From contig JAQSXR010000008.1 in NCBI GenBank assembly GCA_029256575.1, forward strand, positions 1-64,000: a stretch of 64,000 nt of DNA. Direction: 5' to 3'. This stretch comes from Clostridiales bacterium (lineage in GTDB: Bacteria; Bacillota; Clostridia; Lachnospirales; JAQSXR01). The notes beneath the pieces are model-generated. The model was not told the origin of the DNA and did no database searches. It saw nothing but the letters and a program-made list of their open reading frames with translations. Shown here piece after piece: positions 1 to 64,000 of the stretch. The position numbers and the translations under genes are program-made. Numbering within the stretch: the stretch's first letter is position 1; each line of letters opens with the position of its first letter.

Positions 1-108
1 CACGAACAATTTTGAAGATTGTGGAGGCAAGAGAAAAACATGCAAATCTATCTCAAGCCAGCGATGAATTCACCCCCTCCTTTAGGGCACTAACAATCAT
101 TAACCTTA
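1..108. repeat. Right half of a palindromic hairpin element, cut by window edge (copy 1)
   Basis: Bases 21-43 and their flanks match the right arm of the complete element at 13691-13928. Shared landmarks in order are CACGAACAA, GTGGAGGCAAGAGAAAAACATG, AAAT(A)CTATCTCAAG, GCGA.GAATT and a C-run followed by TAGGG. The left arm would lie before base 1. The 11 bases between CACGAACAA and GTGGAGG differ completely from the other copy. I read it as a non-autonomous MITE-like or structured-RNA element. The assignment of the two copies to one family is firm, its nature is not. Confidence 0.75.
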
Positions 109-149
109 AGATGCAAGAGTAAATAATGTAAGCGTAAATCCTTTCATTA

Positions 150-178
150 AAAAATGCCCCATAAGGGGCATTTTTATT
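150..178 (-). terminator. Rho-independent terminator of glmM operon
   Basis: On the minus strand a perfect stem ATGCCCC/GGGGCAT with a 4-base loop is followed by a run of T. It starts directly after the glmM stop codon. It ends the cdaA-cdaR-glmM transcript. Confidence 0.9.
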
Positions 179-1528
179 TTATCCTAATTTTTTTACGATG
201 AGCTCAGCTAATTTTTGGGCTTCGATTTGAAGTTGTTCTTGGTCTTTTCCTTCTATCATAACTCGAACTAATGGTTCTGTTCCAGATGGACGAATTAGGA
301 CTCTTCCTTCGCCTGCAAATTTTTGCTCAAGAATTTCTATCGCTGCTTTTATCTCTTCATCTTCCATATATGAATTTTTCTTTTCATTCGATATCTTTGC
401 ATTTACTAATACTTGTGGAAGCACATTCATTACACTTGCTAGTTCTGATAGCGTTTTTCCTGATGTTTTTAATACTTCTAATAAGCAAACAGCTGATACC
501 AATCCATCACCAGTTGTATTTGCATCTAAATATATTATATGACCAGATTGTTCTCCACCAAGGTTATATCCTTCTTGAAGCATTTTCTCCAGTACATATC
601 TATCACCAACTATAGTTTGTTCAATGTTAATATCATTTTCTTTACCCATAATAAAGAATCCAAGATTACTCATTATTGTTGCAACTATTGTATTTTTCTT
701 AAGTTTACCTTGTTCTTTTAAATATTTACCGCAAATAGCCATAATTTGATCGCCATCTACAATATTTCCTAATTCATCTACAGCTAGCATTCTATCGGCA
801 TCTCCATCGAAAGCAATCCCAATATTAGCTTGATTATCTAATACTGCTTTCTGAAGATCCTTCATATATGTTGATCCACATTTTTTATTTATATTTGTTC
901 CATCAGGGGAATTGTGAATTACTATTATCTCTGCTCCAAGGTCTTTTATCGCTTTTGGTGAAGTTTGTGATGAAGCTCCATTTGCACAGTCTAAAACAAT
1001 CTTCATTCCATCAAATGTAACATTTGCAATGCTCTTAGCAAATTCTATATATTCATCTACATATTCATAATGATATGCAACTCGCCCTACTGAAACACCT
1101 GTTGGAGTCGGGAGTTTTTCACTATTATCCAAGATTATTGCTTCAATTTCATTTTCAATTTCATCCGATAATTTATATCCTTCAGAATTAAAAAATTTAA
1201 TTCCATTAAATTCAACTGGGTTATGTGATGCAGATATTACTACTCCTGCATCTGCCTTATACTTTCTAGTTAGATACGATACTGCTGGGGTTGGTGCAAC
1301 TCCAACGTAGATAGCATTTGCTCCTACAGAACAGATCCCAGATATCAAAGAAAGTGATAGCATTTCACTTGACATTCTAGTATCACAGCCTACTATAATC
1401 GTTGGTTTATGTGTTGTCTCTTTCGCTAGTACATATGCCCCAGCTCTTCCTAATTGATATGCTAATTCATTAGGTAATTCCGTATTTGCAACTCCTCTTA
1501 CTCCGTCAGTCCCGAATAATCTTCCCAT
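179..1528 (-). CDS. glmM: Phosphoglucosamine mutase GlmM
   Basis: Interconverts glucosamine-6-phosphate and glucosamine-1-phosphate, the cytosolic step feeding UDP-GlcNAc for peptidoglycan. At 449 residues it has the normal family length. The phosphoserine loop ASHNP holds the catalytic Ser101, the metal-binding DGDADR loop is at residues 241-246, and the C-terminal phosphate-binding RPSGTEP is near residue 414. The ATG is preceded by an AGGAG ribosome site. It is the last gene of the operon, 3 bp after cdaR, with a terminator immediately behind. The cdaA-cdaR-glmM order is conserved in Firmicutes, where GlmM is known to bind and inhibit CdaA. The assignment is secure. Confidence 0.97.
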
Positions 1529-1531
1529 TAT

Positions 1532-2767
1532 CTAATCTCCTATTTCTTCATTATTAACGCCACTTAATTCAATTTCAACCTGTGGAACCTCACCTATAAA
1601 AGCAAGTTCTGAAGGTATTACCAAATCAACCAATACGTTATGCTTTCCAATCTCAAGATCAGCTAGTGATACCTTCGCCAACATTGAAGATGCCAAGAAT
1701 ACATCAATATCTGCCTTCAATCCCCTAACAGTAAGGCTTATAGGTTCTGTAGATACAAATCTAAATTGCGTATTAGCAGGATAGTTCGTTACCGTTATAT
1801 TGTCAATTGGTATTTGAATGGTTTGCTCCTCAAGTTTTTCAACTGTTACTATTACCTCAACTTCTTTATCATCATTATTAAATTTAATATTTGAAGGTAG
1901 GAATTGATTGATATATATTGTTTCTCTAAATTCACCTACTATATCACTAATATCAAACTCACCTAAATTTATACTAGATATAGCTGCTATATCACTCTCT
2001 TTGCCATAAATCGTAATATTATCAGGTGAATACTTAAAGCTAGTTAATTTATATCCCGAGCTAACAGTTCCAGTAGTATTTATTGTTACTGGTACGGTTT
2101 TCTTTCTATATATTACAGCTTCAACTTGTATCTCATTTATATTAGAAGTTATCTTTGCAACTTCATTCCCTTTTTCATCAACTATTCTTGGAATGGCTGT
2201 CAAAATTACATTTTCCGTAGTTCCTTCCACGTTTACATCTACTATAATATTCTTAACCAAATTAAACTGTGTCTCTGGTCCACTTATTTGTACTGAGTTT
2301 GGTGATATCTTGACTGAATCTACAACATATTTTGTTTCCGGTGTACCAATGAGATTGTAATTTATCTTAAGCTGTCCATATTTTATATCTTCAACTTTTA
2401 CAATAATGGAATCCTGACTTTTCTTTATAATCTCAATAGATGGTTTATTGGTTGTAACATCAATAGTAACTGCATCCCAAAAAGATACATAACGCAAATC
2501 TGCAACAGCTGTTATATCTGAAAGCTTGAGAGTATCTACTTCTTTTCTTTTTCCTCTAACTTTAATGGTAATTTTATCTCCTGATACAATCTCAACTGCT
2601 TTTTCTTTTGATGTTATTACACCTTCATTAATTGTTACAACTGGAACATTTGAAAACTCTTTTGTTATGTATGGGTCTTCATTATTTATAACAACTAGCC
2701 ATAAAATAATAGAAAGTAGTACTGACAATAACTTCCAACCCAGATTATTTGTGAGTAACTTTTTCAT
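1532..2767 (-). CDS. cdaR: YbbR-domain protein CdaR, regulator of CdaA
   Basis: The protein has 411 residues. A single N-terminal membrane anchor (about residues 9-27, LGWKLLSVLLSIILWLVVI) is followed by an extracytoplasmic stretch of about four YbbR repeats rich in beta strand, recognisable by recurring patterns such as SVQISGPE and NITIYGKE. In the known family it interacts with the membrane cyclase CdaA and tunes c-di-AMP output. The gene overlaps the 3' end of cdaA by 23 bp and sits 3 bp before glmM, so the three are co-translated. Function is inferred from family and synteny. Confidence 0.93.
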   Translation of the reverse strand: MKKLLTNNLGWKLLSVLLSIILWLVVINNEDPYITKEFSNVPVVTINEGVITSKEKAVEIVSGDKITIKVRGKRKEVDTLKLSDITAVADLRYVSFWDAVTIDVTTNKPSIEIIKKSQDSIIVKVEDIKYGQLKINYNLIGTPETKYVVDSVKISPNSVQISGPETQFNLVKNIIVDVNVEGTTENVILTAIPRIVDEKGNEVAKITSNINEIQVEAVIYRKKTVPVTINTTGTVSSGYKLTSFKYSPDNITIYGKESDIAAISSINLGEFDISDIVGEFRETIYINQFLPSNIKFNNDDKEVEVIVTVEKLEEQTIQIPIDNITVTNYPANTQFRFVSTEPISLTVRGLKADIDVFLASSMLAKVSLADLEIGKHNVLVDLVIPSELAFIGEVPQVEIELSGVNNEEIGD

Positions 2768-3623
2768 TTTTCAGCCGACCCTTCCATAATTTAAATTTCT
2801 TATTTTCAGTTGACTTATTTTGTATTGCTATGAGTCTTCTTCTTAAAGTTTCAAAATCAATGCCACGTTCAAGTCTACCATCAAATGAGATTGAAGTCTT
2901 TCCTGTTTCCTCAGAAACAATTATGGTTAAAGAGTCTGTAACTTCACTTATTCCTAATCCAGCCCTATGCCTAGTACCTAAATCTTTGCTTATTCGCATA
3001 TTATCCGATAAAGGCAAGTAGCACGTTGCTGATAATATTCGGTTACTTCTAATAATGATTGCACCATCATGGAGTGGTGTATTATGTTCAAATATATTAA
3101 TTAAAAGCTGACTCGTAACAATCGCATCAACCGGAATCCCTGTGTTTTCGTATTCACTCAACATAACATCTCTCTCAATTACAATTAATGCCCCTGTTTT
3201 TGTTCTAGAAAGCTCTTCAACTGCTTTCACTATCTCTGAAACTGTAAAATCAGAAAATTTTTCAGTCTTATCTCTTTGTTCATCAAATGGTATTAATGAA
3301 GATATTATATTTTTTCTACCTAATTGTTCTAAGGCACGCCTTAACTCAGGTTGAAAAACAATGATTAATGCTATGATACCAACGTTTATTGTATTAGAAA
3401 AAATCCATAAAATAGTACTAAGTTGGAAAATAGAAGCGAGTAATGCAACAGCAAATAATACAATTATACCTTTGAATAGCATCCAGGCACGCGTATCTTT
3501 GATCCACTTAATAACCTGATAAATTATTATTGCAATAATAAAAATTTCAACTATATCTCCAATTTTAACTCGTGGAAATTGCAATAAATTAGCTACGTTA
3601 TCCCAACTAAAAACCTCTGGCAT
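2745..3623 (-). CDS. cdaA: Diadenylate cyclase CdaA
   Basis: Membrane-bound enzyme that makes c-di-AMP from two ATP. The 292-residue protein has three N-terminal membrane segments (about residues 24-40, 48-66 and 72-90) and a DAC domain. The catalytic DGA motif is at residues 186-188 and the RHR motif at 218-220, followed by AGLGISE. Both signature motifs are intact, so it should be active. The start ATG follows GGGGTGA. It lies downstream of two unknown membrane genes and overlaps cdaR. c-di-AMP commonly controls potassium transport, and a TrkA/TrkH pair lies at 23.6-25.7 kb. Confidence 0.96.
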   Translation of the reverse strand: MPEVFSWDNVANLLQFPRVKIGDIVEIFIIAIIIYQVIKWIKDTRAWMLFKGIIVLFAVALLASIFQLSTILWIFSNTINVGIIALIIVFQPELRRALEQLGRKNIISSLIPFDEQRDKTEKFSDFTVSEIVKAVEELSRTKTGALIVIERDVMLSEYENTGIPVDAIVTSQLLINIFEHNTPLHDGAIIIRSNRILSATCYLPLSDNMRISKDLGTRHRAGLGISEVTDSLTIIVSEETGKTSISFDGRLERGIDFETLRRRLIAIQNKSTENKKFKLWKGRLKNEKVTHK

Positions 3624-3652
3624 CTATTCACCCCATTTTTTGGTATCTCTTT

Positions 3653-4621
3653 CTAATTATCTTCTTGTTGGTTACTTCTAAAAGAGCGCGTATTAATTTT
3701 ACTGACTTTTTTATTCGGAGCGGTTACCTTAATTTTGGGAACTGCTTTTACGTAATAGTAATAATCATCATCTTCAAATTGAACACTCTCTGTTCTATGA
3801 TAATCAACATAAAATCTCATAAACTGAATTACCATAGCAATTATTCCACCTATCAATGATGCGAATAATACTCTTGGAACACTGATTCCTGCTTTTAATA
3901 TTAAATTTCCGATTATATAAAACACAAGATTTGTTATAGTTCCCGCAGCGATTGCTATATAATGATTATAATCTATTCGTAAACTTCTAATTATATAAAC
4001 TATAACTGCAATTGCAATAAATACCAAAATAGACAAAATCATTTGCTTATTACCCAAGAAATTACTTACAAGATATTTATACATATCAATTAATACGTTT
4101 GGCAAATCAGATAGCTCTGTAGATTTATATAATGCAATATTGGGTATTTCTAATCCGAAGTAGTACATTAATGTTCCTACAACCACAACTAGAACAGATG
4201 CAGGGCTAGAGAATAAAGCCAAAGCAATTGGTACTGCTACTATAAAATTTAATTTAAATAGCAACGGTATCGCAATAAGTAAATATCCTCTACTTGGAGT
4301 CATCCTAACATACATTAAGAAAATAACTAACATTAATATACCAGTTATAATTGCCATTTCTGTTGATAAAAAGAATATATTAATAATAGAAAAAATCCCC
4401 ACTAACAGTACAAACCATATCTGTGGAATCAAAACCGCTATAATCGAAAGTAAAATAACCACAGGTGATTTTTTTAGCACAGCTGCATATCCAAAACTTG
4501 AGTTAATTTGCGTGAAAACAATAAGTGCAAAAAAGAATTTAAATGCTACATTAAAATATATGTCGTATTTCTTATAAAGTTTCAATAATATCTCTCTAAT
4601 CAATATCAGGTTTGATAGCAT
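3653..4621 (-). CDS. Unknown polytopic membrane protein in the cdaA operon
   Basis: I do not recognise a named family. The 322 residues form about eight hydrophobic membrane segments. The C-terminal tail is hydrophilic, with an acidic/aromatic patch EDDDYYYY (about residue 277) followed by a basic, probably cytoplasmic tail. The 3' end is 30 bp upstream of cdaA. The 5' end overlaps the preceding small membrane gene by 26 bp, so it is translationally coupled to both. Position suggests a link to c-di-AMP signalling or envelope homeostasis, but this rests on context alone. Confidence 0.8.
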   Translation of the reverse strand: MLSNLILIREILLKLYKKYDIYFNVAFKFFFALIVFTQINSSFGYAAVLKKSPVVILLSIIAVLIPQIWFVLLVGIFSIINIFFLSTEMAIITGILMLVIFLMYVRMTPSRGYLLIAIPLLFKLNFIVAVPIALALFSSPASVLVVVVGTLMYYFGLEIPNIALYKSTELSDLPNVLIDMYKYLVSNFLGNKQMILSILVFIAIAVIVYIIRSLRIDYNHYIAIAAGTITNLVFYIIGNLILKAGISVPRVLFASLIGGIIAMVIQFMRFYVDYHRTESVQFEDDDYYYYVKAVPKIKVTAPNKKVSKINTRSFRSNQQEDN

Positions 4622-5030
4622 TTAGGCCCACCTCATTTTCTTTTTTTGTTTCATTTAAAGAAATTAATAAATCATTGTATGACGATAATCGTCGCTGACT
4701 ATCCTTATATTTTCTTCTATAAATGTCTGTTGAGAAAATCGAATAAACAATCATTAATCCGATGTATATCGTTATACACCCTACCGCTAACCCATAAATA
4801 TCAAAAGCAACATCATCCGATAAAAATAAAAATATCTGCATTAGGATGTAGCAAGTGAATAGTATTGCACAAGAAACAGTCACGGATACTCTTGTCCATA
4901 TATTATTAATCAATATATAGTCCCCTTTGAAATATTCATTTATCGCAAAATCTTCTTTTCCTATTCTTTTTTCATATATCGCCAATTTAGTCATCGATAT
5001 AATCCTATCTTCATTTAGCAAAGGTTTCAC
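4596..5030 (-). CDS. Unknown small membrane protein with two TM segments
   Basis: The protein has up to 144 residues with two adjacent membrane helices (about residues 50-71 and 77-98), a basic cytoplasmic loop RRKYKDSQRR and a short C-terminal tail. No named family is recognised. The start is uncertain. The longest frame begins with GTG at 5030, but an ATG at 4994 has AGGA nine bases upstream and a TTG at codon 4 follows GGGGTGA. It overlaps the next membrane gene by 26 bp and follows the putative glycoside hydrolase by 52 bp. The two proteins may form a membrane pair, which is inference from coupling. Confidence 0.75.
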   Translation of the reverse strand: MKPLLNEDRIISMTKLAIYEKRIGKEDFAINEYFKGDYILINNIWTRVSVTVSCAILFTCYILMQIFLFLSDDVAFDIYGLAVGCITIYIGLMIVYSIFSTDIYRRKYKDSQRRLSSYNDLLISLNETKKENEVGLNAIKPDID

Positions 5031-5082
5031 CCCATTTTTTATTTTATTACCTAATTGGATTCTTCTGATTTACCTTATTTGA

Positions 5083-6351
5083 TTAGTTCGACTCCAACCC
5101 ATCAACAAAAATATCAAATTGACTTCCCGAATTCCAAAGTATCCATTCTTCATATCCTGCATCATATGTTCCTTGTATTTGTGCTCTAATCTCTTCAGGC
5201 CCATAATCAATATAGTTGTTACCTTTTAAATATGAAGCTGTAAATGCTTGTAACCAAGGTCTTACCGTAGCAACTTTTACATCCTTCGATACTTCGGACA
5301 ACTTTTCCCCAGATTGTTTCATAGATCCATATATTATTTCATAAGGGAAATGATCTGAATGAATTTCTTTATCCGTTCCGTAATATCCGCCTTTACCATA
5401 ATGAGAAGGATATACCATAGGAGAAATTACATCAATAACTTTACATATTTCCAAGTAGTTTTGTCCAATCCTTGCTGCATCCTTATCACTAAGTATTACA
5501 ATACCAAATACATCTGCTGAAAGATCGACATTTAAAGGTTCTAGCTCATCTTTTGCATATTGTAAAAATTGAAGAATAATATCCATCTTAGATATTGTAT
5601 CGGACTCACCACCATAAACCATAGTAGAAGTTGCCTGTCCAGTATCAAATCTTACATAATCAAATTGAATTTCTCTAAAACCAACTTTTGCACATTCTTT
5701 TGCAATATTTAGAATATACTCCCAGCTTCCTTTTTCATAAGGATTAAGCCATCCATAAGGATTCTTACCTCCACTACTCCAAGCAGCATTATTAGCTGTC
5801 TTAATTGCTATATCCTGCACCTGAAATGGTGTGAATGGATCTTTAAAACATACGATTCGAGCTATAGGATATATATTGTTTGCGTAGAGTTTATCCATTA
5901 AAGCATTTATATCTTTTATGTTATTCACTTCTGCACCAATGGCATTGACTTTCTCTAAATCCATATCAAAGGCTATTTTCCCATTATCGTCCTTTATATC
6001 TATTACAAATGAATTGATTTCAGTAGTATTTGCTAAATTTATTAAATTATCAAGCCTTGTGGTTGAAGATACCGCTGATGGATTAACATAGACCCCTTTA
6101 ACTTTAAAGGCCTTCTCATAGAGATTTTGTGCTACTTGTGGTGCTTGATCGTAATAACTTAAATCAATATGAACATCAAGATTATTTACTCCCACCTGAT
6201 CAGAAGGCACTAATACCTCTGGAATTTTCCCATCATTAATAACAACCGTTGCTGCTAAAATACAGGATAATGCTAGTAGTACAATTATGATTGCTTTGAT
6301 TGTTACTGCTACTTTATCTTTATTTTCACTTTTATCTTTTTTCGTATTCAT
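5083..6351 (-). CDS. Putative glycoside hydrolase (DUF4015-type TIM barrel), membrane anchored
   Basis: The 422-residue product starts with a basic stretch and one membrane anchor (about residues 17-38), leaving the rest outside. The body has features of the DUF4015 putative glycosyl hydrolase family: a KGVYVNP opening strand, NSFVIDIKDDNG, RIVCFKDPF, FREIQFDYVRF with adjacent acidic residues, DVFGIV, VISPMVYPSHYGKG and a C-terminal WILWNSGS. Substrate is unknown; cell-wall glycans would fit its operon with cdaA and glmM. The ATG at 6351 is chosen because GGAG lies just upstream; a TTG at 6363 would include the ribosome site. It is first in the operon. Confidence 0.85.
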   Translation of the reverse strand: MNTKKDKSENKDKVAVTIKAIIIVLLALSCILAATVVINDGKIPEVLVPSDQVGVNNLDVHIDLSYYDQAPQVAQNLYEKAFKVKGVYVNPSAVSSTTRLDNLINLANTTEINSFVIDIKDDNGKIAFDMDLEKVNAIGAEVNNIKDINALMDKLYANNIYPIARIVCFKDPFTPFQVQDIAIKTANNAAWSSGGKNPYGWLNPYEKGSWEYILNIAKECAKVGFREIQFDYVRFDTGQATSTMVYGGESDTISKMDIILQFLQYAKDELEPLNVDLSADVFGIVILSDKDAARIGQNYLEICKVIDVISPMVYPSHYGKGGYYGTDKEIHSDHFPYEIIYGSMKQSGEKLSEVSKDVKVATVRPWLQAFTASYLKGNNYIDYGPEEIRAQIQGTYDAGYEEWILWNSGSQFDIFVDGLESN

Positions 6352-6390
6352 TGATATCTCCAATACTTTTTTGACTTTACATATGTTTTT

Positions 6391-6419
6391 ATTATAACAT
6401 ACATTTTTTGTATTTTCGA
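6391..6419 (-). promoter_or_regulatory. Promoter of the DUF4015-cdaA operon
   Basis: Minus strand: -35 TCGAAA (6414-6419), 17-bp spacer, -10 TATAAT (6391-6396). The -10 is perfect and the -35 matches at four of six positions. It lies about 40 bp before the ATG. Confidence 0.6.
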
Positions 6420-6483
6420 TAGATTTTAAACATATTTAACAAATTTATAATATATTGCATAACTTTGACAATCATAAAAATTA

Positions 6484-6553
6484 ATAAAAGTCCATTAAGA
6501 AATATAAAGTTTTAAACATAAACTTTAAACTCTTAACGAACTTTTATATTTAA
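6484..6553 (-). terminator. Probable terminator hairpin after lysS
   Basis: An imperfect nested hairpin pairs AAAAGT.CATTAAGA with TCTTAACGAACTTTT. An inner stem AAAGTTT/AAACTTT is also present. It lies between the lysS stop and the next promoter. T-tract is weak, so confidence is moderate. Confidence 0.5.
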
Positions 6554-6565
6554 CAAAAAACTCTA

Positions 6566-8059
6566 TTATTCTTTATTTTTCATTGTCGGGAATAACAATA
6601 CATCTCTAATGGAAGCAGAATCAGTTAAAAGCATTACTAATCTATCGATACCAATTCCTAATCCACCTGTTGGAGGCATACCAAATTCTAAAGCATTTAA
6701 GAAATCTTCATCTACTTGGTTTGCTTCGTCATCACCTTGAGCTCTTAATAATTCTTGAGCTTCAAATCTATTTCTTTGATCAATTGGATCATTTAATTCA
6801 GAAAACGCATTAGCATGCTCACGTCTTACAATAAATAATTCAAATCTTTCCGTATAATTTGGATCTTCAGGTTTTCTCTTTGCTAATGGAGAAATCTCAA
6901 CTGGATGATCAATTACAAAAGTAGGTTGAACTAAATTATGCTCTACATACTTTTCGAAGAACAAGTTTAGGATATCTCCTTTTTTGTGTCTCGTTTCAAA
7001 ATCTATATGGTGTTCTTTCGCAATTATTCTCGCTTCTTCTACCGTATTTATTTTAGTAAAATCAACTCCCGAATATTTAGTAACTGCATCAATCATAGAA
7101 ATTTTCTCAAAAGGTTTCCCTAAGTCTATTTCTTCATCACCGTACATTACAGTTGTTTTTCCTAAAACTTTTTGTGAAACTGTTCTGATTAAATTTTCAG
7201 TTAAATCCATAACACCATTATAATCTATATATGCTTGGTATAATTCAAGCAAAGTAAACTCAGGATTATGTCTTACAGAAAGTCCTTCATTTCTAAATAC
7301 TCTTCCTATCTCATAAACTCTTTCATAACCGCCTACAATTAACCTCTTAAGGTGTAATTCTAATGCAATTCTCATATACATATCCATATCAAGTGCATTA
7401 TGGTGTGTTATAAATGGTCTAGCAGCTGCCCCACCAGGAATTGTATGTAATACTGGTGTCTCAACTTCTAAGAAATCTAAATTATCTAAGTATCTTCTAA
7501 TTTCTTTAATTATTTGAGACCTCTTAGTAAATGCATCTCTTACTTCTGGATTTACGATAAGATCAACGTATCTTTGACGATAACGAGTGTCTGTATCTTT
7601 TAAACCATGATATTTCTCTGGTAGTATCTGTAAACTCTTTGAAAGTAATAATACTTCATGAGCTTTAACTGATATTTCACCTGCTTGTGTTCGGAATACT
7701 TCGCCCTTAATACCAATAATATCACCAATATCATATTTCTTGAAGTCAGCATAAGCTTCCTCTCCAATTACATCTTTACGAACATATGCTTGTAATCTAC
7801 CTTGTACATCTTGAACATTACAAAAAGATGCTTTTCCCATGACTCTCTTTGACATCATACGACCAGCAATCGTAACTTCTACGCCTTCAAATTGATCAAA
7901 ATTATTTACAATTTCATCAGTATGATGTTTTACATCATATTTCGTTATTGTAAATGGATCTTTACCAGCTTCTTGTAATTCAGATAGCTTATTTCTTCGA
8001 ATCTTTAGTAATTCGTTTAAATCTTGCTCTGGTTCATGTACATTTTTTTCTTCTGTCAC
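6566..8059 (-). CDS. lysS: Lysyl-tRNA synthetase, class II
   Basis: Charges tRNA-Lys with lysine in the cytosol. The 497 residues match the usual length. An N-terminal OB-fold anticodon domain ([23 protein letters not shown]) is followed by the class II catalytic core. Motif 1 lies around [17 protein letters not shown], motif 2 around [19 protein letters not shown], and motif 3 is [12 protein letters not shown] near the C-terminus. It follows greA by 25 bp, an order common in Firmicutes, and is presumably transcribed from the greA promoter. The leader is too short for a T-box. The assignment is secure. Confidence 0.97.
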
Positions 8060-8084
8060 TTTAGGTCCTCCTTTATAACTACAA

Positions 8085-8570
8085 TTATCTTTTGATTCTT
8101 TGAATTTCTAATATTTTAAATGCTATTTCACCTTGTTTAGTATCAACTTTGATAGTATCTCCAGACTTAGCACCAATCAAAGCTTGCCCAACTGGTGATT
8201 CATTTGATATTTTGTTCTTAAGTGAATCTGCTTCTGTTGAACCCACAATATAATATTCAATTTCTTCATCAAACTCTATATCAAAAAGTTTAACTCTACA
8301 ACCGATATTAACAGTTCCAATCTCAACTTCATCTTCATCAACAACTTCTGCATTTTTAAGTACTCTTTCTATTTCAGCTATTCTTGATTCTATTTCTGCT
8401 TGTTCTTCTTTTGCAGCATCATATTCAGCATTTTCAGACAAGTCCCCCTGCGCTCTCGCTTCTTTGATCTTTTCAGCTACATCTTTACGTTTAAAAACCT
8501 TTAAGTTTTGAACCTCATCTTCTAATTCCTTAAGTCCTGCATAAGTTAAAATCATTTTTTTATCAGCCAT
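8085..8570 (-). CDS. greA: Transcription elongation factor GreA
   Basis: Rescues backtracked RNA polymerase by stimulating transcript cleavage in the secondary channel. From the ATG at 8570 it has 161 residues, the normal length. The N-terminal coiled coil carries the acidic tip segment ([16 protein letters not shown]), and a C-terminal FKBP-like domain ends the protein. A start at 8600 is possible but would lie only about ten bases from the predicted transcription start; GGAAGGGTG before 8570 supports the shorter form. A consensus promoter precedes it and lysS follows. Confidence 0.96.
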
Positions 8571-8617
8571 ATTAACACCCTTCCTCATCATCAATAACAC
8601 ATTATAATATTCGTAAT

Positions 8618-8646
8618 ATTATATCTTACAACCACTTGTTTGTCAA
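8618..8646 (-). promoter_or_regulatory. Consensus sigma-A promoter of greA-lysS
   Basis: Minus strand: perfect -35 TTGACA (8641-8646), 17-bp spacer, perfect -10 TATAAT (8618-8623). A strong constitutive promoter is expected for greA-lysS. Confidence 0.9.
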
Positions 8647-8690
8647 GGAAATCACCCCTTAGTGTTTCCTAAGAGGCTTCCCAAACTGCA

Positions 8691-9509
8691 TTAATGAACA
8701 TATAGAGCTGCTTGAATTGATGCTAAGTCTCTAATAGAGTCCTTCGTATTTATCTCAATATCATCAATTACACGCAAATCTCCTCTTTTTAACAATAGCA
8801 TTTTTGTTTGCTTTAAATCCGAAAATATATTTAATACGGTTGAACCTTTTTCTAATAATTGATATCTTTTATCGAGATCATCTGATATCTGTATTAGTAT
8901 ATCCACATCTATCTTATCTCTATGAGAGGAATCTATTACCTCTATTTCCATTTTTCCTTCAATTTTGCATTTTTGTACTAAATCCTCGAAGTATTCTGGT
9001 CTATCTGTAATAAGAATCAAGCTTTTAACTTTTTTATATAAAATATTTATAGCTAATCTTGCCAAATTATTATTTGTATCTGTCACTGCTATTTTTACAT
9101 TCGAATAATTAACGTTCAAATAATCTAAAGATAAATCAATTATTTGATCTAAAAGTAAAAGTTTTAACGCACTTCCATCACATATCATAACCTCATCTTT
9201 AAAATATTTCCGAATTTTTTTATCAATTACATATGTGTTAGTCCCTTCTAATTCGAGCTTAATTATCATTTGGCTAGCAAGTTTTTCAATGTCTTGCAAA
9301 CTCATATGTTCTATATACTCTTCTATCAGTGGAAAAGAAATACGATATCCTTTTACACCACATATGTAAATTTCTTCTTTAATTATCGGGACTTTTTTCA
9401 ATATTCTTTTGATAAAAAAATTTTTAGGAAGATATCTTTTATGTATCTTCCTAAACGCCATATCATCTTTATCTTTCATTAATTCAATTATTGCAAAACT
9501 CTTTTCCAT
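8691..9509 (-). CDS. Unknown conserved-looking cytosolic protein
   Basis: I do not recognise this 272-residue protein. It has no membrane segment or signal peptide. The second half shows an alternating strand/helix pattern like a Rossmann fold (VKIAVTDTNNNLARLAINIL, then SLILITDRPEYFEDLV, then IEVIDSSHRDKIDVDILIQIS), which may bind a nucleotide. The glycine-rich loop typical of NAD sites is absent. The ATG at 9509 follows GGGAGGAG; the 9530 start would contain that site. It lies between dus and greA on the same strand, but greA has its own promoter. Function cannot be assigned. Confidence 0.75.
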   Translation of the reverse strand: MEKSFAIIELMKDKDDMAFRKIHKRYLPKNFFIKRILKKVPIIKEEIYICGVKGYRISFPLIEEYIEHMSLQDIEKLASQMIIKLELEGTNTYVIDKKIRKYFKDEVMICDGSALKLLLLDQIIDLSLDYLNVNYSNVKIAVTDTNNNLARLAINILYKKVKSLILITDRPEYFEDLVQKCKIEGKMEIEVIDSSHRDKIDVDILIQISDDLDKRYQLLEKGSTVLNIFSDLKQTKMLLLKRGDLRVIDDIEINTKDSIRDLASIQAALYVH

Positions 9510-9572
9510 GACATACTCCTCCCAAGCCATTTTAATATATAGCTTGGTATATTATATGTCCCATAACTTCTA

Positions 9573-10538
9573 TTATTCAAAATTCTTTCTAAAAAGCTCA
9601 AGTAGTTGGTCTAGATTTTCGGCTTCATTAATTTCTTTTCTAAACTTAGCCATATTATATAAACCCTTTGTATACCAGCTTGCATGTTTTCTCATTTCAC
9701 GAACACCAGTATATTCTCCTTTGTATTCCACCAACATCTTTGCGTGTGTTAACATAGTTTGATATATCTCATGTAGAGTAGGTTCTGGCATTAAAATACC
9801 TGTTTCAAGATACTTAATAGTCCTACTAAATATCCAAGGATTTCCCTGTGCTCCTCTTGCTACCATGATTCCATCACAACCGGTAAATTCAATTAAATTT
9901 TTGGCTGCTTCCGGAGTAAATACATCTCCATTTCCGATTACTGGTATTTTAATATTTTCTTTAACTTGTTTAATGATATTCCAATCTGCTTTTCCTGAAT
10001 AATATTGTTCTCTTGTTCTTCCATGAACTGCAACTGCTGCAACCCCTGATGCTTCTGCTATCTTTGCAATTTCAACAGCATTGATCAAGTTATCATCAAA
10101 CCCTTTTCTAAATTTTACAGTAACAGGTTTTTTGCTTGCTCTTACTAGTTTGGTAAGGATCTCCTCAACTAATTTCGGATTCTTCATAAGCGCTGAGCCC
10201 TCACCATTATTTACAACTTTGGGTACTGGACAGCCCATATTAAGATCAATAATATCAATATTTTCTTCGGATACTTTTGCAGCCATTTCTGCTATTATAT
10301 CTGGATTAGCACCAAATAACTGAAGTGATACAGGTCTTTCATCCTCGTCTATTTCAAGTAATTTTATTGTATTTTTATTCCCATATAAAATTGCTTTAGC
10401 ACTTACCATTTCAGTACATACTAGTCCGCATCCGTGTTCTTTACATATTTTCCTATAAGGTAAATCAGTTACACCAGCCATCGGAGCAAGTATTAAATTA
10501 TTTTGTAACTCTATATTTCCTATTTTCAAAATTGTCAT
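9573..10538 (-). CDS. dusB: tRNA-dihydrouridine synthase (DusB type)
   Basis: Flavoenzyme that reduces specific uridines in the tRNA D-loop. The 321 residues form an FMN-binding TIM barrel: LAPMAGVTDLPYR at the start, LQLFG, the NMGCPVPKV active-site region with catalytic Cys, VTVKFRKG and VHGRTREQYYSG, and a C-terminal helical RNA-binding domain. The order coaX-dus is tight (2 bp apart), so they form one transcript. Family is secure; the DusB subtype is inferred from general similarity and length. Confidence 0.92.
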   Translation of the reverse strand: MTILKIGNIELQNNLILAPMAGVTDLPYRKICKEHGCGLVCTEMVSAKAILYGNKNTIKLLEIDEDERPVSLQLFGANPDIIAEMAAKVSEENIDIIDLNMGCPVPKVVNNGEGSALMKNPKLVEEILTKLVRASKKPVTVKFRKGFDDNLINAVEIAKIAEASGVAAVAVHGRTREQYYSGKADWNIIKQVKENIKIPVIGNGDVFTPEAAKNLIEFTGCDGIMVARGAQGNPWIFSRTIKYLETGILMPEPTLHEIYQTMLTHAKMLVEYKGEYTGVREMRKHASWYTKGLYNMAKFRKEINEAENLDQLLELFRKNFE

Positions 10539-10540
10539 CC

Positions 10541-11311
10541 TTATTTCAAATTTTTCTCATATAAGATACGTAGTCCCTTAAGTGTAAGCATAGAATCATA
10601 GTGATGGATATATCTAGTTTCATCAACTATTACCTTACCCAATCCACCAGTCGCTACTACCTTTAGTTTACCAAAACCTGATTCTTCTATCACTTTTTTA
10701 ATAATATATTCTGTTTGACCAATATGTCCATAAACGATACCAGCTTGAATACTAGAGATCGTTTCTTTTGCAAGTATAGAATCTGGCTTTTTTATCTCAA
10801 TTACAGGCAATTTAGCTGTTCCCTGTCCGAGAGCATTTGCAGATAATTTAATTCCCGGGCAAGTAATACCCGCTATAAAAGAACCATCTTCCGTAATCAA
10901 ATCATATGTAGTAGCTGTTCCAAAATCAATTACAAGTATTGGACCACCATAAATTCCATACGCAGCTACTGCATCGACTATTCTATCGGCACCTATTTCT
11001 TTTGGATTCTCGACTGCAAGTTTAATTCCTGTCTTAATACCCGGACCAACTATAAGAATGTTGTCCGTAATATATTTTTTTAAACCATTTAGAAAAGAAT
11101 AATTCATATTTGGCACTACTGATGCAAACACAACTGCATCGACATCCTTCGCATCCATTCCTTTATATTTAAGAGCTTCGCAAACAAAAATACCATATTC
11201 ATCTGAAGTTCGTTGAAATTTTGTCGTCATTCTCCAGCTTCCAGATAGTTCTTCACCTTTGAAAGCTCCAATTGTTATATTTGTATTTCCAATATCTATA
11301 ACTAGTAACAT
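10541..11311 (-). CDS. coaX: Type III pantothenate kinase
   Basis: First committed step of coenzyme A synthesis, phosphorylating pantothenate with ATP. The 256-residue protein is of the ASKHA fold: the N-terminal phosphate loop [10 protein letters not shown] (residues 5-14), the GADR motif, DFGTATTYD in the middle and ATGGLG near the C-terminus. It lies 27 bp after an ECF-type membrane S component, which suggests uptake and activation of the vitamin are coupled. It is followed by dus at 2 bp. Type III enzymes are not feedback-inhibited by CoA. Confidence 0.96.
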
Positions 11312-11338
11312 TACATCACCCGCCTGAAATATTAATTT

Positions 11339-11995
11339 TTATTGATTACTTTTCATATATACTCTCAAAGGTTTGCAAATCGCAACTGCTGCTATTGCGC
11401 CTATGACTGCTTCTGGTATCCCATTTGTAACAATTACTGTCCCTATTGCCCCAAGAAGTAGATTATATGCCATCCCAAATACGCTAGCATATTCTTGACC
11501 AAAAAAGAAATATATACCAAACAAAACAAGTATTGTATTCGTCATACTACCAAGCACAGCACTTATAGCATAAGCAACTACATCAAACTTTTTATACTTA
11601 GAAAATAAATTTAAGAATATTTTAAAACTAGCTCCTGACACCACACCCACCAAAATTCTTGGTACAAAACAGATTACTAAACTCCAAAAGTTACCGGAAT
11701 TTTCTCCTAATGGATAAAATGGTGAAAATACAAAACCTACTGGCAATCCAACTGGTGGCATGAATGTCCATACCATAAAACTAAATAAACCAGCAAAAAA
11801 TCCCATTGCTGCTCCCGCTTTCGTTCCTAACAAAATAGCAGTAATAATAACTGGTATCAAAGCCAAAGTTGCTACAATAGGGCCAATTGGAAGTGAACCA
11901 AGTGGCGTAAAACACACAATTGCTTCAATTGCTAGTAACATTGAAAACTTAACTAAAAATAACACTCTTTTTTTGTTGTCTAAATTAGACCTCAT
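11339..11995 (-). CDS. ECF transporter substrate-binding (S) component, probably for pantothenate
   Basis: A hydrophobic 218-residue protein with about six membrane segments. Small-residue-rich helices such as TLALIPVIITAILLG and AGAAMGFFAGLFSF are typical of the S components of energy-coupling-factor vitamin importers. The energising T and A subunits are not in this window, as is usual for the shared type. The next gene is pantothenate kinase coaX, so pantothenate is the likeliest substrate; this is inference from position. An AGGAGGAATT ribosome site precedes the ATG. Confidence 0.85.
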   Translation of the reverse strand: MRSNLDNKKRVLFLVKFSMLLAIEAIVCFTPLGSLPIGPIVATLALIPVIITAILLGTKAGAAMGFFAGLFSFMVWTFMPPVGLPVGFVFSPFYPLGENSGNFWSLVICFVPRILVGVVSGASFKIFLNLFSKYKKFDVVAYAISAVLGSMTNTILVLFGIYFFFGQEYASVFGMAYNLLLGAIGTVIVTNGIPEAVIGAIAAVAICKPLRVYMKSNQ

Positions 11996-12052
11996 AATAA
12001 TTCCTCCTGTTCTCGTTCACTAAGGATACAAGACATTTTTTTTTACAATGTC

Positions 12053-12081
12053 ATCTTACAATAATTCTGATGTTATTTCAA
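12053..12081 (-). promoter_or_regulatory. Promoter of ECF S component-coaX-dus
   Basis: Minus strand: -35 TTGAAA (12076-12081), 17-bp spacer, -10 TAAGAT (12053-12058). A small hairpin GACATT/AATGTC follows in the leader. No recognisable riboswitch fits the short leader. Confidence 0.6.
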
Positions 12082-12145
12082 GGGGAAAATAAATCGGCCC
12101 CTCTAATCTTCTAAATATATATACACTTAGGGTGCCAATTATCAC

Positions 12146-12238
12146 GTAATTTGCTAGTGATATCTTAATTTGCTAGTGATATCATAATTAACTAGTGATA
12201 TCTAATTAACTAGTTGATTCATAACTTACTAGTTAAAT
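12146..12238. repeat. Tandem ~19-bp repeats, five degenerate units
   Basis: Five successive units of 16-20 bp share the consensus AATT..CTAGTGATATC. Units begin near 12146, 12166, 12186, 12204 and 12223. Each complete unit contains the palindromic cores CTAG and GATATC. The last unit overlaps the stop codon of the minus-strand gene at 12233. No gene is visible between 12000 and 12233. Confidence 0.8.
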
Positions 12239-12562
12239 TGTATTATCCTCGTTCAAGAAAAACACTTGATAATATCGTTCAAGTGCATCCCACAACTCTA
12301 ATTTTTCTCTTTGAATTTTTTTCGCTATCAATCCACTTCCGATTTCATCAAAATAATAATCAAAATCTGAAGCCGAGGTCTCAAAAAACATAAAACCATC
12401 TTCATCAAATCCAATCGTTAATATCCCACCATTATCTTCTGTAAATATTACACTTGTAACCTTTAGTTCGTCTTTTATTCCATCTGGAAGATTCTCAAAC
12501 TTTGGATTTAAATAATATTTTTGTTCATAAGAATTTGCAGCACATAATATAACTCTATCCAT
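12233..12562 (-). CDS. Small conserved-looking protein of unknown function
   Basis: A 109-residue acidic, soluble protein (MDRVILCAANSYEQKYYLNP...). It may belong to a DUF6145-like family of Lachnospiraceae, but I am not certain of that name. No catalytic motif or membrane segment is visible. The ATG at 12562 is chosen because AGGTG lies six bases upstream; a GTG at 12571 overlaps that site. It lies 18 bp after argF on the same strand and is probably co-transcribed with it. Function cannot be assigned. Confidence 0.7.
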   Translation of the reverse strand: MDRVILCAANSYEQKYYLNPKFENLPDGIKDELKVTSVIFTEDNGGILTIGFDEDGFMFFETSASDFDYYFDEIGSGLIAKKIQREKLELWDALERYYQVFFLNEDNTI

Positions 12563-12580
12563 TTTATACACCTAACCTTT

Positions 12581-13537
12581 TTAGTAATTTCCTAATGTTG
12601 CAACCATTACAGCCTTTATCGTATGCATTCTATTCTCAGCTTCATCAAAGACTACTGATTGTTTTGATTCAAAAACTTCTTCCGTAACCTCTTTACCTTT
12701 TATAGCTGGCAAGCAATGCATAAATATTGTTGTTTCTTTTTCTGTCTTATTCATAAGCGCAGTATTCACTTGAAACGGACTAAGCAATTTAATTCTCTCT
12801 TGAGCCTTATCTTCTTCGCCCATTGAGCACCATACATCAGTATATATTACATCAGAACCTTTTACATCGTCAATATTTTCTGTTAACTTTATAGTTGAAC
12901 CTGAATTTAGTGCAAATATTTTGCATTCTTCAACAAGCTCTTCTTGTGGCCACAAGCTTGCTGGAGCAATGATTGTAATATTTACACCGAGCTTAGAAGC
13001 CCCGATCATTAAACTATTTCCCATATTATTTCGACCATCACCAATATACGTAAAATTAAGGCCCTTCAATCTACCGAAATTTTCTTTCACAGTTAAAAAA
13101 TCTGCAAGTATTTGAGTTGGATGATACATATCTGTTAATCCATTCCACACAGGTACTCCACTATATTTTGCAAGTTTTTCCACTGTTTCCTGCTCAAATC
13201 CACGAAATTCTATTCCATCAAACATTCTTCCTAACACTCTAGCTGTATCTTCGACACTTTCTTTACCACCTAATTGTATATCATTAATCCCTAGATATTC
13301 AGGATATCCTCCTTCATCGCGAGCTGCAACGGTAAATGCACAACGCGTTCTAGTAGATGCTTTCTCAAAAATTAATGCTATATTCTTCCCCTGAAGACTA
13401 TTCCCAACCAAGCCATTTTTCTTTTTACTTTTTAGTTCAGCCGATAACTCAATTAAATACTCTATTTCATCTGGTGTAAAATCCTTCAATGTAAGAAAGC
13501 TCTTTCCTAACAACCCATCTTTAATTTCTGTTTTCAT
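12581..13537 (-). CDS. argF: Ornithine carbamoyltransferase
   Basis: Makes citrulline from ornithine and carbamoyl phosphate. The 318 residues from the ATG at 13537 carry the carbamoyl-phosphate loop STRTRCAF, the HPTQ motif, and FMHCLPA with the ornithine-site Cys. The AGGAGG eight bases upstream of 13537 decides the start over 13564. No other arg gene is nearby, so an anabolic role is more likely than the deiminase pathway, though that is inference. A TTGACA promoter lies about 60 bp upstream, followed by an AT-rich stretch that could be an ArgR site. Confidence 0.96.
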
Positions 13538-13576
13538 AATATAGTCCTCCTGTATAATATTCAAATAAATGTATAT

Positions 13577-13606
13577 TTATACTACCACTTATCAACAGAA
13601 CTGTCA
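13577..13606 (-). promoter_or_regulatory. Probable argF promoter
   Basis: Minus strand: perfect -35 TTGACA near 13600, 17-bp spacer, weak -10 TAGTAT. The following AT-rich segment around TTTGAATATTATAC resembles an ARG box only loosely, so ArgR control is a guess. Confidence 0.5.
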
Positions 13607-13690
13607 ACTAAGTCTTCTCTCCCTGTTCATACAACCACATTTAATTATCTTTTCTCTTTTTATCTTTTCCCTTTTCTCCATAACCCAAAT

Positions 13691-13928
13691 GTTTTGTCAG
13701 GTCCCCTTATACAAAGTCTACGGTATTCTTCACAAGCTTGAGATAAGTATTTACAAAATGTTTTTCCTTTGAATACATAAACTTAGGTTTTTGTCCGTGA
13801 ATAGCAGATGTTCTTTATCTGATAGTCACGAACAAAAACCTAAGTTTGTGGAGGCAAGAGAAAAACATGTAAATACTATCTCAAGATTGCGAAGAATTAA
13901 CCCCCCCTAATAGGGGACCTGTCAAAAC
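13691..13928. repeat. Complete ~238-bp palindromic hairpin element (copy 2)
   Basis: The two arms are complementary along almost the whole length. Outer ends are GTTTTGTCAGGTCCCCT and AGGGGACCTGTCAAAAC. A central 22-bp stem (13779-13800 with 13825-13846) has one G-T mismatch and a 24-base loop. The 3' arm shares the sequence seen at bases 1-108. It ends at 13928, directly beside the stop codon of the gene at 13929. I see no open frame in it. It is best described as MITE-like or as a structured RNA, and it fills the gap between argF and the next gene. Confidence 0.85.
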
Positions 13929-14996
13929 TCACTCTTTTTGCTGTTCAGCAATCCCTAAATTATGAAGTCGCGTCTTTGAATTAAGTGCGTCCTTTCGTTT
14001 TGACAATAATGTATTTACAAGTAGGAGTAATCCTCCAAATAAAATAATTGCGTAATAGTTTACCATTCTCCACATTATCATTGCATAGATAATAACTTCT
14101 TTTGAAAAAAAGGATGCAAAAATACTATAAAACCCTAGTTCTGATGCTCCCGCCCCGCCTGGAGTAGGTATAAAGCTTACTACTGCATAAAGTATAGTTT
14201 GCAAAGCAAATATCTTCATAAATGGAGCATCCCTATATCCAAAACTTAAATATATAAAGTAAGTAACGGAGAAAAACATAATAAGTTGAAGGATAGTAAT
14301 TAGTGTTTGTCTAATCATTAACGCTTTCATTTTTTTGAGTGCGTTCATTACATCTGAATAGTCATTTATCATATCATAGATCTTATCTTTATTAATTTTA
14401 TGAAATATTTTAAATTTAGTTAAATAGTTAAGAATTGGTCTAATTACTTTAATTAGTAATTTACCATTATACAAAGCCATCATAAATATTATTGTGCCAA
14501 CAAAATTACATATAATCCCAATTATTACTAGAATCAATAGATTAGTATCCGTATTCTTGAAAAAAGGAAGTTGATAAAAAAACATTAAAATTACCAAAGC
14601 AGTTACTGAAACTTGATATACGATACATTTTTTAAGCGTGACAGAAGTTCCTACAGATACAGGAATCCCATACTGTTTTTTCATCACATATATTTGACCT
14701 GGTTGTCCACCTGTTGCAAAAGGTGTTATTAGGCTATAATACATACCTACAACTCCTAAGAAGAAGGCTTGTACATAATTAATGCGATATCCTGTTGATT
14801 TGACTAAATCTTTTATCTGTAATCCACCCGCTACTAAATATAGAAATATTAGTCCTGAAGCAACCCAGAAATATTTCATATCCATCTGCTTCACTAAATT
14901 AGGTATTTGCTTTACATCTCCATTCACTACTAATACATAAATTGTTAAGCCAATAAAAAAAAGTAATATAGCTAAGTTAAATAACTTCTTTTTCAT
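13929..14996 (-). CDS. UPF0104 / lysylphosphatidylglycerol-synthase-TM family membrane protein
   Basis: A 355-residue polytopic protein with about eight membrane segments. It has the family feel of the flippase domain found in MprF and its stand-alone relatives, including a FATGGQPGQIYVMKK loop near residue 95 and FIPTPGGAGASELGFYSIF near residue 275. No catalytic aminoacyl-transfer domain follows, so it is a membrane flippase-like unit only. It is last in the six-gene envelope locus. I infer a role in moving a lipid intermediate or glycolipid anchor, comparable to LtaA. The stop codon touches the hairpin element. Confidence 0.88.
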   Translation of the reverse strand: MKKKLFNLAILLFFIGLTIYVLVVNGDVKQIPNLVKQMDMKYFWVASGLIFLYLVAGGLQIKDLVKSTGYRINYVQAFFLGVVGMYYSLITPFATGGQPGQIYVMKKQYGIPVSVGTSVTLKKCIVYQVSVTALVILMFFYQLPFFKNTDTNLLILVIIGIICNFVGTIIFMMALYNGKLLIKVIRPILNYLTKFKIFHKINKDKIYDMINDYSDVMNALKKMKALMIRQTLITILQLIMFFSVTYFIYLSFGYRDAPFMKIFALQTILYAVVSFIPTPGGAGASELGFYSIFASFFSKEVIIYAMIMWRMVNYYAIILFGGLLLLVNTLLSKRKDALNSKTRLHNLGIAEQQKE

Positions 14997-15022
14997 AAAT
15001 TCACCTAGAAAAAAAACCTTCC

Positions 15023-15562
15023 TTATTTATTAAGATTATCTTTTGAATATAACTTCATTATCTTTTCTCTTGATATCCATATTTCTTTTGGTTTTCTTAT
15101 TTTAAATTTCGTTTTGTTTTTTTCAAGGGCATATTTCAAAGTTGAATCCCAAAATCCTATAAATAAAGCTAAAAATCTATTTTTCACTTCTCTAACTTCG
15201 AATCCTTTTTTTGCAGCGAAAGGGTACATAAGCGTTCTTGCAAAATAAGCAACTATTTTTTGATACTGCTCATTTTCAGGTATTTGCACAGCTAAAGCAG
15301 AACATTCTTCTTGCAAACAATTGAATACAAATTTTACATTTCCAAGGTTATCAATTATAACATCATTGTTCAAATGTATTTCTGCTATTATGTCGCCTTT
15401 TTTTACTATAGTACCATCTTCTAATTCTATTGCTTTCCCTTTGTATTCCATAATGTCCAGAAAGAACCACAAATTTTTTGATCCTTCAATCGTTATCAAT
15501 CCATGACCTTCTATATACTTTTGATTCTTCCGTTCAAAGTACCTTTTTAAGAATTCTCTCAT
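15023..15562 (-). CDS. YkoP-like protein of unknown function
   Basis: A 179-residue soluble, basic protein. I recognise a resemblance to the Bacillus YkoP type of protein that accompanies glycosyltransferases and deacetylases, but with limited certainty. Visible features are KKGDIIAEIHLNND near residue 53, FARTLMYPFAAKKGFEVREV near residue 107 and a basic C-terminus. No known catalytic motif is apparent. Its ATG overlaps the stop of the deacetylase gene (ATGA), so translation is coupled. Role in the envelope locus is inferred from position. Confidence 0.75.
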   Translation of the reverse strand: MREFLKRYFERKNQKYIEGHGLITIEGSKNLWFFLDIMEYKGKAIELEDGTIVKKGDIIAEIHLNNDVIIDNLGNVKFVFNCLQEECSALAVQIPENEQYQKIVAYFARTLMYPFAAKKGFEVREVKNRFLALFIGFWDSTLKYALEKNKTKFKIRKPKEIWISREKIMKLYSKDNLNK

Positions 15563-16260
15563 AATACATCCTCACTTATCTTTACAAATTTATACCCTTT
15601 ATCTATTAAAATAGGCAAACATTTCTCTAATGCCCCAATTGTCTTAAGTGGTGAATTATCTGCCCCCCCACAATCATGAAGAAGGACAATATCATTTTTA
15701 CTCACTTTTTCAATCAGGATATTACTAATATTGTCGATGCTATTGTTTTTTTCCCAATCATTTGCTTGTTTTGACCATAGGACCGTTTTAAGATTGTGTT
15801 TTTTACATAACCTTAGTGTTAATAGGTTAAAAGTACCCCAAGGCGGCCTGTAATAATGAACTTTTACACCAATCTTTTCCAAAATCCTCAATCCAACTTC
15901 GAATTCTTTCGATGTTTCCCAAGGAAACATTTGCCACATACCTTTGTGTTTATATGTATGTAGTGCTACTTCGTGCCCATCCAAGATAATTTTATTTATT
16001 ATTTCTCTATTGCTATCTGCATTTCTAGCTGCTACAAAAAATGTTGCTTTAGCATTATATTTCTCTAGAACAGAAAGTAAATTCAAAGTATATCTAGCAT
16101 CAGGGCCATCATCAAATGTCAAAGCAACATTCTTGCCTTGCGATAAATTCAAAGTTTTATGAACTGTTTTCGATATATTTCTAGCATAAAGATTTGGAAT
16201 AATGCAATATATCATAAACATTAGACTTAGGATTATTAAAATTATTAATATAATATCCAT
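15559..16260 (-). CDS. Membrane-anchored polysaccharide deacetylase
   Basis: The 233-residue product has one N-terminal membrane anchor (about residues 2-22) and a NodB/CE4 domain. Metal and catalytic motifs are in order: TFDDGPD (motif 1), HTYKH (motif 2), RPPWG (motif 3) and LLHDCGG near the end. It would remove N-acetyl groups from an extracellular glycan or glycolipid. It sits 1 bp after a glycosyltransferase and overlaps the YkoP-like gene by 4 bp. The context suggests the substrate is the polymer or glycolipid made by this locus rather than peptidoglycan, though that is inference. Confidence 0.92.
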   Translation of the reverse strand: MDIILIILIILSLMFMIYCIIPNLYARNISKTVHKTLNLSQGKNVALTFDDGPDARYTLNLLSVLEKYNAKATFFVAARNADSNREIINKIILDGHEVALHTYKHKGMWQMFPWETSKEFEVGLRILEKIGVKVHYYRPPWGTFNLLTLRLCKKHNLKTVLWSKQANDWEKNNSIDNISNILIEKVSKNDIVLLHDCGGADNSPLKTIGALEKCLPILIDKGYKFVKISEDVL

Positions 16261-16261
16261 C

Positions 16262-17383
16262 TCAATTCTCCAATAACTTCTCTATAGTTTTAACAAGTTC
16301 TTCAGGATTTAATCTTGACTTAAGGTACTTCAAGTTTTCCTTGTAATCTTGTAATTTATCTTCATCCTCGATCATAGACTCGATAATAGCTCTTAATTCT
16401 TTCGGTGAATTTGCAACTATACCTAACTGCATAGCTTTAATATATTTACAGTTTTCTTTTTCCTGACCTAATGTGGGTTTTAATATAATAGTTGGAACCT
16501 CTGATACGATAGCTTCGAACAATGTTATTCCCCCAGGTTTTGCAACTAATATATCTGTTCTTCTTAAAATTTCATGTACTTTGGTTGTAAACCCTAATAT
16601 AATGATATTCTGTTTATTCACTAACTCTTCTTTTAATTTTTGATATAGTTTATCATTATTACCTGTCACAATCACCGTTGTAGCATTACTGATTTGATCT
16701 AACCACTCGTAATCTTCTTCTTTATCCGGAAGAATCCCTAATCCACCGCCTACAAAAGTAATTACTTTATTTTCTTTTGGTATATCTTTAATGCATTCAA
16801 TACTCAAATCGTTATTATATTCATAAAATTCTTTCCTAATTGGGATTCCAGTAACTAATATTCTATCTGACTGAATTTGCTTCAACATCAATTCTTCTTT
16901 AATTTCAGGCGTTGCAACACAATAATAATCAGTTTCTGGATAGATCCATTCATTAGTAGAAACTATGTCTGTAATAACTGTTATTAATGGTATACGGCTC
17001 CCTGTCTTTTCTTTATATTTTGAAACATATCCTGAAACTACTGGAAAAGTTGATATTATTACTCTAGGTTGGAATCTTTCTATTGCTCTCTCCGTTGCTT
17101 TATATGTACTACTAGATAATGTATCAAGTCCACCAATAAAAGGTAGATTTTCTTTTGCATAGTAATATGCATTAAAAACATGTCTAGCATTCTTTACTAG
17201 TTGCCTATACCCACTATACATTGCTTTATATGTTTTGGGGTTCGTAACTCGATAAAAATCACATTTCCAAACATTTAATTCTGGAAGATTATCTATTATG
17301 TTTTGTTTAATTGCATTTGTAACAGAGATATGCCCATTCCCAAACTTTGCACTTAATATAACAACATCTATTCGCTTAGACAT
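16262..17383 (-). CDS. MGDG-synthase-like glycosyltransferase (paralogue 2)
   Basis: A 373-residue GT-B enzyme related to UgtP/MGDG synthase. The N-terminal domain opens with ILSAKFGNGHISVTNAIKQN. The C-terminal GT28-type nucleotide-sugar domain has ITFVGGGLGI and KPGGITLFEAI. The family adds glucose or galactose to diacylglycerol at the inner membrane face. A homologous gene lies directly upstream at 17418. The two may act successively on one lipid or use different sugars, which sequence alone cannot decide. The ribosome site AGGAGGGG is strong. Confidence 0.9.
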   Translation of the reverse strand: MSKRIDVVILSAKFGNGHISVTNAIKQNIIDNLPELNVWKCDFYRVTNPKTYKAMYSGYRQLVKNARHVFNAYYYAKENLPFIGGLDTLSSSTYKATERAIERFQPRVIISTFPVVSGYVSKYKEKTGSRIPLITVITDIVSTNEWIYPETDYYCVATPEIKEELMLKQIQSDRILVTGIPIRKEFYEYNNDLSIECIKDIPKENKVITFVGGGLGILPDKEEDYEWLDQISNATTVIVTGNNDKLYQKLKEELVNKQNIIILGFTTKVHEILRRTDILVAKPGGITLFEAIVSEVPTIILKPTLGQEKENCKYIKAMQLGIVANSPKELRAIIESMIEDEDKLQDYKENLKYLKSRLNPEELVKTIEKLLEN

Positions 17384-17417
17384 ATTCCCCTCCTAAACAG
17401 TCCAAATAAACTTTGCC

Positions 17418-18566
17418 CTATTTTCTTTCATTGTATTTCGTAATTAGACTAATTGCTAAAGAAACTGTATTGTCTAAAGAATGTGTTCTTGTCACTTTAC
17501 CTATACTTTCTTTCATCTTAATTAGCTCTTCAGGATTGTCAATTAGATATGCTATCTTTTCCTCCATATCTTTTACATCGACTTCAATTGCAGCCCCTGC
17601 TTCTAATAATACTTCTGTGTTCTCTTCTTCCTGTCCAGGAATATAAAATGGTATAATCATCGGAATCTTTTTTGTTAAAGCCTCACTAACAGTAATTCCT
17701 CCTGGTTTCGTTATGATAACGTCTGATATATCCATTAGCTCTGCTATATTATTCGTAAACCCAAGTATCTCAACCGTTTTATTATTTAATCCTTGTTCTG
17801 TAATCAACACTACTTTTTTTTCTAATGATTCCTTTAGGCTTTCATTATTTCCACAAACAGCTATAAGTTTTAACGTTCTATCCACATTCATAATATGTTT
17901 AAATGCTTTCTTCATAGAGCTTAGCCCCATACTTCCGCCCATTAATAATATTGTAAATCTTGAGTCCTTTGAGAATGATTCTGAGATTGTCTTATTTTCA
18001 AATTCTCTCTTTATTGGAATCCCATATACATGAATCTTTTCTGATTCAATTCCTCTATTAATCAATTCATCTGCAGTCTGTTGTGTCCCTGTAATGTATG
18101 CATCAACATATAGTTTATCCACATAAGCCATATGAGGAAGTAAATCAGTAATTACTGAAATAAATGGCAAATCAATTAAACCCTCTTCTTTTAGACTCGC
18201 TACTCCACCTACTAACAATGGGTGTGTAGATATTATTAGATCAGGTTTATACACTTCACATAATTCTTGAACCGTTTTCGCAACCGATTTCATTAATATT
18301 TTCGAAATCTTTGTACTCAAAGTGTCATAGTTTGTGAGTTTATATAGTGTACCGTACAATCTTGGCATTTTTGTTGCTAACAATTTATATCCATCAGCCA
18401 TAAAAGCGTCAACCGAGGTACCCATTTCTTTATATGGTTCTATCTTTACAACATTATATCCACTGGCTTCTAACTCTTTTTTCAAAGAATCTGCAGCAGC
18501 ATTATGTCCTTGTCCTGTTGATGCTGTCAATATTAATACATTTCCTAATTTTTCATTTTCTATCAC
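17418..18566 (-). CDS. MGDG-synthase-like glycosyltransferase (paralogue 1)
   Basis: About 382 residues, GT-B fold, paralogous to the next gene. Motifs: ILTASTGQGHNAAADSLKKEL at the N-terminus, then LLMGGSMGLSSMKKAF and KPGGITVSEALTKK in the C-terminal half. It probably transfers a hexose from UDP-sugar to diacylglycerol to make a glycolipid anchor. Start is uncertain: a GTG at 18578 is too close to AAGGTG, whereas the in-frame GTG at 18566 has nine bases of spacing. It follows the LtaS-type gene by 36 bp and precedes paralogue 2 by 34 bp. Confidence 0.9.
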   Translation of the reverse strand: MIENEKLGNVLILTASTGQGHNAAADSLKKELEASGYNVVKIEPYKEMGTSVDAFMADGYKLLATKMPRLYGTLYKLTNYDTLSTKISKILMKSVAKTVQELCEVYKPDLIISTHPLLVGGVASLKEEGLIDLPFISVITDLLPHMAYVDKLYVDAYITGTQQTADELINRGIESEKIHVYGIPIKREFENKTISESFSKDSRFTILLMGGSMGLSSMKKAFKHIMNVDRTLKLIAVCGNNESLKESLEKKVVLITEQGLNNKTVEILGFTNNIAELMDISDVIITKPGGITVSEALTKKIPMIIPFYIPGQEEENTEVLLEAGAAIEVDVKDMEEKIAYLIDNPEELIKMKESIGKVTRTHSLDNTVSLAISLITKYNERK

Positions 18567-18602
18567 TATGTCACACACCTTATATACTCAATTATATTTA
18601 TT

Positions 18603-20435
18603 TTAACGTTTTAGTTTCTTTATCAGATTAAGCTCTAAAATATATTCTGATGTTTGAAGTAATTTCTTAGCTCTTATACTTTCGTCGAGATAGCCTTTTA
18701 TATCTACTTCTTTATGTGTATTTAAATCAAAAGCTTTCGAATGTTCAAAAATTCCATCTCTTGCATATTCAAAAATAACTTCATCATTTATAAAAGATCC
18801 TTCCAACATATAAGTCAGTGAAGCTACAAACCCTTCACTTGCATTATTTAAATCTTGACCGAAAACAGATTCATTGCCTGAAATATCTGCCCCCATAAGG
18901 TTAGCAATCGTAGGCATTAAGTCAACTTGCCCCCCTACAGTATCAATACGTTTCGTAACTTCGGATCCTGGCATATGAATTATTAATGGAACATTTAACA
19001 TATCACGGAAAGTATAGTCATATCCTAGAAATTCATTCATACTTTCAGAAATATCTTTATCCTTACAATTCAAACCGTGATGATCACCGTATAAAACAAA
19101 TATACATTCATCATAAACCCCGTTTTCTTTTAATGATTCAATAAATTGACCTATTGCAACATCCGTATAATAAACAGATTGCATATAATTCCCAAATACT
19201 GTTCCTTCATCTTCGGGTTTTAGCTTTATTACTTTTTTATCTTCCGGTAATTCATATGGATGATGATTTGTAAGAGTAATTATAAAACTATAAAATGGGC
19301 TTTTCTTATTCTTTAAGATATCTGCAGTTTGCCGAAACATCTCTTTATCCGATAATCCAAACCCAATCGTTTCGGTATCATCAAAATCTTCTTGACTAAT
19401 AAAATCTTGAAAACCTTGGTTAACATACGCATTTTTTCTATTCCAAAAATTTTCCTCATACCCATGAAAAACAGTTGTCTCGTATCCAAGGTCACGCATA
19501 ATCCAAGGAAGACCAGAAAAAGTATTGTTCACAAATAATCGATAAGATTCACCTTTAATTACAGGATAAATACTATTTTGTGATGCAAATTCCGCATCTG
19601 CTGTATTCCCTTTTCCTATAGTTTGAAAATAATTTTTAAAATATATAGAATCCTTGTTAATCAATTTATTCAAATTGGGAGTTAATTCTTGCCCATTATA
19701 TTCTTTCCCAATAACAAAGTTTTGGAAAGATTCTATTTGTATTACTATTAAATTCTTATCTTTTGATATTCCAAAATACTCATTATCAAGTGTTTTTCCA
19801 ACACATTCATCAATAATTGCCACAGTTTCTTTTGCTGACTTTTCTTTTGGTTTTCCGACTAAAAACAGATTGTCAATCGCATCTTTAAAATGATATGTGA
19901 AAAATTCTGTCTTTTGGTTCCGTGTCACCATATTTATATTAATTGGTAAAATTGCTAAAATAAGAGGTAGAACAAATGCTATCGACATTAGTACTACACC
20001 CTTCCGTTTATTTACCTGGATTATTTTCGTTTTTCTTATTTTTTGAAATATGTAAACAACAAATGGTATATCCAAGAAAAACACTATACTTATAGGGGGC
20101 ATAACAAATTTAAAACTATCATTAACCACAACTAAATTATTCATTTGCCATAACTGATTAACCGATGTAAATTCATTAAAATACCCATAATATACAGTAT
20201 CTGCAAACATCCAGAACGTTATAAAGGTATATATAACAGCAAATACTACAGTTGATTTTGTGGTTTTACCCATTATTAATGCATAAAAAACACATAATAA
20301 TATTGCGATTGTAAAAATACCTAATAATCCAGAGACAGGGTTTATTCCTACCATTAAGTAAAAAGCTATGATTTTAATAATCATTAGTGATACTATAGTT
20401 AATTCAGCCGTTAAAAGTTTCTTTTGTTTATCCAT
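18603..20435 (-). CDS. LtaS-type lipoteichoic acid synthase family protein
   Basis: The 610 residues show five N-terminal membrane segments (within residues 1-165) and a large extracellular sulfatase-fold domain. Metal-site residues are in QIESFQ. The predicted nucleophile is Thr in GKGNTADAEF, with FHGYEENFWNR and YGDHHG completing the metal site. Such enzymes polymerise glycerol-phosphate from phosphatidylglycerol onto a glycolipid. The C-terminus is longer than in minimal LtaS. It heads the envelope operon, and the downstream glycosyltransferases would supply the anchor. Whether it polymerises or only transfers a primer is unknown. Confidence 0.92.
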   Translation of the reverse strand: MDKQKKLLTAELTIVSLMIIKIIAFYLMVGINPVSGLLGIFTIAILLCVFYALIMGKTTKSTVVFAVIYTFITFWMFADTVYYGYFNEFTSVNQLWQMNNLVVVNDSFKFVMPPISIVFFLDIPFVVYIFQKIRKTKIIQVNKRKGVVLMSIAFVLPLILAILPININMVTRNQKTEFFTYHFKDAIDNLFLVGKPKEKSAKETVAIIDECVGKTLDNEYFGISKDKNLIVIQIESFQNFVIGKEYNGQELTPNLNKLINKDSIYFKNYFQTIGKGNTADAEFASQNSIYPVIKGESYRLFVNNTFSGLPWIMRDLGYETTVFHGYEENFWNRKNAYVNQGFQDFISQEDFDDTETIGFGLSDKEMFRQTADILKNKKSPFYSFIITLTNHHPYELPEDKKVIKLKPEDEGTVFGNYMQSVYYTDVAIGQFIESLKENGVYDECIFVLYGDHHGLNCKDKDISESMNEFLGYDYTFRDMLNVPLIIHMPGSEVTKRIDTVGGQVDLMPTIANLMGADISGNESVFGQDLNNASEGFVASLTYMLEGSFINDEVIFEYARDGIFEHSKAFDLNTHKEVDIKGYLDESIRAKKLLQTSEYILELNLIKKLKR

Positions 20436-20455
20436 TTTTATTCCCCTAAGTTTAC

Positions 20456-20480
20456 AGGTCAGACTTGGAGCCTGACCTGC
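20456..20480 (-). terminator. Hairpin between SPFH gene and LtaS-type gene
   Basis: Stem CAGGTCAG/CTGACCTG with a 9-base loop, no strong T-tract. It could attenuate read-through from the SPFH gene into the envelope operon. Confidence 0.45.
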
Positions 20481-20517
20481 CTATAGAATTATTTATTATT
20501 TACATTAAATTCAAATT

Positions 20518-21450
20518 TTACTTTCCTACTTCAACAATCGACTTTACTAATCCTGCAATACCTTGGATATCTGAAGGGATTATTATCTTTGTTGCTTGAC
20601 CATCACATGCTTTTATAAATGCTTCTAAACTCTTTAATTGTAAAATTGCAGCTGTAGGTGCAGCCTCTTTTATAAGAAGCATACCCTCTGCAGTAGCTTT
20701 TTGTACAGAAATGATTGCTAACGCTTCACCTTCTGCTACTCTAGTCATCGCTTCTTTCTTCGCTTCAGCACTAAGTATTTGAGATTGTTTATCAGCTTCA
20801 GCATTAAGAATAACTGATTGTTTTCTACCTTCTGCTACTAATATAGCAGATGTCTTTTCGCCTTCTGCTCTAAGAATAGATTCTCTTCTTTCACGTTCAG
20901 CTTTCATTTGTTTTTCCATAGCATCTTGTATTGCAGCTGGTGGAATAATATTCTTTAATTCAACACGAGTAATTTTAATTCCCCATGGATCTGTTGCTTC
21001 ATCTAGTATTGCTCTCATTTTTGTATTAATTACTTCTCTTGATGTAAGAGTTTGATCTAATTCTAAATCTCCGATTACATTTCTAAGAGTTGTTGCTGTT
21101 AAATTTTCAATTGCCATAATAGGGTTTTGAACACCGTACGTGTATAATTTAGGATCTGTGATGTAGCAATATACTACTGTATCTATCCTCATTGTAACGT
21201 TATCTGCGGTTATTACCGGTTGTGGTGGAAAATCATATACTTGTTCTTTCAATGTTACTTTTTGTGCTATTCTATCAAGTAATGGAATCTTAAAATGTAA
21301 CCCTACTTGCCAAGTCTCTTGATATGTTCCTAGTCTTTCTAGAATATATGCATTTGCTTGAGGAACCACCTTAATGCTTGTGATAATTATCCATAATACA
21401 ATTACTGCAACGGCAATAATTAAAATTTGTGATGCTGTTATTTCTCCCAT
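20518..21450 (-). CDS. SPFH/stomatin-family membrane protein (QmcA-like)
   Basis: The 310-residue protein has one N-terminal membrane helix (about residues 8-27), then a band-7 domain beginning IKVVPQANAYILERLGTYQETW. A long charged coiled coil (KQMKAERERRESILRAEGEK and onward, residues about 185-255) follows. Family members form large membrane rings and support proteases or membrane microdomains. It overlaps the NfeD gene by 13 bp, the classic SPFH/NfeD partnership. The assignment to the family is secure; the physiological client is unknown. Confidence 0.93.
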   Translation of the reverse strand: MGEITASQILIIAVAVIVLWIIITSIKVVPQANAYILERLGTYQETWQVGLHFKIPLLDRIAQKVTLKEQVYDFPPQPVITADNVTMRIDTVVYCYITDPKLYTYGVQNPIMAIENLTATTLRNVIGDLELDQTLTSREVINTKMRAILDEATDPWGIKITRVELKNIIPPAAIQDAMEKQMKAERERRESILRAEGEKTSAILVAEGRKQSVILNAEADKQSQILSAEAKKEAMTRVAEGEALAIISVQKATAEGMLLIKEAAPTAAILQLKSLEAFIKACDGQATKIIIPSDIQGIAGLVKSIVEVGK

Positions 21451-21902
21451 TTGTTAGCCTCCCTTTTCTCTTTAACAATTAGTTTTACTCCTTGAATCGC
21501 TACTACTTCAACAACGGTATCTTTTGTAAGTGTTTGTGTTTCTGCAGATCTAGCAGTCCAGAACTGTCCATTAAGCTGTACCTGCCCTGCCGGTTTTAGA
21601 TTGTCAATATCTTCTGTTACAACACCATATTTACCGATAATTTCTTCATAATTAGTCTTAACTCTTCCTAACTTCAAAAATTTCACTGCAATAGGTCTTG
21701 TAAAATATAATAAGAGTAGTGAGGTTGCAAAAAACGTTGCAATCTGAATAGCTGGTGAAGCTGGTGTTAATGAAACTAAAAATGCTATAAAGGCTCCTAT
21801 TGCAAACCAAATTGTTGCAAGCCCTAACGTTGCAATTTCAATTCCTAGACATATAACCAGTACTATAACCCATACTATTTGTATACTTCCTATTTCACCC
21901 AT
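21438..21902 (-). CDS. NfeD-family membrane protein
   Basis: The 154 residues have three hydrophobic segments in the first half and a C-terminal OB-fold domain (IIGKYGVVTEDIDNLKPAGQVQLNGQFW through VVEVVAIQGVKLIVKEK). It is the short form without the ClpP-class serine protease domain. The partner SPFH protein is encoded immediately downstream with a 13-bp overlap. The pair is thought to organise membrane domains. The start is preceded by a GGGGGG-rich ribosome site. Confidence 0.9.
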   Translation of the reverse strand: MGEIGSIQIVWVIVLVICLGIEIATLGLATIWFAIGAFIAFLVSLTPASPAIQIATFFATSLLLLYFTRPIAVKFLKLGRVKTNYEEIIGKYGVVTEDIDNLKPAGQVQLNGQFWTARSAETQTLTKDTVVEVVAIQGVKLIVKEKREANKWEK

Positions 21903-21944
21903 TAAATTTCCCCCCTTTTATAATTGACATCTTATTCCTATTCT

Positions 21945-21973
21945 ATTGTAACCAATTTTCATGATTATTTCAA
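21945..21973 (-). promoter_or_regulatory. Promoter of NfeD-SPFH
   Basis: Minus strand: -35 TTGAAA (21968-21973), 17-bp spacer, -10 TACAAT (21945-21950). It lies about 45 bp before the NfeD ATG. Confidence 0.7.
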
Positions 21974-21983
21974 TACGAATAAT

Positions 21984-22814
21984 TTAGTTTAGTTTTTTTA
22001 GAATCATTTCTTTTGTTATTGTGTTAAAAGCTGATATATTCGCCTGACTCGCATATTCAAAATACTCCATTGCATGCTCTTTTTCACCACGTGCTTCAAA
22101 TATGCAACCTAAATAATAATTACTTTCAACTAATGTAGGTTTTTGAATTAATGCTTGCAAAAAATAATCTTCAGCCTTTTCAAAATCACCTTTTATAAAG
22201 TACATCTGTCCAAAATTATCAAGTGCTGCATGATACTCAGGTTTAAGTTCAATTGCATCACGTGTATATTTTTCACCTTTATCAAATTGACCAGCTTCAA
22301 TACAAATAAACCCTAGAGTAGCATAATCTCCAGCTCCGATTTGTTTAATATAAGCAGGATCTAATACTATTTCTTCATAAATTCTTATTGACTCATCATA
22401 TTGCTTCAATTTCCAAAGTGCTACTGATAGATTACCCATAATTAATTTTTTCATTGCATATGTCATTTGTTTTGTCAGCATCTTCTCATAGATTACTTTT
22501 GCTTCTTCATATTTAAATTGCTTCAGTAAATTAAACCCATAAGGAGCTAATGCATTATTGTATGTAGTTCCATATTTATCAGCCAAGGTAAACAGTTTAT
22601 TCGATAGCTTTTTTGTTCTAAAAATTACCAATAACCAAAACCCAACTCTAGCTATTACATTTTCCTTGCAAATAAACATGAATACGATTGCAACGGGTAT
22701 CATTGCAATTATAACATAAATAATATCTAATAATAAGATAGAATATAACACTACAAATACTACCGCACTATATAGCATAAATATTTTACCGATATTTTTC
22801 TTTATCTTATCCAC
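21984..22814 (-). CDS. TPR-repeat membrane protein
   Basis: The 276 residues carry two N-terminal membrane helices (about 10-30 and 30-48). About four tetratricopeptide repeats follow, recognisable as ...YEEAKVIYEKML, ...YDESIRIYEEIV, ...FDKGEKYTRDAI and ...FEKAEDYFLQAL. TPR units mediate protein contacts, so this is probably a membrane-tethered scaffold. It follows the RNA methyltransferase by 16 bp. No partner is apparent from sequence. Confidence 0.88.
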   Translation of the reverse strand: MDKIKKNIGKIFMLYSAVVFVVLYSILLLDIIYVIIAMIPVAIVFMFICKENVIARVGFWLLVIFRTKKLSNKLFTLADKYGTTYNNALAPYGFNLLKQFKYEEAKVIYEKMLTKQMTYAMKKLIMGNLSVALWKLKQYDESIRIYEEIVLDPAYIKQIGAGDYATLGFICIEAGQFDKGEKYTRDAIELKPEYHAALDNFGQMYFIKGDFEKAEDYFLQALIQKPTLVESNYYLGCIFEARGEKEHAMEYFEYASQANISAFNTITKEMILKKLN

Positions 22815-22830
22815 TATACTTCCTCCGTAC

Positions 22831-23604
22831 CTATGTTCTTCTTTGTCTATTAGCTTCGTATGTCAAAATTGCAGCAGAAATTGCAGCATTTAATGATTCT
22901 AATTTTCCTTTCATAGGGATCTTTATATATTTAGTAGCACATGCTGCTATCTCATCGCTAATCCCATTTCCTTCATTCCCTATTATAAATGCTACACCCT
23001 TTGTATAATCATTATCGTCATAGGTTTTAGTTGCTTTTAAATGTGCGGCATATACATCTATTCCCTTATTCTTTATTTTCTCTATTGTACCTTTTAAATC
23101 CTCTACATAAATAAATGGCATTCTTAATAATGACCCCATAGTTGCTCTTACAGTCTTTGGATTATAGATATCCACACAATTTTTATTCATAATTACTGCG
23201 GTAACACCAGCTCCCTCAGAGGTTCTAAGAATAGTTCCTAAATTCCCAGGATCTTGTAATGTCTCTAAAATAATAAAGATAGGATTATCCAAATTTAGAT
23301 AATCATCCAAGCAATATTTCTTTTGTTTTACTATTGATACAATGCCTTGGGGTGCTTTTGTTTCTGATATTTCTTTCATTACACTACTCGTTACTACTTC
23401 ATGGGGTTGGTTCATTATATGTGCTCTATTTTCTTCATTTATGGATTCTTCTGTATAAAAAATCGTAACAATATCTTCAGGTGTTGTCTCTGATAACATT
23501 TTGAATCCTTCAATAACATAATATCCAGTTAAATTACGTTCTTTTGCCTTATTTTGTAAAGCAATAACTTGTTTAATTTTTGAATTCGTTATACTACTTA
23601 TCAT
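22831..23604 (-). CDS. SpoU/TrmH-family RNA 2'-O-methyltransferase
   Basis: The 257-residue protein has an N-terminal substrate-binding domain and a C-terminal SPOUT knot. The conserved motifs are ILETLQDPGNLGTILRTSEGAG, FIIGNEGNGIS and IPMKGKLESLNAAISAAI. It methylates a ribose in rRNA or tRNA using S-adenosylmethionine, but the exact nucleotide cannot be inferred. It overlaps the preceding trkA by 11 bp, so the genes are co-translated although functionally unrelated. Confidence 0.93.
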   Translation of the reverse strand: MISSITNSKIKQVIALQNKAKERNLTGYYVIEGFKMLSETTPEDIVTIFYTEESINEENRAHIMNQPHEVVTSSVMKEISETKAPQGIVSIVKQKKYCLDDYLNLDNPIFIILETLQDPGNLGTILRTSEGAGVTAVIMNKNCVDIYNPKTVRATMGSLLRMPFIYVEDLKGTIEKIKNKGIDVYAAHLKATKTYDDNDYTKGVAFIIGNEGNGISDEIAACATKYIKIPMKGKLESLNAAISAAILTYEANRQRRT

Positions 23605-24274
23605 TGCTTGTTAATCCATGCATTGATACATTTATCTTTTGAAGGTCTTTATTGGCACCAACCACTACTAAAACATCTGTTTCGTCAAGAATTTGTTCTG
23701 CACCAGGTGTAATATTAATATTGTCCCCTTTTTTGACAGCCATAACATTTAGTCCGTAAGTACTGCGCATATTAAGTTCCTTTAAACTTTTACCAACCCA
23801 ATCTTTTAAAACCCCAATTTCAACTATACTAAATTCTGGTGATAATTCTATAAAATCTAAGAAGTTATCTGAAAGCAAACTATTTGCGATTCTTATACCC
23901 ATTTCTCTTTCAGGGAATACCACTCTATCCGCACCAACTTTTTCCAATACTTTTTTATGAATTTGATTCTGTGCTTTCGCCAATACATAAGGAACACCTA
24001 ATTCTTTACATAAAATTGTTGCCATAATACTTGACTGCATATCCTGAGAGATTGCAATAATTGCAGCATCAAAATTTCTAATTCCTAAAGAATTCAGAGC
24101 ATCAACATCAGTTACATCTGCTTGTACCGCATGTGTAACTATGTCTGATATTTCTTGGATTACTTCCTCGTTCTTATCAATTACTAAAACATCGCAGTTA
24201 TTTTCTACTAAAGTTTCTGCAATACTTCTTCCAAATTTACCCATCCCAAATATAACAAATTCCTTTTTATTCAT
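23594..24274 (-). CDS. Potassium uptake regulatory subunit TrkA/KtrA
   Basis: A 226-residue cytosolic gating subunit. The RCK_N Rossmann domain starts FVIFGMGKFGRSIAETL with a GxGxxG loop and an acidic residue in LVIDKNEE for nucleotide binding. The RCK_C domain (about residues 135-220) is the site where c-di-AMP binds in several homologues. It is downstream of the channel gene trkH with a 14-bp gap, after an AGGAGG-like ribosome site. The presence of cdaA in the same window makes c-di-AMP control plausible, but this is inference. Confidence 0.94.
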   Translation of the reverse strand: MNKKEFVIFGMGKFGRSIAETLVENNCDVLVIDKNEEVIQEISDIVTHAVQADVTDVDALNSLGIRNFDAAIIAISQDMQSSIMATILCKELGVPYVLAKAQNQIHKKVLEKVGADRVVFPEREMGIRIANSLLSDNFLDFIELSPEFSIVEIGVLKDWVGKSLKELNMRSTYGLNVMAVKKGDNINITPGAEQILDETDVLVVVGANKDLQKINVSMHGLTSNDK

Positions 24275-24288
24275 TTGAAATCCTCCTA

Positions 24289-25674
24289 TTATCCAACCAT
24301 TACCTTTTCTTCTGGTAATTTAATGTGTGCTTTTTTTCTATTTCTTCTAATTGAAAATGCAAGTGCCATCGTCACAGGACCAAGTCGTCCGGTAAACATT
24401 GTTAGCATAATAACTATTTTACCAAAACTTGTTAGTATTGGTGTTAATCCAAGTGTTACACCTACTGTACCAAAAGCAGATGTGGCTTCATAAAATGAAT
24501 CCATAAAAGATCCTTGCTGAGTAAGTGATAGCATCATTGTAACAGATACTAAAACAACTAAACTGATTACAATTACTGCAAGCCCTCGTTTTACTGCATC
24601 TTGAGGTATCGTTTTCCCAAAAGCTTCTGCTCTATCTTTACCTCTTATTGCTGAAATAACCTCTAATAATACGATACCTAGTGTGACTGTCTTTATACCA
24701 CCAGCAGTACCTGAAGGTGATCCTCCAATGAACATAAGAATTATCATCATAAACTGGGAAGCTTGTGTTAAATCTCCCAATGAAAGAGTATTAAAACCTG
24801 CCGTTCTTGATGTAACTGATTGAAATAGAGCTGTTAATATCTTTTCTTTAAGCGAAAGACTCCCTAGTGTAGCTACATTATTAAACTCTACAATAAAGAT
24901 AAATATAGCTCCTAACATTATCAAGAAAATTGTAATACTTAAAGCCAATTTTGTATGCAACGTCAATTTATTTATGCAACGTTTAATCGACCATTTATTT
25001 GTAATATGTTTTTTAACCGCCGTTACGATATCCCACCATACAGGGAACCCAATACCACCTATAATAATTAATAACATAATGGTGAAGTTAACTAAAATAT
25101 TTCCGGAATACGGGATTAAACTACTATTTCCAATTATGTCAAACCCAGCATTACAAAAGGCTGAAATTGAATGAAATATTGATTTCCACAAACCATCTAA
25201 TAAACCATATTCAGGAACAAATTGTAAGCTTAAAAGCATTGTACCAATACCTTCTACTATAATGGTTCCTGCTATTATTTTTCTAACAAATCGAACCATA
25301 CCAGATAAATTATCTTGATTGAAAGATTCTTGTATTAACATACGATCTTTTAATGTTACTCTTTTTTTGAGTAACATGTAGAGTGCCGTCGTAAAGGTCA
25401 TAAATCCTAGACCACCAAATTGAATCAATAAAATAATTACAACCTCTCCAAACCTTGTCCACTGTTCCAATGTATTCCTAACTACAAGACCCGTAACACA
25501 TACAGCTGAGGTGGATGTAAAAAATGCATCAATTAATCCAACGCTTTTACCATCTGCACTTGCAATTGGTAATGCTAGTAATAATGCACCTATTGTAATA
25601 ACTACAAAAAAACCAAGAATTATAGTTTGTCCCGGTTTTAAATTTATTTTAAATTTATTATTTTTAATGAACAT
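24289..25674 (-). CDS. Potassium uptake channel subunit TrkH/KtrB
   Basis: The 461-residue membrane protein has the four-repeat pore arrangement. Selectivity-filter glycines are visible in SAVCVTGLV, SAFCNAGFD, SRTAGFN and SAFGTVGVTLG. It imports potassium driven by the ion gradient and is gated by the TrkA/KtrA ring. Length is closer to KtrB than to enterobacterial TrkH. The leader from its predicted promoter is short, which leaves no room for a ydaO-type c-di-AMP riboswitch. It is the first gene of a trkH-trkA-methyltransferase-TPR transcript. Confidence 0.95.
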   Translation of the reverse strand: MFIKNNKFKINLKPGQTIILGFFVVITIGALLLALPIASADGKSVGLIDAFFTSTSAVCVTGLVVRNTLEQWTRFGEVVIILLIQFGGLGFMTFTTALYMLLKKRVTLKDRMLIQESFNQDNLSGMVRFVRKIIAGTIIVEGIGTMLLSLQFVPEYGLLDGLWKSIFHSISAFCNAGFDIIGNSSLIPYSGNILVNFTIMLLIIIGGIGFPVWWDIVTAVKKHITNKWSIKRCINKLTLHTKLALSITIFLIMLGAIFIFIVEFNNVATLGSLSLKEKILTALFQSVTSRTAGFNTLSLGDLTQASQFMMIILMFIGGSPSGTAGGIKTVTLGIVLLEVISAIRGKDRAEAFGKTIPQDAVKRGLAVIVISLVVLVSVTMMLSLTQQGSFMDSFYEATSAFGTVGVTLGLTPILTSFGKIVIMLTMFTGRLGPVTMALAFSIRRNRKKAHIKLPEEKVMVG

Positions 25675-25704
25675 AATATCCCACCTATTTTTACTTTTCG
25701 ATTA

Positions 25705-25732
25705 ATTATAGCACATCTGGGTAAACATGCAA
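25705..25732 (-). promoter_or_regulatory. Promoter of trkH-trkA operon
   Basis: Minus strand: -35 TTGCAT (25727-25732), 16-bp spacer, -10 TATAAT (25705-25710). It lies about 30 bp before the ATG, giving a very short leader. Confidence 0.7.
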
Positions 25733-25783
25733 GTATGTGCCAACTTACATCTCTTGTGTTATTGTACATTCTCAATTCGTAAC

Positions 25784-25854
25784 AATAATAAAGGCCTAAT
25801 CAATAATAGAACCAAGAATCATAGTTTCTATAATATTGTATCAGCCTTATTATT
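25784..25854 (-). terminator. Terminator hairpin after pfkA
   Basis: Outer arms AATAATAAAGGC and GCCTTATTATT pair across a partly paired 49-base interior. It lies just after the pfkA stop and before the trkH promoter. No long T-tract is present, so it is a probable terminator. Confidence 0.55.
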
Positions 25855-25882
25855 AATTCCTCAATTGTTTTGTTTTATGATC

Positions 25883-26857
25883 CTATTTTGATAATATTTT
25901 ACAAACGTTAAGTTGAAATTGATCAAGCGTTTTCTTCATTGATAATGCTTCCATTATATCAAAGTCTACATACTTCCCATCCTTATATGCTACAACTCTA
26001 TTTGATTGACCATCCGCTAACAAATCTACTGCATAAGCTCCCATCATAGATGCGTGCATACGGTCTACAGCAGTTGGTGAACCACCTCTTTGCATATGTC
26101 CAAGAATTGTTGCACGAGTTTCAACACCTGTTGCAGCTTCGATTTTCTTAGCTAATTCTTCTGATTTGCCAATACCTTCTGCATTTACTATTAAATGATG
26201 TTTTTTCCCTTTTTTTCTATTTTCAATAATATTTTGAATAAGTTGTTCCTCTGATATATTATCTATCTCTGGTAGTAATACATCTTCAGCTCCGTTTGAT
26301 ATACCGCACCATAATGCTATATATCCAGCATTTCTACCCATAACCTCTATTATACTACATCTTTCATGTGAAGTTGAAGTATCTCTGATCTTATCAATAG
26401 CTTCCATTGCTGTGTTAACTGCGGTGTCAAATCCAATCGTATAATCAGTACATGCGATATCAAGATCAATAGTTCCTGGTACCCCAATCGTATTAATCCC
26501 TTGTTCATAGAGTTTTTTAGCTCCCATGAATGATCCATCTCCACCAATAACAACTAATCCTTCAATACCATTTTTTCTACACATATCAGCACCTTTTTGT
26601 TGGCCTTCTAATGTCATGAATTCTTTACAACGTGCTGTATAAAGTATTGTACCGCCTCTTTGAATCGTATCCGATACACTTCTTGATGTTAAATCAATAA
26701 TGTCACCATTCAATAGCCCGTTATATCCTTTTTGAATCCCTTTTACTATAATCCCTTTATCGATACCAGCTCTTACTACCGCTCTAATAGCAGCATTCAT
26801 ACCAGGTGCATCTCCGCCACTTGTAAGTACACCTATTGTTTTAATTTTATTTGACAT
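25883..26857 (-). CDS. pfkA: ATP-dependent 6-phosphofructokinase
   Basis: Phosphorylates fructose-6-phosphate in glycolysis. The 324 residues from the ATG at 26857 (GGGAGG upstream) match the usual 320. GGDGS binds ATP and GFDTAVNTAMEAIDKIRDTSTSHERC is typical. The active-site loop reads PGTIDLDI instead of the common PGTIDNDI: the catalytic Asp is kept, but the next residue is Leu rather than Asn. GGDGS with Gly after the loop argues for ATP rather than pyrophosphate use. It has its own promoter after dnaE. Confidence 0.95.
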   Translation of the reverse strand: MSNKIKTIGVLTSGGDAPGMNAAIRAVVRAGIDKGIIVKGIQKGYNGLLNGDIIDLTSRSVSDTIQRGGTILYTARCKEFMTLEGQQKGADMCRKNGIEGLVVIGGDGSFMGAKKLYEQGINTIGVPGTIDLDIACTDYTIGFDTAVNTAMEAIDKIRDTSTSHERCSIIEVMGRNAGYIALWCGISNGAEDVLLPEIDNISEEQLIQNIIENRKKGKKHHLIVNAEGIGKSEELAKKIEAATGVETRATILGHMQRGGSPTAVDRMHASMMGAYAVDLLADGQSNRVVAYKDGKYVDFDIMEALSMKKTLDQFQLNVCKILSK

Positions 26858-26944
26858 TTTGTTTACCTCCCAGTAAATAAATATTTTTTTAACTAACCGC
26901 GACATAAATCGCTATAAAATGCTAAACAGAACAATATCTTGTAT

Positions 26945-26973
26945 ATAATACTCTAGTTTCTAGTAATTTACAA
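26945..26973 (-). promoter_or_regulatory. Promoter of pfkA
   Basis: Minus strand: -35 TTGTAA (26968-26973), 17-bp spacer, -10 TATTAT (26945-26950). The spacer contains the inverted repeat CTAG.AA.CTAG, a possible operator. A short palindrome GCGATTTATGTCGC lies between promoter and ribosome site. Confidence 0.6.
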
Positions 26974-27039
26974 TACCCTTTGAACTATGATTTTCTGTAC
27001 TTTAATTATTTTGATTTTTCATCTAATTTTTATTCTTAT

Positions 27040-30000
27040 TTATTTTATTTTTTCCACTACTTTTACATTACTAATTCCTAATTTCTCAGCCAATTCTTTT
27101 ACTAAACTATCATTAATTCCAGTCTTAAATATATTGCTTAACTGTTTTTCAGCTTTGCAATAAATAAATATATCATCATTCCCATTATAGCTGCTTAGAT
27201 CTTCATATAAAGATTCTTGAATATCTTCATATTGCTGCTTGTTCTCAAATTGTAACCAAAGTTGCTTAACCAAACTGTTTTGCATATTTTTTCTTTGTGA
27301 ATTATTATTCCCTATTTCTTCAAAAGAAACGATTTTCTCACAGATTAATTTGCCTTGTTGTTCTTCTTGAACGGAAACTCTTCCTGTAACATAAATCTTT
27401 TCATCTTCATTTAAATACTTTAAATATTTTTCATAATCTTTCGGAAAAATAACAACTTCAACTGTTCCAACTAAGTCTTCAACTGTAACGAATGCCATCA
27501 TTTTACCCGTTTTTGTACTTTTTACAGTTTTACCTGTCACAATTCCACCAATTATTTGCTTTGATCCATCTACTAATTTAGTCTCTCCGGTTTCCTCGTC
27601 CATTTGGAAATCAAGAGTGGTTGCTGATACCTTCGCTCGCCAAGTTCTTTCATAATCCTCAAGTGGGTGACCACTTACATAGATTCCAAGTACTTCTTTT
27701 TCAAAGTTTAACATTTCTTGTTTTGGATATTCCCCTACATCAGGGAATTTTATTGCATAATCTTTTTTCTCTTCTTCATCAACAAAATCAAAAAGTGTAA
27801 ATTGGCCTTCCATACTTTTCTTTCTTGTTTGATTGATGTTATCTAATATCAATGCATACACTTGCATAAATTGCTTTCTTGTACCTTCAAGACTATCCAA
27901 TGCTCCTGCTTTGATAAAGCTTTCTATTGACCTTTTATTAAGATCTTTACCTGCCATTCTCTCGATAAAATTCTCCAAATCGGGAAAATTACCATTCAAT
28001 TGTCTTTCTTTTACGATTGCATCTATTACCACTCTACCAACATTCTTGATTGCTGATAATCCATATCTTATTGCATTATCAGATACCGAGAACACGGAAT
28101 ACCCTTCGTTAATGTCCGGCGGCAATAGTTTTATCCCCATCTGTTTTGAGGCCAGCATATATTCTGATACCTTACCCGAGTTATCCATTACTGATGTCAT
28201 TAGTGCTGCCATAAATTCTACCGGATAATAATATTTTAAATAAGCTGTTTGATACGCAACAACTGCATATGCTGCTGCATGTGATTTATTAAATGCATAC
28301 TTTGCAAAGTCCGTCATTTCATCGAATATTTTGTTCGCTACTGTTTCGCTTATCCCATTTGCTACACAGCCCTTAACTCCCATTTCTTCATTTCCGTATA
28401 CAAAGTACTGTCTTTCTTTTGCCATTACTTCTGTTTTCTTCTTTGACATTGCTCGTCGTACTGAGTCACTGCGTCCCAGTGTGTATCCAGCTAAGTCTCT
28501 AACTATTTGCATAACCTGTTCTTGATATACAATACAACCATATGTGGTTGATAATATTTCTTCTAATTGAGGACAGTCGTAACGAATGGAAGATGCATCA
28601 TTTTTACCACTTAAATATCTAGGTATAAAATCCATTGGTCCCGGTCTATATAGCGATATTCCAGCTATTATGTCTTCTAGACTCTTTGGTTTCAATTCCT
28701 TCATAAAGCTTTTCATTCCAGCACTTTCTAGCTGGAATATACCTTCCGTACGCCCTGATCCAATTAATTCAAAAACTTTATCATCATTATATTCCATCGT
28801 ATCTAAATCGAGCCACACACCTGTTGATTTTTCTATTAGCTTACAGGCATCTTGAATAACTGTAAGTGTTCTGAGGCCTAAGAAATCCATCTTCAACAGC
28901 CCAAGTTCTTCTAGTGTATTCATCGTAAACTGAGTCGTTACCGCATCATCACCTGCTGAAATAGCGAGAGGTACGTATTCATCAACTGATTTCTTACTAA
29001 TAACAACACCTGCAGCGTGCATTGACGTGTGTCTTGGTAGACCTTCTAGTCTCCTCGACATATCAATTAAATATTTAATTCTAGGATCATTTTCATATGC
29101 ATCATTTAATTCTTTGTTAATTTTTAATGCTTTATCTATTGTTATCCCTATTTCAAATGGTATCATCTTAGCTACTCTGTCGGCATCCGCATAAGGAACA
29201 TCTAACGCTCTTGCAACATCCCGAATAACACCTCTTGCTGCCATTGTACCAAAAGTAACTATCTGAACTACCCTATCAGTACCATACTTTCTTACTACAT
29301 AATCAATAACTTCTTGACGCCTTACATAACAAAAGTCAATATCTATATCTGGCATTGAAACCCTTTCAGGATTCAAAAAACGTTCAAATAGTAGATTGTA
29401 CTTTAGTGGATCAATATTCGTTATCCCTAAACAATAGGATACAATACTGCCTGCTGCTGAGCCTCTTCCTGGTCCTACTGCAATATCATTATCTCTTGCA
29501 TACTTAATGAAATCCCAAACGATTAAGAAGTAATCAACATAGCCCATCTTACTTATTACATCTAATTCAAATACTAACCTATCTTTTAATCCGTCTGCTT
29601 TATTACCATAGCGTTTTGCTAATCCTTCATAGCATAGTTTTTCTAAATAGGTAGTAGCGTTGTATCCCTCAGGGACATCAAATTCGGGTAATTTCGTTAC
29701 TCCAAACTCAATCTCAACATTACACCGTTCTGCAATATCGTGTGTATTTCGTAATGCATCGGTTGCATACGGGAATAATTTATACATTTCCTCTGGTGAC
29801 TTTAAATAAAATTGTCCACCTTCGTAGCGCATTCTATCGACGTCATCCACTTTTTTATTCGTTTGTATACATAGTAAAATATCATGAGCTTGTTCATCCT
29901 CTTTATATGTATAATGAGAATCATTTGTTGCAACAAGTTTTATTCCTGTTTCCTTGCTTAACTTAATTAGCTGTTGATTTACAGTTTTTTGCTCTGGATA

Positions 30001-30546
30001 TCCATGATCTTGAAGTTCTAAGAAATAATTATCACTTTTAAAAACACTTTGGTATTTAAGAGCTATCTCTTTGGCATCATTATATCTACCTGACCTCAAT
30101 AGGGATGGTAGTTCTCCACCAAGGCAGGCACTTAATGCAATAATTCCCTCATGGTATTTCTCAATCAGTTCAAAATCAATTCTAGGTTTATAGTAAAAGC
30201 CTTCTGTAAATCCATTTGAGACTAGCTTCATTAAATTACTATAACCTTGATCATTCTCAGCTAATAAAACAAGATGAAAATATCTGTCATCTTGTTTTGA
30301 GTCTTTTATAAATCGAGAGCCCGGTGCAACATATACTTCACACCCAATAATTGGTTTAATGCCTATTTCCTTAGCTGCCTTATAAAAATCAATTACTCCA
30401 TACATAACACCATGGTCTGTTATGGCTATACTATCCATTCCAAGTTTTTTTGTCTGCGCCACTAATTCCTTAATCTTACTTGATCCATCAAGTAAACTAT
30501 ACTCAGTATGGACATGTAGATGTGTAAATTCCATGTTGTTATCCAT
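27040..30546 (-). CDS. dnaE: DNA polymerase III subunit alpha, DnaE type
   Basis: Replicative polymerase of 1168 residues, the usual length. The N-terminal PHP domain starts HLHVHTEYSLLDG. The polymerase core has GRGSAAGS and the catalytic PDIDIDF acidic motif near residue 400. A helix-hairpin-helix region and a C-terminal OB fold (GGIVTGKTVKSTKTGKMMAF) follow. No 3'-5' exonuclease domain is present, so this is DnaE rather than PolC. It follows the M32 peptidase gene by 24 bp and is probably on that transcript. Confidence 0.97.
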   Translation of the reverse strand: MDNNMEFTHLHVHTEYSLLDGSSKIKELVAQTKKLGMDSIAITDHGVMYGVIDFYKAAKEIGIKPIIGCEVYVAPGSRFIKDSKQDDRYFHLVLLAENDQGYSNLMKLVSNGFTEGFYYKPRIDFELIEKYHEGIIALSACLGGELPSLLRSGRYNDAKEIALKYQSVFKSDNYFLELQDHGYPEQKTVNQQLIKLSKETGIKLVATNDSHYTYKEDEQAHDILLCIQTNKKVDDVDRMRYEGGQFYLKSPEEMYKLFPYATDALRNTHDIAERCNVEIEFGVTKLPEFDVPEGYNATTYLEKLCYEGLAKRYGNKADGLKDRLVFELDVISKMGYVDYFLIVWDFIKYARDNDIAVGPGRGSAAGSIVSYCLGITNIDPLKYNLLFERFLNPERVSMPDIDIDFCYVRRQEVIDYVVRKYGTDRVVQIVTFGTMAARGVIRDVARALDVPYADADRVAKMIPFEIGITIDKALKINKELNDAYENDPRIKYLIDMSRRLEGLPRHTSMHAAGVVISKKSVDEYVPLAISAGDDAVTTQFTMNTLEELGLLKMDFLGLRTLTVIQDACKLIEKSTGVWLDLDTMEYNDDKVFELIGSGRTEGIFQLESAGMKSFMKELKPKSLEDIIAGISLYRPGPMDFIPRYLSGKNDASSIRYDCPQLEEILSTTYGCIVYQEQVMQIVRDLAGYTLGRSDSVRRAMSKKKTEVMAKERQYFVYGNEEMGVKGCVANGISETVANKIFDEMTDFAKYAFNKSHAAAYAVVAYQTAYLKYYYPVEFMAALMTSVMDNSGKVSEYMLASKQMGIKLLPPDINEGYSVFSVSDNAIRYGLSAIKNVGRVVIDAIVKERQLNGNFPDLENFIERMAGKDLNKRSIESFIKAGALDSLEGTRKQFMQVYALILDNINQTRKKSMEGQFTLFDFVDEEEKKDYAIKFPDVGEYPKQEMLNFEKEVLGIYVSGHPLEDYERTWRAKVSATTLDFQMDEETGETKLVDGSKQIIGGIVTGKTVKSTKTGKMMAFVTVEDLVGTVEVVIFPKDYEKYLKYLNEDEKIYVTGRVSVQEEQQGKLICEKIVSFEEIGNNNSQRKNMQNSLVKQLWLQFENKQQYEDIQESLYEDLSSYNGNDDIFIYCKAEKQLSNIFKTGINDSLVKELAEKLGISNVKVVEKIK

Positions 30547-30570
30547 TTGATCGCTCTCCTTTCTCTAAAA

Positions 30571-32073
30571 TTATAACTCGTAAATAGCAGTATACTTTGT
30601 TTTTAAATAATCGATAAAGTAATCTGCATTTAATTCCTCACCTGTTGCTTTTACTATAATTTCAGATGGAGTTAATAATTTTCCGTATTGGTGTACATTT
30701 TCACGTAACCAATCGCCAATCTTATTAAATTCTCCATTTTCAACGGCTTGTTCAATATCTACTGAATTTTTCATTGTATTTACTAATTGTGAGGCATAGG
30801 CATTCCCTAATGCATAGGATGGGAAATATCCAAATAGTCCCGCTGCCCAATGTACGTCTTGGAGCACGCCTATTTTATCATTCTCAGGTACAATCCCTAA
30901 ATACTCTTCCATCTTTTCGTTCCATATTCTAGGAAGATCTTTGACTTCGATATCTCCAGTAAATAATTGTTTTTCAATTTCATATCTTACCATAACGTGT
31001 AATGCATAAGTCAACTCATCTGCTTCGGTTCTAATAAAAGATGGTTCTGCTATATTGCTTGCTTCAAACATCTCTTCCACTGTTACATTCCCAAGTTGTT
31101 CAGGGAAAAGTTCTTGTGCCTTTGGCATAAATAATTTCCAGAACTCCAAACTTCTTCCTATCACATTTTCATAAAAACGAGACTGAGATTCATGTATACC
31201 CATTGAGCAACCATCGCAAAGTTGTGTTCCTTTTAAATTTTCACTAATGTTTTGTTCGTAGATTGCGTGTCCGCCTTCATGAATGGTACTATACATAGCT
31301 GAAGAAAATAAATTTTCATAATAGTGTGTTGTTATTCTTACATCATCTCTTGCAATTGATGTAGTAAATGGGTGTTCACTTTCTTTTGCCATTCCTCTAG
31401 TAAAATCAAATCCAATCTTTTCAAGTATATAATTACCAAATTCTTTTTGCTTTTCTATATTATAAGGCATCGTTAATATGTCTCTACGAATTACCTTTTT
31501 ACTTTCCTTTATTGCTTTTACAAGCGGAACAATCTCTGCTCGTAATTTTGCAAAAAATTTATCTAGATTTTCTACGGTTATTCCTGGTTCAAAAGCATCA
31601 AGTAATGCATCGTAAGGATGCTTCTCATATCCAAAATATTCTGCCATCTTTCGTTGGAAAGCAACGATTTTTGTAAGGTAAGGTTCAAAAGTTGTAAAGT
31701 CATTGTTTGTTTTTGCTTCTTGCCATATTGTTTCAGTTTGCGATGTAAGAATTGAGTATTCTTGATATTCTTTTGTTGGAATCTTACTCATCTTCTCAAA
31801 CTCTTTTACAGAATCTTTTATAATCTTTGCGTACACTTCATCAAGTTCATCTATATGGTCATTTAAAAAATATATACTTTCTTTCATCTCCGGAGATATT
31901 CCTATTTCAAATGCCATTGTTGCTAATATTCCCATATATGTTGCTTTTTCTTCGATTGCTTTCACCGGAGCTCCTGTTGAGTTATCCCAATTAAATAATG
32001 TGCATCCTTTTGATAGTGAAGCAATTTTTGTTGATAATTCTTTAAATCTCTCTAATGTTTCATTTACTGTCAT
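30571..32073 (-). CDS. M32-family carboxypeptidase (Taq type)
   Basis: A 500-residue zinc metallopeptidase removing C-terminal residues from peptides in the cytosol. The zinc motif HEGGH lies in STIHEGGHAIYEQ, preceded by RITTHYYENLFSSAMYS. The third ligand region is ESQSRFYENVIGR, with the helical C-terminal half also typical. Length and motifs are normal. It has a -10 TATAAT at about 32111-32116 but only a weak -35. It is upstream of dnaE, with no functional link evident. Confidence 0.94.
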   Translation of the reverse strand: MTVNETLERFKELSTKIASLSKGCTLFNWDNSTGAPVKAIEEKATYMGILATMAFEIGISPEMKESIYFLNDHIDELDEVYAKIIKDSVKEFEKMSKIPTKEYQEYSILTSQTETIWQEAKTNNDFTTFEPYLTKIVAFQRKMAEYFGYEKHPYDALLDAFEPGITVENLDKFFAKLRAEIVPLVKAIKESKKVIRRDILTMPYNIEKQKEFGNYILEKIGFDFTRGMAKESEHPFTTSIARDDVRITTHYYENLFSSAMYSTIHEGGHAIYEQNISENLKGTQLCDGCSMGIHESQSRFYENVIGRSLEFWKLFMPKAQELFPEQLGNVTVEEMFEASNIAEPSFIRTEADELTYALHVMVRYEIEKQLFTGDIEVKDLPRIWNEKMEEYLGIVPENDKIGVLQDVHWAAGLFGYFPSYALGNAYASQLVNTMKNSVDIEQAVENGEFNKIGDWLRENVHQYGKLLTPSEIIVKATGEELNADYFIDYLKTKYTAIYEL

Positions 32074-32136
32074 AATATAACCCCTTTCAAAATAAATACT
32101 AGTTGCATTATATCATAAGACATTGTATTTTAAAAT

Positions 32137-32166
32137 ACAAAAAAGCTCTAGTAATTACTAGAGCTT
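32137..32166 (-). terminator. Strong terminator after the Crh-like gene
   Basis: A perfect 24-base palindrome (AAGCTCTAGTAA/TTACTAGAGCTT, 32143-32166) is followed on the minus strand by TTTTTTG. It closes the hprK-to-crh transcript. Confidence 0.93.
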
Positions 32167-32183
32167 AATAATATATTATTTTC

Positions 32184-32444
32184 TTATACTTCAGCACAGT
32201 TTAAATATTTCTCAATGTTTTCAATTGCAGCTACTTCATCTACCCCATCCGTAATTACTGTTATTTCTTCACCTTCAAGTAAGCCTAAGCTCATCATTCC
32301 CATAATACTCTTTGCATTCACTCTCTTGTTCTCAGCTTCAATATAGACACTACTATCATATTGACTCGCCACTTGAACTAATAGAGCAGCTGGTCTAGCC
32401 TCAAGCCCTGATTGGATTTTAAGTTTCATTGTTTTTTTTAACAT
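32184..32444 (-). CDS. HPr-like protein lacking His15 (Crh-like)
   Basis: An 86-residue HPr-fold protein. The phosphorylation site that is His15 in HPr reads Glu here (GLEARPA, E15). The regulatory Ser46 is intact in NAKSIMGMMSLG. It therefore cannot carry sugar-transport phosphate but should be a substrate of the HprK encoded 4.8 kb upstream. Bacillus Crh has Gln at this position and its gene also follows whiA, so the order here (rapZ-whiA-crh) supports Crh. Its expected role is as co-repressor with CcpA in catabolite control. The Glu may mimic phosphohistidine, which is speculation. Confidence 0.9.
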   Translation of the reverse strand: MLKKTMKLKIQSGLEARPAALLVQVASQYDSSVYIEAENKRVNAKSIMGMMSLGLLEGEEITVITDGVDEVAAIENIEKYLNCAEV

Positions 32445-32446
32445 AA

Positions 32447-33403
32447 TTAACCCTCTCTTTCTTCTCTTAGTTTTTGTGCAATTGCACTTATTTTTCTAAG
32501 TCTGTGGTTTACACCAGATTTTCCTACGGGTGGATCTAGTAATTGTCCTAATTCTTTTAAGCTTAACTCCCCGTTTTCTAACCGGTATCTTGCTATATCT
32601 TCTAAAAGTTCTGGTAAACTTGAAATGCCCATTGTCTTATCTATATATTCAATATCTGAATTTAATTTAACTGCAGCTGATACCGTTTTCTTAATATTAG
32701 CAGTTTCACAATTAACTTTTCTATTAAGTATATTTTTCATTTCTTTCAATATTCTAATATTTTCCAAATCCATTAATGCAACATGAGCTTCCATAATATT
32801 GAGTAGGTCTACAATCTGAGATCCTTCTTTCACATATACAACAAAATACTTCTTACGTTGTACAATCTTTGCATCTAAATCAAATTCTTTTATTAATTCT
32901 TGAACATATGTAGCTGTTACATCGTCAGAACAAACTATCTCTAGATGATATGTTTTCTCAGGGTCCAGAACAGATCCCGTTGCTAAGAATGCTCCTCTTA
33001 TAAAGGCTCGTTTACAACAAACTGCTTGTGTTACAAGTGTATCAAACCCTTGAAGTACGTATAATTGGTTATTTTCTACTTCGACAAGCCTAGTAGCTAG
33101 TAGTAATTTCATCGTTGATACTTCATCATTTGTTACAATTATATAAGTTCTATTTTTTCCACCACCTGTATGGGCGCGAACTAGAATTTCAGCTTTTATA
33201 TTAAAGGTTTTTTCCAATAAAGTAAAGAACTTTTTTGCTAATGGTAAATTTTCAGTCTGCATTCTTATTATTGCACGTTCTTTTCCGAATACAGTTATAT
33301 ACCCACAAAACCCAATTATAGCAGAAATTTCTGCTATATGGCAGTGTCTTGCTAGGCTAAATTGTTTTGATAATTCGTCTTTTACATTTGATGAAAATGA
33401 CAT
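32447..33403 (-). CDS. whiA: DNA-binding protein WhiA
   Basis: The 318-residue protein (from the ATG at 33403, preceded by AAAGGTG) has an N-terminal homing-endonuclease-like LAGLIDADG fold without catalysis. A C-terminal helix-turn-helix region follows (LSLKELGQLLDPPVGKSGVNHRLRKI). It is involved in division or sporulation control in known organisms. It sits 2 bp upstream of the Crh-like gene and 30 bp downstream of rapZ. GlmR (YvcK), usually between rapZ and whiA in Bacillus, is absent here. Confidence 0.95.
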   Translation of the reverse strand: MSFSSNVKDELSKQFSLARHCHIAEISAIIGFCGYITVFGKERAIIRMQTENLPLAKKFFTLLEKTFNIKAEILVRAHTGGGKNRTYIIVTNDEVSTMKLLLATRLVEVENNQLYVLQGFDTLVTQAVCCKRAFIRGAFLATGSVLDPEKTYHLEIVCSDDVTATYVQELIKEFDLDAKIVQRKKYFVVYVKEGSQIVDLLNIMEAHVALMDLENIRILKEMKNILNRKVNCETANIKKTVSAAVKLNSDIEYIDKTMGISSLPELLEDIARYRLENGELSLKELGQLLDPPVGKSGVNHRLRKISAIAQKLREEREG

Positions 33404-33432
33404 ATTGAGCCACACCTTTTCTATTTACAAAT

Positions 33433-34302
33433 CTATTTATGAACATCTTTTTCGATATCACGATGTTCTTTTTTTACGCTATATGATTCATTTTCAAGTC
33501 TCAAAAATAATTCATTTGCTAGAGTAACGGAACGATGTTTACCACCAGTACATCCTATTGCAACTATGAGCTGTGTCTTACCTTCCTCAATATAATTTGG
33601 GATTAAGAATTTTACCATATCTTCTAATTTTTCTAAGAATGTTTTACTTATATCCCATTTCATAACATAGTCTTGTATTTCTTTGTCATTTCCCGTTAAT
33701 GGACGTAACTCGGGAATATAATATGGATTCGGAATAAATCTAACATCAAATACTAAATCTGCATCAGTAGGTATGCCATATTTAAATCCGAAAGAAACAA
33801 CTGAAATATAGATTCCACTATATTTTTCATCATCGATAAATATCTTAATGAGTTCCGTTTTTAATTCTCTGGTTAGTAAATTACTTGTCTCTAAAATGTA
33901 ATCAGCTGTTTCCTTAAGAGGTTGAAGTAAATTTCTCTCTTTTTGTATTCCTTCTTCAATTCTTCCATCCGTAACCAAAGGATGCTTTCTTCTAGTTTCC
34001 TTATAACGTTTTACAATTACATTGTCACTTGCATCTATAAATAATAATTCACATCTGTATCCCTTTTTATCTAATTCGCCTATTGTAACAATAAGTTCAT
34101 CAAAGGCTGTACTTGTACGTACATCTATTCCTAAAGCTACTTTGTTTATTCCTGAATCAGCCTTAAAACATATTTCCGCGAATTTTTCTATTAGTTGGAT
34201 TGGTAAATTATCGACACAAAAATAGCCAACATCTTCTAGCATTTTCAAAGCTGTACTTTTACCGCCACCTGACATTCCTGTTATAATTACAAAACGTATC
34301 AT
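33433..34302 (-). CDS. rapZ: RapZ/YvcJ-family nucleotide-binding protein
   Basis: A 289-residue P-loop protein with Walker A GMSGGGKS (about residue 8) and the C-terminal domain containing AIGCTGGKHRSVTLAN. In enterobacteria RapZ is an RNA-binding adaptor sensing glucosamine-6-phosphate; Gram-positive YvcJ binds nucleotides and affects competence or metabolism. The exact role here is unknown. The ATG at 34302 is preferred (GGAG nine bases upstream) over the GTG at 34308. Neighbours are murB upstream and whiA downstream. Confidence 0.94.
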   Translation of the reverse strand: MIRFVIITGMSGGGKSTALKMLEDVGYFCVDNLPIQLIEKFAEICFKADSGINKVALGIDVRTSTAFDELIVTIGELDKKGYRCELLFIDASDNVIVKRYKETRRKHPLVTDGRIEEGIQKERNLLQPLKETADYILETSNLLTRELKTELIKIFIDDEKYSGIYISVVSFGFKYGIPTDADLVFDVRFIPNPYYIPELRPLTGNDKEIQDYVMKWDISKTFLEKLEDMVKFLIPNYIEEGKTQLIVAIGCTGGKHRSVTLANELFLRLENESYSVKKEHRDIEKDVHK

Positions 34303-34321
34303 TGTCACTCACTCCTTTGTA

Positions 34322-35233
34322 CTATTTTTCTCCTATTAAGCGTATTTCCGTTTCTAGTAGTACACCAAATTTATCTTGAACAATTCTTTGCACATCTTGA
34401 ATTAGCTCAATCACATTCTGCGAAGTAGCATTTCCCGTATTAATTACAAATCCTGAATGTTTATCTGAAATTGCTGCTCCACCGACACTATAGCCTTTTA
34501 AACCAGAATCCATAATCAGTTTTCCTGCAAAATAACCAACAGGTCTTTTAAATGTACTTCCAGCGCTAGGATATTCTAGAGGTTGTTTCGTCTTTCTTTG
34601 TAATGTATAATAATTGATTAATTCTTCTATATCCTTTTTAATCCCTTTTTCAAGTTTAAATTCAGCACTAAGTACAATATAAGAATTCCTCATTACACTA
34701 CTAGTTCTATATCCAAGATTTAGTTCCTCATTCGTTAATGTAAATATATTTCCTTCTTGATCTATTACTCTTGTGCTTACTATAATGTCCTTAATTTCTC
34801 CCGTATATGCACCTGCATTCATGCAAACTGCTCCACCTACGGTTCCTGGAATTCCACTTGCAAATTCTAATCCTTGCAAACCATTTTCGAGTGCTACATT
34901 TGAAAGTCTTGATAACAAAGCTCCCGCTTGCACTTCTATAATCAAATCCTTAACACAAATTGCATCAAATTTCTTAAATATTTGTATAATTACTCCTCTA
35001 AAACCTTTATCCGATACAAGTAGATTACTGCCATTACCGATTATATAGTAACTTATATTTTGTCTTTTTAGTTGAACAATTAATTCTTGAATTTGATTCT
35101 CATTAACTGGCGTAACAAAATAATCCGCATTACCTCCAATCTTAAATGTTGTATGATCTTTCATTGGCTCATTTATCAAAATATTTTCTTCGCCAACAAT
35201 ATTCTTTAATAGTTCATTAATATTATCTATCAT
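34322..35233 (-). CDS. murB: UDP-N-acetylenolpyruvoylglucosamine reductase MurB
   Basis: FAD enzyme making UDP-MurNAc for peptidoglycan in the cytosol. The 303-residue protein has HTTFKIGGNADYFV for FAD binding, GSNLLVSDKGFRGV, and SAGSTFKRP with the catalytic serine near residue 225. The C-terminal substrate site ends in ETEIRLIG. It lies upstream of rapZ by 19 bp and after the glucokinase by 71 bp. It is a normal housekeeping gene. Confidence 0.97.
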   Translation of the reverse strand: MIDNINELLKNIVGEENILINEPMKDHTTFKIGGNADYFVTPVNENQIQELIVQLKRQNISYYIIGNGSNLLVSDKGFRGVIIQIFKKFDAICVKDLIIEVQAGALLSRLSNVALENGLQGLEFASGIPGTVGGAVCMNAGAYTGEIKDIIVSTRVIDQEGNIFTLTNEELNLGYRTSSVMRNSYIVLSAEFKLEKGIKKDIEELINYYTLQRKTKQPLEYPSAGSTFKRPVGYFAGKLIMDSGLKGYSVGGAAISDKHSGFVINTGNATSQNVIELIQDVQRIVQDKFGVLLETEIRLIGEK

Positions 35234-35304
35234 ACTATCAGGGTGATCCTTTCATTCTTATACCTTTTATTATATGGTTTGTATGTCAAAAGTATTTAGT
35301 TTTT

Positions 35305-36246
35305 CTATTCAATAATTAATTTAGCTGCGCCAATCATACCTGCGTCATTTCCTAACGTTGCTAATGAAAAGCCGGTATTTTTTAATGCATGAAAAGCATT
35401 TTCTCTAAAATGTTTTCGTATAACATCTAGTAGAATATTGCCTGCCTTTGAAACACCTCCACCAATTACAAATGTTTCTGGATTTGTAGTCGCAGCAATA
35501 TAAGAACATGCAAGCCCAAGATATTCACCTAATTGTTCAACCATATCAATCGCAATCTTATCGCCTTCTTTAGCTTCATCAAATATATTCTTTGCTGAAA
35601 TATTATCTATTTTTCTTAGAGATGATGGTGTATCAACTCTGCTTAAGTATTTGTTTGTTTCTCTAACGATTCCGGTTGCTGAAGCGAGTGTTTCCAAACA
35701 TCCTTTTTTACCACATCCACATTTCTCAGCATCTGGTCCTATTTTCATTGTGAAGTGTCCAAGTTCTCCTGCAGCTCCGTTAATTCCACCGAGTACTTTA
35801 CCCCCAACGATAACGCCTCCGCCTACACCGGTACCTAATGTTAACATTACTACGTCTTGACGTCCAGTTGCACCACCTTGCCACATTTCTCCAAGCGCAG
35901 CTACATTTGCATCATTTCCAGCTTTTACTTTTAATCCTGTTATTTTGCTTAATTCATCTGCAACATTAAATTCTCCCCAGCCCAGATTAACGCAACCAAG
36001 AACATTTCCCGCATCATCAACTGGACCTGGTACGCCAAGGCCAATTCCTATTACATCATCTTTTGATAAGTTTTTTTCTTGTAAAATTAAAGTAACTTTA
36101 TTTGCAATATCAGATAAGATATTTTTCCCATTCTCTGATTTATCTGTATGAATCTCCCATTTTCCTTGAAGATCACCATCTTTCGTAACTAATCCAATCT
36201 TTATTGTTGTCCCACCAATGTCAATTCCTAAACAGATTTTTCCCAT
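35305..36246 (-). CDS. ROK-family glucokinase
   Basis: The 313-residue cytosolic kinase starts GIDIGGTTIKIGLV (phosphate loop). It has the ROK zinc motif CGCGKKGCLETLAS near residue 175 and AGNDANVAALGE for the sugar site. It phosphorylates glucose to glucose-6-phosphate, here probably released by the GH13 enzymes in this window. The gene follows hprK by 12 bp, tying glucose entry to catabolite control. ROK repressors share the fold, but no helix-turn-helix domain precedes it, so kinase is the better reading. Confidence 0.93.
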   Translation of the reverse strand: MGKICLGIDIGGTTIKIGLVTKDGDLQGKWEIHTDKSENGKNILSDIANKVTLILQEKNLSKDDVIGIGLGVPGPVDDAGNVLGCVNLGWGEFNVADELSKITGLKVKAGNDANVAALGEMWQGGATGRQDVVMLTLGTGVGGGVIVGGKVLGGINGAAGELGHFTMKIGPDAEKCGCGKKGCLETLASATGIVRETNKYLSRVDTPSSLRKIDNISAKNIFDEAKEGDKIAIDMVEQLGEYLGLACSYIAATTNPETFVIGGGVSKAGNILLDVIRKHFRENAFHALKNTGFSLATLGNDAGMIGAAKLIIE

Positions 36247-36258
36247 CCTTTTTTCCTC

Positions 36259-37203
36259 CTAATTTAAGTGTAATCTTTCTTCTTGTTTTTTCTGTATATT
36301 ACCCATTACACGATTATTAAGTTCAACTGCTGCATTATATCCCATCTTCTTTTGTCTATGGTTTATAGCTGCAGATTCAACTATAATAGCAAGATTTCTA
36401 CCTGGTCTAATTGGCAACGAATTACATATAATCTTATTTCCTAATATCTCCATATATTCATCCGTTAGGCCAAGTCTGTCATATTCTTTACCCGGCACCC
36501 AGTCTTCAAGCCTAATTACAAAATCGATTGAGTTTATATCTTTTACACTACCAACTCCAAAAAGCATCTTAACATCAATAATACCAATACCTCTAAGTTC
36601 AATAAAATGTCGTATTATGTCTGGAGCGCTACCTATTAAAGTTTCATCGCTTACTTTCTTTATCTCAACTACATCGTCTGCAACTAGTCGATGTCCTCTT
36701 TTAATAAGTTCGAGCGCTGTTTCACTTTTACCAATACCGCTTTCACCCATAATTAACACACCTTCACCAAATACATCCACTAAAACCCCATGAATGGATT
36801 GACTCGGTGCCAATTCTACTTTTAACCATCTTATAATCTCTGACATAAAAGATGAAGTTGATTTATCACTTCTTAGTACTGGTACTCCATATCTATTTCC
36901 AAGTTCTATTGTTTCTGGAAAAGGTTCAATATCTCTACAGATTACTAGGCATGGGATGTGGCTACTTAGTAATCTTTCTAATATATCTTTTCTGTCTTTA
37001 TCTGTTTTGTGTCCCAAGTAAGTATGTTCAACTTTACCCATTATCTGAACTCTTTCAGCATCAAAATAATCAAAGAATCCAGCTAATTGCAATGCCGGTC
37101 TATTTACATCTGACTGATTTACATGTATCTTTTCGGTATCTAGTTCTGGTGTAAGATTTTCTAATTTCATTTTTTCTATAATACTACAAACTGAAACGTG
37201 CAT
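36259..37203 (-). CDS. hprK: HPr kinase/phosphorylase
   Basis: Phosphorylates and dephosphorylates Ser46 of HPr and Crh according to sugar status. The 314 residues (ATG at 37203, after AGGAGGAACAAT) have the P-loop GESGIGKS near residue 152 and the HprK signature LRGIGIIDV near residue 200. It heads a transcript with glucokinase, murB, rapZ, whiA and the Crh-like gene, all 71 bp or closer. A normal hexameric bifunctional enzyme is expected. Confidence 0.96.
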   Translation of the reverse strand: MHVSVCSIIEKMKLENLTPELDTEKIHVNQSDVNRPALQLAGFFDYFDAERVQIMGKVEHTYLGHKTDKDRKDILERLLSSHIPCLVICRDIEPFPETIELGNRYGVPVLRSDKSTSSFMSEIIRWLKVELAPSQSIHGVLVDVFGEGVLIMGESGIGKSETALELIKRGHRLVADDVVEIKKVSDETLIGSAPDIIRHFIELRGIGIIDVKMLFGVGSVKDINSIDFVIRLEDWVPGKEYDRLGLTDEYMEILGNKIICNSLPIRPGRNLAIIVESAAINHRQKKMGYNAAVELNNRVMGNIQKKQEERLHLN

Positions 37204-37250
37204 ATTGTTCCTCCTAAAGGTTTGCGTATTCAATCAACGCGATTACAATT

Positions 37251-37280
37251 ATAATACCACAATTCGTACACAGTTTTCAA
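37251..37280 (-). promoter_or_regulatory. Promoter of hprK-to-crh operon
   Basis: Minus strand: -35 TTGAAA (37275-37280), 18-bp spacer, -10 TATTAT (37251-37256). A small palindrome GCGT.TGATTGAAT.ACGC follows just downstream. Confidence 0.55.
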
Positions 37281-37310
37281 CATAGATTTGGGACTTACTA
37301 TTGTGATAAT

Positions 37311-37363
37311 TAATAAGGCTGTTATAAACTAACTTCTCAGTTAATTATACAACAGCCCTATTA
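37311..37363 (-). terminator. Terminator hairpin after ABC permease
   Basis: Arms TAATAAGGCTGTTATA and TATACAACAGCCCTATTA pair with an inner AACT/AGTT stem. It lies between the permease stop and the hprK promoter. The T-tract is weak. Confidence 0.65.
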
Positions 37364-37419
37364 CTATATTTATTCAATTATTATTGATTATAGTGTCTAA
37401 AGTAAGTTTTACATAATCA

Positions 37420-38235
37420 TTATTTAATACAAACTTTCTTCTTTAAAAGCTTTAGCGTGAACACAAATATTAATATATACATAGCGTATATTAATATTAC
37501 TCCGCCTATCCCGATAGGAGCTTTTGTAGTAATCGATTCATTTAAAATATCAGAGATTTTATATGGAAAGCTTATAGAAAATGATTCAATTTTGAGTTTT
37601 TCATTCACAAAAAGTGTAAGTGGAATAAATACGGTTCCTATAACTGATATAATTTGTAATATCGTAGAAGTTAATAGATATATTACAATTGGCCCTGCAC
37701 TTCCTAATCCCTGAAATCGACTCGTATTACAAATTGTACAAGCAAAGAATGTACTTACAAGGAATGTAAATAATGAAACTAATATAGCACATACAAAAAG
37801 TATTATTAATCCTGTAGGTGGAGTCATTCCAATTTCATCCATTATTTCAAGTATAAATTCGTCCCAAGCACCACTTATTTTTAATACTGCAAATACAGAC
37901 AAAACTGCAGCAAAGAATGATACTACGTTCCAAAAAAATGCAACTAGTATTTTACTTAGATATAGTTGTGTTGGTGTAACAGGTAATGTATGTGTTAAAT
38001 ATCCTTGTGAGCTAAACATTGTTTTGTTAAATCTTAGTGCCATTAAAAGTCCTGTAACAATGCCTATTACGACTGCGGAAAAAACAAAAAGAAATACTAA
38101 GATACCTGTTGCTGCACTAATATTTGTAAAGCTTAACCCATAAGCTAATAATCCTAAGATCGCTAAGAAAATATATGCCAATAACATCGTTTTTGCTGTT
38201 TCTTTAAATTCTAACTTTACTAATTTACCAAACAT
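37420..38235 (-). CDS. ABC transporter permease, YtrC/ABC-2 type
   Basis: A 271-residue membrane protein with about six hydrophobic segments. The strongest are residues 15-38, 42-66, 100-122 and 246-266. The immediately upstream gene encodes its ATPase with no gap. A GntR-type repressor precedes the ATPase. Such three-gene operons (Bacillus ytr-like) commonly respond to cell-envelope antibiotics, but the substrate is unknown. No extracellular domain is evident. Confidence 0.87.
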   Translation of the reverse strand: MFGKLVKLEFKETAKTMLLAYIFLAILGLLAYGLSFTNISAATGILVFLFVFSAVVIGIVTGLLMALRFNKTMFSSQGYLTHTLPVTPTQLYLSKILVAFFWNVVSFFAAVLSVFAVLKISGAWDEFILEIMDEIGMTPPTGLIILFVCAILVSLFTFLVSTFFACTICNTSRFQGLGSAGPIVIYLLTSTILQIISVIGTVFIPLTLFVNEKLKIESFSISFPYKISDILNESITTKAPIGIGGVILIYAMYILIFVFTLKLLKKKVCIK

Positions 38236-38928
38236 TTAAAACACCTCCTTAAAAAATTCTTCAATTGATTTGCCTGATTCTGCACGTATTTCATCCACTT
38301 GTTTATTAACAATTAAATTTCCTCTTCTAATCATAAGTACACTATCAAATATAGTCTCAACATCATGTATTAAGTGAGTTGAAATAATTACTAATGCATT
38401 TTCAGAATAATTTCTAAGAATTGTATTCAGTATTTTGTCTCTTGACAAAGGATCTATTCCTCCAAGAGGTTCATCTAATAAATAAACCTTTGCATTTCTT
38501 GCCATAACAAGAGCAATTTGTAGCTTTTCTTGCATACCCAATGACATTGTTTTCATTTTTTGCATAGGATCTAAATCAAAATCTACAAGCATGTTCTCTG
38601 CTTTCTTTCGATCAAAATCTGTATAAAACTCCTCAAATAAATCGAACATATCAGATGGTCTTTTATTTCCACTAAAATATTCTTTGTCTGGTAAATAAGA
38701 TATTATACTTTTCGTATAAACACCTGGTTCTTGACCATCAATCAATACTGTTCCGGTATAGTCTTTTATTAAACCTGTTAACACCTTCATTAGAGTTGTT
38801 TTTCCACAGCCGTTTGGTCCAAGTAGACCTACTATCTTGCCACTTTCAAGTGATAAAGATATATTATCTAACACTGTCTTATGACCATACCTTTTTGTTA
38901 AATCCTTAATTTCCATTAAAGTCCCCAT
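38236..38928 (-). CDS. ABC transporter ATPase
   Basis: The 230-residue nucleotide-binding subunit has Walker A GPNGCGKT near residue 36, a degenerate signature SLGMQEKLQ near residue 125 and Walker B VYLLDEPLGG near residue 145. It energises the permease encoded immediately downstream. It abuts the GntR-family regulator gene on its other side. Signature and length fit the small exporters of the YtrB type. Confidence 0.92.
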   Translation of the reverse strand: MGTLMEIKDLTKRYGHKTVLDNISLSLESGKIVGLLGPNGCGKTTLMKVLTGLIKDYTGTVLIDGQEPGVYTKSIISYLPDKEYFSGNKRPSDMFDLFEEFYTDFDRKKAENMLVDFDLDPMQKMKTMSLGMQEKLQIALVMARNAKVYLLDEPLGGIDPLSRDKILNTILRNYSENALVIISTHLIHDVETIFDSVLMIRRGNLIVNKQVDEIRAESGKSIEEFFKEVF

Positions 38929-39288
38929 TTACTTTGCCTCCTTAATTATTAGATCAATTATTTGATCTTTGCTGTAACCTAGTTCTTTCATATTTTCACA
39001 AAAGTCAACAATATATGCTTCTGCCATCCCATGTCTCGTATCTTCAATCAATTGCTGATCTTTGGTTACATATCTTCCCGCTGTTCTTTCCGCATATAAA
39101 AAGCCTTGTCTTTCTAGTTCGGCTAATGCTCGCTGCATAGTATTCGGATTTACTTCAAATAATAAAGCTAGATCCCTTACTGAATTAACTTTCTCACCAA
39201 CAGGCCAAACTCCAATAACTATCTTTAATTTCATAATCTCAACTAATTGTAAATATATTGGTGAATTCTGACTAAACACTATACTCAT
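38929..39288 (-). CDS. GntR-family transcriptional regulator, YtrA type
   Basis: A 119-residue protein with an N-terminal winged helix (SPIYLQLVEIMKLKI, VNSVRDLALLFEVNPNTMQRALAELERQGFLY) and only a short C-terminal helical tail, the YtrA class. The ATG at 39288 follows AAGGGATGAG; an upstream start at 39339 would lie in the operator. It should repress its own operon by binding the palindrome at 39329-39346. It is followed by the ABC genes without gaps. Confidence 0.92.
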   Translation of the reverse strand: MSIVFSQNSPIYLQLVEIMKLKIVIGVWPVGEKVNSVRDLALLFEVNPNTMQRALAELERQGFLYAERTAGRYVTKDQQLIEDTRHGMAEAYIVDFCENMKELGYSKDQIIDLIIKEAK

Positions 39289-39328
39289 TTTCTCATCCCT
39301 TCTCGAAAATATTTTGGTTTGTGTTACT

Positions 39329-39346
39329 GTATTAAGCATTTAATAC
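39329..39346. promoter_or_regulatory. Operator palindrome for the GntR regulator
   Basis: An 18-bp perfect inverted repeat, GTATTAAGC/ATTTAATAC with axis GCAT, lies directly downstream of the -10. This is the typical place for a YtrA-class operator. Binding would block the GntR/ABC promoter. Confidence 0.75.
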
Positions 39347-39347
39347 A

Positions 39348-39376
39348 ACAATACAACATTTGTATTTATCTGTCAA
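39348..39376 (-). promoter_or_regulatory. Promoter of the GntR/ABC operon
   Basis: Minus strand: perfect -35 TTGACA (39371-39376), 17-bp spacer, -10 TATTGT (39348-39353). The operator follows immediately. Confidence 0.7.
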
Positions 39377-39410
39377 CTATTTTTTTCCATTTTTTATATA
39401 AACTGTTTTA

Positions 39411-41564
39411 TTACAATGAATTTTGCATATCTTCCACGTCAATATAGTCTTCCATGTACTGCTTTCTTAATAATACCTCCGGTACAAATTCATTATATTT
39501 TCCCGAGATTGCAGCATCTTGCGGTACATTAAAAAAAGTTTTATCTAATTCCGATATTTTAATTTTACAAAGAATTCTTTTTATTTCATCCATATTTACA
39601 TTTGTTTTAATTATAATACAAACTGGTATTACCCCATCAAAATATATATTATTATTAAGCCCATAATATGTTAAAGCATAGGATAATGCGTTTATTGCTT
39701 TCGTCCCTAAAAACGGAAATACTCCGTATGTAGAGCGTTCAATACATACTACCATTTCATCACGCAGATTCATTTTAGAAAATTGCGCCCTTATTTCTTG
39801 AAGTCGTATTTTTGCATTCTCACCTAGATACTTATATTCCGCATCACTACATAGAACATCTTTCATCTTCTTTAAAATTTTCGTGTGTAAGGCTAAAGCT
39901 CCTGAATTCACCCAACTATTGGTAGAGATTCCTTCCACTTTATTTACATATATTATCTGGGACTTTTTATCTATTTCTATTACCTCCCAAGTATATCCCG
40001 CTAACGCAAATTTTGTCTTTACTGGATATTCCTTGTGAATAGTCCCGATTTCTTCTGTTTTAAATTTAACCGTAAATTCATTTTCTGTTGCAAAAACCGC
40101 ATAAAAATCAAACCTATTTGTTTCACGTTCTCCCCTGAGCCCAACAATAAGTTTCTTTTGTTCATCGATTTCCAGTTGCTCCATTTTAATCATATAATTA
40201 AGTAATAATTTAAAATCACTTTGTGAAATATTCTTGAACGCTCCTAATGTTAACATTGTTTGTGCAAGCAATGCAGGCGATACATCACCGGAAGTCACCA
40301 AAAAACTCATTGTTTGATGATATAACAATCCGTACGGTAGTGTATTTGTGTTAATTGGTTCTATCCATCTTTCCTCAAGGTAAAGTTGAATAATTGCAAT
40401 ACACATAATAAAATCCCAATTTATAGTTTTATAGAATTCAGAGTCATTTCTATTTATATCTTCTTTAAATACAAACCACATTTCAGATGCATTTCCTCTT
40501 CGTCCTGATCTTCCTAACCTCTGAACAAAGCTTGAAACACTAAAGGGTGACCCCGTCTGAACAATTCGCTCTAATTCACCTAAATCTATCCCTAGTTCAA
40601 GTGTCACTGTGGAACCTGTAACCATTGGCAACTCGGATTTCTTCATTGATTCTTCCGCATGTTGCCTAAGTGATGAGGATATGTTTCCATGATGAACTAA
40701 ATAAACATCAGCAGTCTGTTGTTTCTTTGCAATTTTCTTAATATGTGCGATATTATCTTCAATCTCTGCTCTAGAATTTGAAAATATTATACTTTTCTTT
40801 CCCAACGTACATTTATATAAATATTCATAGAACTTATCTTTTTGTAGGTTATTTTCATTTTCAACGCTAAAGTGCTCCAGAAATAAACGTATTTTTCTTT
40901 TACCACCGTCAAACTTTGGTGTGCTACACTCTCTTCTAGTCCCGGAGTTCAACCACTTTTCAGCAGATTCGTACTCACCGAGGGTTGCAGATAAGCCCAC
41001 TCTAATAGGAATATTGTTCGTTAAGCGCTGTATTCGTTCTAAGATGCATTGCAATTGAATTCCTCTATCTTCACTCATGAAATAATGAACTTCATCCACA
41101 ATAACATATCGTAAATCACTAAAAAGATTAGTAATATCCCCTGTTCGTAGCATTAACATTGCCTCAAGTGACTCAGGCGTTGTTTGCAATACCCCTTGTG
41201 GATTCTTAATAAGCTTCGCTTTCTTATTCTGAGCCACATCTCCGTGCCATTTAAAAACTGGTATATTAGCGAATTCAAGAAGTTCTTCTATACGTTGAAA
41301 CTGGTCATTTATTAAAGCCTTTAAAGGGCTAATATATAAAATTCCAATTGATTTCGATGGTTTTTCATAAAGTTTAGTAATTACAGGCAAAAATGCAGCC
41401 TCTGTTTTACCAGAAGCTGTCCCCGTTGCCAATAACAAATTGTTTTCTGTATTAAAAATAACGTCACATGCAGCAACCTGAACATCTCTTATCTCTTCCC
41501 ACTTGTTACGATATATATATTCTCTTATAAAAGGTGCTAATCGATCGAATGTAGATTTACTCAT
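39411..41564 (-). CDS. Lhr-like superfamily 2 helicase (BrxHI-like) of a TerB/BrxD cassette
   Basis: The 717-residue protein has a two-domain SF2 helicase core. Walker A is TGTASGKTEAAF (about residues 46-57), Walker B is VDEVHYF (near 134), and SATLGE follows. Motifs V/VI are TVTLELGIDLGELE and QRLGRSGRRG (near 340). A long C-terminal region of about 350 residues follows, as in Lhr-type helicases. It overlaps the ATPase gene by 4 bp. Helicases of this kind (BrxHI) accompany BrxD in some BREX phage-defence loci, but no PglZ, methylase or BrxC is present here. Confidence 0.88.
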   Translation of the reverse strand: MSKSTFDRLAPFIREYIYRNKWEEIRDVQVAACDVIFNTENNLLLATGTASGKTEAAFLPVITKLYEKPSKSIGILYISPLKALINDQFQRIEELLEFANIPVFKWHGDVAQNKKAKLIKNPQGVLQTTPESLEAMLMLRTGDITNLFSDLRYVIVDEVHYFMSEDRGIQLQCILERIQRLTNNIPIRVGLSATLGEYESAEKWLNSGTRRECSTPKFDGGKRKIRLFLEHFSVENENNLQKDKFYEYLYKCTLGKKSIIFSNSRAEIEDNIAHIKKIAKKQQTADVYLVHHGNISSSLRQHAEESMKKSELPMVTGSTVTLELGIDLGELERIVQTGSPFSVSSFVQRLGRSGRRGNASEMWFVFKEDINRNDSEFYKTINWDFIMCIAIIQLYLEERWIEPINTNTLPYGLLYHQTMSFLVTSGDVSPALLAQTMLTLGAFKNISQSDFKLLLNYMIKMEQLEIDEQKKLIVGLRGERETNRFDFYAVFATENEFTVKFKTEEIGTIHKEYPVKTKFALAGYTWEVIEIDKKSQIIYVNKVEGISTNSWVNSGALALHTKILKKMKDVLCSDAEYKYLGENAKIRLQEIRAQFSKMNLRDEMVVCIERSTYGVFPFLGTKAINALSYALTYYGLNNNIYFDGVIPVCIIIKTNVNMDEIKRILCKIKISELDKTFFNVPQDAAISGKYNEFVPEVLLRKQYMEDYIDVEDMQNSL

Positions 41565-42883
41565 AGCTCAAATTCCTCGAATTCTTCATGTATATTTTCA
41601 TCAGACACATCACTATTCGCAAAGTTAAATCCTTCTTTCCCTATAATATCTATCATTTTTTTATTTGGATATTGATAAAGGGTGTTTAATAATTCAATAA
41701 AGTCTCTTATAATTTCTCTAGGCGTTATATTCGTGTCTGCACCAATCCTGCTAAATTCCACTTTTATAAATGCTATTAGTTCTTCTTCTGTTAATACACT
41801 TTCATAACTGTACAAATTAGCATGAATATTAGAAAGTTTTTCTACCAATACAAACATTTCCTCATATGTTAAAGGCCTTAGTTTAATTATTGGTGCAAGT
41901 AAATCTCTGGTGTCTTCGGATGCAAATCTACCACTTTCAAGTCTAGACCTAAGTGCCTCATAACTAAACACGCCTCTTCTGGTATCCTCGATACATTGTG
42001 GAGTTCCTCCCATTATTATGCCGAGGTATTTTGCTTTTCCTTGTAACGTATCATTGTATAAAGTCAATATTTTTTCATAGTTATATTGACGGGTTATTGA
42101 ATTCGGTATTTTATAAATGTTAACTAACTCATCAATTAGCATTAACATTCCTTTATAACCAGCTCGAACAAGGAATAAAGTAAATAATTTTACATATTCA
42201 TACCAATCCTCATCTGAAATAATTGCACTTATTCCCATTTCCCTACGTGCTTCTGTTTTCGTTGTATATTCCCCACGTAACCATTTTAAGACATAGCTTT
42301 TAATTTCATCATTACCAGTTCGATATGCTTCCCAATACATTGAAATTACCTTTGCAAAATCAAAGCCATTTACCATTCCCTCTATTTCATTAATAACCGT
42401 AAATATCTTCATTTCAACGCATCTTGAAAATCCAGCATCATTTGGTGTTAAATTCTTTTCTTGAATTACTTCTGCTTGTATTTGAGAAATCCATTTATCT
42501 AGAATTAGAGGAAGTGCTCCTCCATCTGGTCTTGTTTTCGTTGACATATTCTGTATTAATTCTTTATAAGTTGCTAGACCTTGCCCTTTTGTACCCATTA
42601 ATCTTCTCTCAGGAGATAAGTCTGCATCTATAACAACAAACCCCCTATCCATTGCGTGGGTCCGAATTGTTTGAAGTAAAAAGCTTTTTCCACTTCCATA
42701 TTTACCAACTATAAATCGAAAGCTAGCACCACCCTCTTCTATTATATCTACATCTTGAAGCAATGCACTAACTTCTTGATCACGTCCGACTGCTATATAT
42801 CCTAGCCCAACTCTTGGTACAACGCCCCCTTTCAATGAGTTCATAAGTGTAGTTGCTATTCTCTTTGGTACATTAATTGACAT
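41561..42883 (-). CDS. BrxD-like P-loop ATPase (DUF2791)
   Basis: A 440-residue ATPase matching the BREX ATP-binding protein BrxD/DUF2791. It opens PKRIATTLMNSLKGGVVPRVGLGYIAVGRDQEV, followed by Walker A RFIVGKYGSGKSFLLQ near residue 60, then DADLSPERRLMG and GLATYKELIQNM. A Walker B-like MLIDELVNIYKI (near 240) and GGTPQCIEDTRRG complete it. It likely couples ATP hydrolysis to DNA loading of the helicase; this is inference from BREX. It overlaps the helicase by 4 bp and the TerB gene by 11 bp, so the three genes are one translational unit. Confidence 0.9.
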   Translation of the reverse strand: MSINVPKRIATTLMNSLKGGVVPRVGLGYIAVGRDQEVSALLQDVDIIEEGGASFRFIVGKYGSGKSFLLQTIRTHAMDRGFVVIDADLSPERRLMGTKGQGLATYKELIQNMSTKTRPDGGALPLILDKWISQIQAEVIQEKNLTPNDAGFSRCVEMKIFTVINEIEGMVNGFDFAKVISMYWEAYRTGNDEIKSYVLKWLRGEYTTKTEARREMGISAIISDEDWYEYVKLFTLFLVRAGYKGMLMLIDELVNIYKIPNSITRQYNYEKILTLYNDTLQGKAKYLGIIMGGTPQCIEDTRRGVFSYEALRSRLESGRFASEDTRDLLAPIIKLRPLTYEEMFVLVEKLSNIHANLYSYESVLTEEELIAFIKVEFSRIGADTNITPREIIRDFIELLNTLYQYPNKKMIDIIGKEGFNFANSDVSDENIHEEFEEFEL

Positions 42884-44849
42884 TATATTCTTCCCCTTTC
42901 AATAACACATTTCCAATATCTATTACGTAATCTTCATATACATACGGTATTTCATTATTTATATCAATAATATTATCACCTATTAAATCAATGGCTTTTT
43001 CATTAATTGCTTCAATAATTACTTCTATTAATTGGTTGTTCCTTTTTGCAATTACATTTATTTCTATAATTATATCTTTACCATTAATAATCGTAGTTAT
43101 AACGTCTCTCTCGGCATCTGTTAAGCCTTGTGCAAACAACATCCATATATTTGTATTTTCCTTGGTACTTTGCTCTTCATAACTTTCTATATCTTGTCGC
43201 AACTTTAATACATCAGATTTGTCCATTTGATTGTCCGAACTTTCATTCTGACCATATTCATCATCAAAAACATCTCCAAAAGTAAGTTTATCTATATCTT
43301 TATCTATATTTTTATCTTTATCTTTATCTTTATCTTTCTCTTTATTTTTGTCTATCTCATTATCTTCTACTATTTTATCTTTCAAATTTTCTATATTATC
43401 TTCTATAATTAGTTTGTCCTGTATTAATTCTGCTGTTTTTCTTATCTCATCAAATTTTGAAGTATCTAAAATAATATCAACTCGGTTCTCTGCTTCTATC
43501 CTCTTGATGATATCTTTTTGTTCAATTTTATTTGCTGCTTTCTTTAAAATTACTATATTATTCTCAGCTAAGTAATTTTCCACACCTCGATTAATTGCAT
43601 CTAGAAATGATTTATTTCTAATCGCACTAACGAGATTTTTATCTGTAAAATAATCAACTGCAGCAGCATCAATATTGGGTTTAAGTTTATATTTAAAGCG
43701 TACTAATTCCCTAACTTTACTCTCAACAGCTTTTAAGATAAATCCAATTAACTTTCTATACTTAATTCCGCCATCATAAGTAACACTCTTCCATCTACCT
43801 AATTTATATATATACTTTTCGGTCCTACTAACTTCCACTACTTTATCCTTCATTTTAATTGATTCGTGATAAACCGCATTTCGAAAAGGCTTCCACCATG
43901 TATTATTGGTTGGCTTTCCAATTAAAATCTGAGTAAAATCAATATTACTTATTTCGAAATACTTATCTAACTCTCTGAAAACATAAGGAATACTATGTTC
44001 AACAAGTTCTCCGCTTTCTGAATTAAAGAATATACTTTCTGTCACTTTATATGAAGAAATCGAATTGATATATTGCATCATACCTTCATACTTTTTGTCC
44101 ATAATTGCTTCTTTATTAATATCATTCGTATTATCTTTAATTGGTAATTTCTCTATAATATCATTATAAGAACATTTAAAATCATTACAGATATAATAAT
44201 CCTTTACACAATTACTAAAATAACGATCAACTGTTTTATCGAATTTTCTATATTCCGTCCACAATTTTATTATAATATTCAAACTTTCTTTAATCGACGT
44301 GTTACTTATTCCATTTATTATTTCGTAAATATATATTTGGACATAAGACCAATTGATATTATCGATAACGCCTTTTCTAACCTTAGTTCTCCATGTAAAA
44401 TACGTCCTTAATTGTAAATTATCCATATATGCATATATTGGTCGATAGGAATCAAATTCTATCACTTGATCGAAGTCATCTTCATAGTCTTTCATAAATA
44501 TTGCTTGTTCGTAGAACTGTTTCGTATAATAGTCATCAAAATAAAAGCCAACCGTTGATTCCTTCCCAATCTTTCGCATCTTATCAAATATTAAATTCGT
44601 TTCCCCTAATTGTTCCCTTTTCACATTTGAATTGTTGTTTATTGGTTCAGATTTATAGGTTATTTCAAGATTATTCATTATATTTTCGATATCAAATTCA
44701 GCTATCTTATTCTCTACTTCTTCTATTTTCGCAGCAATATAATCCATTTTATTGGAGTTGTTTTGTGAATTTTTCTTTTCTCTTTTTCTGTCTTTGATTT
44801 TAAGTGTATTGTGTAACCACAAATAAAAATCTCTTTCATCTTTTTTCAC
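42873..44849 (-). CDS. TerB-N/TerB-C domain protein, first gene of the helicase cassette
   Basis: The 658-residue product has a charged N-terminal stretch and a TerB-N domain (about residues 100-340, with QLRTYFTWRTKVRKG and SYVQIYIYEIINGI). An alpha-helical middle follows, then a very acidic/basic low-complexity linker KEKDKDKDKDK near residue 515, encoded by hexanucleotide repeats. A TerB-C-like end carries INEKAIDLIGD and VYEDYVIDIG. No nuclease motif is recognised. The start GTG at 44849 follows AAAGGGGTGA. Domains are recognised from family knowledge; function as the recognition or effector subunit is unknown. Confidence 0.85.
   Translation of the reverse strand: MKKDERDFYLWLHNTLKIKDRKREKKNSQNNSNKMDYIAAKIEEVENKIAEFDIENIMNNLEITYKSEPINNNSNVKREQLGETNLIFDKMRKIGKESTVGFYFDDYYTKQFYEQAIFMKDYEDDFDQVIEFDSYRPIYAYMDNLQLRTYFTWRTKVRKGVIDNINWSYVQIYIYEIINGISNTSIKESLNIIIKLWTEYRKFDKTVDRYFSNCVKDYYICNDFKCSYNDIIEKLPIKDNTNDINKEAIMDKKYEGMMQYINSISSYKVTESIFFNSESGELVEHSIPYVFRELDKYFEISNIDFTQILIGKPTNNTWWKPFRNAVYHESIKMKDKVVEVSRTEKYIYKLGRWKSVTYDGGIKYRKLIGFILKAVESKVRELVRFKYKLKPNIDAAAVDYFTDKNLVSAIRNKSFLDAINRGVENYLAENNIVILKKAANKIEQKDIIKRIEAENRVDIILDTSKFDEIRKTAELIQDKLIIEDNIENLKDKIVEDNEIDKNKEKDKDKDKDKNIDKDIDKLTFGDVFDDEYGQNESSDNQMDKSDVLKLRQDIESYEEQSTKENTNIWMLFAQGLTDAERDVITTIINGKDIIIEINVIAKRNNQLIEVIIEAINEKAIDLIGDNIIDINNEIPYVYEDYVIDIGNVLLKGEEYNVN
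43288..43347. repeat. Hexanucleotide microsatellite inside the TerB gene
   Basis: About 60 bp of near-perfect TTTATC hexamers (with TATCTA variants) encode alternating Lys-Asp on the minus strand. Gain or loss of units keeps the frame and changes linker length only. Confidence 0.85.
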
Positions 44850-44912
44850 AAAATCACCCCTTTCTTTATACCTGACTCGTTTATTTTATAATCAAGTTAT
44901 CCTTAATTTATA

Positions 44913-44941
44913 ATTATACCACAATTTTACTCTTAACTGAA
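44913..44941 (-). promoter_or_regulatory. Promoter of the TerB-BrxD-helicase cassette
   Basis: Minus strand: -35 TTCAGT (44936-44941), 17-bp spacer, perfect -10 TATAAT (44913-44918). It lies about 60 bp before the GTG start, so the cassette has its own promoter. Confidence 0.6.
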
Positions 44942-45091
44942 CATATATTCTAAAACAAAATAATTCTTATCTAAATAGATTGTGGGGTTGTAATGGACAT
45001 GGTAAAATTATAATATTATTAATTCATCCTATTTGCGATGAATCAACTCATACAGCTTAACATGTAATTGTGAAAAGGAGATATACGTATT

Positions 45092-45844
45092 ATGAAAATA
45101 ATATTAACTGGAATGACGGGCACACTTGCCCCATATGTACAAAAAGCATTACTTCAAAAAGGATATGAAGTAGTTTCATGGAATCGGGCTGATTTGTCTA
45201 CAGAGGACCAAGAAGCTATCAATCAATTTATTGAAAAAGAAAAACCTGATTACTTTTTTCACTTAGCAACCGGACCACAATCATGGATTGAGAAAATAAT
45301 TCTTGCTTTAAAACCAACTCAAATCCCTTTTCTCTTTACTTCAACAGAATCTGTTTTTGATAATACACAAGAAGGACCTTTTACCACTGATATAGAACCA
45401 AAATCCACAAGCGATTATGGTAGCTATAAAATATCATGTGAAAATCTGATTAAAGAGCAGTATCCGGAACATTCCTATATTGTTCGTTTAGGATGGCAAA
45501 TCGGATTGTTACCAGAAAAGAACAACATGCTAACTTACCTTGTAAAAGAAGATATTTTACATGCTTCAGATGAGTGGATACCTTCAACTTCATTTATGCC
45601 CGATACTGCTAACGGTCTTATACAAATTATTGAATCTCTTCAACCTGGAACATACCATTTAGATGGTAACGAAGATAATTGGAGCTTTTACCAAATTGCA
45701 TCAGCTCTTAAAGAGGCGTTTAATCTACCAATAGAAGTATTGAAAGATAATAATTTTAATCATAATAATCGCCTACTTAATGATCCTATTCTTACACAAT
45801 CAATACAAAAAACAATCGAGCAGATAAGATCTAGGATTCAATAA
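45092..45844 (+). CDS. RmlD-like NAD(P)-dependent sugar-nucleotide reductase homologue
   Basis: A 250-residue extended short-chain dehydrogenase. The N-terminal coenzyme loop is ILTGMTGTLAPYV, with the catalytic YxxxK in DYGSYKISCE near residue 113 and VRLGWQIG. The family includes dTDP-4-dehydrorhamnose reductase RmlD; no other rhamnose genes are nearby, so the substrate is open. It is one of few plus-strand genes here. AAGGAGAT precedes the ATG. Its stop codon lies in the first unit of the 14-bp tandem array. Confidence 0.85.
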   Translation: MKIILTGMTGTLAPYVQKALLQKGYEVVSWNRADLSTEDQEAINQFIEKEKPDYFFHLATGPQSWIEKIILALKPTQIPFLFTSTESVFDNTQEGPFTTDIEPKSTSDYGSYKISCENLIKEQYPEHSYIVRLGWQIGLLPEKNNMLTYLVKEDILHASDEWIPSTSFMPDTANGLIQIIESLQPGTYHLDGNEDNWSFYQIASALKEAFNLPIEVLKDNNFNHNNRLLNDPILTQSIQKTIEQIRSRIQ

Positions 45845-46010
45845 AGTAGATGCAGTAAAATAGAGACAATAAAATAGAGACAATAAAATAGATACAATAA
45901 AATAGATACAATAAAGTAGATTCAATAAAGTAGATACAATAAAGTAGATACAATAAAGTAGATTCAATAAAGAAGATTCAATAAAATAGATACAATAAAA
46001 TAAAGATTTA
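45843..46010. repeat. 14-bp tandem minisatellite, eleven units plus a degenerate one
   Basis: Eleven uninterrupted units with consensus AAARTAGAWWCAAT run from 45843 to 45996, followed by one decayed unit. The first unit starts inside the stop codon of the gene at 45092. Units vary by one or two bases, so the array has diverged after amplification. No coding frame is evident. Confidence 0.95.
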
Positions 46011-46022
46011 AGGCTTACTACT

Positions 46023-46052
46023 AAAAAAGTCGTGCACTCACACGACTTTTTT
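46023..46052. terminator. Bidirectional terminator between convergent genes
   Basis: AAAAAAGTCGTG/CACGACTTTTTT stem with a small loop and T-runs on both strands. It serves the plus-strand gene at 45092 and the minus-strand gene at 46066. Confidence 0.9.
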
Positions 46053-46065
46053 ATAATCTATTCTT

Positions 46066-46869
46066 TTATTCCGTTTTGTTTTCATATGCAGCTATATCTT
46101 CTAGAGTTGTTGTAATCTCTTGCCCTGTTATTAATCCAAGAATATTAATTGCAGAATAAGCCTGTTGTTGGTATTTGGTTATAGATGCCGTACCGTCATT
46201 TTTATGATCCCCATAATATCCAAATGAACCAAAATTCCCACCTTCAATTATCACTTCTGTAAAATCATCTGGTAACATATCTTTATATTTATTATATTTT
46301 TTTATGTTCATTACTTTATCTTCAGTTCCATATAAAGAAATTACTTTTAGTCCACTATCTGACAAATCATTAGTTGAAAAAGCTCCTAACAAAAATACTC
46401 CTTTTACCAAATCTGTATTCTCAGATGCAAATTCAGCTGCAATCCTTCCACCCGAACCATGTCCTCCAATATACCAATCTGATACAAATTCAAGTTTATC
46501 CATTGCTTTATTTGCTGCATCTTTATCTAATATTGGTAAATTATATGGCATTTCGAGCAGAATACATGCAAACCCTTGGGATGCCATCATTTTTAGCATC
46601 GGTGCATATGCTGTATATTCAATCTTATTACCTGGATAGAAAATAATCCCTTCTCTTGGAGTAATGTTTGATGGTGTATATATTATCATATCATCACCTT
46701 GGGTAACATATACATTTGCGCTAACTCCCATTACCTCTTTTACTTGCTCTTCTGTTTCATAATATTGAGAAATGTAAACTGCTACTCCAACAACACCCAG
46801 CAATACAACTACTAACACCACTTTAATAATATTAAACAATAATTTTTTTGAACTTGTTTTTTCCTCCAT
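46066..46869 (-). CDS. Membrane-anchored alpha/beta hydrolase
   Basis: The 267-residue product begins with one membrane anchor (about residues 13-32) and has an alpha/beta hydrolase domain outside. The nucleophile elbow reads GGHGSGG (near residue 130) rather than the more common GHSLGG. A Ser is still in the right place and ISLYGTEDKV supplies a candidate Asp. GSFGYYGDHKNDG near the C-terminus may supply the His. It matches the Abhydrolase_5 type. It is the last gene before the terminator and lies 2 bp after uvrC, so it is co-transcribed. Confidence 0.88.
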   Translation of the reverse strand: MEEKTSSKKLLFNIIKVVLVVVLLGVVGVAVYISQYYETEEQVKEVMGVSANVYVTQGDDMIIYTPSNITPREGIIFYPGNKIEYTAYAPMLKMMASQGFACILLEMPYNLPILDKDAANKAMDKLEFVSDWYIGGHGSGGRIAAEFASENTDLVKGVFLLGAFSTNDLSDSGLKVISLYGTEDKVMNIKKYNKYKDMLPDDFTEVIIEGGNFGSFGYYGDHKNDGTASITKYQQQAYSAINILGLITGQEITTTLEDIAAYENKTE

Positions 46870-46871
46870 GA

Positions 46872-48752
46872 TTAATTTCCTCCCTTTCTATTTCTGAAAA
46901 ATGTATATATTTCACTTGCAAGTTTTGGGGTAATTCCATCAACTTGTGCTAAATCAATTTCCTCTGCCTGTGCGATTGCCTCAATTGATTTAAAATATCC
47001 CATTAATGCTTTTCTTTTTGCTGGACCTATTCCATTTATATCATCCAATATTGAATGTAACTGTACTTTTCCTCTTAATGTTTTATGATACTCAATTGCA
47101 AATCTATGTGTCTCATCTTGAATTCTAGCTATCAATTTAAATACAAAGCTATTCTTTTGTATCGGTACTTCTTCATTGTCATAATAGAGACCACGCGTAT
47201 TATGATTATCATCCTTAACCATCCCACAAACTTTAATATTTAACTTCATTCCTTCCAAAACCCTTAACGCTACGTTAACTTGACCTTTACCACCATCCAT
47301 TAATATTAAATCTGGAAGCGTCGTGAAACTACCAAATTTCTCATCGAGATTTTTCTCTCTTAATTCTTCTTTTTCACGAATCGCATGGCTAAACCTTCTG
47401 GTAAGTACCTCTTCCATTGATTTATAATCGTTAGGTCCGATGACATCACGAATTCTAAATCTTCTGTAATCGTTTTTCTTCGGTTTCCCTCCTTCATATA
47501 CAACCATAGATCCTACTGATTCATAACCGCTTGTATTTGAGATATCATATGATTCTATTCGATTTAGATATTCCATATTTAATAAATCTCTAAGTTCATC
47601 CGCTGCCCCTGCTGTAGCTTTCAATTCTCTTTTTTTCTTTTCATCAATTTGAACAAAAGCATTTGATGCATTTTTTGATGCAAGTGTAATCATTTCTGAC
47701 TTTTCACCTTTTTGGGGAACCTTTATTTCAACTTTATGGCCTTTTCGTTCCGATAACCACTCTTTGATAATTGCCTCTTCACTTTCTACGATAGCATATT
47801 CCAATAAAATTTCTTTTGGTATATATGGTGTACCTGCATAGAATTGCTTTACAAAGTCTGTCATAATCTCTTCTTTTGACAGTCCCTCAACTCCATTCAG
47901 GAAAAATTGATCATGTCCTAGCAATCTGCCTTCACGAATAAAGAAAGCTTGAACAACTGCATCATCATCAACTCTAGCCATGGCTAAGACATCTTGCTCT
48001 TTCAAGCCGCTATTACTCATCTTTTGTTTTTGGCTCATTATCTTTACACTATTTATCAAATCACGGTATTCGGCTGCTTTTTCAAACTCCATATTTTCAG
48101 CGGAACTAGCCATTTTTTCTTCAAGCATTTTTGTAACCTTTTGTGTTTTCCCATTTAGAAAATCAGCAACATCATCAATTACTTTATTATATTCTTCTTT
48201 TGAAATTAATGCATTGCATGGACCGGAACATTGTCCGATGTGATAATTCAAGCAAACTCTTTGTTTCCCAATGTCTCTTGGAAGCCTTCTATCACAATCT
48301 CTGATTTTCCAAACTTTTTTGATAAAATCAAGACAATCTTTTACCGCTCCTACACTAGTATATGGTCCAAAGTATTTTGCTTTGTCTTTTTTCATTGTTC
48401 TTGTTAAGAATACCCTTGGATATTCCTCATTTATTGTTAATTTTACATATGGGTATTGTTTATCATCCTTCAGCATTGTATTATATTTTGGATGATGTAA
48501 TTTAATAAGATTACATTCTAATACAAGTGCTTCAAGTTCAGAATCTGTTATTATATATTCAAAATGATCGATATTTTCAACCATATGTTGTATTTTTAAT
48601 GATAAGTTTCTATTTGATTGAAAATATTGTCTAACTCTATTCTTTAAAACAATCGCTTTTCCAACATAGATTATGTCATCATGAACATTTTTCATAATAT
48701 ATACGCCAGGCTTATCCGGTAGTTTTTTTAATTCTTCTTGTATATCAAACAT
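46872..48752 (-). CDS. uvrC: Excinuclease ABC subunit C
   Basis: The dual-incision nuclease of nucleotide excision repair, 626 residues. It has an N-terminal GIY-YIG domain (PGVYIMKN...IIYVGKA) and a cysteine cluster near residue 148. The UVR motif is at about residues 195-230, then an RNase H-like second nuclease domain ([18 protein letters not shown]), and C-terminal helix-hairpin-helix DNA binding ends the protein. All are present. A strong AGGAGTGAG precedes the ATG. Unlike uvrA and uvrB, no LexA-like box is clear upstream. Confidence 0.97.
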
Positions 48753-48970
48753 AATCTCACTCCTTCATTCTTTTTTACTAAAAACGTCTACACTATACGA
48801 TTGAAACAAAAAAACTTGGTCCTTTGCAAGTACGACGAACTTTTCTATCGCATAAATATAAGAAAACTCTAGTTTTTTCTCTTAACAAAATACAAATTAT
48901 GTAATAGAATAGAATTAGATATAAAAACAATTTTTATTAACTCATTCACCATACATATTAGGAGAATTTC

Positions 48971-49930
48971 ATGAAAAAATCAACAAGAAAATTTCCCTTC
49001 AATAAAATAATTATTACCTTACTATGCATTTCACTACTTGTTTCAATTGGTTTTTCATTTAAAATATATAATTATTACTTAGATGCAAACGATCTTCTTC
49101 AATATTTTGAAGGAGAGAATGATCTATTACGTTTCTCACTATCGGAAGCGAATGGAACTGTAAATGACTTGTCTTCTGAGATTGATCATTCAAAAGATAT
49201 CGAATCACAATTCTATGAATACGAATATTTATATGATGAGGCTCAAGTAAAGTATGAAATGTTAAAGATTGATTACAACTTACTTGAGAATTATAAGTTT
49301 GAAGCCAATAAGAAGATTGCTTATTTAACTTTTGATGATGGCCCTTCAAATGAGACTCTTGAAATGTTGAAGATTCTTAAACAGTATGATGTCAAGGCAA
49401 CATTTTTTGTAAATAATGGGGCTAATGCTGTTATAAAAGAAATAAGTAATCAAGGGCATCTGCTTGCCAACCACACTAGTTCACATCAGTACAATAATTT
49501 ATACGTCAGTACAGAGACCTTCAAGTCTGATATACTAAAGCTACAAGAGACCGTATATGATCTCACAGGTCAAACAACTAATATCTTTCGTTTTCCCGGC
49601 GGTTCCAATACTGGGTACATAAAAAAAGTAACAGGAAGTAGTGATATAACCCATTTCAAAGAAGCTCTTACTGAAATGGGATACATTTACTTTGATTGGA
49701 ATGTAGATAGTGGAGATGCAAGAGGTAAAAATGTCAGTACTAGTACGATTGCAAATAATGTTCTCGATCAATGTATGGGTAAACGTGAAGCTGTAATATT
49801 AATGCATACCCTAGATTCTAAACACACAACTACACTTGCTTTACCCTTGATAATCGAAGGATTACTTGAACAAGGCTTTAGCTTTGCAATTCTAAGCAAT
49901 AAAACTGCTCCTATTCGCTTTATAGATTAA
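48971..49930 (+). CDS. Membrane-anchored polysaccharide deacetylase with coiled coil
   Basis: The 319-residue plus-strand product has one N-terminal membrane helix (about residues 12-29), a coiled coil or stalk (residues 35-115) and a NodB/CE4 domain. Motifs are TFDDGPS (about residue 121), HTSSH, and RFPGGSNTG; the terminal LMHTLDSK is also typical. It likely deacetylates cell-wall GlcNAc or MurNAc, giving lysozyme resistance, an inference from family. A second CE4 gene is at 15559. AGGAGAA precedes the ATG. Confidence 0.93.
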   Translation: MKKSTRKFPFNKIIITLLCISLLVSIGFSFKIYNYYLDANDLLQYFEGENDLLRFSLSEANGTVNDLSSEIDHSKDIESQFYEYEYLYDEAQVKYEMLKIDYNLLENYKFEANKKIAYLTFDDGPSNETLEMLKILKQYDVKATFFVNNGANAVIKEISNQGHLLANHTSSHQYNNLYVSTETFKSDILKLQETVYDLTGQTTNIFRFPGGSNTGYIKKVTGSSDITHFKEALTEMGYIYFDWNVDSGDARGKNVSTSTIANNVLDQCMGKREAVILMHTLDSKHTTTLALPLIIEGLLEQGFSFAILSNKTAPIRFID

Positions 49931-49931
49931 A

Positions 49932-50018
49932 TGGGATTTTTCAAGATGCATAGAAATATATTTACACTCCTTAAGGATAAAATATATTTTTATTATTTTG
50001 AAAAATCCCTTTTTCTTT
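49932..50018. terminator. Long bidirectional terminator hairpin
   Basis: GGGATTTTTCAA at 49932 pairs with TTGAAAAATCCC ending at 50009, followed by a T-run on the plus strand. It separates the convergent deacetylase and uvrA genes. Confidence 0.75.
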
Positions 50019-50034
50019 TTATATATCTTTTTTT

Positions 50035-52857
50035 TTATAATATCTTCTTTAAAAATTTACCCGTATACGATTTTTTTACATTTGTAATTTCTTCTGGTGT
50101 TCCTGTAGCGATTACTGTACCGCCATTATCTCCGCCTTCTGGTCCAATATCAATAACATAGTCAGCAGTTTTGATAACTTCTAGATTGTGCTCAATAATA
50201 AGTACTGTGTTGCCACCTTCTGTTAATCTTTGTATAATTCCTACTAATTTATGAACATCCGCAAAATGGAGCCCTGTCGTTGGTTCGTCAAGAATATAAA
50301 TCGTCTTACCTGTACTTCTTTTACTAAGTTCAGTAGCAAGCTTTACTCTTTGCGCTTCACCACCTGACAATGTAGTAGATGGTTGTCCTAATTTAATGTA
50401 GGATAGTCCCACATCATTTAGTGTTTCTATTTTACGGCTAATACTTGGTATATTTTCAAAGAAAGTCACCGCTTCTTCTACTGTCATATCTAATACATCC
50501 GCAATTGTTTTACCTTTGTAATGTACTTCTAATGTCTCTCTATTATATCTTTTTCCACCACATACTTCACAAGGAACATATACGTCCGGTAAAAAATGCA
50601 TTTCTATTTTTAATATTCCATCTCCGCTACAAGCTTCGCAACGACCGCCCTTTACGTTAAAACTAAATCTACCTTTTTGATAGCCTCTAACCTTCGCTTC
50701 TTGAGTTGCCGCAAACAAGTCTCTAATCATATCAAAAACTCCAGTATATGTTGCTGGATTCGATCTTGGAGTACGCCCGATTGGTGATTGATCGATATTA
50801 ATTACTTTATCTAAATTTTCAATTCCTAACATATCCTGGTGTTTACCAGGTTTAAATTTAGCTCTATTTAAATCTCTTGCTAGTCGCTTATAAACGATTT
50901 CATTGATCAAAGAACTTTTCCCTGAACCAGAAACCCCTGTAATACATGTAATAATTCCTAATGGAATGTCAACATCGATATTTTTTAAATTATTCTCAGT
51001 AGCACCTATGATTTTTAAGAATCGATCGGCTACTCTTCTTTCTTTCGGTATTTCGATTTTCGTTCGCCCACTTAGATACGCTCCTGTAATCGAATCCTTA
51101 TTCTCCATAATTTCATCTGCTGTACCCATTGCAATTATTTCGCCGCCATGTACCCCAGCACCAGGTCCAACATCTACTATACAGTCTGCTGCAAACATTG
51201 TATCTTCATCATGTTCAACCACGATTAATGTATTTCCAAGTTCCTTCAATCCAACTAAAGATTTAATCAGTCTTTCGTTATCTCTCTGATGTAATCCAAT
51301 ACTTGGTTCATCTAGAATGTATATTACTCCTACTAAACCAGATCCTATTTGAGTTGCAAGTCTAATTCTCTGTGCCTCACCGCCAGAGAGAGTTGCTGCT
51401 GTTCTTGATAAAGTTAAATATTCTAATCCAACGTCATTTAAAAATCCAATTCTAGCATTAATTTCTTTTAAAATTTGTTCCGCTATCATCGTTTGTCTAT
51501 TATCAAATTGGATATCACTAAAAAACTTTTGTGTTTTCTTTATTGAAAGTTTCGTTAATTCCATTATATTTTTTCCACTTACTGTTACAGCAAGTGCTTC
51601 TGGCTTTAACTTATTACCGTGGCAGGCTTCACAATCTGCACTCGTCATTAAAGACTCATATTCCTGCTTCATATATTCCGATGAAGTTTCTTTGTATCTT
51701 CTATCAAGGCTGTTCAATACCCCTTCGAAGTTCATTTCATACTTACCCTCACCACGTTCATTTTTATACTTGACTTGGAAGGTCTTTCCTCCAGTACCAT
51801 AAAGAACGATATTTTGCTTCTCTTCAGGCAAATCTTCAAAAGGTACATCTAAATCTATGCCAAATTTATCAGCTAAAGCTTTAAACATAATTCCGGTATT
51901 ACTATCATCAATTGCTGTTGAATACCATCCCGGTGCTTTTATCGCTCCTCCTGAAATACTTAACTTTGGATTCGGTATAACTAAATTTTTATCAAACTCA
52001 AGTTTGTAACCTAATCCATAGCAGTGCGGGCATGCACCAAACGGATTATTAAACGAGAATAATCTTGGTTCTATTTCATCAATACTAATTCCACAATCTG
52101 CACATGCAAAATTTTGACTCAATGTAATTTGATCTTGCCCTATTACATCAACAAAAACTAATCCCTCCGACAATGCAAGCACAGTCTCAAGTGAATCTGC
52201 CAATCTTTTTTCAATTCCTTCTCTAACAACTAGCCTATCTACAACAATTTCAATATTATGTTTCTTATTTTTTTCAATTTGGATATCTTCCGTTAATTCA
52301 TATATATTTCCATCAATTCTTACTCTTACATAACCACTTTTCTTAGCGTGTTCTAATATCTTGGTATGTTCTCCTTTTCTGCCTTTGACAACAGGTGCAA
52401 GAAGTTGAATTTTCGTGTTTTCTGGTAATTTTATTATCTCGTCCACCATTTGATCTATTGTTTGTTTTTTAATCTCTTTCCCACATTTAGGGCAGTGTGG
52501 TATTCCCACTCTTGCATAAAGCAATCTGAAATAATCATAGATTTCTGTTACTGTTCCAACTGTGGAACGTGGATTTCTGTTTGTTGTTTTCTGGTCAATT
52601 GAAATTGCTGGTGATAACCCTTCAATGTTGTCAACATCTGGCTTTTCCATTTGCCCCAAAAATTGTCTTGCATACGAAGATAGCGATTCTACATAGCGTC
52701 TTTGACCTTCCGCATATATAGTATCGAAAGCAAGTGATGTTTTTCCAGAACCACTTAATCCAGTAAATACAACAAACTGATCTCTTGGTATATCAATATC
52801 TATGTTTTTTAAGTTATTTTCCCTTGCTCCTCTTATTTTAATAAAATTCCCATTCAT
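50035..52857 (-). CDS. uvrA: Excinuclease ABC subunit A
   Basis: Damage-recognition ATPase of 940 residues from the ATG at 52857, which has AGGAG upstream and gives the canonical length. It has two ABC ATPase cores: [14 protein letters not shown] near the N-terminus and [14 protein letters not shown] in the second half, with signatures TLSGGEAQR. Zinc sites are CADCG...CPHC and CEACSGDGI...CEVCGG. It is the last gene of the uvrB-HAD-GNAT-uvrA group, 39 bp after GNAT. Confidence 0.97.
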
Positions 52858-52895
52858 ACTGTTTCTCCTGTCATCTATTTCATTCAAAACTATAA

Positions 52896-53369
52896 TTACT
52901 GTAACATTAACATATATAGCTGTTCGTCAGTATTAATATCTTTTATATACTCAAAATCCAACTTTTTTATTAAATTAATGGATTTTATATTTTCTTTACC
53001 TATAATTGCAATAACTTCTTTCGCTTCTAATTCATTTTTTAGATACTCAAGCACAAAATAACAAGCTTCCGTTGCATGCCCTTTTCCCTGTGATTGAATA
53101 TTAATTGCGTACTCTAATTCAAAGTAATTTTGTCCATCTATATCTCTGTTTTGAATACCACATTCACCAATTATTTTACCAGTCTCTTTTTCGATAAGTA
53201 GCCATAACCCATATCCAAAAAAATTATAGGCATTTCTAATATACGCTTTTAATTTTTCTTTTTCATCATTAATATTTTGGAAATTCTGTATGTAACTAGT
53301 CATTTCAGATTCGATATACATCTTACATACTTCATCAATATCATTTTCACCTATTTCTTTGATAATCAG
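52896..53369 (-). CDS. GNAT-family N-acetyltransferase with unusual start
   Basis: The frame is open from a CTG at 53369 directly after the stop of the HAD gene, giving 157 residues. The first ATG, at 53321, would cut into the fold. The GNAT core shows [23 protein letters not shown] and the acetyl-CoA loop [11 protein letters not shown]. Just upstream the sequence ATGACTG carries an ATG out of frame by one base, with GGAG correctly placed. Either CTG initiates by coupling or a base was inserted. Substrate is unknown. Confidence 0.75.
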
Positions 53370-54065
53370 TCATTTTGTTTCTCCGATAATAACTGGTTCT
53401 CCATTCTTTCTCTTATACACTGTCTCTACAAATTTGAAATCTACTTCTTCAAATCCCTCAATTAATATGTTAGCATTACTCAAATCTTGGTTTCCTGAAT
53501 TCAGATTTATAAAACCAATACAAGGCATCCCTGCATTTTTTGCTGCATTTACTCCATTCTTTGAATCTTCTATAACAACACATTCAGAGGCCTCTACTCC
53601 AAGAACTTTAGCCGCCTTGTAAAATACATCTGGTGCAGGTTTTGGGTTTGGTACGTCTTCTCCACTCACTAACTCATCAAAATACTCAAGTAATCCTAGT
53701 TTCGTAATAACTTCTTTTATATATGGCAATGCAGAGGAAGACGCAACTGCAAGTTTTATTCCATTTTTCTTTAAATCTTTAACTAATTCCGTAATTCCTT
53801 CAATTCCTTGATGACCATCTTTTTCTATTAATAAACGTTTCTTCTCAAGTTGAATTTTTAATAATTCTTCCACTGTTGTATCTAGATTGAATTCTTTAAT
53901 CGCTTCGCCCCATAAATAAATGTTTGTTGAGCCAATAAATTGATTAAAAAACTCCATCTCTACATATATACCGAAATCCTTAAGTGTCAATAAAACTGCT
54001 TCTCCATGCATTGGTTCACTATCAACAATAACTCCATCCATATCAAATAATACTGCTTTTAACAT
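53370..54065 (-). CDS. HAD-superfamily phosphatase/phosphoglucomutase-like
   Basis: The 231 residues carry HAD motif I FDMDGVIVDSEP at the N-terminus, motif II VASSSALP, and motif III/IV around IEDSKNGVNAAKNAG. The cap-domain type resembles beta-phosphoglucomutase and related sugar-phosphate phosphatases. The Asp pair is intact so it should be catalytic; substrate cannot be stated. It lies 11 bp after uvrB and touches the GNAT frame. Confidence 0.9.
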   Translation of the reverse strand: MLKAVLFDMDGVIVDSEPMHGEAVLLTLKDFGIYVEMEFFNQFIGSTNIYLWGEAIKEFNLDTTVEELLKIQLEKKRLLIEKDGHQGIEGITELVKDLKKNGIKLAVASSSALPYIKEVITKLGLLEYFDELVSGEDVPNPKPAPDVFYKAAKVLGVEASECVVIEDSKNGVNAAKNAGMPCIGFINLNSGNQDLSNANILIEGFEEVDFKFVETVYKRKNGEPVIIGETK

Positions 54066-54076
54066 AAAAATCCCTC

Positions 54077-56062
54077 CTATAATTCCTGAATTTGTTTTTG
54101 AACTTCTATTAATCTATCTCTAAGCTGTGCTGCTTGCTCAAATTGTAATTCAACTGCTGCTGCATTCATATCTTTACGAATCTTCTTAACTAACGCTTCT
54201 AATTCTTCTTTACTCATTGATTCTGGTTCTTTATCAAGGGTATAACTTGCTTTCCCTTCTGCTGCTTTTGTTATTCGAATTAAATCTCTAACTTTCTTAA
54301 TAATTGTTTGAGGAGTAATTCCATGCTCTTCATTATATTTTTGCTGTATCGCTCTTCTTCTATTGGTTTCAGATAATGCTTTTTCCATTGATGCAGTAAT
54401 TCTGTCCGCATACATAATAACTCTACCTTCAGAATTTCGAGCAGTTCGTCCTATTGTTTGTATGAGTGATGTTTCTGAACGAAGAAAACCTTCTTTATCC
54501 GCATCAAGAATAGCAACTAATGTTACTTCTGGAATATCAAGTCCTTCTCTTAATAAATTAATACCAACTAAAACATCGAACACATCAAGACGCAAATCTC
54601 TTATTATCTCTAAACGCTCTAAAGTAACAATATCTGAATGAAGATACTTTACTCGAATTCCAACTTCGCGCATATAAGCTGTTAGATCCTCTGACATTCT
54701 CTTCGTAAGCGTAGTTATTAGCACCTTATTTCTCTTCTCTATCTCTTTATTCACTTCTTTAATTAAATCGTCTATTTGCCCTTCTATCGGCCTTACTTCG
54801 ACTTCTGGATCAAGTAGTCCAGTAGGTCTTATAATTTGTTCAACTCTAGTTTGTTCATGCTCAACTTCATATACAGATGGAGTTGCAGATACGAATAATA
54901 ATTGATTTATTTTATCTTCAAACTCACCAAAATTAAGCGGTCTATTTTCTTTCGCAGACGGTAGTCTAAACCCATAATCCACTAAATTAGCTTTTCTCGC
55001 TTGGTCTCCTGCATGCATACCTCGAATCTGAGGTATTGTTATATGTGATTCATCTACTATAATTAAAAAGTCATCCGGAAAATAATCGATTAATGTATGA
55101 GGCGTACTTCCTGGTTCTCTGCCTGCTAAATGCATGGAGTAATTCTCAATACCAGAACAAATTCCTGTTTCTCTTAACATCTCAATATCAAAATTTGTTC
55201 TTTGAGCAATTCTCTGTGCCTCGAGCAATTTATCTTCTGCTTTAAAATTAGAAACTGTTTTGGTTAACTCCTCTTCAATTCCTTCTACAGCTTGTGCAAG
55301 CTTTTCAGGTTCCGTAACATAATGTGATGCTGGGAAAATTGCAACATGTTCTCGCTCACATTTAACAGTACCCGTTAATGCCTCTATTTCACAAATTCTA
55401 TCTATTTCATCGCCAAAAAATTCAATTCGAATTGCAACTTCATCACTTCCTGATGGAAATACTTCAACCACATCTCCTCGAACTCTAAAAGTACTACGTT
55501 TAAAATCTAAATCATTTCTTTTGTACTGAATATCTACTAGTTTTCTTATAACTTCATCGCGGTCTCTATGCATTCCACGTCTTAGTGAAATTACCATTGA
55601 ACTGTAATCTACTGGACTACCTAACCCATATATACAAGATACACTGGCTACAATTATTACATCATTACGTTCAGAAAGTGCGGCCGTTGCAGAGTGACGA
55701 AGTTTATCTATTTCTTCGTTTATCGAACTATCTTTTTCTATATAGGTATCGGTATGAGCAATATATGCTTCTGGTTGAAAGTAATCATAATAACTTACAA
55801 AATATTCGACTGCATTATCAGGGAAAAATTCTTTGAATTCACTATATAATTGCGCTGCTAACGTTTTATTATGAGCAATAATCAACGTAGGCTTTTGAAT
55901 CCTTTGAATAACTTGAGCCATTGTAAATGTTTTACCAGATCCTGTAACTCCCAGTAAAGTTTGAAACATCTTTCCTTCATTAAACCCTTCAACGAGACCT
56001 TCAATTGCCTGTGGTTGGTCCCCTGTTGGTTCAAATTCAGCTACTAGTTTAAATTCACTCAT
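54077..56062 (-). CDS. uvrB: Excinuclease ABC subunit B
   Basis: The damage-verifying helicase of nucleotide excision repair, 661 residues. Walker A is GVTGSGKT near residue 40, with the beta-hairpin region [11 protein letters not shown] just after. DESH is the DEAD-box variant, then motif [15 protein letters not shown] and a C-terminal UVR motif ([27 protein letters not shown]). The promoter overlaps a LexA-type operator at 56154-56167. It is first in the uvrB-HAD-GNAT-uvrA transcript. Confidence 0.97.
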
Positions 56063-56127
56063 CCTATCACCTTCTTCATAAAATATAATAATCTATTATA
56101 CCAATTATCGACATGTTTATTAAACGG

Positions 56128-56156
56128 ATTATACCATATTATTTTATCGATTGCAA
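56128..56156 (-). promoter_or_regulatory. Promoter of uvrB
   Basis: Minus strand: -35 TTGCAA (56151-56156), 17-bp spacer, perfect -10 TATAAT (56128-56133). A second TATAAT lies nearer the gene in a related TTGGTATAAT context. The -35 overlaps the LexA-like box. Confidence 0.75.
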
Positions 56157-56167
56157 ACATATGTTCT
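56154..56167. promoter_or_regulatory. LexA (SOS) box-like operator
   Basis: On the minus strand AGAACATATGTTTG matches the Gram-positive SOS consensus CGAACRNRYGTTYG at all but the first base. It overlaps the -35 element, where LexA would block polymerase. Confidence 0.8.
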
Positions 56168-56190
56168 AAATAAAAAAATGGAGAGGGGGG

Positions 56191-56420
56191 GTGAAAATTT
56201 GATGGGGGGTGGTGGAATAGCACCCTATATGTATATTGATTTTTGGGTGCCTTACCTTCAAGTGGCATATTTCTTACAAGCCTCTGTACATGTGAAAATA
56301 CTCACTATGTTCGTTTTTCACAGAGTCTTGACGAAATATTGGCGCCACTTTCAGACGGTCACGCCAAAAATTAATATACATATAGGGTGCTATTACATTT
56401 TGGTGTTGACAAATTTTCAC
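56191..56420. repeat. ~230-bp hairpin element, distinct from the GTGGAGGCAAGAG family
   Basis: Outer arms GTGAAAATTTG and CAAATTTTCAC pair. The inner 31-base arms 56216-56246 and 56364-56394 are complementary except for one G-T pair. Further arms pair ATATTTC..ACAAG.CTCTGT with its partner near 56316-56338, leaving a small apex at about 56299-56312. No protein is supported, so this 565-bp gene-free stretch (56063-56627) holds this element and the uvrB promoter; I see nothing else. Confidence 0.85.
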
Positions 56421-56627
56421 ATGCTATCTTATGTTTTAGAAAGACATAAGGAAAAAGGGCAAATAAAAGGGCTCATAAGATATGGTATAGGGGTAGAAGG
56501 GAAAAGTGAATGGGTATATTACAACAAAAATTATTAGTAATATACTTTTAATATTTAACTTTATAATATAAAAAATATTCACAACATTTATATTTATATA
56601 ATTTACTAGTCTAGCAATGAAAATGGG

Positions 56628-57641
56628 TTATAAGCTTAGTAGGTCATTTGAGATTTCTTGGATTAGGTCTTCGGCTTGTGGGAGGACTCCAAGTTTGTCT
56701 ATAAATGCATGGCATATGCCGTTGTATCTGATTACTCGGACATCTACGGCTTCGTTTGTTAGTATCTTGGCATAGTATTCGGCTTGCAGTCTAAGGCCAT
56801 CATATTCTGCGACTGCAATCAGTGTCTTAGGTAGGCCCTTATGAGACTTTGCTAGCATAGGGGAGATCATATCACTTTGGGGATCGGCATGTTCTAGATA
56901 TATCTCTTCTAGATAATCTCGTTGACCGTCCTTATCTCTTCTTCCAAGATTTAAATTCGGTGTTATAATCGCCTCTTGAGATGGGTGAATATTATATTCG
57001 TTGATATCCCATTGAAGTCCTTCCACTAGTTCAAACGTAACCACCGGGTAAATAAGTGCTTCGTATTTAATCATATTGGTTCCTTCTTGCATGTCTTTTA
57101 GGGTACATACTGCAGCAAGGTTACCACCTGCACTATCGCCTCCAATACCAATTTTGTTCTTATCAATACCATACTTTTCTGCATTGTCATAGACATATTT
57201 CACAGTATTATAGCAATCTTGAAAGCCATTTGGAAATGGATGTTCTGGAGCGAGGGCATAATCTACATTAACAACTACTGCATCTGCTCTTTCACTTATC
57301 AATTTACAAGGATTTTCTACTACATAAGGGGTTCCACCAACCCAACCACCTCCATGGAGATAGATAAAGCAAGGTCTGTCCTTCTTTCCTTCAGGCTTCC
57401 TTGGTGTATATATCCAAAATTTCACAATGTTCCCATTGAAATTATGTTCTTCATATTTTGTATAAATCTCAATTGTGTTTAAATTCAGATTTGGGTACCC
57501 CATACTTCGCCTGATTTGCTCAATAATCGAGATATTACTGTCTATTATTTTTTTCTTAGCTTGATCTTTTTTGATTATTTCAAGCTGCCTTGGATCCAAA
57601 TATCCAGCTTCATCTAAATCCGGAATTTTCTTGACATTCAC
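56628..57641 (-). CDS. Alpha/beta hydrolase, HSL-type esterase/lipase
   Basis: The 337-residue cytosolic protein has the HGGGWVGG oxyanion loop near residue 97, the nucleophile elbow GDSAGG near residue 167, then AEYDG and ICHAF supplying Asp and His. It would hydrolyse short acyl esters. The start is GTG at 57641 without a clear ribosome site, and the leader from the predicted TTTACA/TATAAT promoter is only about 14 bases. By eye, the codon use is more G/C-rich than its neighbours. It is flanked by two hairpins. It may be a recent insertion, which is inference. Confidence 0.88.
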   Translation of the reverse strand: MNVKKIPDLDEAGYLDPRQLEIIKKDQAKKKIIDSNISIIEQIRRSMGYPNLNLNTIEIYTKYEEHNFNGNIVKFWIYTPRKPEGKKDRPCFIYLHGGGWVGGTPYVVENPCKLISERADAVVVNVDYALAPEHPFPNGFQDCYNTVKYVYDNAEKYGIDKNKIGIGGDSAGGNLAAVCTLKDMQEGTNMIKYEALIYPVVTFELVEGLQWDINEYNIHPSQEAIITPNLNLGRRDKDGQRDYLEEIYLEHADPQSDMISPMLAKSHKGLPKTLIAVAEYDGLRLQAEYYAKILTNEAVDVRVIRYNGICHAFIDKLGVLPQAEDLIQEISNDLLSL

Positions 57642-57660
57642 TTTAACATTTTATGGATAT

Positions 57661-57689
57661 ATTATATGCCTTAATGTTATGATTGTAAA
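57661..57689 (-). promoter_or_regulatory. Promoter of the esterase gene
   Basis: Minus strand: -35 TTTACA (57684-57689), 17-bp spacer, -10 TATAAT (57661-57666). The leader is about 14 bases and lacks a Shine-Dalgarno sequence. Confidence 0.65.
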
Positions 57690-57712
57690 CTTATATAGCT
57701 ATAATATAACAC

Positions 57713-57775
57713 ACAACCCTAGGCTATATATGGTATATCATCTTGACTGATACATATACAAATACCTAGGGTTGT
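57713..57775 (-). terminator. Hairpin after the amylase gene
   Basis: ACAACCCTAGG and CCTAGGGTTGT form an 11-bp perfect outer stem with a partly paired TATATGGTATATCAT/TGATACATATA interior. It lies between the amylase stop and the esterase promoter. A long T-tract is absent. Confidence 0.55.
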
Positions 57776-57832
57776 AAACTTCATCTTGGATATAAAAATG
57801 CTTCTTAAGACGGTATATTTAATCTTCTAACT

Positions 57833-59188
57833 TTAGTTCAATTCAAAAATAATGCTCTGACAAGCAGGTATCGTTACTTGGAGTTGATTATAATTTATAC
57901 TCCAGTTTGAACCTTGCCCAAAAATATGTTTAAGATTAGAAAATGATTTATTCAAAGTTTGTAGTGGAATGTTTATTAACTGTGGGCTATTATCTGCATT
58001 TAATGCTACTATAACAGTATTATCACAAGTGAATCTTGTATAAGCATACTGTTTATTAGCCACAAATAATTCTTGATAATTTCCACTTACTAAAGCTTTA
58101 TGCAGATTTCTTACATCACTCAATGCCCTAATATATCTCATCAACTCAGGATTTTCCATCCTAACGTTATTAATATTAACAGTTGGTCTGAGAAAATCAT
58201 CATTCGGACCTTCCTTCTTACCTGTGATTCCCCATTCCGAACCATAGTATATAGATGGTATCCCTGGTAGTGTGTATAGTAATGTATGAACATTATATAT
58301 ATGATTTTGATTGATAAGCTTACTTGCAAGTCTATCAACATCATGATTATCAACAAAGTTATACAAGCAGCAATTTTTATAGACTCCATCAACTGTATTA
58401 AATTGGCGTTTTGCTGAATGTGCAATTTCAAAATAATTATAATCATTATGACTTGAATATAAGCCCTTATGCATTTCATAATTTGTTACAGAGTGTAGCA
58501 TTGAATCGTTCGCCCATTGAACATAGTCCCCGTGAATTACTTCCCCCATAAGCCAGAAATCGTCACTGATTTGATTTGATAATGTTCTCATTTGCTTCAT
58601 AAATTCAAAATCAAGTACATCCGCACAATCAAGGCGAATCCCATCAATGTTAAAGGTATCTACCCAATATTGTATCACATCTAGCAGATAATTCTTCACC
58701 TCATGATTTTGTAGATTTAACTTTACTAGTTCATAACACCCATTCCAACCTTCATAAGAAAAATTATCATTATATGGGCTTTTGCTATTAAAATTAATTC
58801 CTCGATACCAATCTTTATACCTTGAATGGCTTCCATTTTGTTGAATATCCTTAAAAGCGAAAAAGTTACGCCCTGTATGGTTAAAAACACCATCTACTAC
58901 TACTTTAATACCTGCTTCATGATACTTATGTACCATATTAATAAAGGATTGATTATCTCCAAGTCGTCTATCGATCAGCTTGTAGTCTGTCGTATCATAT
59001 CCGTGACTATCTGACTCGAATAAAGGTCCAATATATACAGCATTCATTCCAATTGATTTAAGATGATCTGTCCATCCTTCTAGTTCTTGCAAGCGATATG
59101 TTGTTTCTCCGTAGTTATTATACTTTGGAACACCACACATTCCAATCGGATACATTTGATAAAAGTTTGCTTTTTCATACCATTTCAT
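57833..59188 (-). CDS. GH13 alpha-amylase-family enzyme, intracellular
   Basis: The 451-residue enzyme lacks a signal peptide. Catalytic residues are visible: the nucleophile Asp in DGIRLDCADVLD, the acid/base Glu in LMGEVIHGDY, and the third Asp in FVDNHDVDRL. VDGVFNHTG is conserved region I. The ATG at 59188 follows GGAGG; the 59203 start would cover that site. It would act on maltodextrin inside the cell. The upstream region contains a TetR-like operator, and the regulator gene lies just upstream. Confidence 0.93.
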   Translation of the reverse strand: MKWYEKANFYQMYPIGMCGVPKYNNYGETTYRLQELEGWTDHLKSIGMNAVYIGPLFESDSHGYDTTDYKLIDRRLGDNQSFINMVHKYHEAGIKVVVDGVFNHTGRNFFAFKDIQQNGSHSRYKDWYRGINFNSKSPYNDNFSYEGWNGCYELVKLNLQNHEVKNYLLDVIQYWVDTFNIDGIRLDCADVLDFEFMKQMRTLSNQISDDFWLMGEVIHGDYVQWANDSMLHSVTNYEMHKGLYSSHNDYNYFEIAHSAKRQFNTVDGVYKNCCLYNFVDNHDVDRLASKLINQNHIYNVHTLLYTLPGIPSIYYGSEWGITGKKEGPNDDFLRPTVNINNVRMENPELMRYIRALSDVRNLHKALVSGNYQELFVANKQYAYTRFTCDNTVIVALNADNSPQLINIPLQTLNKSFSNLKHIFGQGSNWSINYNQLQVTIPACQSIIFELN

Positions 59189-59245
59189 AATTAATTCCTC
59201 CATTGTGATAAAGCTCAGGCTTTCATTTTTATTTGTTTGATTTTG

Positions 59246-59261
59246 TATACCATTCGGTATA
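59246..59261. promoter_or_regulatory. TetR-type operator before the amylase gene
   Basis: TATACCATTCGGTATA is identical, but for one base, to the perfect palindrome in the tetR promoter. It lies about 57 bp before the amylase start, suggesting co-regulation. Confidence 0.75.
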
Positions 59262-59270
59262 TTGTTATTA

Positions 59271-59307
59271 AAAAAAATGTTCTTATAAATTCAAAGAACT
59301 TTTTTTA
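59271..59307 (-). terminator. Terminator after the TetR gene
   Basis: Minus strand: AAAGTTCTT and AAGAACATTT stem with a 7-base loop, followed by eight T. It separates the regulator from the amylase promoter. Confidence 0.9.
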
Positions 59308-59337
59308 TTATTGATGTCTTGTCTAACCAATATTAGT

Positions 59338-59919
59338 TTAAGAATATATTCCATGCATAAATTGATGTACTAATAAATAGATCGTGCGTTGGTCTATTGG
59401 TACCCTATTATCAATCTCACTCTCTTCTAAATAAAATACAGCATACTCTGATAAAATTCCATGAAAACTTCTAGCAAATTGTTTCTCTCTGCCATTCATA
59501 TTTCCTAATTCAGTTCTTGCTTTCTCAAAAATCTCAATAAATATATTATTTTGCTTAATGAGATAAGGAATCACAGCTTTGTATGCCTCATTGTCTTTTG
59601 CAGAAAATATGAGAGCTAGCATTATGTAATAAAATTTATTATCCATAACTGCAAAATTCAAATAAGCTGCTGCTACTTTTTCTAAGGTTAGAGGTAAATC
59701 ATGATTATATTCTGCTGCGGTTGTAAGGTCATCTAACCATTTATTAAAATGCAACTCTAGAATGCTTTCTAGCAAACCCAATTTACTTCCATAGTAATAA
59801 TATAATGTTGGTTTTGTAATTCCTGCTTTATCAACTAATTCTTGAATTCCAACCGAGTTATACCCTTTTGAATAAAACAAATCAATCGCGCAGTTAATAA
59901 TATTTTCTTTATTATCCAT
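59338..59919 (-). CDS. TetR-family transcriptional repressor
   Basis: The 193 residues have an N-terminal helix-turn-helix (IINCAIDLFYSKGYNSVGIQELVDKAGITKPTLYYYYGSK) and a helical ligand-binding C-terminal domain. The target palindrome lies in its own promoter and upstream of the amylase. The ligand is unknown; in this context a maltooligosaccharide signal is possible, but TetR proteins seldom sense sugars. AAGGAGTAG precedes the ATG. Confidence 0.94.
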   Translation of the reverse strand: MDNKENIINCAIDLFYSKGYNSVGIQELVDKAGITKPTLYYYYGSKLGLLESILELHFNKWLDDLTTAAEYNHDLPLTLEKVAAAYLNFAVMDNKFYYIMLALIFSAKDNEAYKAVIPYLIKQNNIFIEIFEKARTELGNMNGREKQFARSFHGILSEYAVFYLEESEIDNRVPIDQRTIYLLVHQFMHGIYS

Positions 59920-59985
59920 AATCTACTCCTTTCCTTGGCTTAGTATTGTATGTATAGTCAAAGCTTATTTGTTACTACATTTGTT

Positions 59986-60014
59986 ATTATACCGTTCGGT
60001 ATATAAAATGTCAA
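59986..60014 (-). promoter_or_regulatory. Consensus promoter of tetR
   Basis: Minus strand: perfect -35 TTGACA (60009-60014), 17-bp spacer, perfect -10 TATAAT (59986-59991). The operator fills most of the spacer, so repressor and polymerase would compete. Confidence 0.9.
59988..60003. promoter_or_regulatory. TetR-type operator in the tetR promoter
   Basis: A perfect 16-bp palindrome, TATACCG/TT/CGGTATA, sits between the -10 and -35. One base differs from the copy at 59246-59261. Autoregulation is expected. Confidence 0.85.
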
Positions 60015-60062
60015 GAATATTTGTAAAGTATTTTAAGTATTTTATTATTTTTAACAACCTCT

Positions 60063-60112
60063 AAAAAAACTAAGGGTAATAAGAGTCACTAACCTACTCT
60101 TATTACCCCTAG
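60063..60112 (-). terminator. Strong terminator after the second GH13 gene
   Basis: Minus strand: a 16-bp stem (CTAGGGGTAATAAGAGT with ACTCTTATTACCCTTAG) followed by seven T. Typical Rho-independent terminator. Confidence 0.93.
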
Positions 60113-60130
60113 TATTCCAACCTTATTTAT

Positions 60131-62026
60131 CTAAATCTGTACTTCAAATACATAAGTCATTTCTGCTGGAACTTCTATTTCCAACCCATTTGCATTCAAG
60201 TTATAATTTGCTTGTTTGCCAAAAACTTCAGTTAATTTTGATTTTTCTGTTATACCAACAACATTAACTGGAATCACAATCTTCTTAATTTCTTTTTCAA
60301 CTGAAGTAATATTGAATACTGCTTTATCTTCTGTAAATCTTACCAAACTAACTATATGTTCGTTTGCATATAGCACTTTAAAACCACCATCAGACAACGC
60401 TTCATTTGATTTTTTGAGTTCAGAAAGTGTTTGGTATAGGTTGAAATAATCCATATTATGTTTGGATTCATTCCAAGGCATTGGATATCTGCAACCTTCT
60501 ACATTTCTATTATGTCCGTCTATTTTTACTTCATCTCCATAATAAATACTTGGTGATCCAGGCAACATATATTGTAATGCAATGGCCCCTCTGTATTTTT
60601 CAAATGGTAACTCAATTGAATTGTGCAAACGAGTAATATCATGACTATCAAGTAAGTTAAATTGATTTTCTTGTATTACAGTTGGTAATTTCGCTAAATA
60701 TCTAGTTACTCTATTAGCAAAAATATCTGCAGTTATATCAAGTTCAGCTTTTCTTAAAGACTCTGTACGTTTATTATAAACATCCCATTCACCAATAAAT
60801 TCTCTTATAGGTCTCGCACATCCAAAATAGTTCATTGAAGAATCCCATTCATCGCCTTTTAAGAATTCCTCACAGTCTGTCCAATCTTCTCCTAATATAT
60901 AAGCCTCTTTGTTAACTTCTTTTATACTTTTTCTGATTTCTGGCCAAACTTCGTGATGAAGTTGAACTTCGTCTTGTCTAGCTAACGTATCTGCAACATC
61001 AAATCTCCATCCGTCAATATTAAACGGTGGTTTTAACCATTTCTTTACTAATGAATCTTCTGAATCATATATCTTTTCCCTTAATGCTTTTGATGTATAA
61101 GTAAGAGTTGGTAATGTCTCTACATTCAACCAAGCATGGTATTTGTTATTTTCATCAAAAATATAATATTCTCTTTCTTTTGCATCTTTATTATTAAAAG
61201 CTCCTACTGATTTATCAAAGAATTCACCATCTTTATTAAACCACTTATTCGCAGTTCCTGTATGATTGATTGAAACGTCTATAATAATCTTCATTCCATT
61301 CTTATGAAGTTCTTCAACAAGTGCGATTAATGCCTTATCTCCACCAAAATGTGGGTCTACCATAAAATAATCTAGGCAATCATACTTATGAACGGTAGCT
61401 GCATAAAAGATTGGATTAATATATAATGCCGTAACCCCTAATTTCTTAAAATACGGAATTTTCTGCATTACACCTTCGAGATCGCCACCAAAGAAATCTA
61501 AACAATGTGATTGTTCATAATCTTGTGGTTCTGCATCCCAATCCATCTTGATTGTTGGGTGTCCATCGAAGCTATATTCTCCACTTTGAACATCATTCGC
61601 TTCATTTCCATTACAAAATCGTTCCGGAAATATTTGATAAAATACTGCATCTCTTACCCAAGTTGGTTGTTCATAATTTATCAAAATTCTAAAATTATAT
61701 TGTTCGCCTGGATAATATTGTGTAGCCTCTAATTGATTGTAGTGATATATTTTATCTTTGGTTGCAATCATAAAATGATACGATATCTCTTTTTCAAATA
61801 ATTGTACACTATAGGCATAATAAATAAATCCATTTTTAGTTTCAAGTAATTCCATTTCTTCAAATACTTGAATTCCATTACGTTTAAATACTATTACCAC
61901 ACCTTCTACAGGGGAATTTTCAATAACTCTTATTTTTATTTGTACTGTCTCACCCTTCTTTGGATTAGGGTTACTTACGAAATACTTTGACCCATTTGAA
62001 TATATAGTATCTAACCAATTGTTCAT
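60131..62026 (-). CDS. GH13 neopullulanase/cyclomaltodextrinase-like enzyme
   Basis: The 631-residue enzyme has an N-terminal beta-sandwich CBM34-like domain (about residues 1-125). The catalytic barrel is GH13_20-like: DVSINHTG region I, the nucleophile Asp in DGWRFDVADTL, the acid/base Glu in ILGEDWTD, and the third Asp in LDSHDITRLH. GGDLEGVMQKIPYFKKLGV is typical of the subfamily. No signal peptide is seen, so it degrades imported maltodextrin or cyclodextrin in the cytosol. It has its own promoter and terminator. Confidence 0.93.
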   Translation of the reverse strand: MNNWLDTIYSNGSKYFVSNPNPKKGETVQIKIRVIENSPVEGVVIVFKRNGIQVFEEMELLETKNGFIYYAYSVQLFEKEISYHFMIATKDKIYHYNQLEATQYYPGEQYNFRILINYEQPTWVRDAVFYQIFPERFCNGNEANDVQSGEYSFDGHPTIKMDWDAEPQDYEQSHCLDFFGGDLEGVMQKIPYFKKLGVTALYINPIFYAATVHKYDCLDYFMVDPHFGGDKALIALVEELHKNGMKIIIDVSINHTGTANKWFNKDGEFFDKSVGAFNNKDAKEREYYIFDENNKYHAWLNVETLPTLTYTSKALREKIYDSEDSLVKKWLKPPFNIDGWRFDVADTLARQDEVQLHHEVWPEIRKSIKEVNKEAYILGEDWTDCEEFLKGDEWDSSMNYFGCARPIREFIGEWDVYNKRTESLRKAELDITADIFANRVTRYLAKLPTVIQENQFNLLDSHDITRLHNSIELPFEKYRGAIALQYMLPGSPSIYYGDEVKIDGHNRNVEGCRYPMPWNESKHNMDYFNLYQTLSELKKSNEALSDGGFKVLYANEHIVSLVRFTEDKAVFNITSVEKEIKKIVIPVNVVGITEKSKLTEVFGKQANYNLNANGLEIEVPAEMTYVFEVQI

Positions 62027-62041
62027 AATATTATTTCCTCC

Positions 62042-62090
62042 ATCTTAGCTTTATAATTCTATTATAATTATCTAAGATACAACTTGTCAA
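62042..62090 (-). promoter_or_regulatory. Promoter of the second GH13 gene with inverted repeat
   Basis: Minus strand: perfect -35 TTGACA (62085-62090), 18-bp spacer, perfect -10 TATAAT (62061-62066). An inverted repeat ATCTTAG/CTAAGAT (62042-62048 and 62072-62078) brackets the -10. It is different from the TetR operator, so another regulator may act. Confidence 0.75.
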
Positions 62091-62108
62091 GCATTTTAGT
62101 AAACCGAT

Positions 62109-62789
62109 TTACCTATTTATTCTTATACGTTTTTTTAGTACCTTTTTATCACTGTAGCGTTCAAAATAATGCATGCCTTCATGACCTAGCAACATGTAAA
62201 TAGCTCCACCTAATTTAAAAAAATTACTTCCAATACTGACAAATGCGATGCAAATTAAAATTGTACTATATAAAAATAACATCAAACTAATTTCTAATTT
62301 TTTCTCTTTTCTACTTGTTGTAAAGCATTCAATTTGATATCCTAATATGCAAATTATTGGGAGACTCATACCTTTTATTATAATAGGTACAATCCATATT
62401 GCTTTCATAATATAACCAAGCAACAGCCCACCTCTTGTCTTTTTAATTATTTTATAACTATATTTTTTTCCAAACACAAAAAGTAACAACCCCTCTGAAA
62501 AGTGAAGGCTTGCTACAAGAAACATAATAATTGCGATATCCGTTGATATGCGTATTCCATTTATATAGCTTACCGATATTTCTGCAATACATAGAAGTCC
62601 ACCAGAATATGCGGAGCAAGAATACCTTGGGTTTATTGTAGAAATAAGTAAAGAAAGTAAAACCAATAAAAACATAACATATATATTATCAATTTCTAGG
62701 TCTATAGAATTCATAAAAAGGCTAATTAAGCATCCAATTAAAAGACCTGTGAATATTGTTTCAAGTCTCAAACATTTCAATTTTCTCAC
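62109..62789 (-). CDS. Unknown polytopic membrane protein, possibly MinJ-related without PDZ
   Basis: A 226-residue protein with about six hydrophobic segments and a basic C-terminal end. The NPRYSCSAYSGGLLCI stretch reminds me of the membrane part of PDZ-containing MinJ-like proteins of Clostridia, but no PDZ domain is present. This resemblance is weak. The start is GTG at 62789 without a good ribosome site, or TTG three codons later after GGTGAG. It lies near an S41 (CtpA) protease gene, a common neighbour of MinJ-like proteins. Confidence 0.6.
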   Translation of the reverse strand: MRKLKCLRLETIFTGLLIGCLISLFMNSIDLEIDNIYVMFLLVLLSLLISTINPRYSCSAYSGGLLCIAEISVSYINGIRISTDIAIIMFLVASLHFSEGLLLFVFGKKYSYKIIKKTRGGLLLGYIMKAIWIVPIIIKGMSLPIICILGYQIECFTTSRKEKKLEISLMLFLYSTILICIAFVSIGSNFFKLGGAIYMLLGHEGMHYFERYSDKKVLKKRIRINR

Positions 62790-63049
62790 CGTTATTACTT
62801 TTATATATTATATTAATTATACTTACTTTTATATTCATCTTATTCTTGATTGTTTCTTGTCAGAACTTGTTTTCTTTACTCCCGAAAGGTAAATAATTGA
62901 TGATTATTAAAAGATGAAGTAATATTCGAGTAATAATTCTTTTCTTACCCAATGACGACTGTTGTACATTCATTACAAGTTCCTTCTTGCAAGTTTTCAC
63001 TTCAACTAATTCATAATTGTTTTTATTGTAGGCAATATTGAAATAATTG

Positions 63050-63078
63050 TTGAACTATTCATGCATCTGTGCTATAAT
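63050..63078 (+). promoter_or_regulatory. Promoter of the small orphan gene
   Basis: Plus strand: -35 TTGAAC (63050-63055), 17-bp spacer, perfect -10 TATAAT (63073-63078). The stretch 62790-63049 shows no gene or other element that I can support. Confidence 0.75.
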
Positions 63079-63104
63079 TAAGTAAAGAAAGGGAGGTGCT
63101 ATTT

Positions 63105-63296
63105 ATGTTTAATAGATTTACAACTAACGAATTAAATCACTTCAAAAAAGAGAATACTTTTGATCTCTTAACAACAGATTATAAGAAAATTAGCAATATC
63201 GAATATAATGAGGCCTTATTAAAAGGAACGATGTTTGTATCTAGTAATGCATATGGTAAATCAAACATGATTATGCCTGCCAATATATTGAGATAA
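63105..63296 (+). CDS. Small 63-residue protein of unknown function
   Basis: An ATG at 63105 is preceded by GGGAGG seven bases upstream and by a well-formed promoter. The product, beginning MFNRFTTNELNHFKKENTFD, is polar, with no membrane segment, cysteine or known motif. I recognise no family. It is the only plus-strand gene near here. The good initiation signals argue that it is translated. Its 3' end is 33 bp before the 34-bp repeat array. Confidence 0.7.
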   Translation: MFNRFTTNELNHFKKENTFDLLTTDYKKISNIEYNEALLKGTMFVSSNAYGKSNMIMPANILR

Positions 63297-63329
63297 AGCA
63301 ACGGACAAACAAAAACAACCGTCCCTAAC

Positions 63330-63430
63330 GTATCACGCGATACATTGGGGACGGTTCTTATTGTATCACTTTGATACATTGGGGACGGTTCTTATTGTAT
63401 CATTATGATACAATGGGGACGGTCCTTATT
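63330..63430. repeat. Three ~34-bp tandem repeats with GGGGACGGTT core
   Basis: Units at 63330-63362, 63363-63396 and 63397-63430 share GTATCA, a 3-4-base loop, TGATAC, then AT.GGGGACGGT.CTTATT. Each begins with its own small hairpin. A partial inverted core AACCGTCCC lies just before. The array ends on the first base of the S41 stop codon. GGGGACGG repeats of this kind are widespread in Clostridia, often near Y1 transposases, but none is visible here. Confidence 0.85.
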
Positions 63431-64000
63431 TATTCTAATAGTTCGATCGCTTTTTGAAGTTGATTATCAAGTTCTAATGGAATATCTGACATCCCACTCG
63501 CTTCTTCTGATAATTCAATTTCATAATCTGGCACGATTCCTACACCATGAATATCGTATCCACTTGGAGTATAATATTTGGATACTGTTAGTTTAGCTCC
63601 AGACCCATCTTCTAAGCCGTATATTCTTTGTACAACTCCTTTTCCGTAAGTTGTAGTACCAACTACCTCAGCTTTATCATAATCTCTTAATGCACCTGTA
63701 AAGAGTTCTGACGCACTGGCGCTATATTCATTCGTTAATATAACAATTGGTTTATTAAATTCTTTTGCATCGCTACGTTCTTCTTGTCTATTTCCATCTT
63801 TGTCAAGCGTATAAACTATTACGCCCTCTGGTACAAGCATATCAATCATTTCACAAACAGCTGATAGACTTCCACCTGGATTATTTCTTAAATCAATTAT
63901 CATTTTTTCTTGGCCTTGTTTTTCCAATGACTTAAGTGCATCTTTAAATTGATTTATTGTGACTTCATCAAATTCTTCAATTAGAATATAACCAATGTTA
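63430..64000 (-). CDS. S41-family C-terminal processing protease, 3' part only
   Basis: The frame runs past the right window edge, so only the last ~189 residues are seen. Catalytic residues are present: Ser in NEYSASASELFTGALRDY and Lys in TTTYGKGVVQ. DLRNNPGGSL is the upstream conserved loop. These match CtpA/CtpB carboxyl-terminal processing proteases, which act outside the membrane; the N-terminal signal and PDZ region are beyond the window. The stop codon touches a repeat array. Confidence 0.92.
   Translation of the reverse strand, partial: NIGYILIEEFDEVTINQFKDALKSLEKQGQEKMIIDLRNNPGGSLSAVCEMIDMLVPEGVIVYTLDKDGNRQEERSDAKEFNKPIVILTNEYSASASELFTGALRDYDKAEVVGTTTYGKGVVQRIYGLEDGSGAKLTVSKYYTPSGYDIHGVGIVPDYEIELSEEASGMSDIPLELDNQLQKAIELLE

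Follow-up and report, generated by a model that had tools for sequence, protein, structure and literature searches.

The question raised by this locus is how a long hairpin can keep its two arms complementary while part of its stem differs from one copy to the next. In the window (the whole stretch of 64,000 nucleotides that was analysed), positions 13691-13928 fold end to end as a single hairpin of 238 bp on either strand, as the initial annotation had proposed. The predicted energies are -110.4 kcal/mol on the forward strand (z -16.2) and -114.1 kcal/mol on the reverse strand (z -14.9), and no shuffled sequence folded as well in either case. The right half does recur at the beginning of the window, where base 1 is also base 1 of contig C62, so that only half of this second copy is present. 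The two copies differ between CACGAACAA and GTGGAGGCAAGAG just as had been described, and in the complete copy the differing segment pairs with the opposite arm, although one T.G pair makes the complementarity slightly less than the perfect match originally claimed. The flanks, which had been called well conserved, differ from copy to copy outside the hairpin.

Table 1. Positions of the reference element, its parts and related features in the window
Feature	Positions	Strand	Remarks
Complete family A copy, 238 bp hairpin	13691-13928	- (strand of upstream gene)	
Base stem, left arm, GTTTTGTCAGGTCCCCT	13691-13707		pairs with 13912-13928
Base stem, right arm	13912-13928		pairs with 13691-13707
Outer stem, left arm	13725-13745		differs among copies
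Outer stem, right arm	13877-13897		
Invariant module, left arm, ATGTTTTTC C TTTG AATAC	13758-13776		paired positions constant in 14 copies
Invariant module, right arm, GGAGG CAAG A GAAAAACAT	13850-13868		
Variable core stem, left arm, ATAAACTTAGGTTTTTGT	13777-13794		pairs with 13832-13849
Variable core stem, right arm, ACAAAAACCTAAGTTTGT	13832-13849		
Apical hairpin, CCGTGAATAGCAGAT-loop-ATCTGATAGTCACGA	13795-13831		conserved for the most part
Short tandem repeat, 15 bp x 2.1	13645-13675		adjoins the 13691-13928 element
Upstream gene, LPG_synthase_TM membrane protein	13929-14996	-	stop codon abuts the 13691-13928 element
Second family A copy, right half	1-108	-	cut by contig end; behind glmM (179-1528, -)
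Family D element	56213-56397		hairpin unrelated in sequence to A

A search of the window's own 3.1-Mb genome uncovered approximately 18 copies of this element, hereafter family A, if degraded examples are counted. This number is probably an underestimate, because several copies lie near contig ends (the copy at 1-108, L008, L009 and the distant L057, as well as L171 of family B, described below). Two loci, L056 and L057, are distant relatives with altered modules. Family A appears to be restricted to its species, and its members appear to be long non-coding quasi-palindromic repeats. Elsewhere in the order, a covariance model of the family gave 0 matches across 195 genomes, and Rfam returned nothing above its gathering score for the elements, only sub-threshold models that were mostly microRNA hairpins. 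The exact core pattern is absent from the named GTDB genomes and IMG/VR, and no similar DNA was found in plasmid and phage collections, with the caveat that such collection scans may omit near records. Our comparisons rest on one genome, the sole representative of its genus and family among those searched. Its LysRS is about 76% identical to those of its nearest named relatives, Candidatus Epulonipiscium, Defluviitalea and Vallitalea, which would put this bacterium within Lachnospirales or close to it, as a poorly known relative of the Lachnospiraceae.

The element has a layout in which variable stems alternate with invariant modules. The 13 paired positions of the module ATGTTTTTC-C-TTTG-AATAC / GGAGG-CAAG-A-GAAAAACAT show no variation in 14 copies, and its AATAC/GGAGG portion forms an asymmetric internal loop. 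Mean identity between copies is 0.90 in conserved columns vs 0.48 in core columns, and no core stem is common to any two copies even though their modules average 0.90 identity. The variable core noted from the first two copies does vary and stay paired across the family, but three stems vary in all (inner, outer and base), of which the core is one. The ends GTTTTGTC/GACAAAAC are clear in four copies and variable elsewhere, and the element as a whole is an inverted repeat. Three copies (L015, L018 and L019) have decayed, which shows that loss is tolerated. The constancy of the modules together with the near-saturation of the stems fits either long function in place or long-lived active lineages.

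The alignment of genome copies suggested by the initial annotation shows the covariation for which it proposed to test: in 14 aligned copies, pairing and covariation exceed those of all 500 shuffles and of all slid controls. Both-sided pair changes occupy 63 cells of the alignment vs 15 in shuffles, and most of the 63 fall in the inner stem beside the invariant module, where one-sided changes are almost absent. This stem comprises 142 Watson-Crick, 2 G.T, 5 A.C and 2 other pairs, and its double changes are of the transition type in 17 cases and of the transversion type in 26. Transversion-rich double changes are found in family A and also in families B and D. The copies are related, so that shuffle and pairwise counts are not independent and our p values serve as guides. 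Covarying pairs beyond chance are likewise predicted by arm copying in DNA, and so they are not specific to RNA. Moreover, the arms within a copy mismatch by only 4-6%, whereas stem identity between copies is 0.45 for the A core, 0.69 for B and 0.56 for D; arms are more alike within a copy than stems are between copies, the relationship called for by template switching.

The remaining mismatches need more careful interpretation. Most are A.C as the element is drawn, which corresponds to G.U on the gene strand, and such a bias resembles tolerance of G.U pairs in RNA. Counts made by hand, including those of the outer stem, gave 17 mismatches of the G.U type, 3 of the A.C type and 14 transversions in the variable stems. 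Tandem arrays that adjoin the elements served as the neutral control on the same strand, albeit with an imperfect polarity of the array consensus, and their substitutions (C>T 16/236, A>G 43/1168, G>A 9/502, T>C 3/517 and 61 transversions) translate into 59 G.U-type and 12 A.C-type changes besides the 61 transversions. The two spectra do not differ (chi-square p 0.85), and strand-biased mutation thus explains the arm mismatches. We therefore abandoned the G.U bias on the gene strand as proof of a transcribed RNA; relative to this control, and with the outer stem counted by hand, G-U on the transcribed strand does not exceed the neutral expectation. An excess of G+T in the 5′ arm, which template switching is predicted to leave, was inconsistent between stems.

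Family A does not stand by itself in this genome. Family B, with approximately seven copies (L164-L169 and L171), forms a hairpin of about 260 bp with the same design, and its outer stem is variable yet near-perfect; three copies have 39 of 39 bp perfect. Family D, with approximately nine copies that include the one in the window (Table 1) and L067, repeats the architecture of A. By inspection, neither B nor D has any sequence in common with A. Three matches to the family B pattern in IMG/VR do not form the element hairpin and were judged to be chance. A hairpin scan of sampled stretches, covering about 464 kb of the genome, found 7 hairpins scoring at least 70 if REP clusters are counted; relatives yielded 6 in 1.19 Mb, three of which were runs of N and were discarded.

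Of the 24 copies of A and B, 15 have a tandem array next to them, compared with 3 of 33 control intergenic regions (350 bp or longer), and the array unit differs at each locus. The short repeat beside the reference element lies on the side occupied by the long arrays at other copies. Because the units at L004, L005 and L006 include parts of the element's own arms, the arrays are not all independent of the element, and segments of the arms are tandemly duplicated at these three loci and at L009. A fourth family, C (L176-L184), looks like an ordinary short hairpin repeat of the MITE type, 122-135 bp long, with several copies 95-98% identical; fragments of it occur at 35283-35311 and 37380-37419 of the window. 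Most family C copies have no adjacent array, and thus a hairpin alone seems insufficient to produce arrays, unless these near-identical copies are too young. Separately, a 14-bp unit is repeated 12 times at 45835-46002, right after the end of an open reading frame, and no hairpin of these families adjoins it.

Given these results, we put at about even the chances that family A belongs to a set of three or more unrelated families of the same design, whose arms stay complementary through a process in DNA, template switching. A replication fork would stall at the hairpin and the nascent strand would copy the opposite arm, such that each stem would then drift as one unit. Slippage at the same stalled forks could generate the neighbouring arrays and the duplicated arm shells. 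The modules would be held by selection as recognition sites of a putative factor, acting either while a non-autonomous element moves or at its resident site behind genes. Template switching has been described as creating and maintaining hairpin stems (PMC8794818) and is a candidate for the concerted evolution of palindrome arms in Nematomorpha mitochondria (PMC6649704), and both systems resemble ours in their co-changing arms and in perfect stems that lack G-U intermediates. The present case differs in consisting of dispersed bacterial repeats with invariant modules between drifting stems. The switching event is inferred here from copies within a single genome, and the authors of PMC8794818 themselves term their strongest evidence for a role in short-stem maintenance circumstantial.

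The initial annotation had set RNA selection beside gene conversion within the palindrome. As a means of keeping the pairs, the second is favoured by the mismatch spectrum, the near-absence of one-sided G-U pairs and the transversion-rich double changes. In family B, whose stems are still unsaturated (0.69), transversion-rich double changes would be hard to reach via G-U intermediates. However, free copying of arms should erase asymmetric internal loops as well, and strong selection on the loops must be added. Some form of selection on sequence is thus also required to explain the invariant asymmetric modules, and this may leave room for a functional RNA or single-stranded DNA.

A structured non-coding RNA or 3′UTR element, cotranscribed with the upstream gene, with modules that bind a protein or ligand and stems that drift by compensatory change, deserves consideration even though we hold it to be rather doubtful. 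Invariant internal-loop modules joined by helices that change freely are what a structured RNA usually displays, and 27 of 33 A, B and D copies immediately follow a gene in the same orientation (A 16/18, B 6/7 and D 5/8; p 0.0003). Those of the genes that could be named from Pfam are largely housekeeping. The leading strand carries most genes in such bacteria, and therefore orientation to the gene and orientation to replication are inseparable for these elements. A GA/GA loop in B and D resembles a kink-turn by eye, but it lies on the strand opposite to the gene. Nor do the elements have promoter flanks that are conserved, and an intrinsic terminator precedes several of them (L002, L006, L014 and L017). 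Along with the scarcity of one-sided G-U pairs in the variable stem, the neutral mismatch spectrum, the Rfam outcome and the damaged copies, these observations argue against the RNA reading.

An ordinary non-autonomous mobile element, either a MITE or a single-stranded element like IS200/IS605, whose stem diversity reflects old lineages with slow turnover, is in our estimation unlikely. Its attractions are that the elements are dispersed, multi-copy and species-restricted, that decayed and apparently nested copies exist, that orientation is fixed relative to genes and hence probably to replication, and that the same genome carries family C. MITEs, including one in Porphyromonas that holds a minisatellite (PMC4596501), are likewise small non-coding repeats with inverted ends, and minisatellites lie near our elements. 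However, unshared core stems despite 0.90 module identity are unlike a recent MITE burst. As to the two signs by which the initial annotation would have recognized a MITE, target-site duplications were not seen by eye at the four copies with clear ends (L001, L007, L012 and L014; the other ends are unclear), and a genome-wide search of the Y1 and RT families found no transposase with the same ends, only one Y1 transposase of the REP type and one group II intron RT. Group IIC introns insert behind terminators, and a link to them was rejected as resemblance only, the sole group II RT locus having no landmark of the element. At that locus (L062, G000:C34) a terminator-like hairpin is followed by a single group II intron, whose RT/maturase of 470 aa is the only RT found in the genome.

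Other bacterial repeats offer partial parallels. REP/BIME sequences and palindromes associated with RAYTs are also palindromic and extragenic, but REPs measure 20-40 bp (PMC3733652) compared with 238 bp here, and the single REP-type transposase was not seen linked to our elements. This genome does have a clustered REP-like family, GGGGACGGTTCTTATTGTATCA (window 63309-63430; L081, L082, L077 and L074), to which its one REP-associated tyrosine transposase (L063) is assumed to be tied. The pneumococcal repeats BOX, RUP and SPRITE are intergenic, folded, multi-copy and modular, and BOX, which has a variable tandem array (boxB) in its interior, can extend operons at the 3′ end (PMC3049150). As described, they are set apart from our families, whose arrays are external to the hairpin and have a different unit at every locus. 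Stem-loop sequence families of bacterial genomes are repeated families able to fold (PMC2267715); the word ‘compensatory’ is absent from that report, and covariation of arms between copies was not found described there.

It is very improbable that every insertion rewrites or selects the stems for a barcode- or guide-like function: L002, L005, L009 and L017 do have similar outer right arms and dissimilar cores, and core and outer stem similarity is uncorrelated (r 0.07), but we rejected guides or target-derived sequence because cores match their own flanks or the sampled genome no better than chance, and several remain TCTTGGG-like, as drift from one ancestor would leave.

On the sequence evidence as a whole, we favour arm copying in DNA over RNA selection as the process that keeps the pairs. 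Covariation is routinely held to prove that an RNA structure is under selection. In this genome, approximately 34 dispersed copies in three families combine strong covariation with mismatches of a neutral spectrum and a near-absence of one-sided intermediates, and an excess of G-U on one strand needs a mutational control. With neutral arrays next to many of its copies, this multi-copy set from a bacterium makes the maintenance of stems by template switching testable. We tentatively raise a further possibility, improbable as it may be, that the three or more unrelated families constitute a new class of hairpins that function in place behind housekeeping genes, as RNA or as extruded single-stranded DNA, with invariant binding modules and stems that drift through arm copying. 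Family A offers a favourable natural system in which to study how hairpins keep their pairing.
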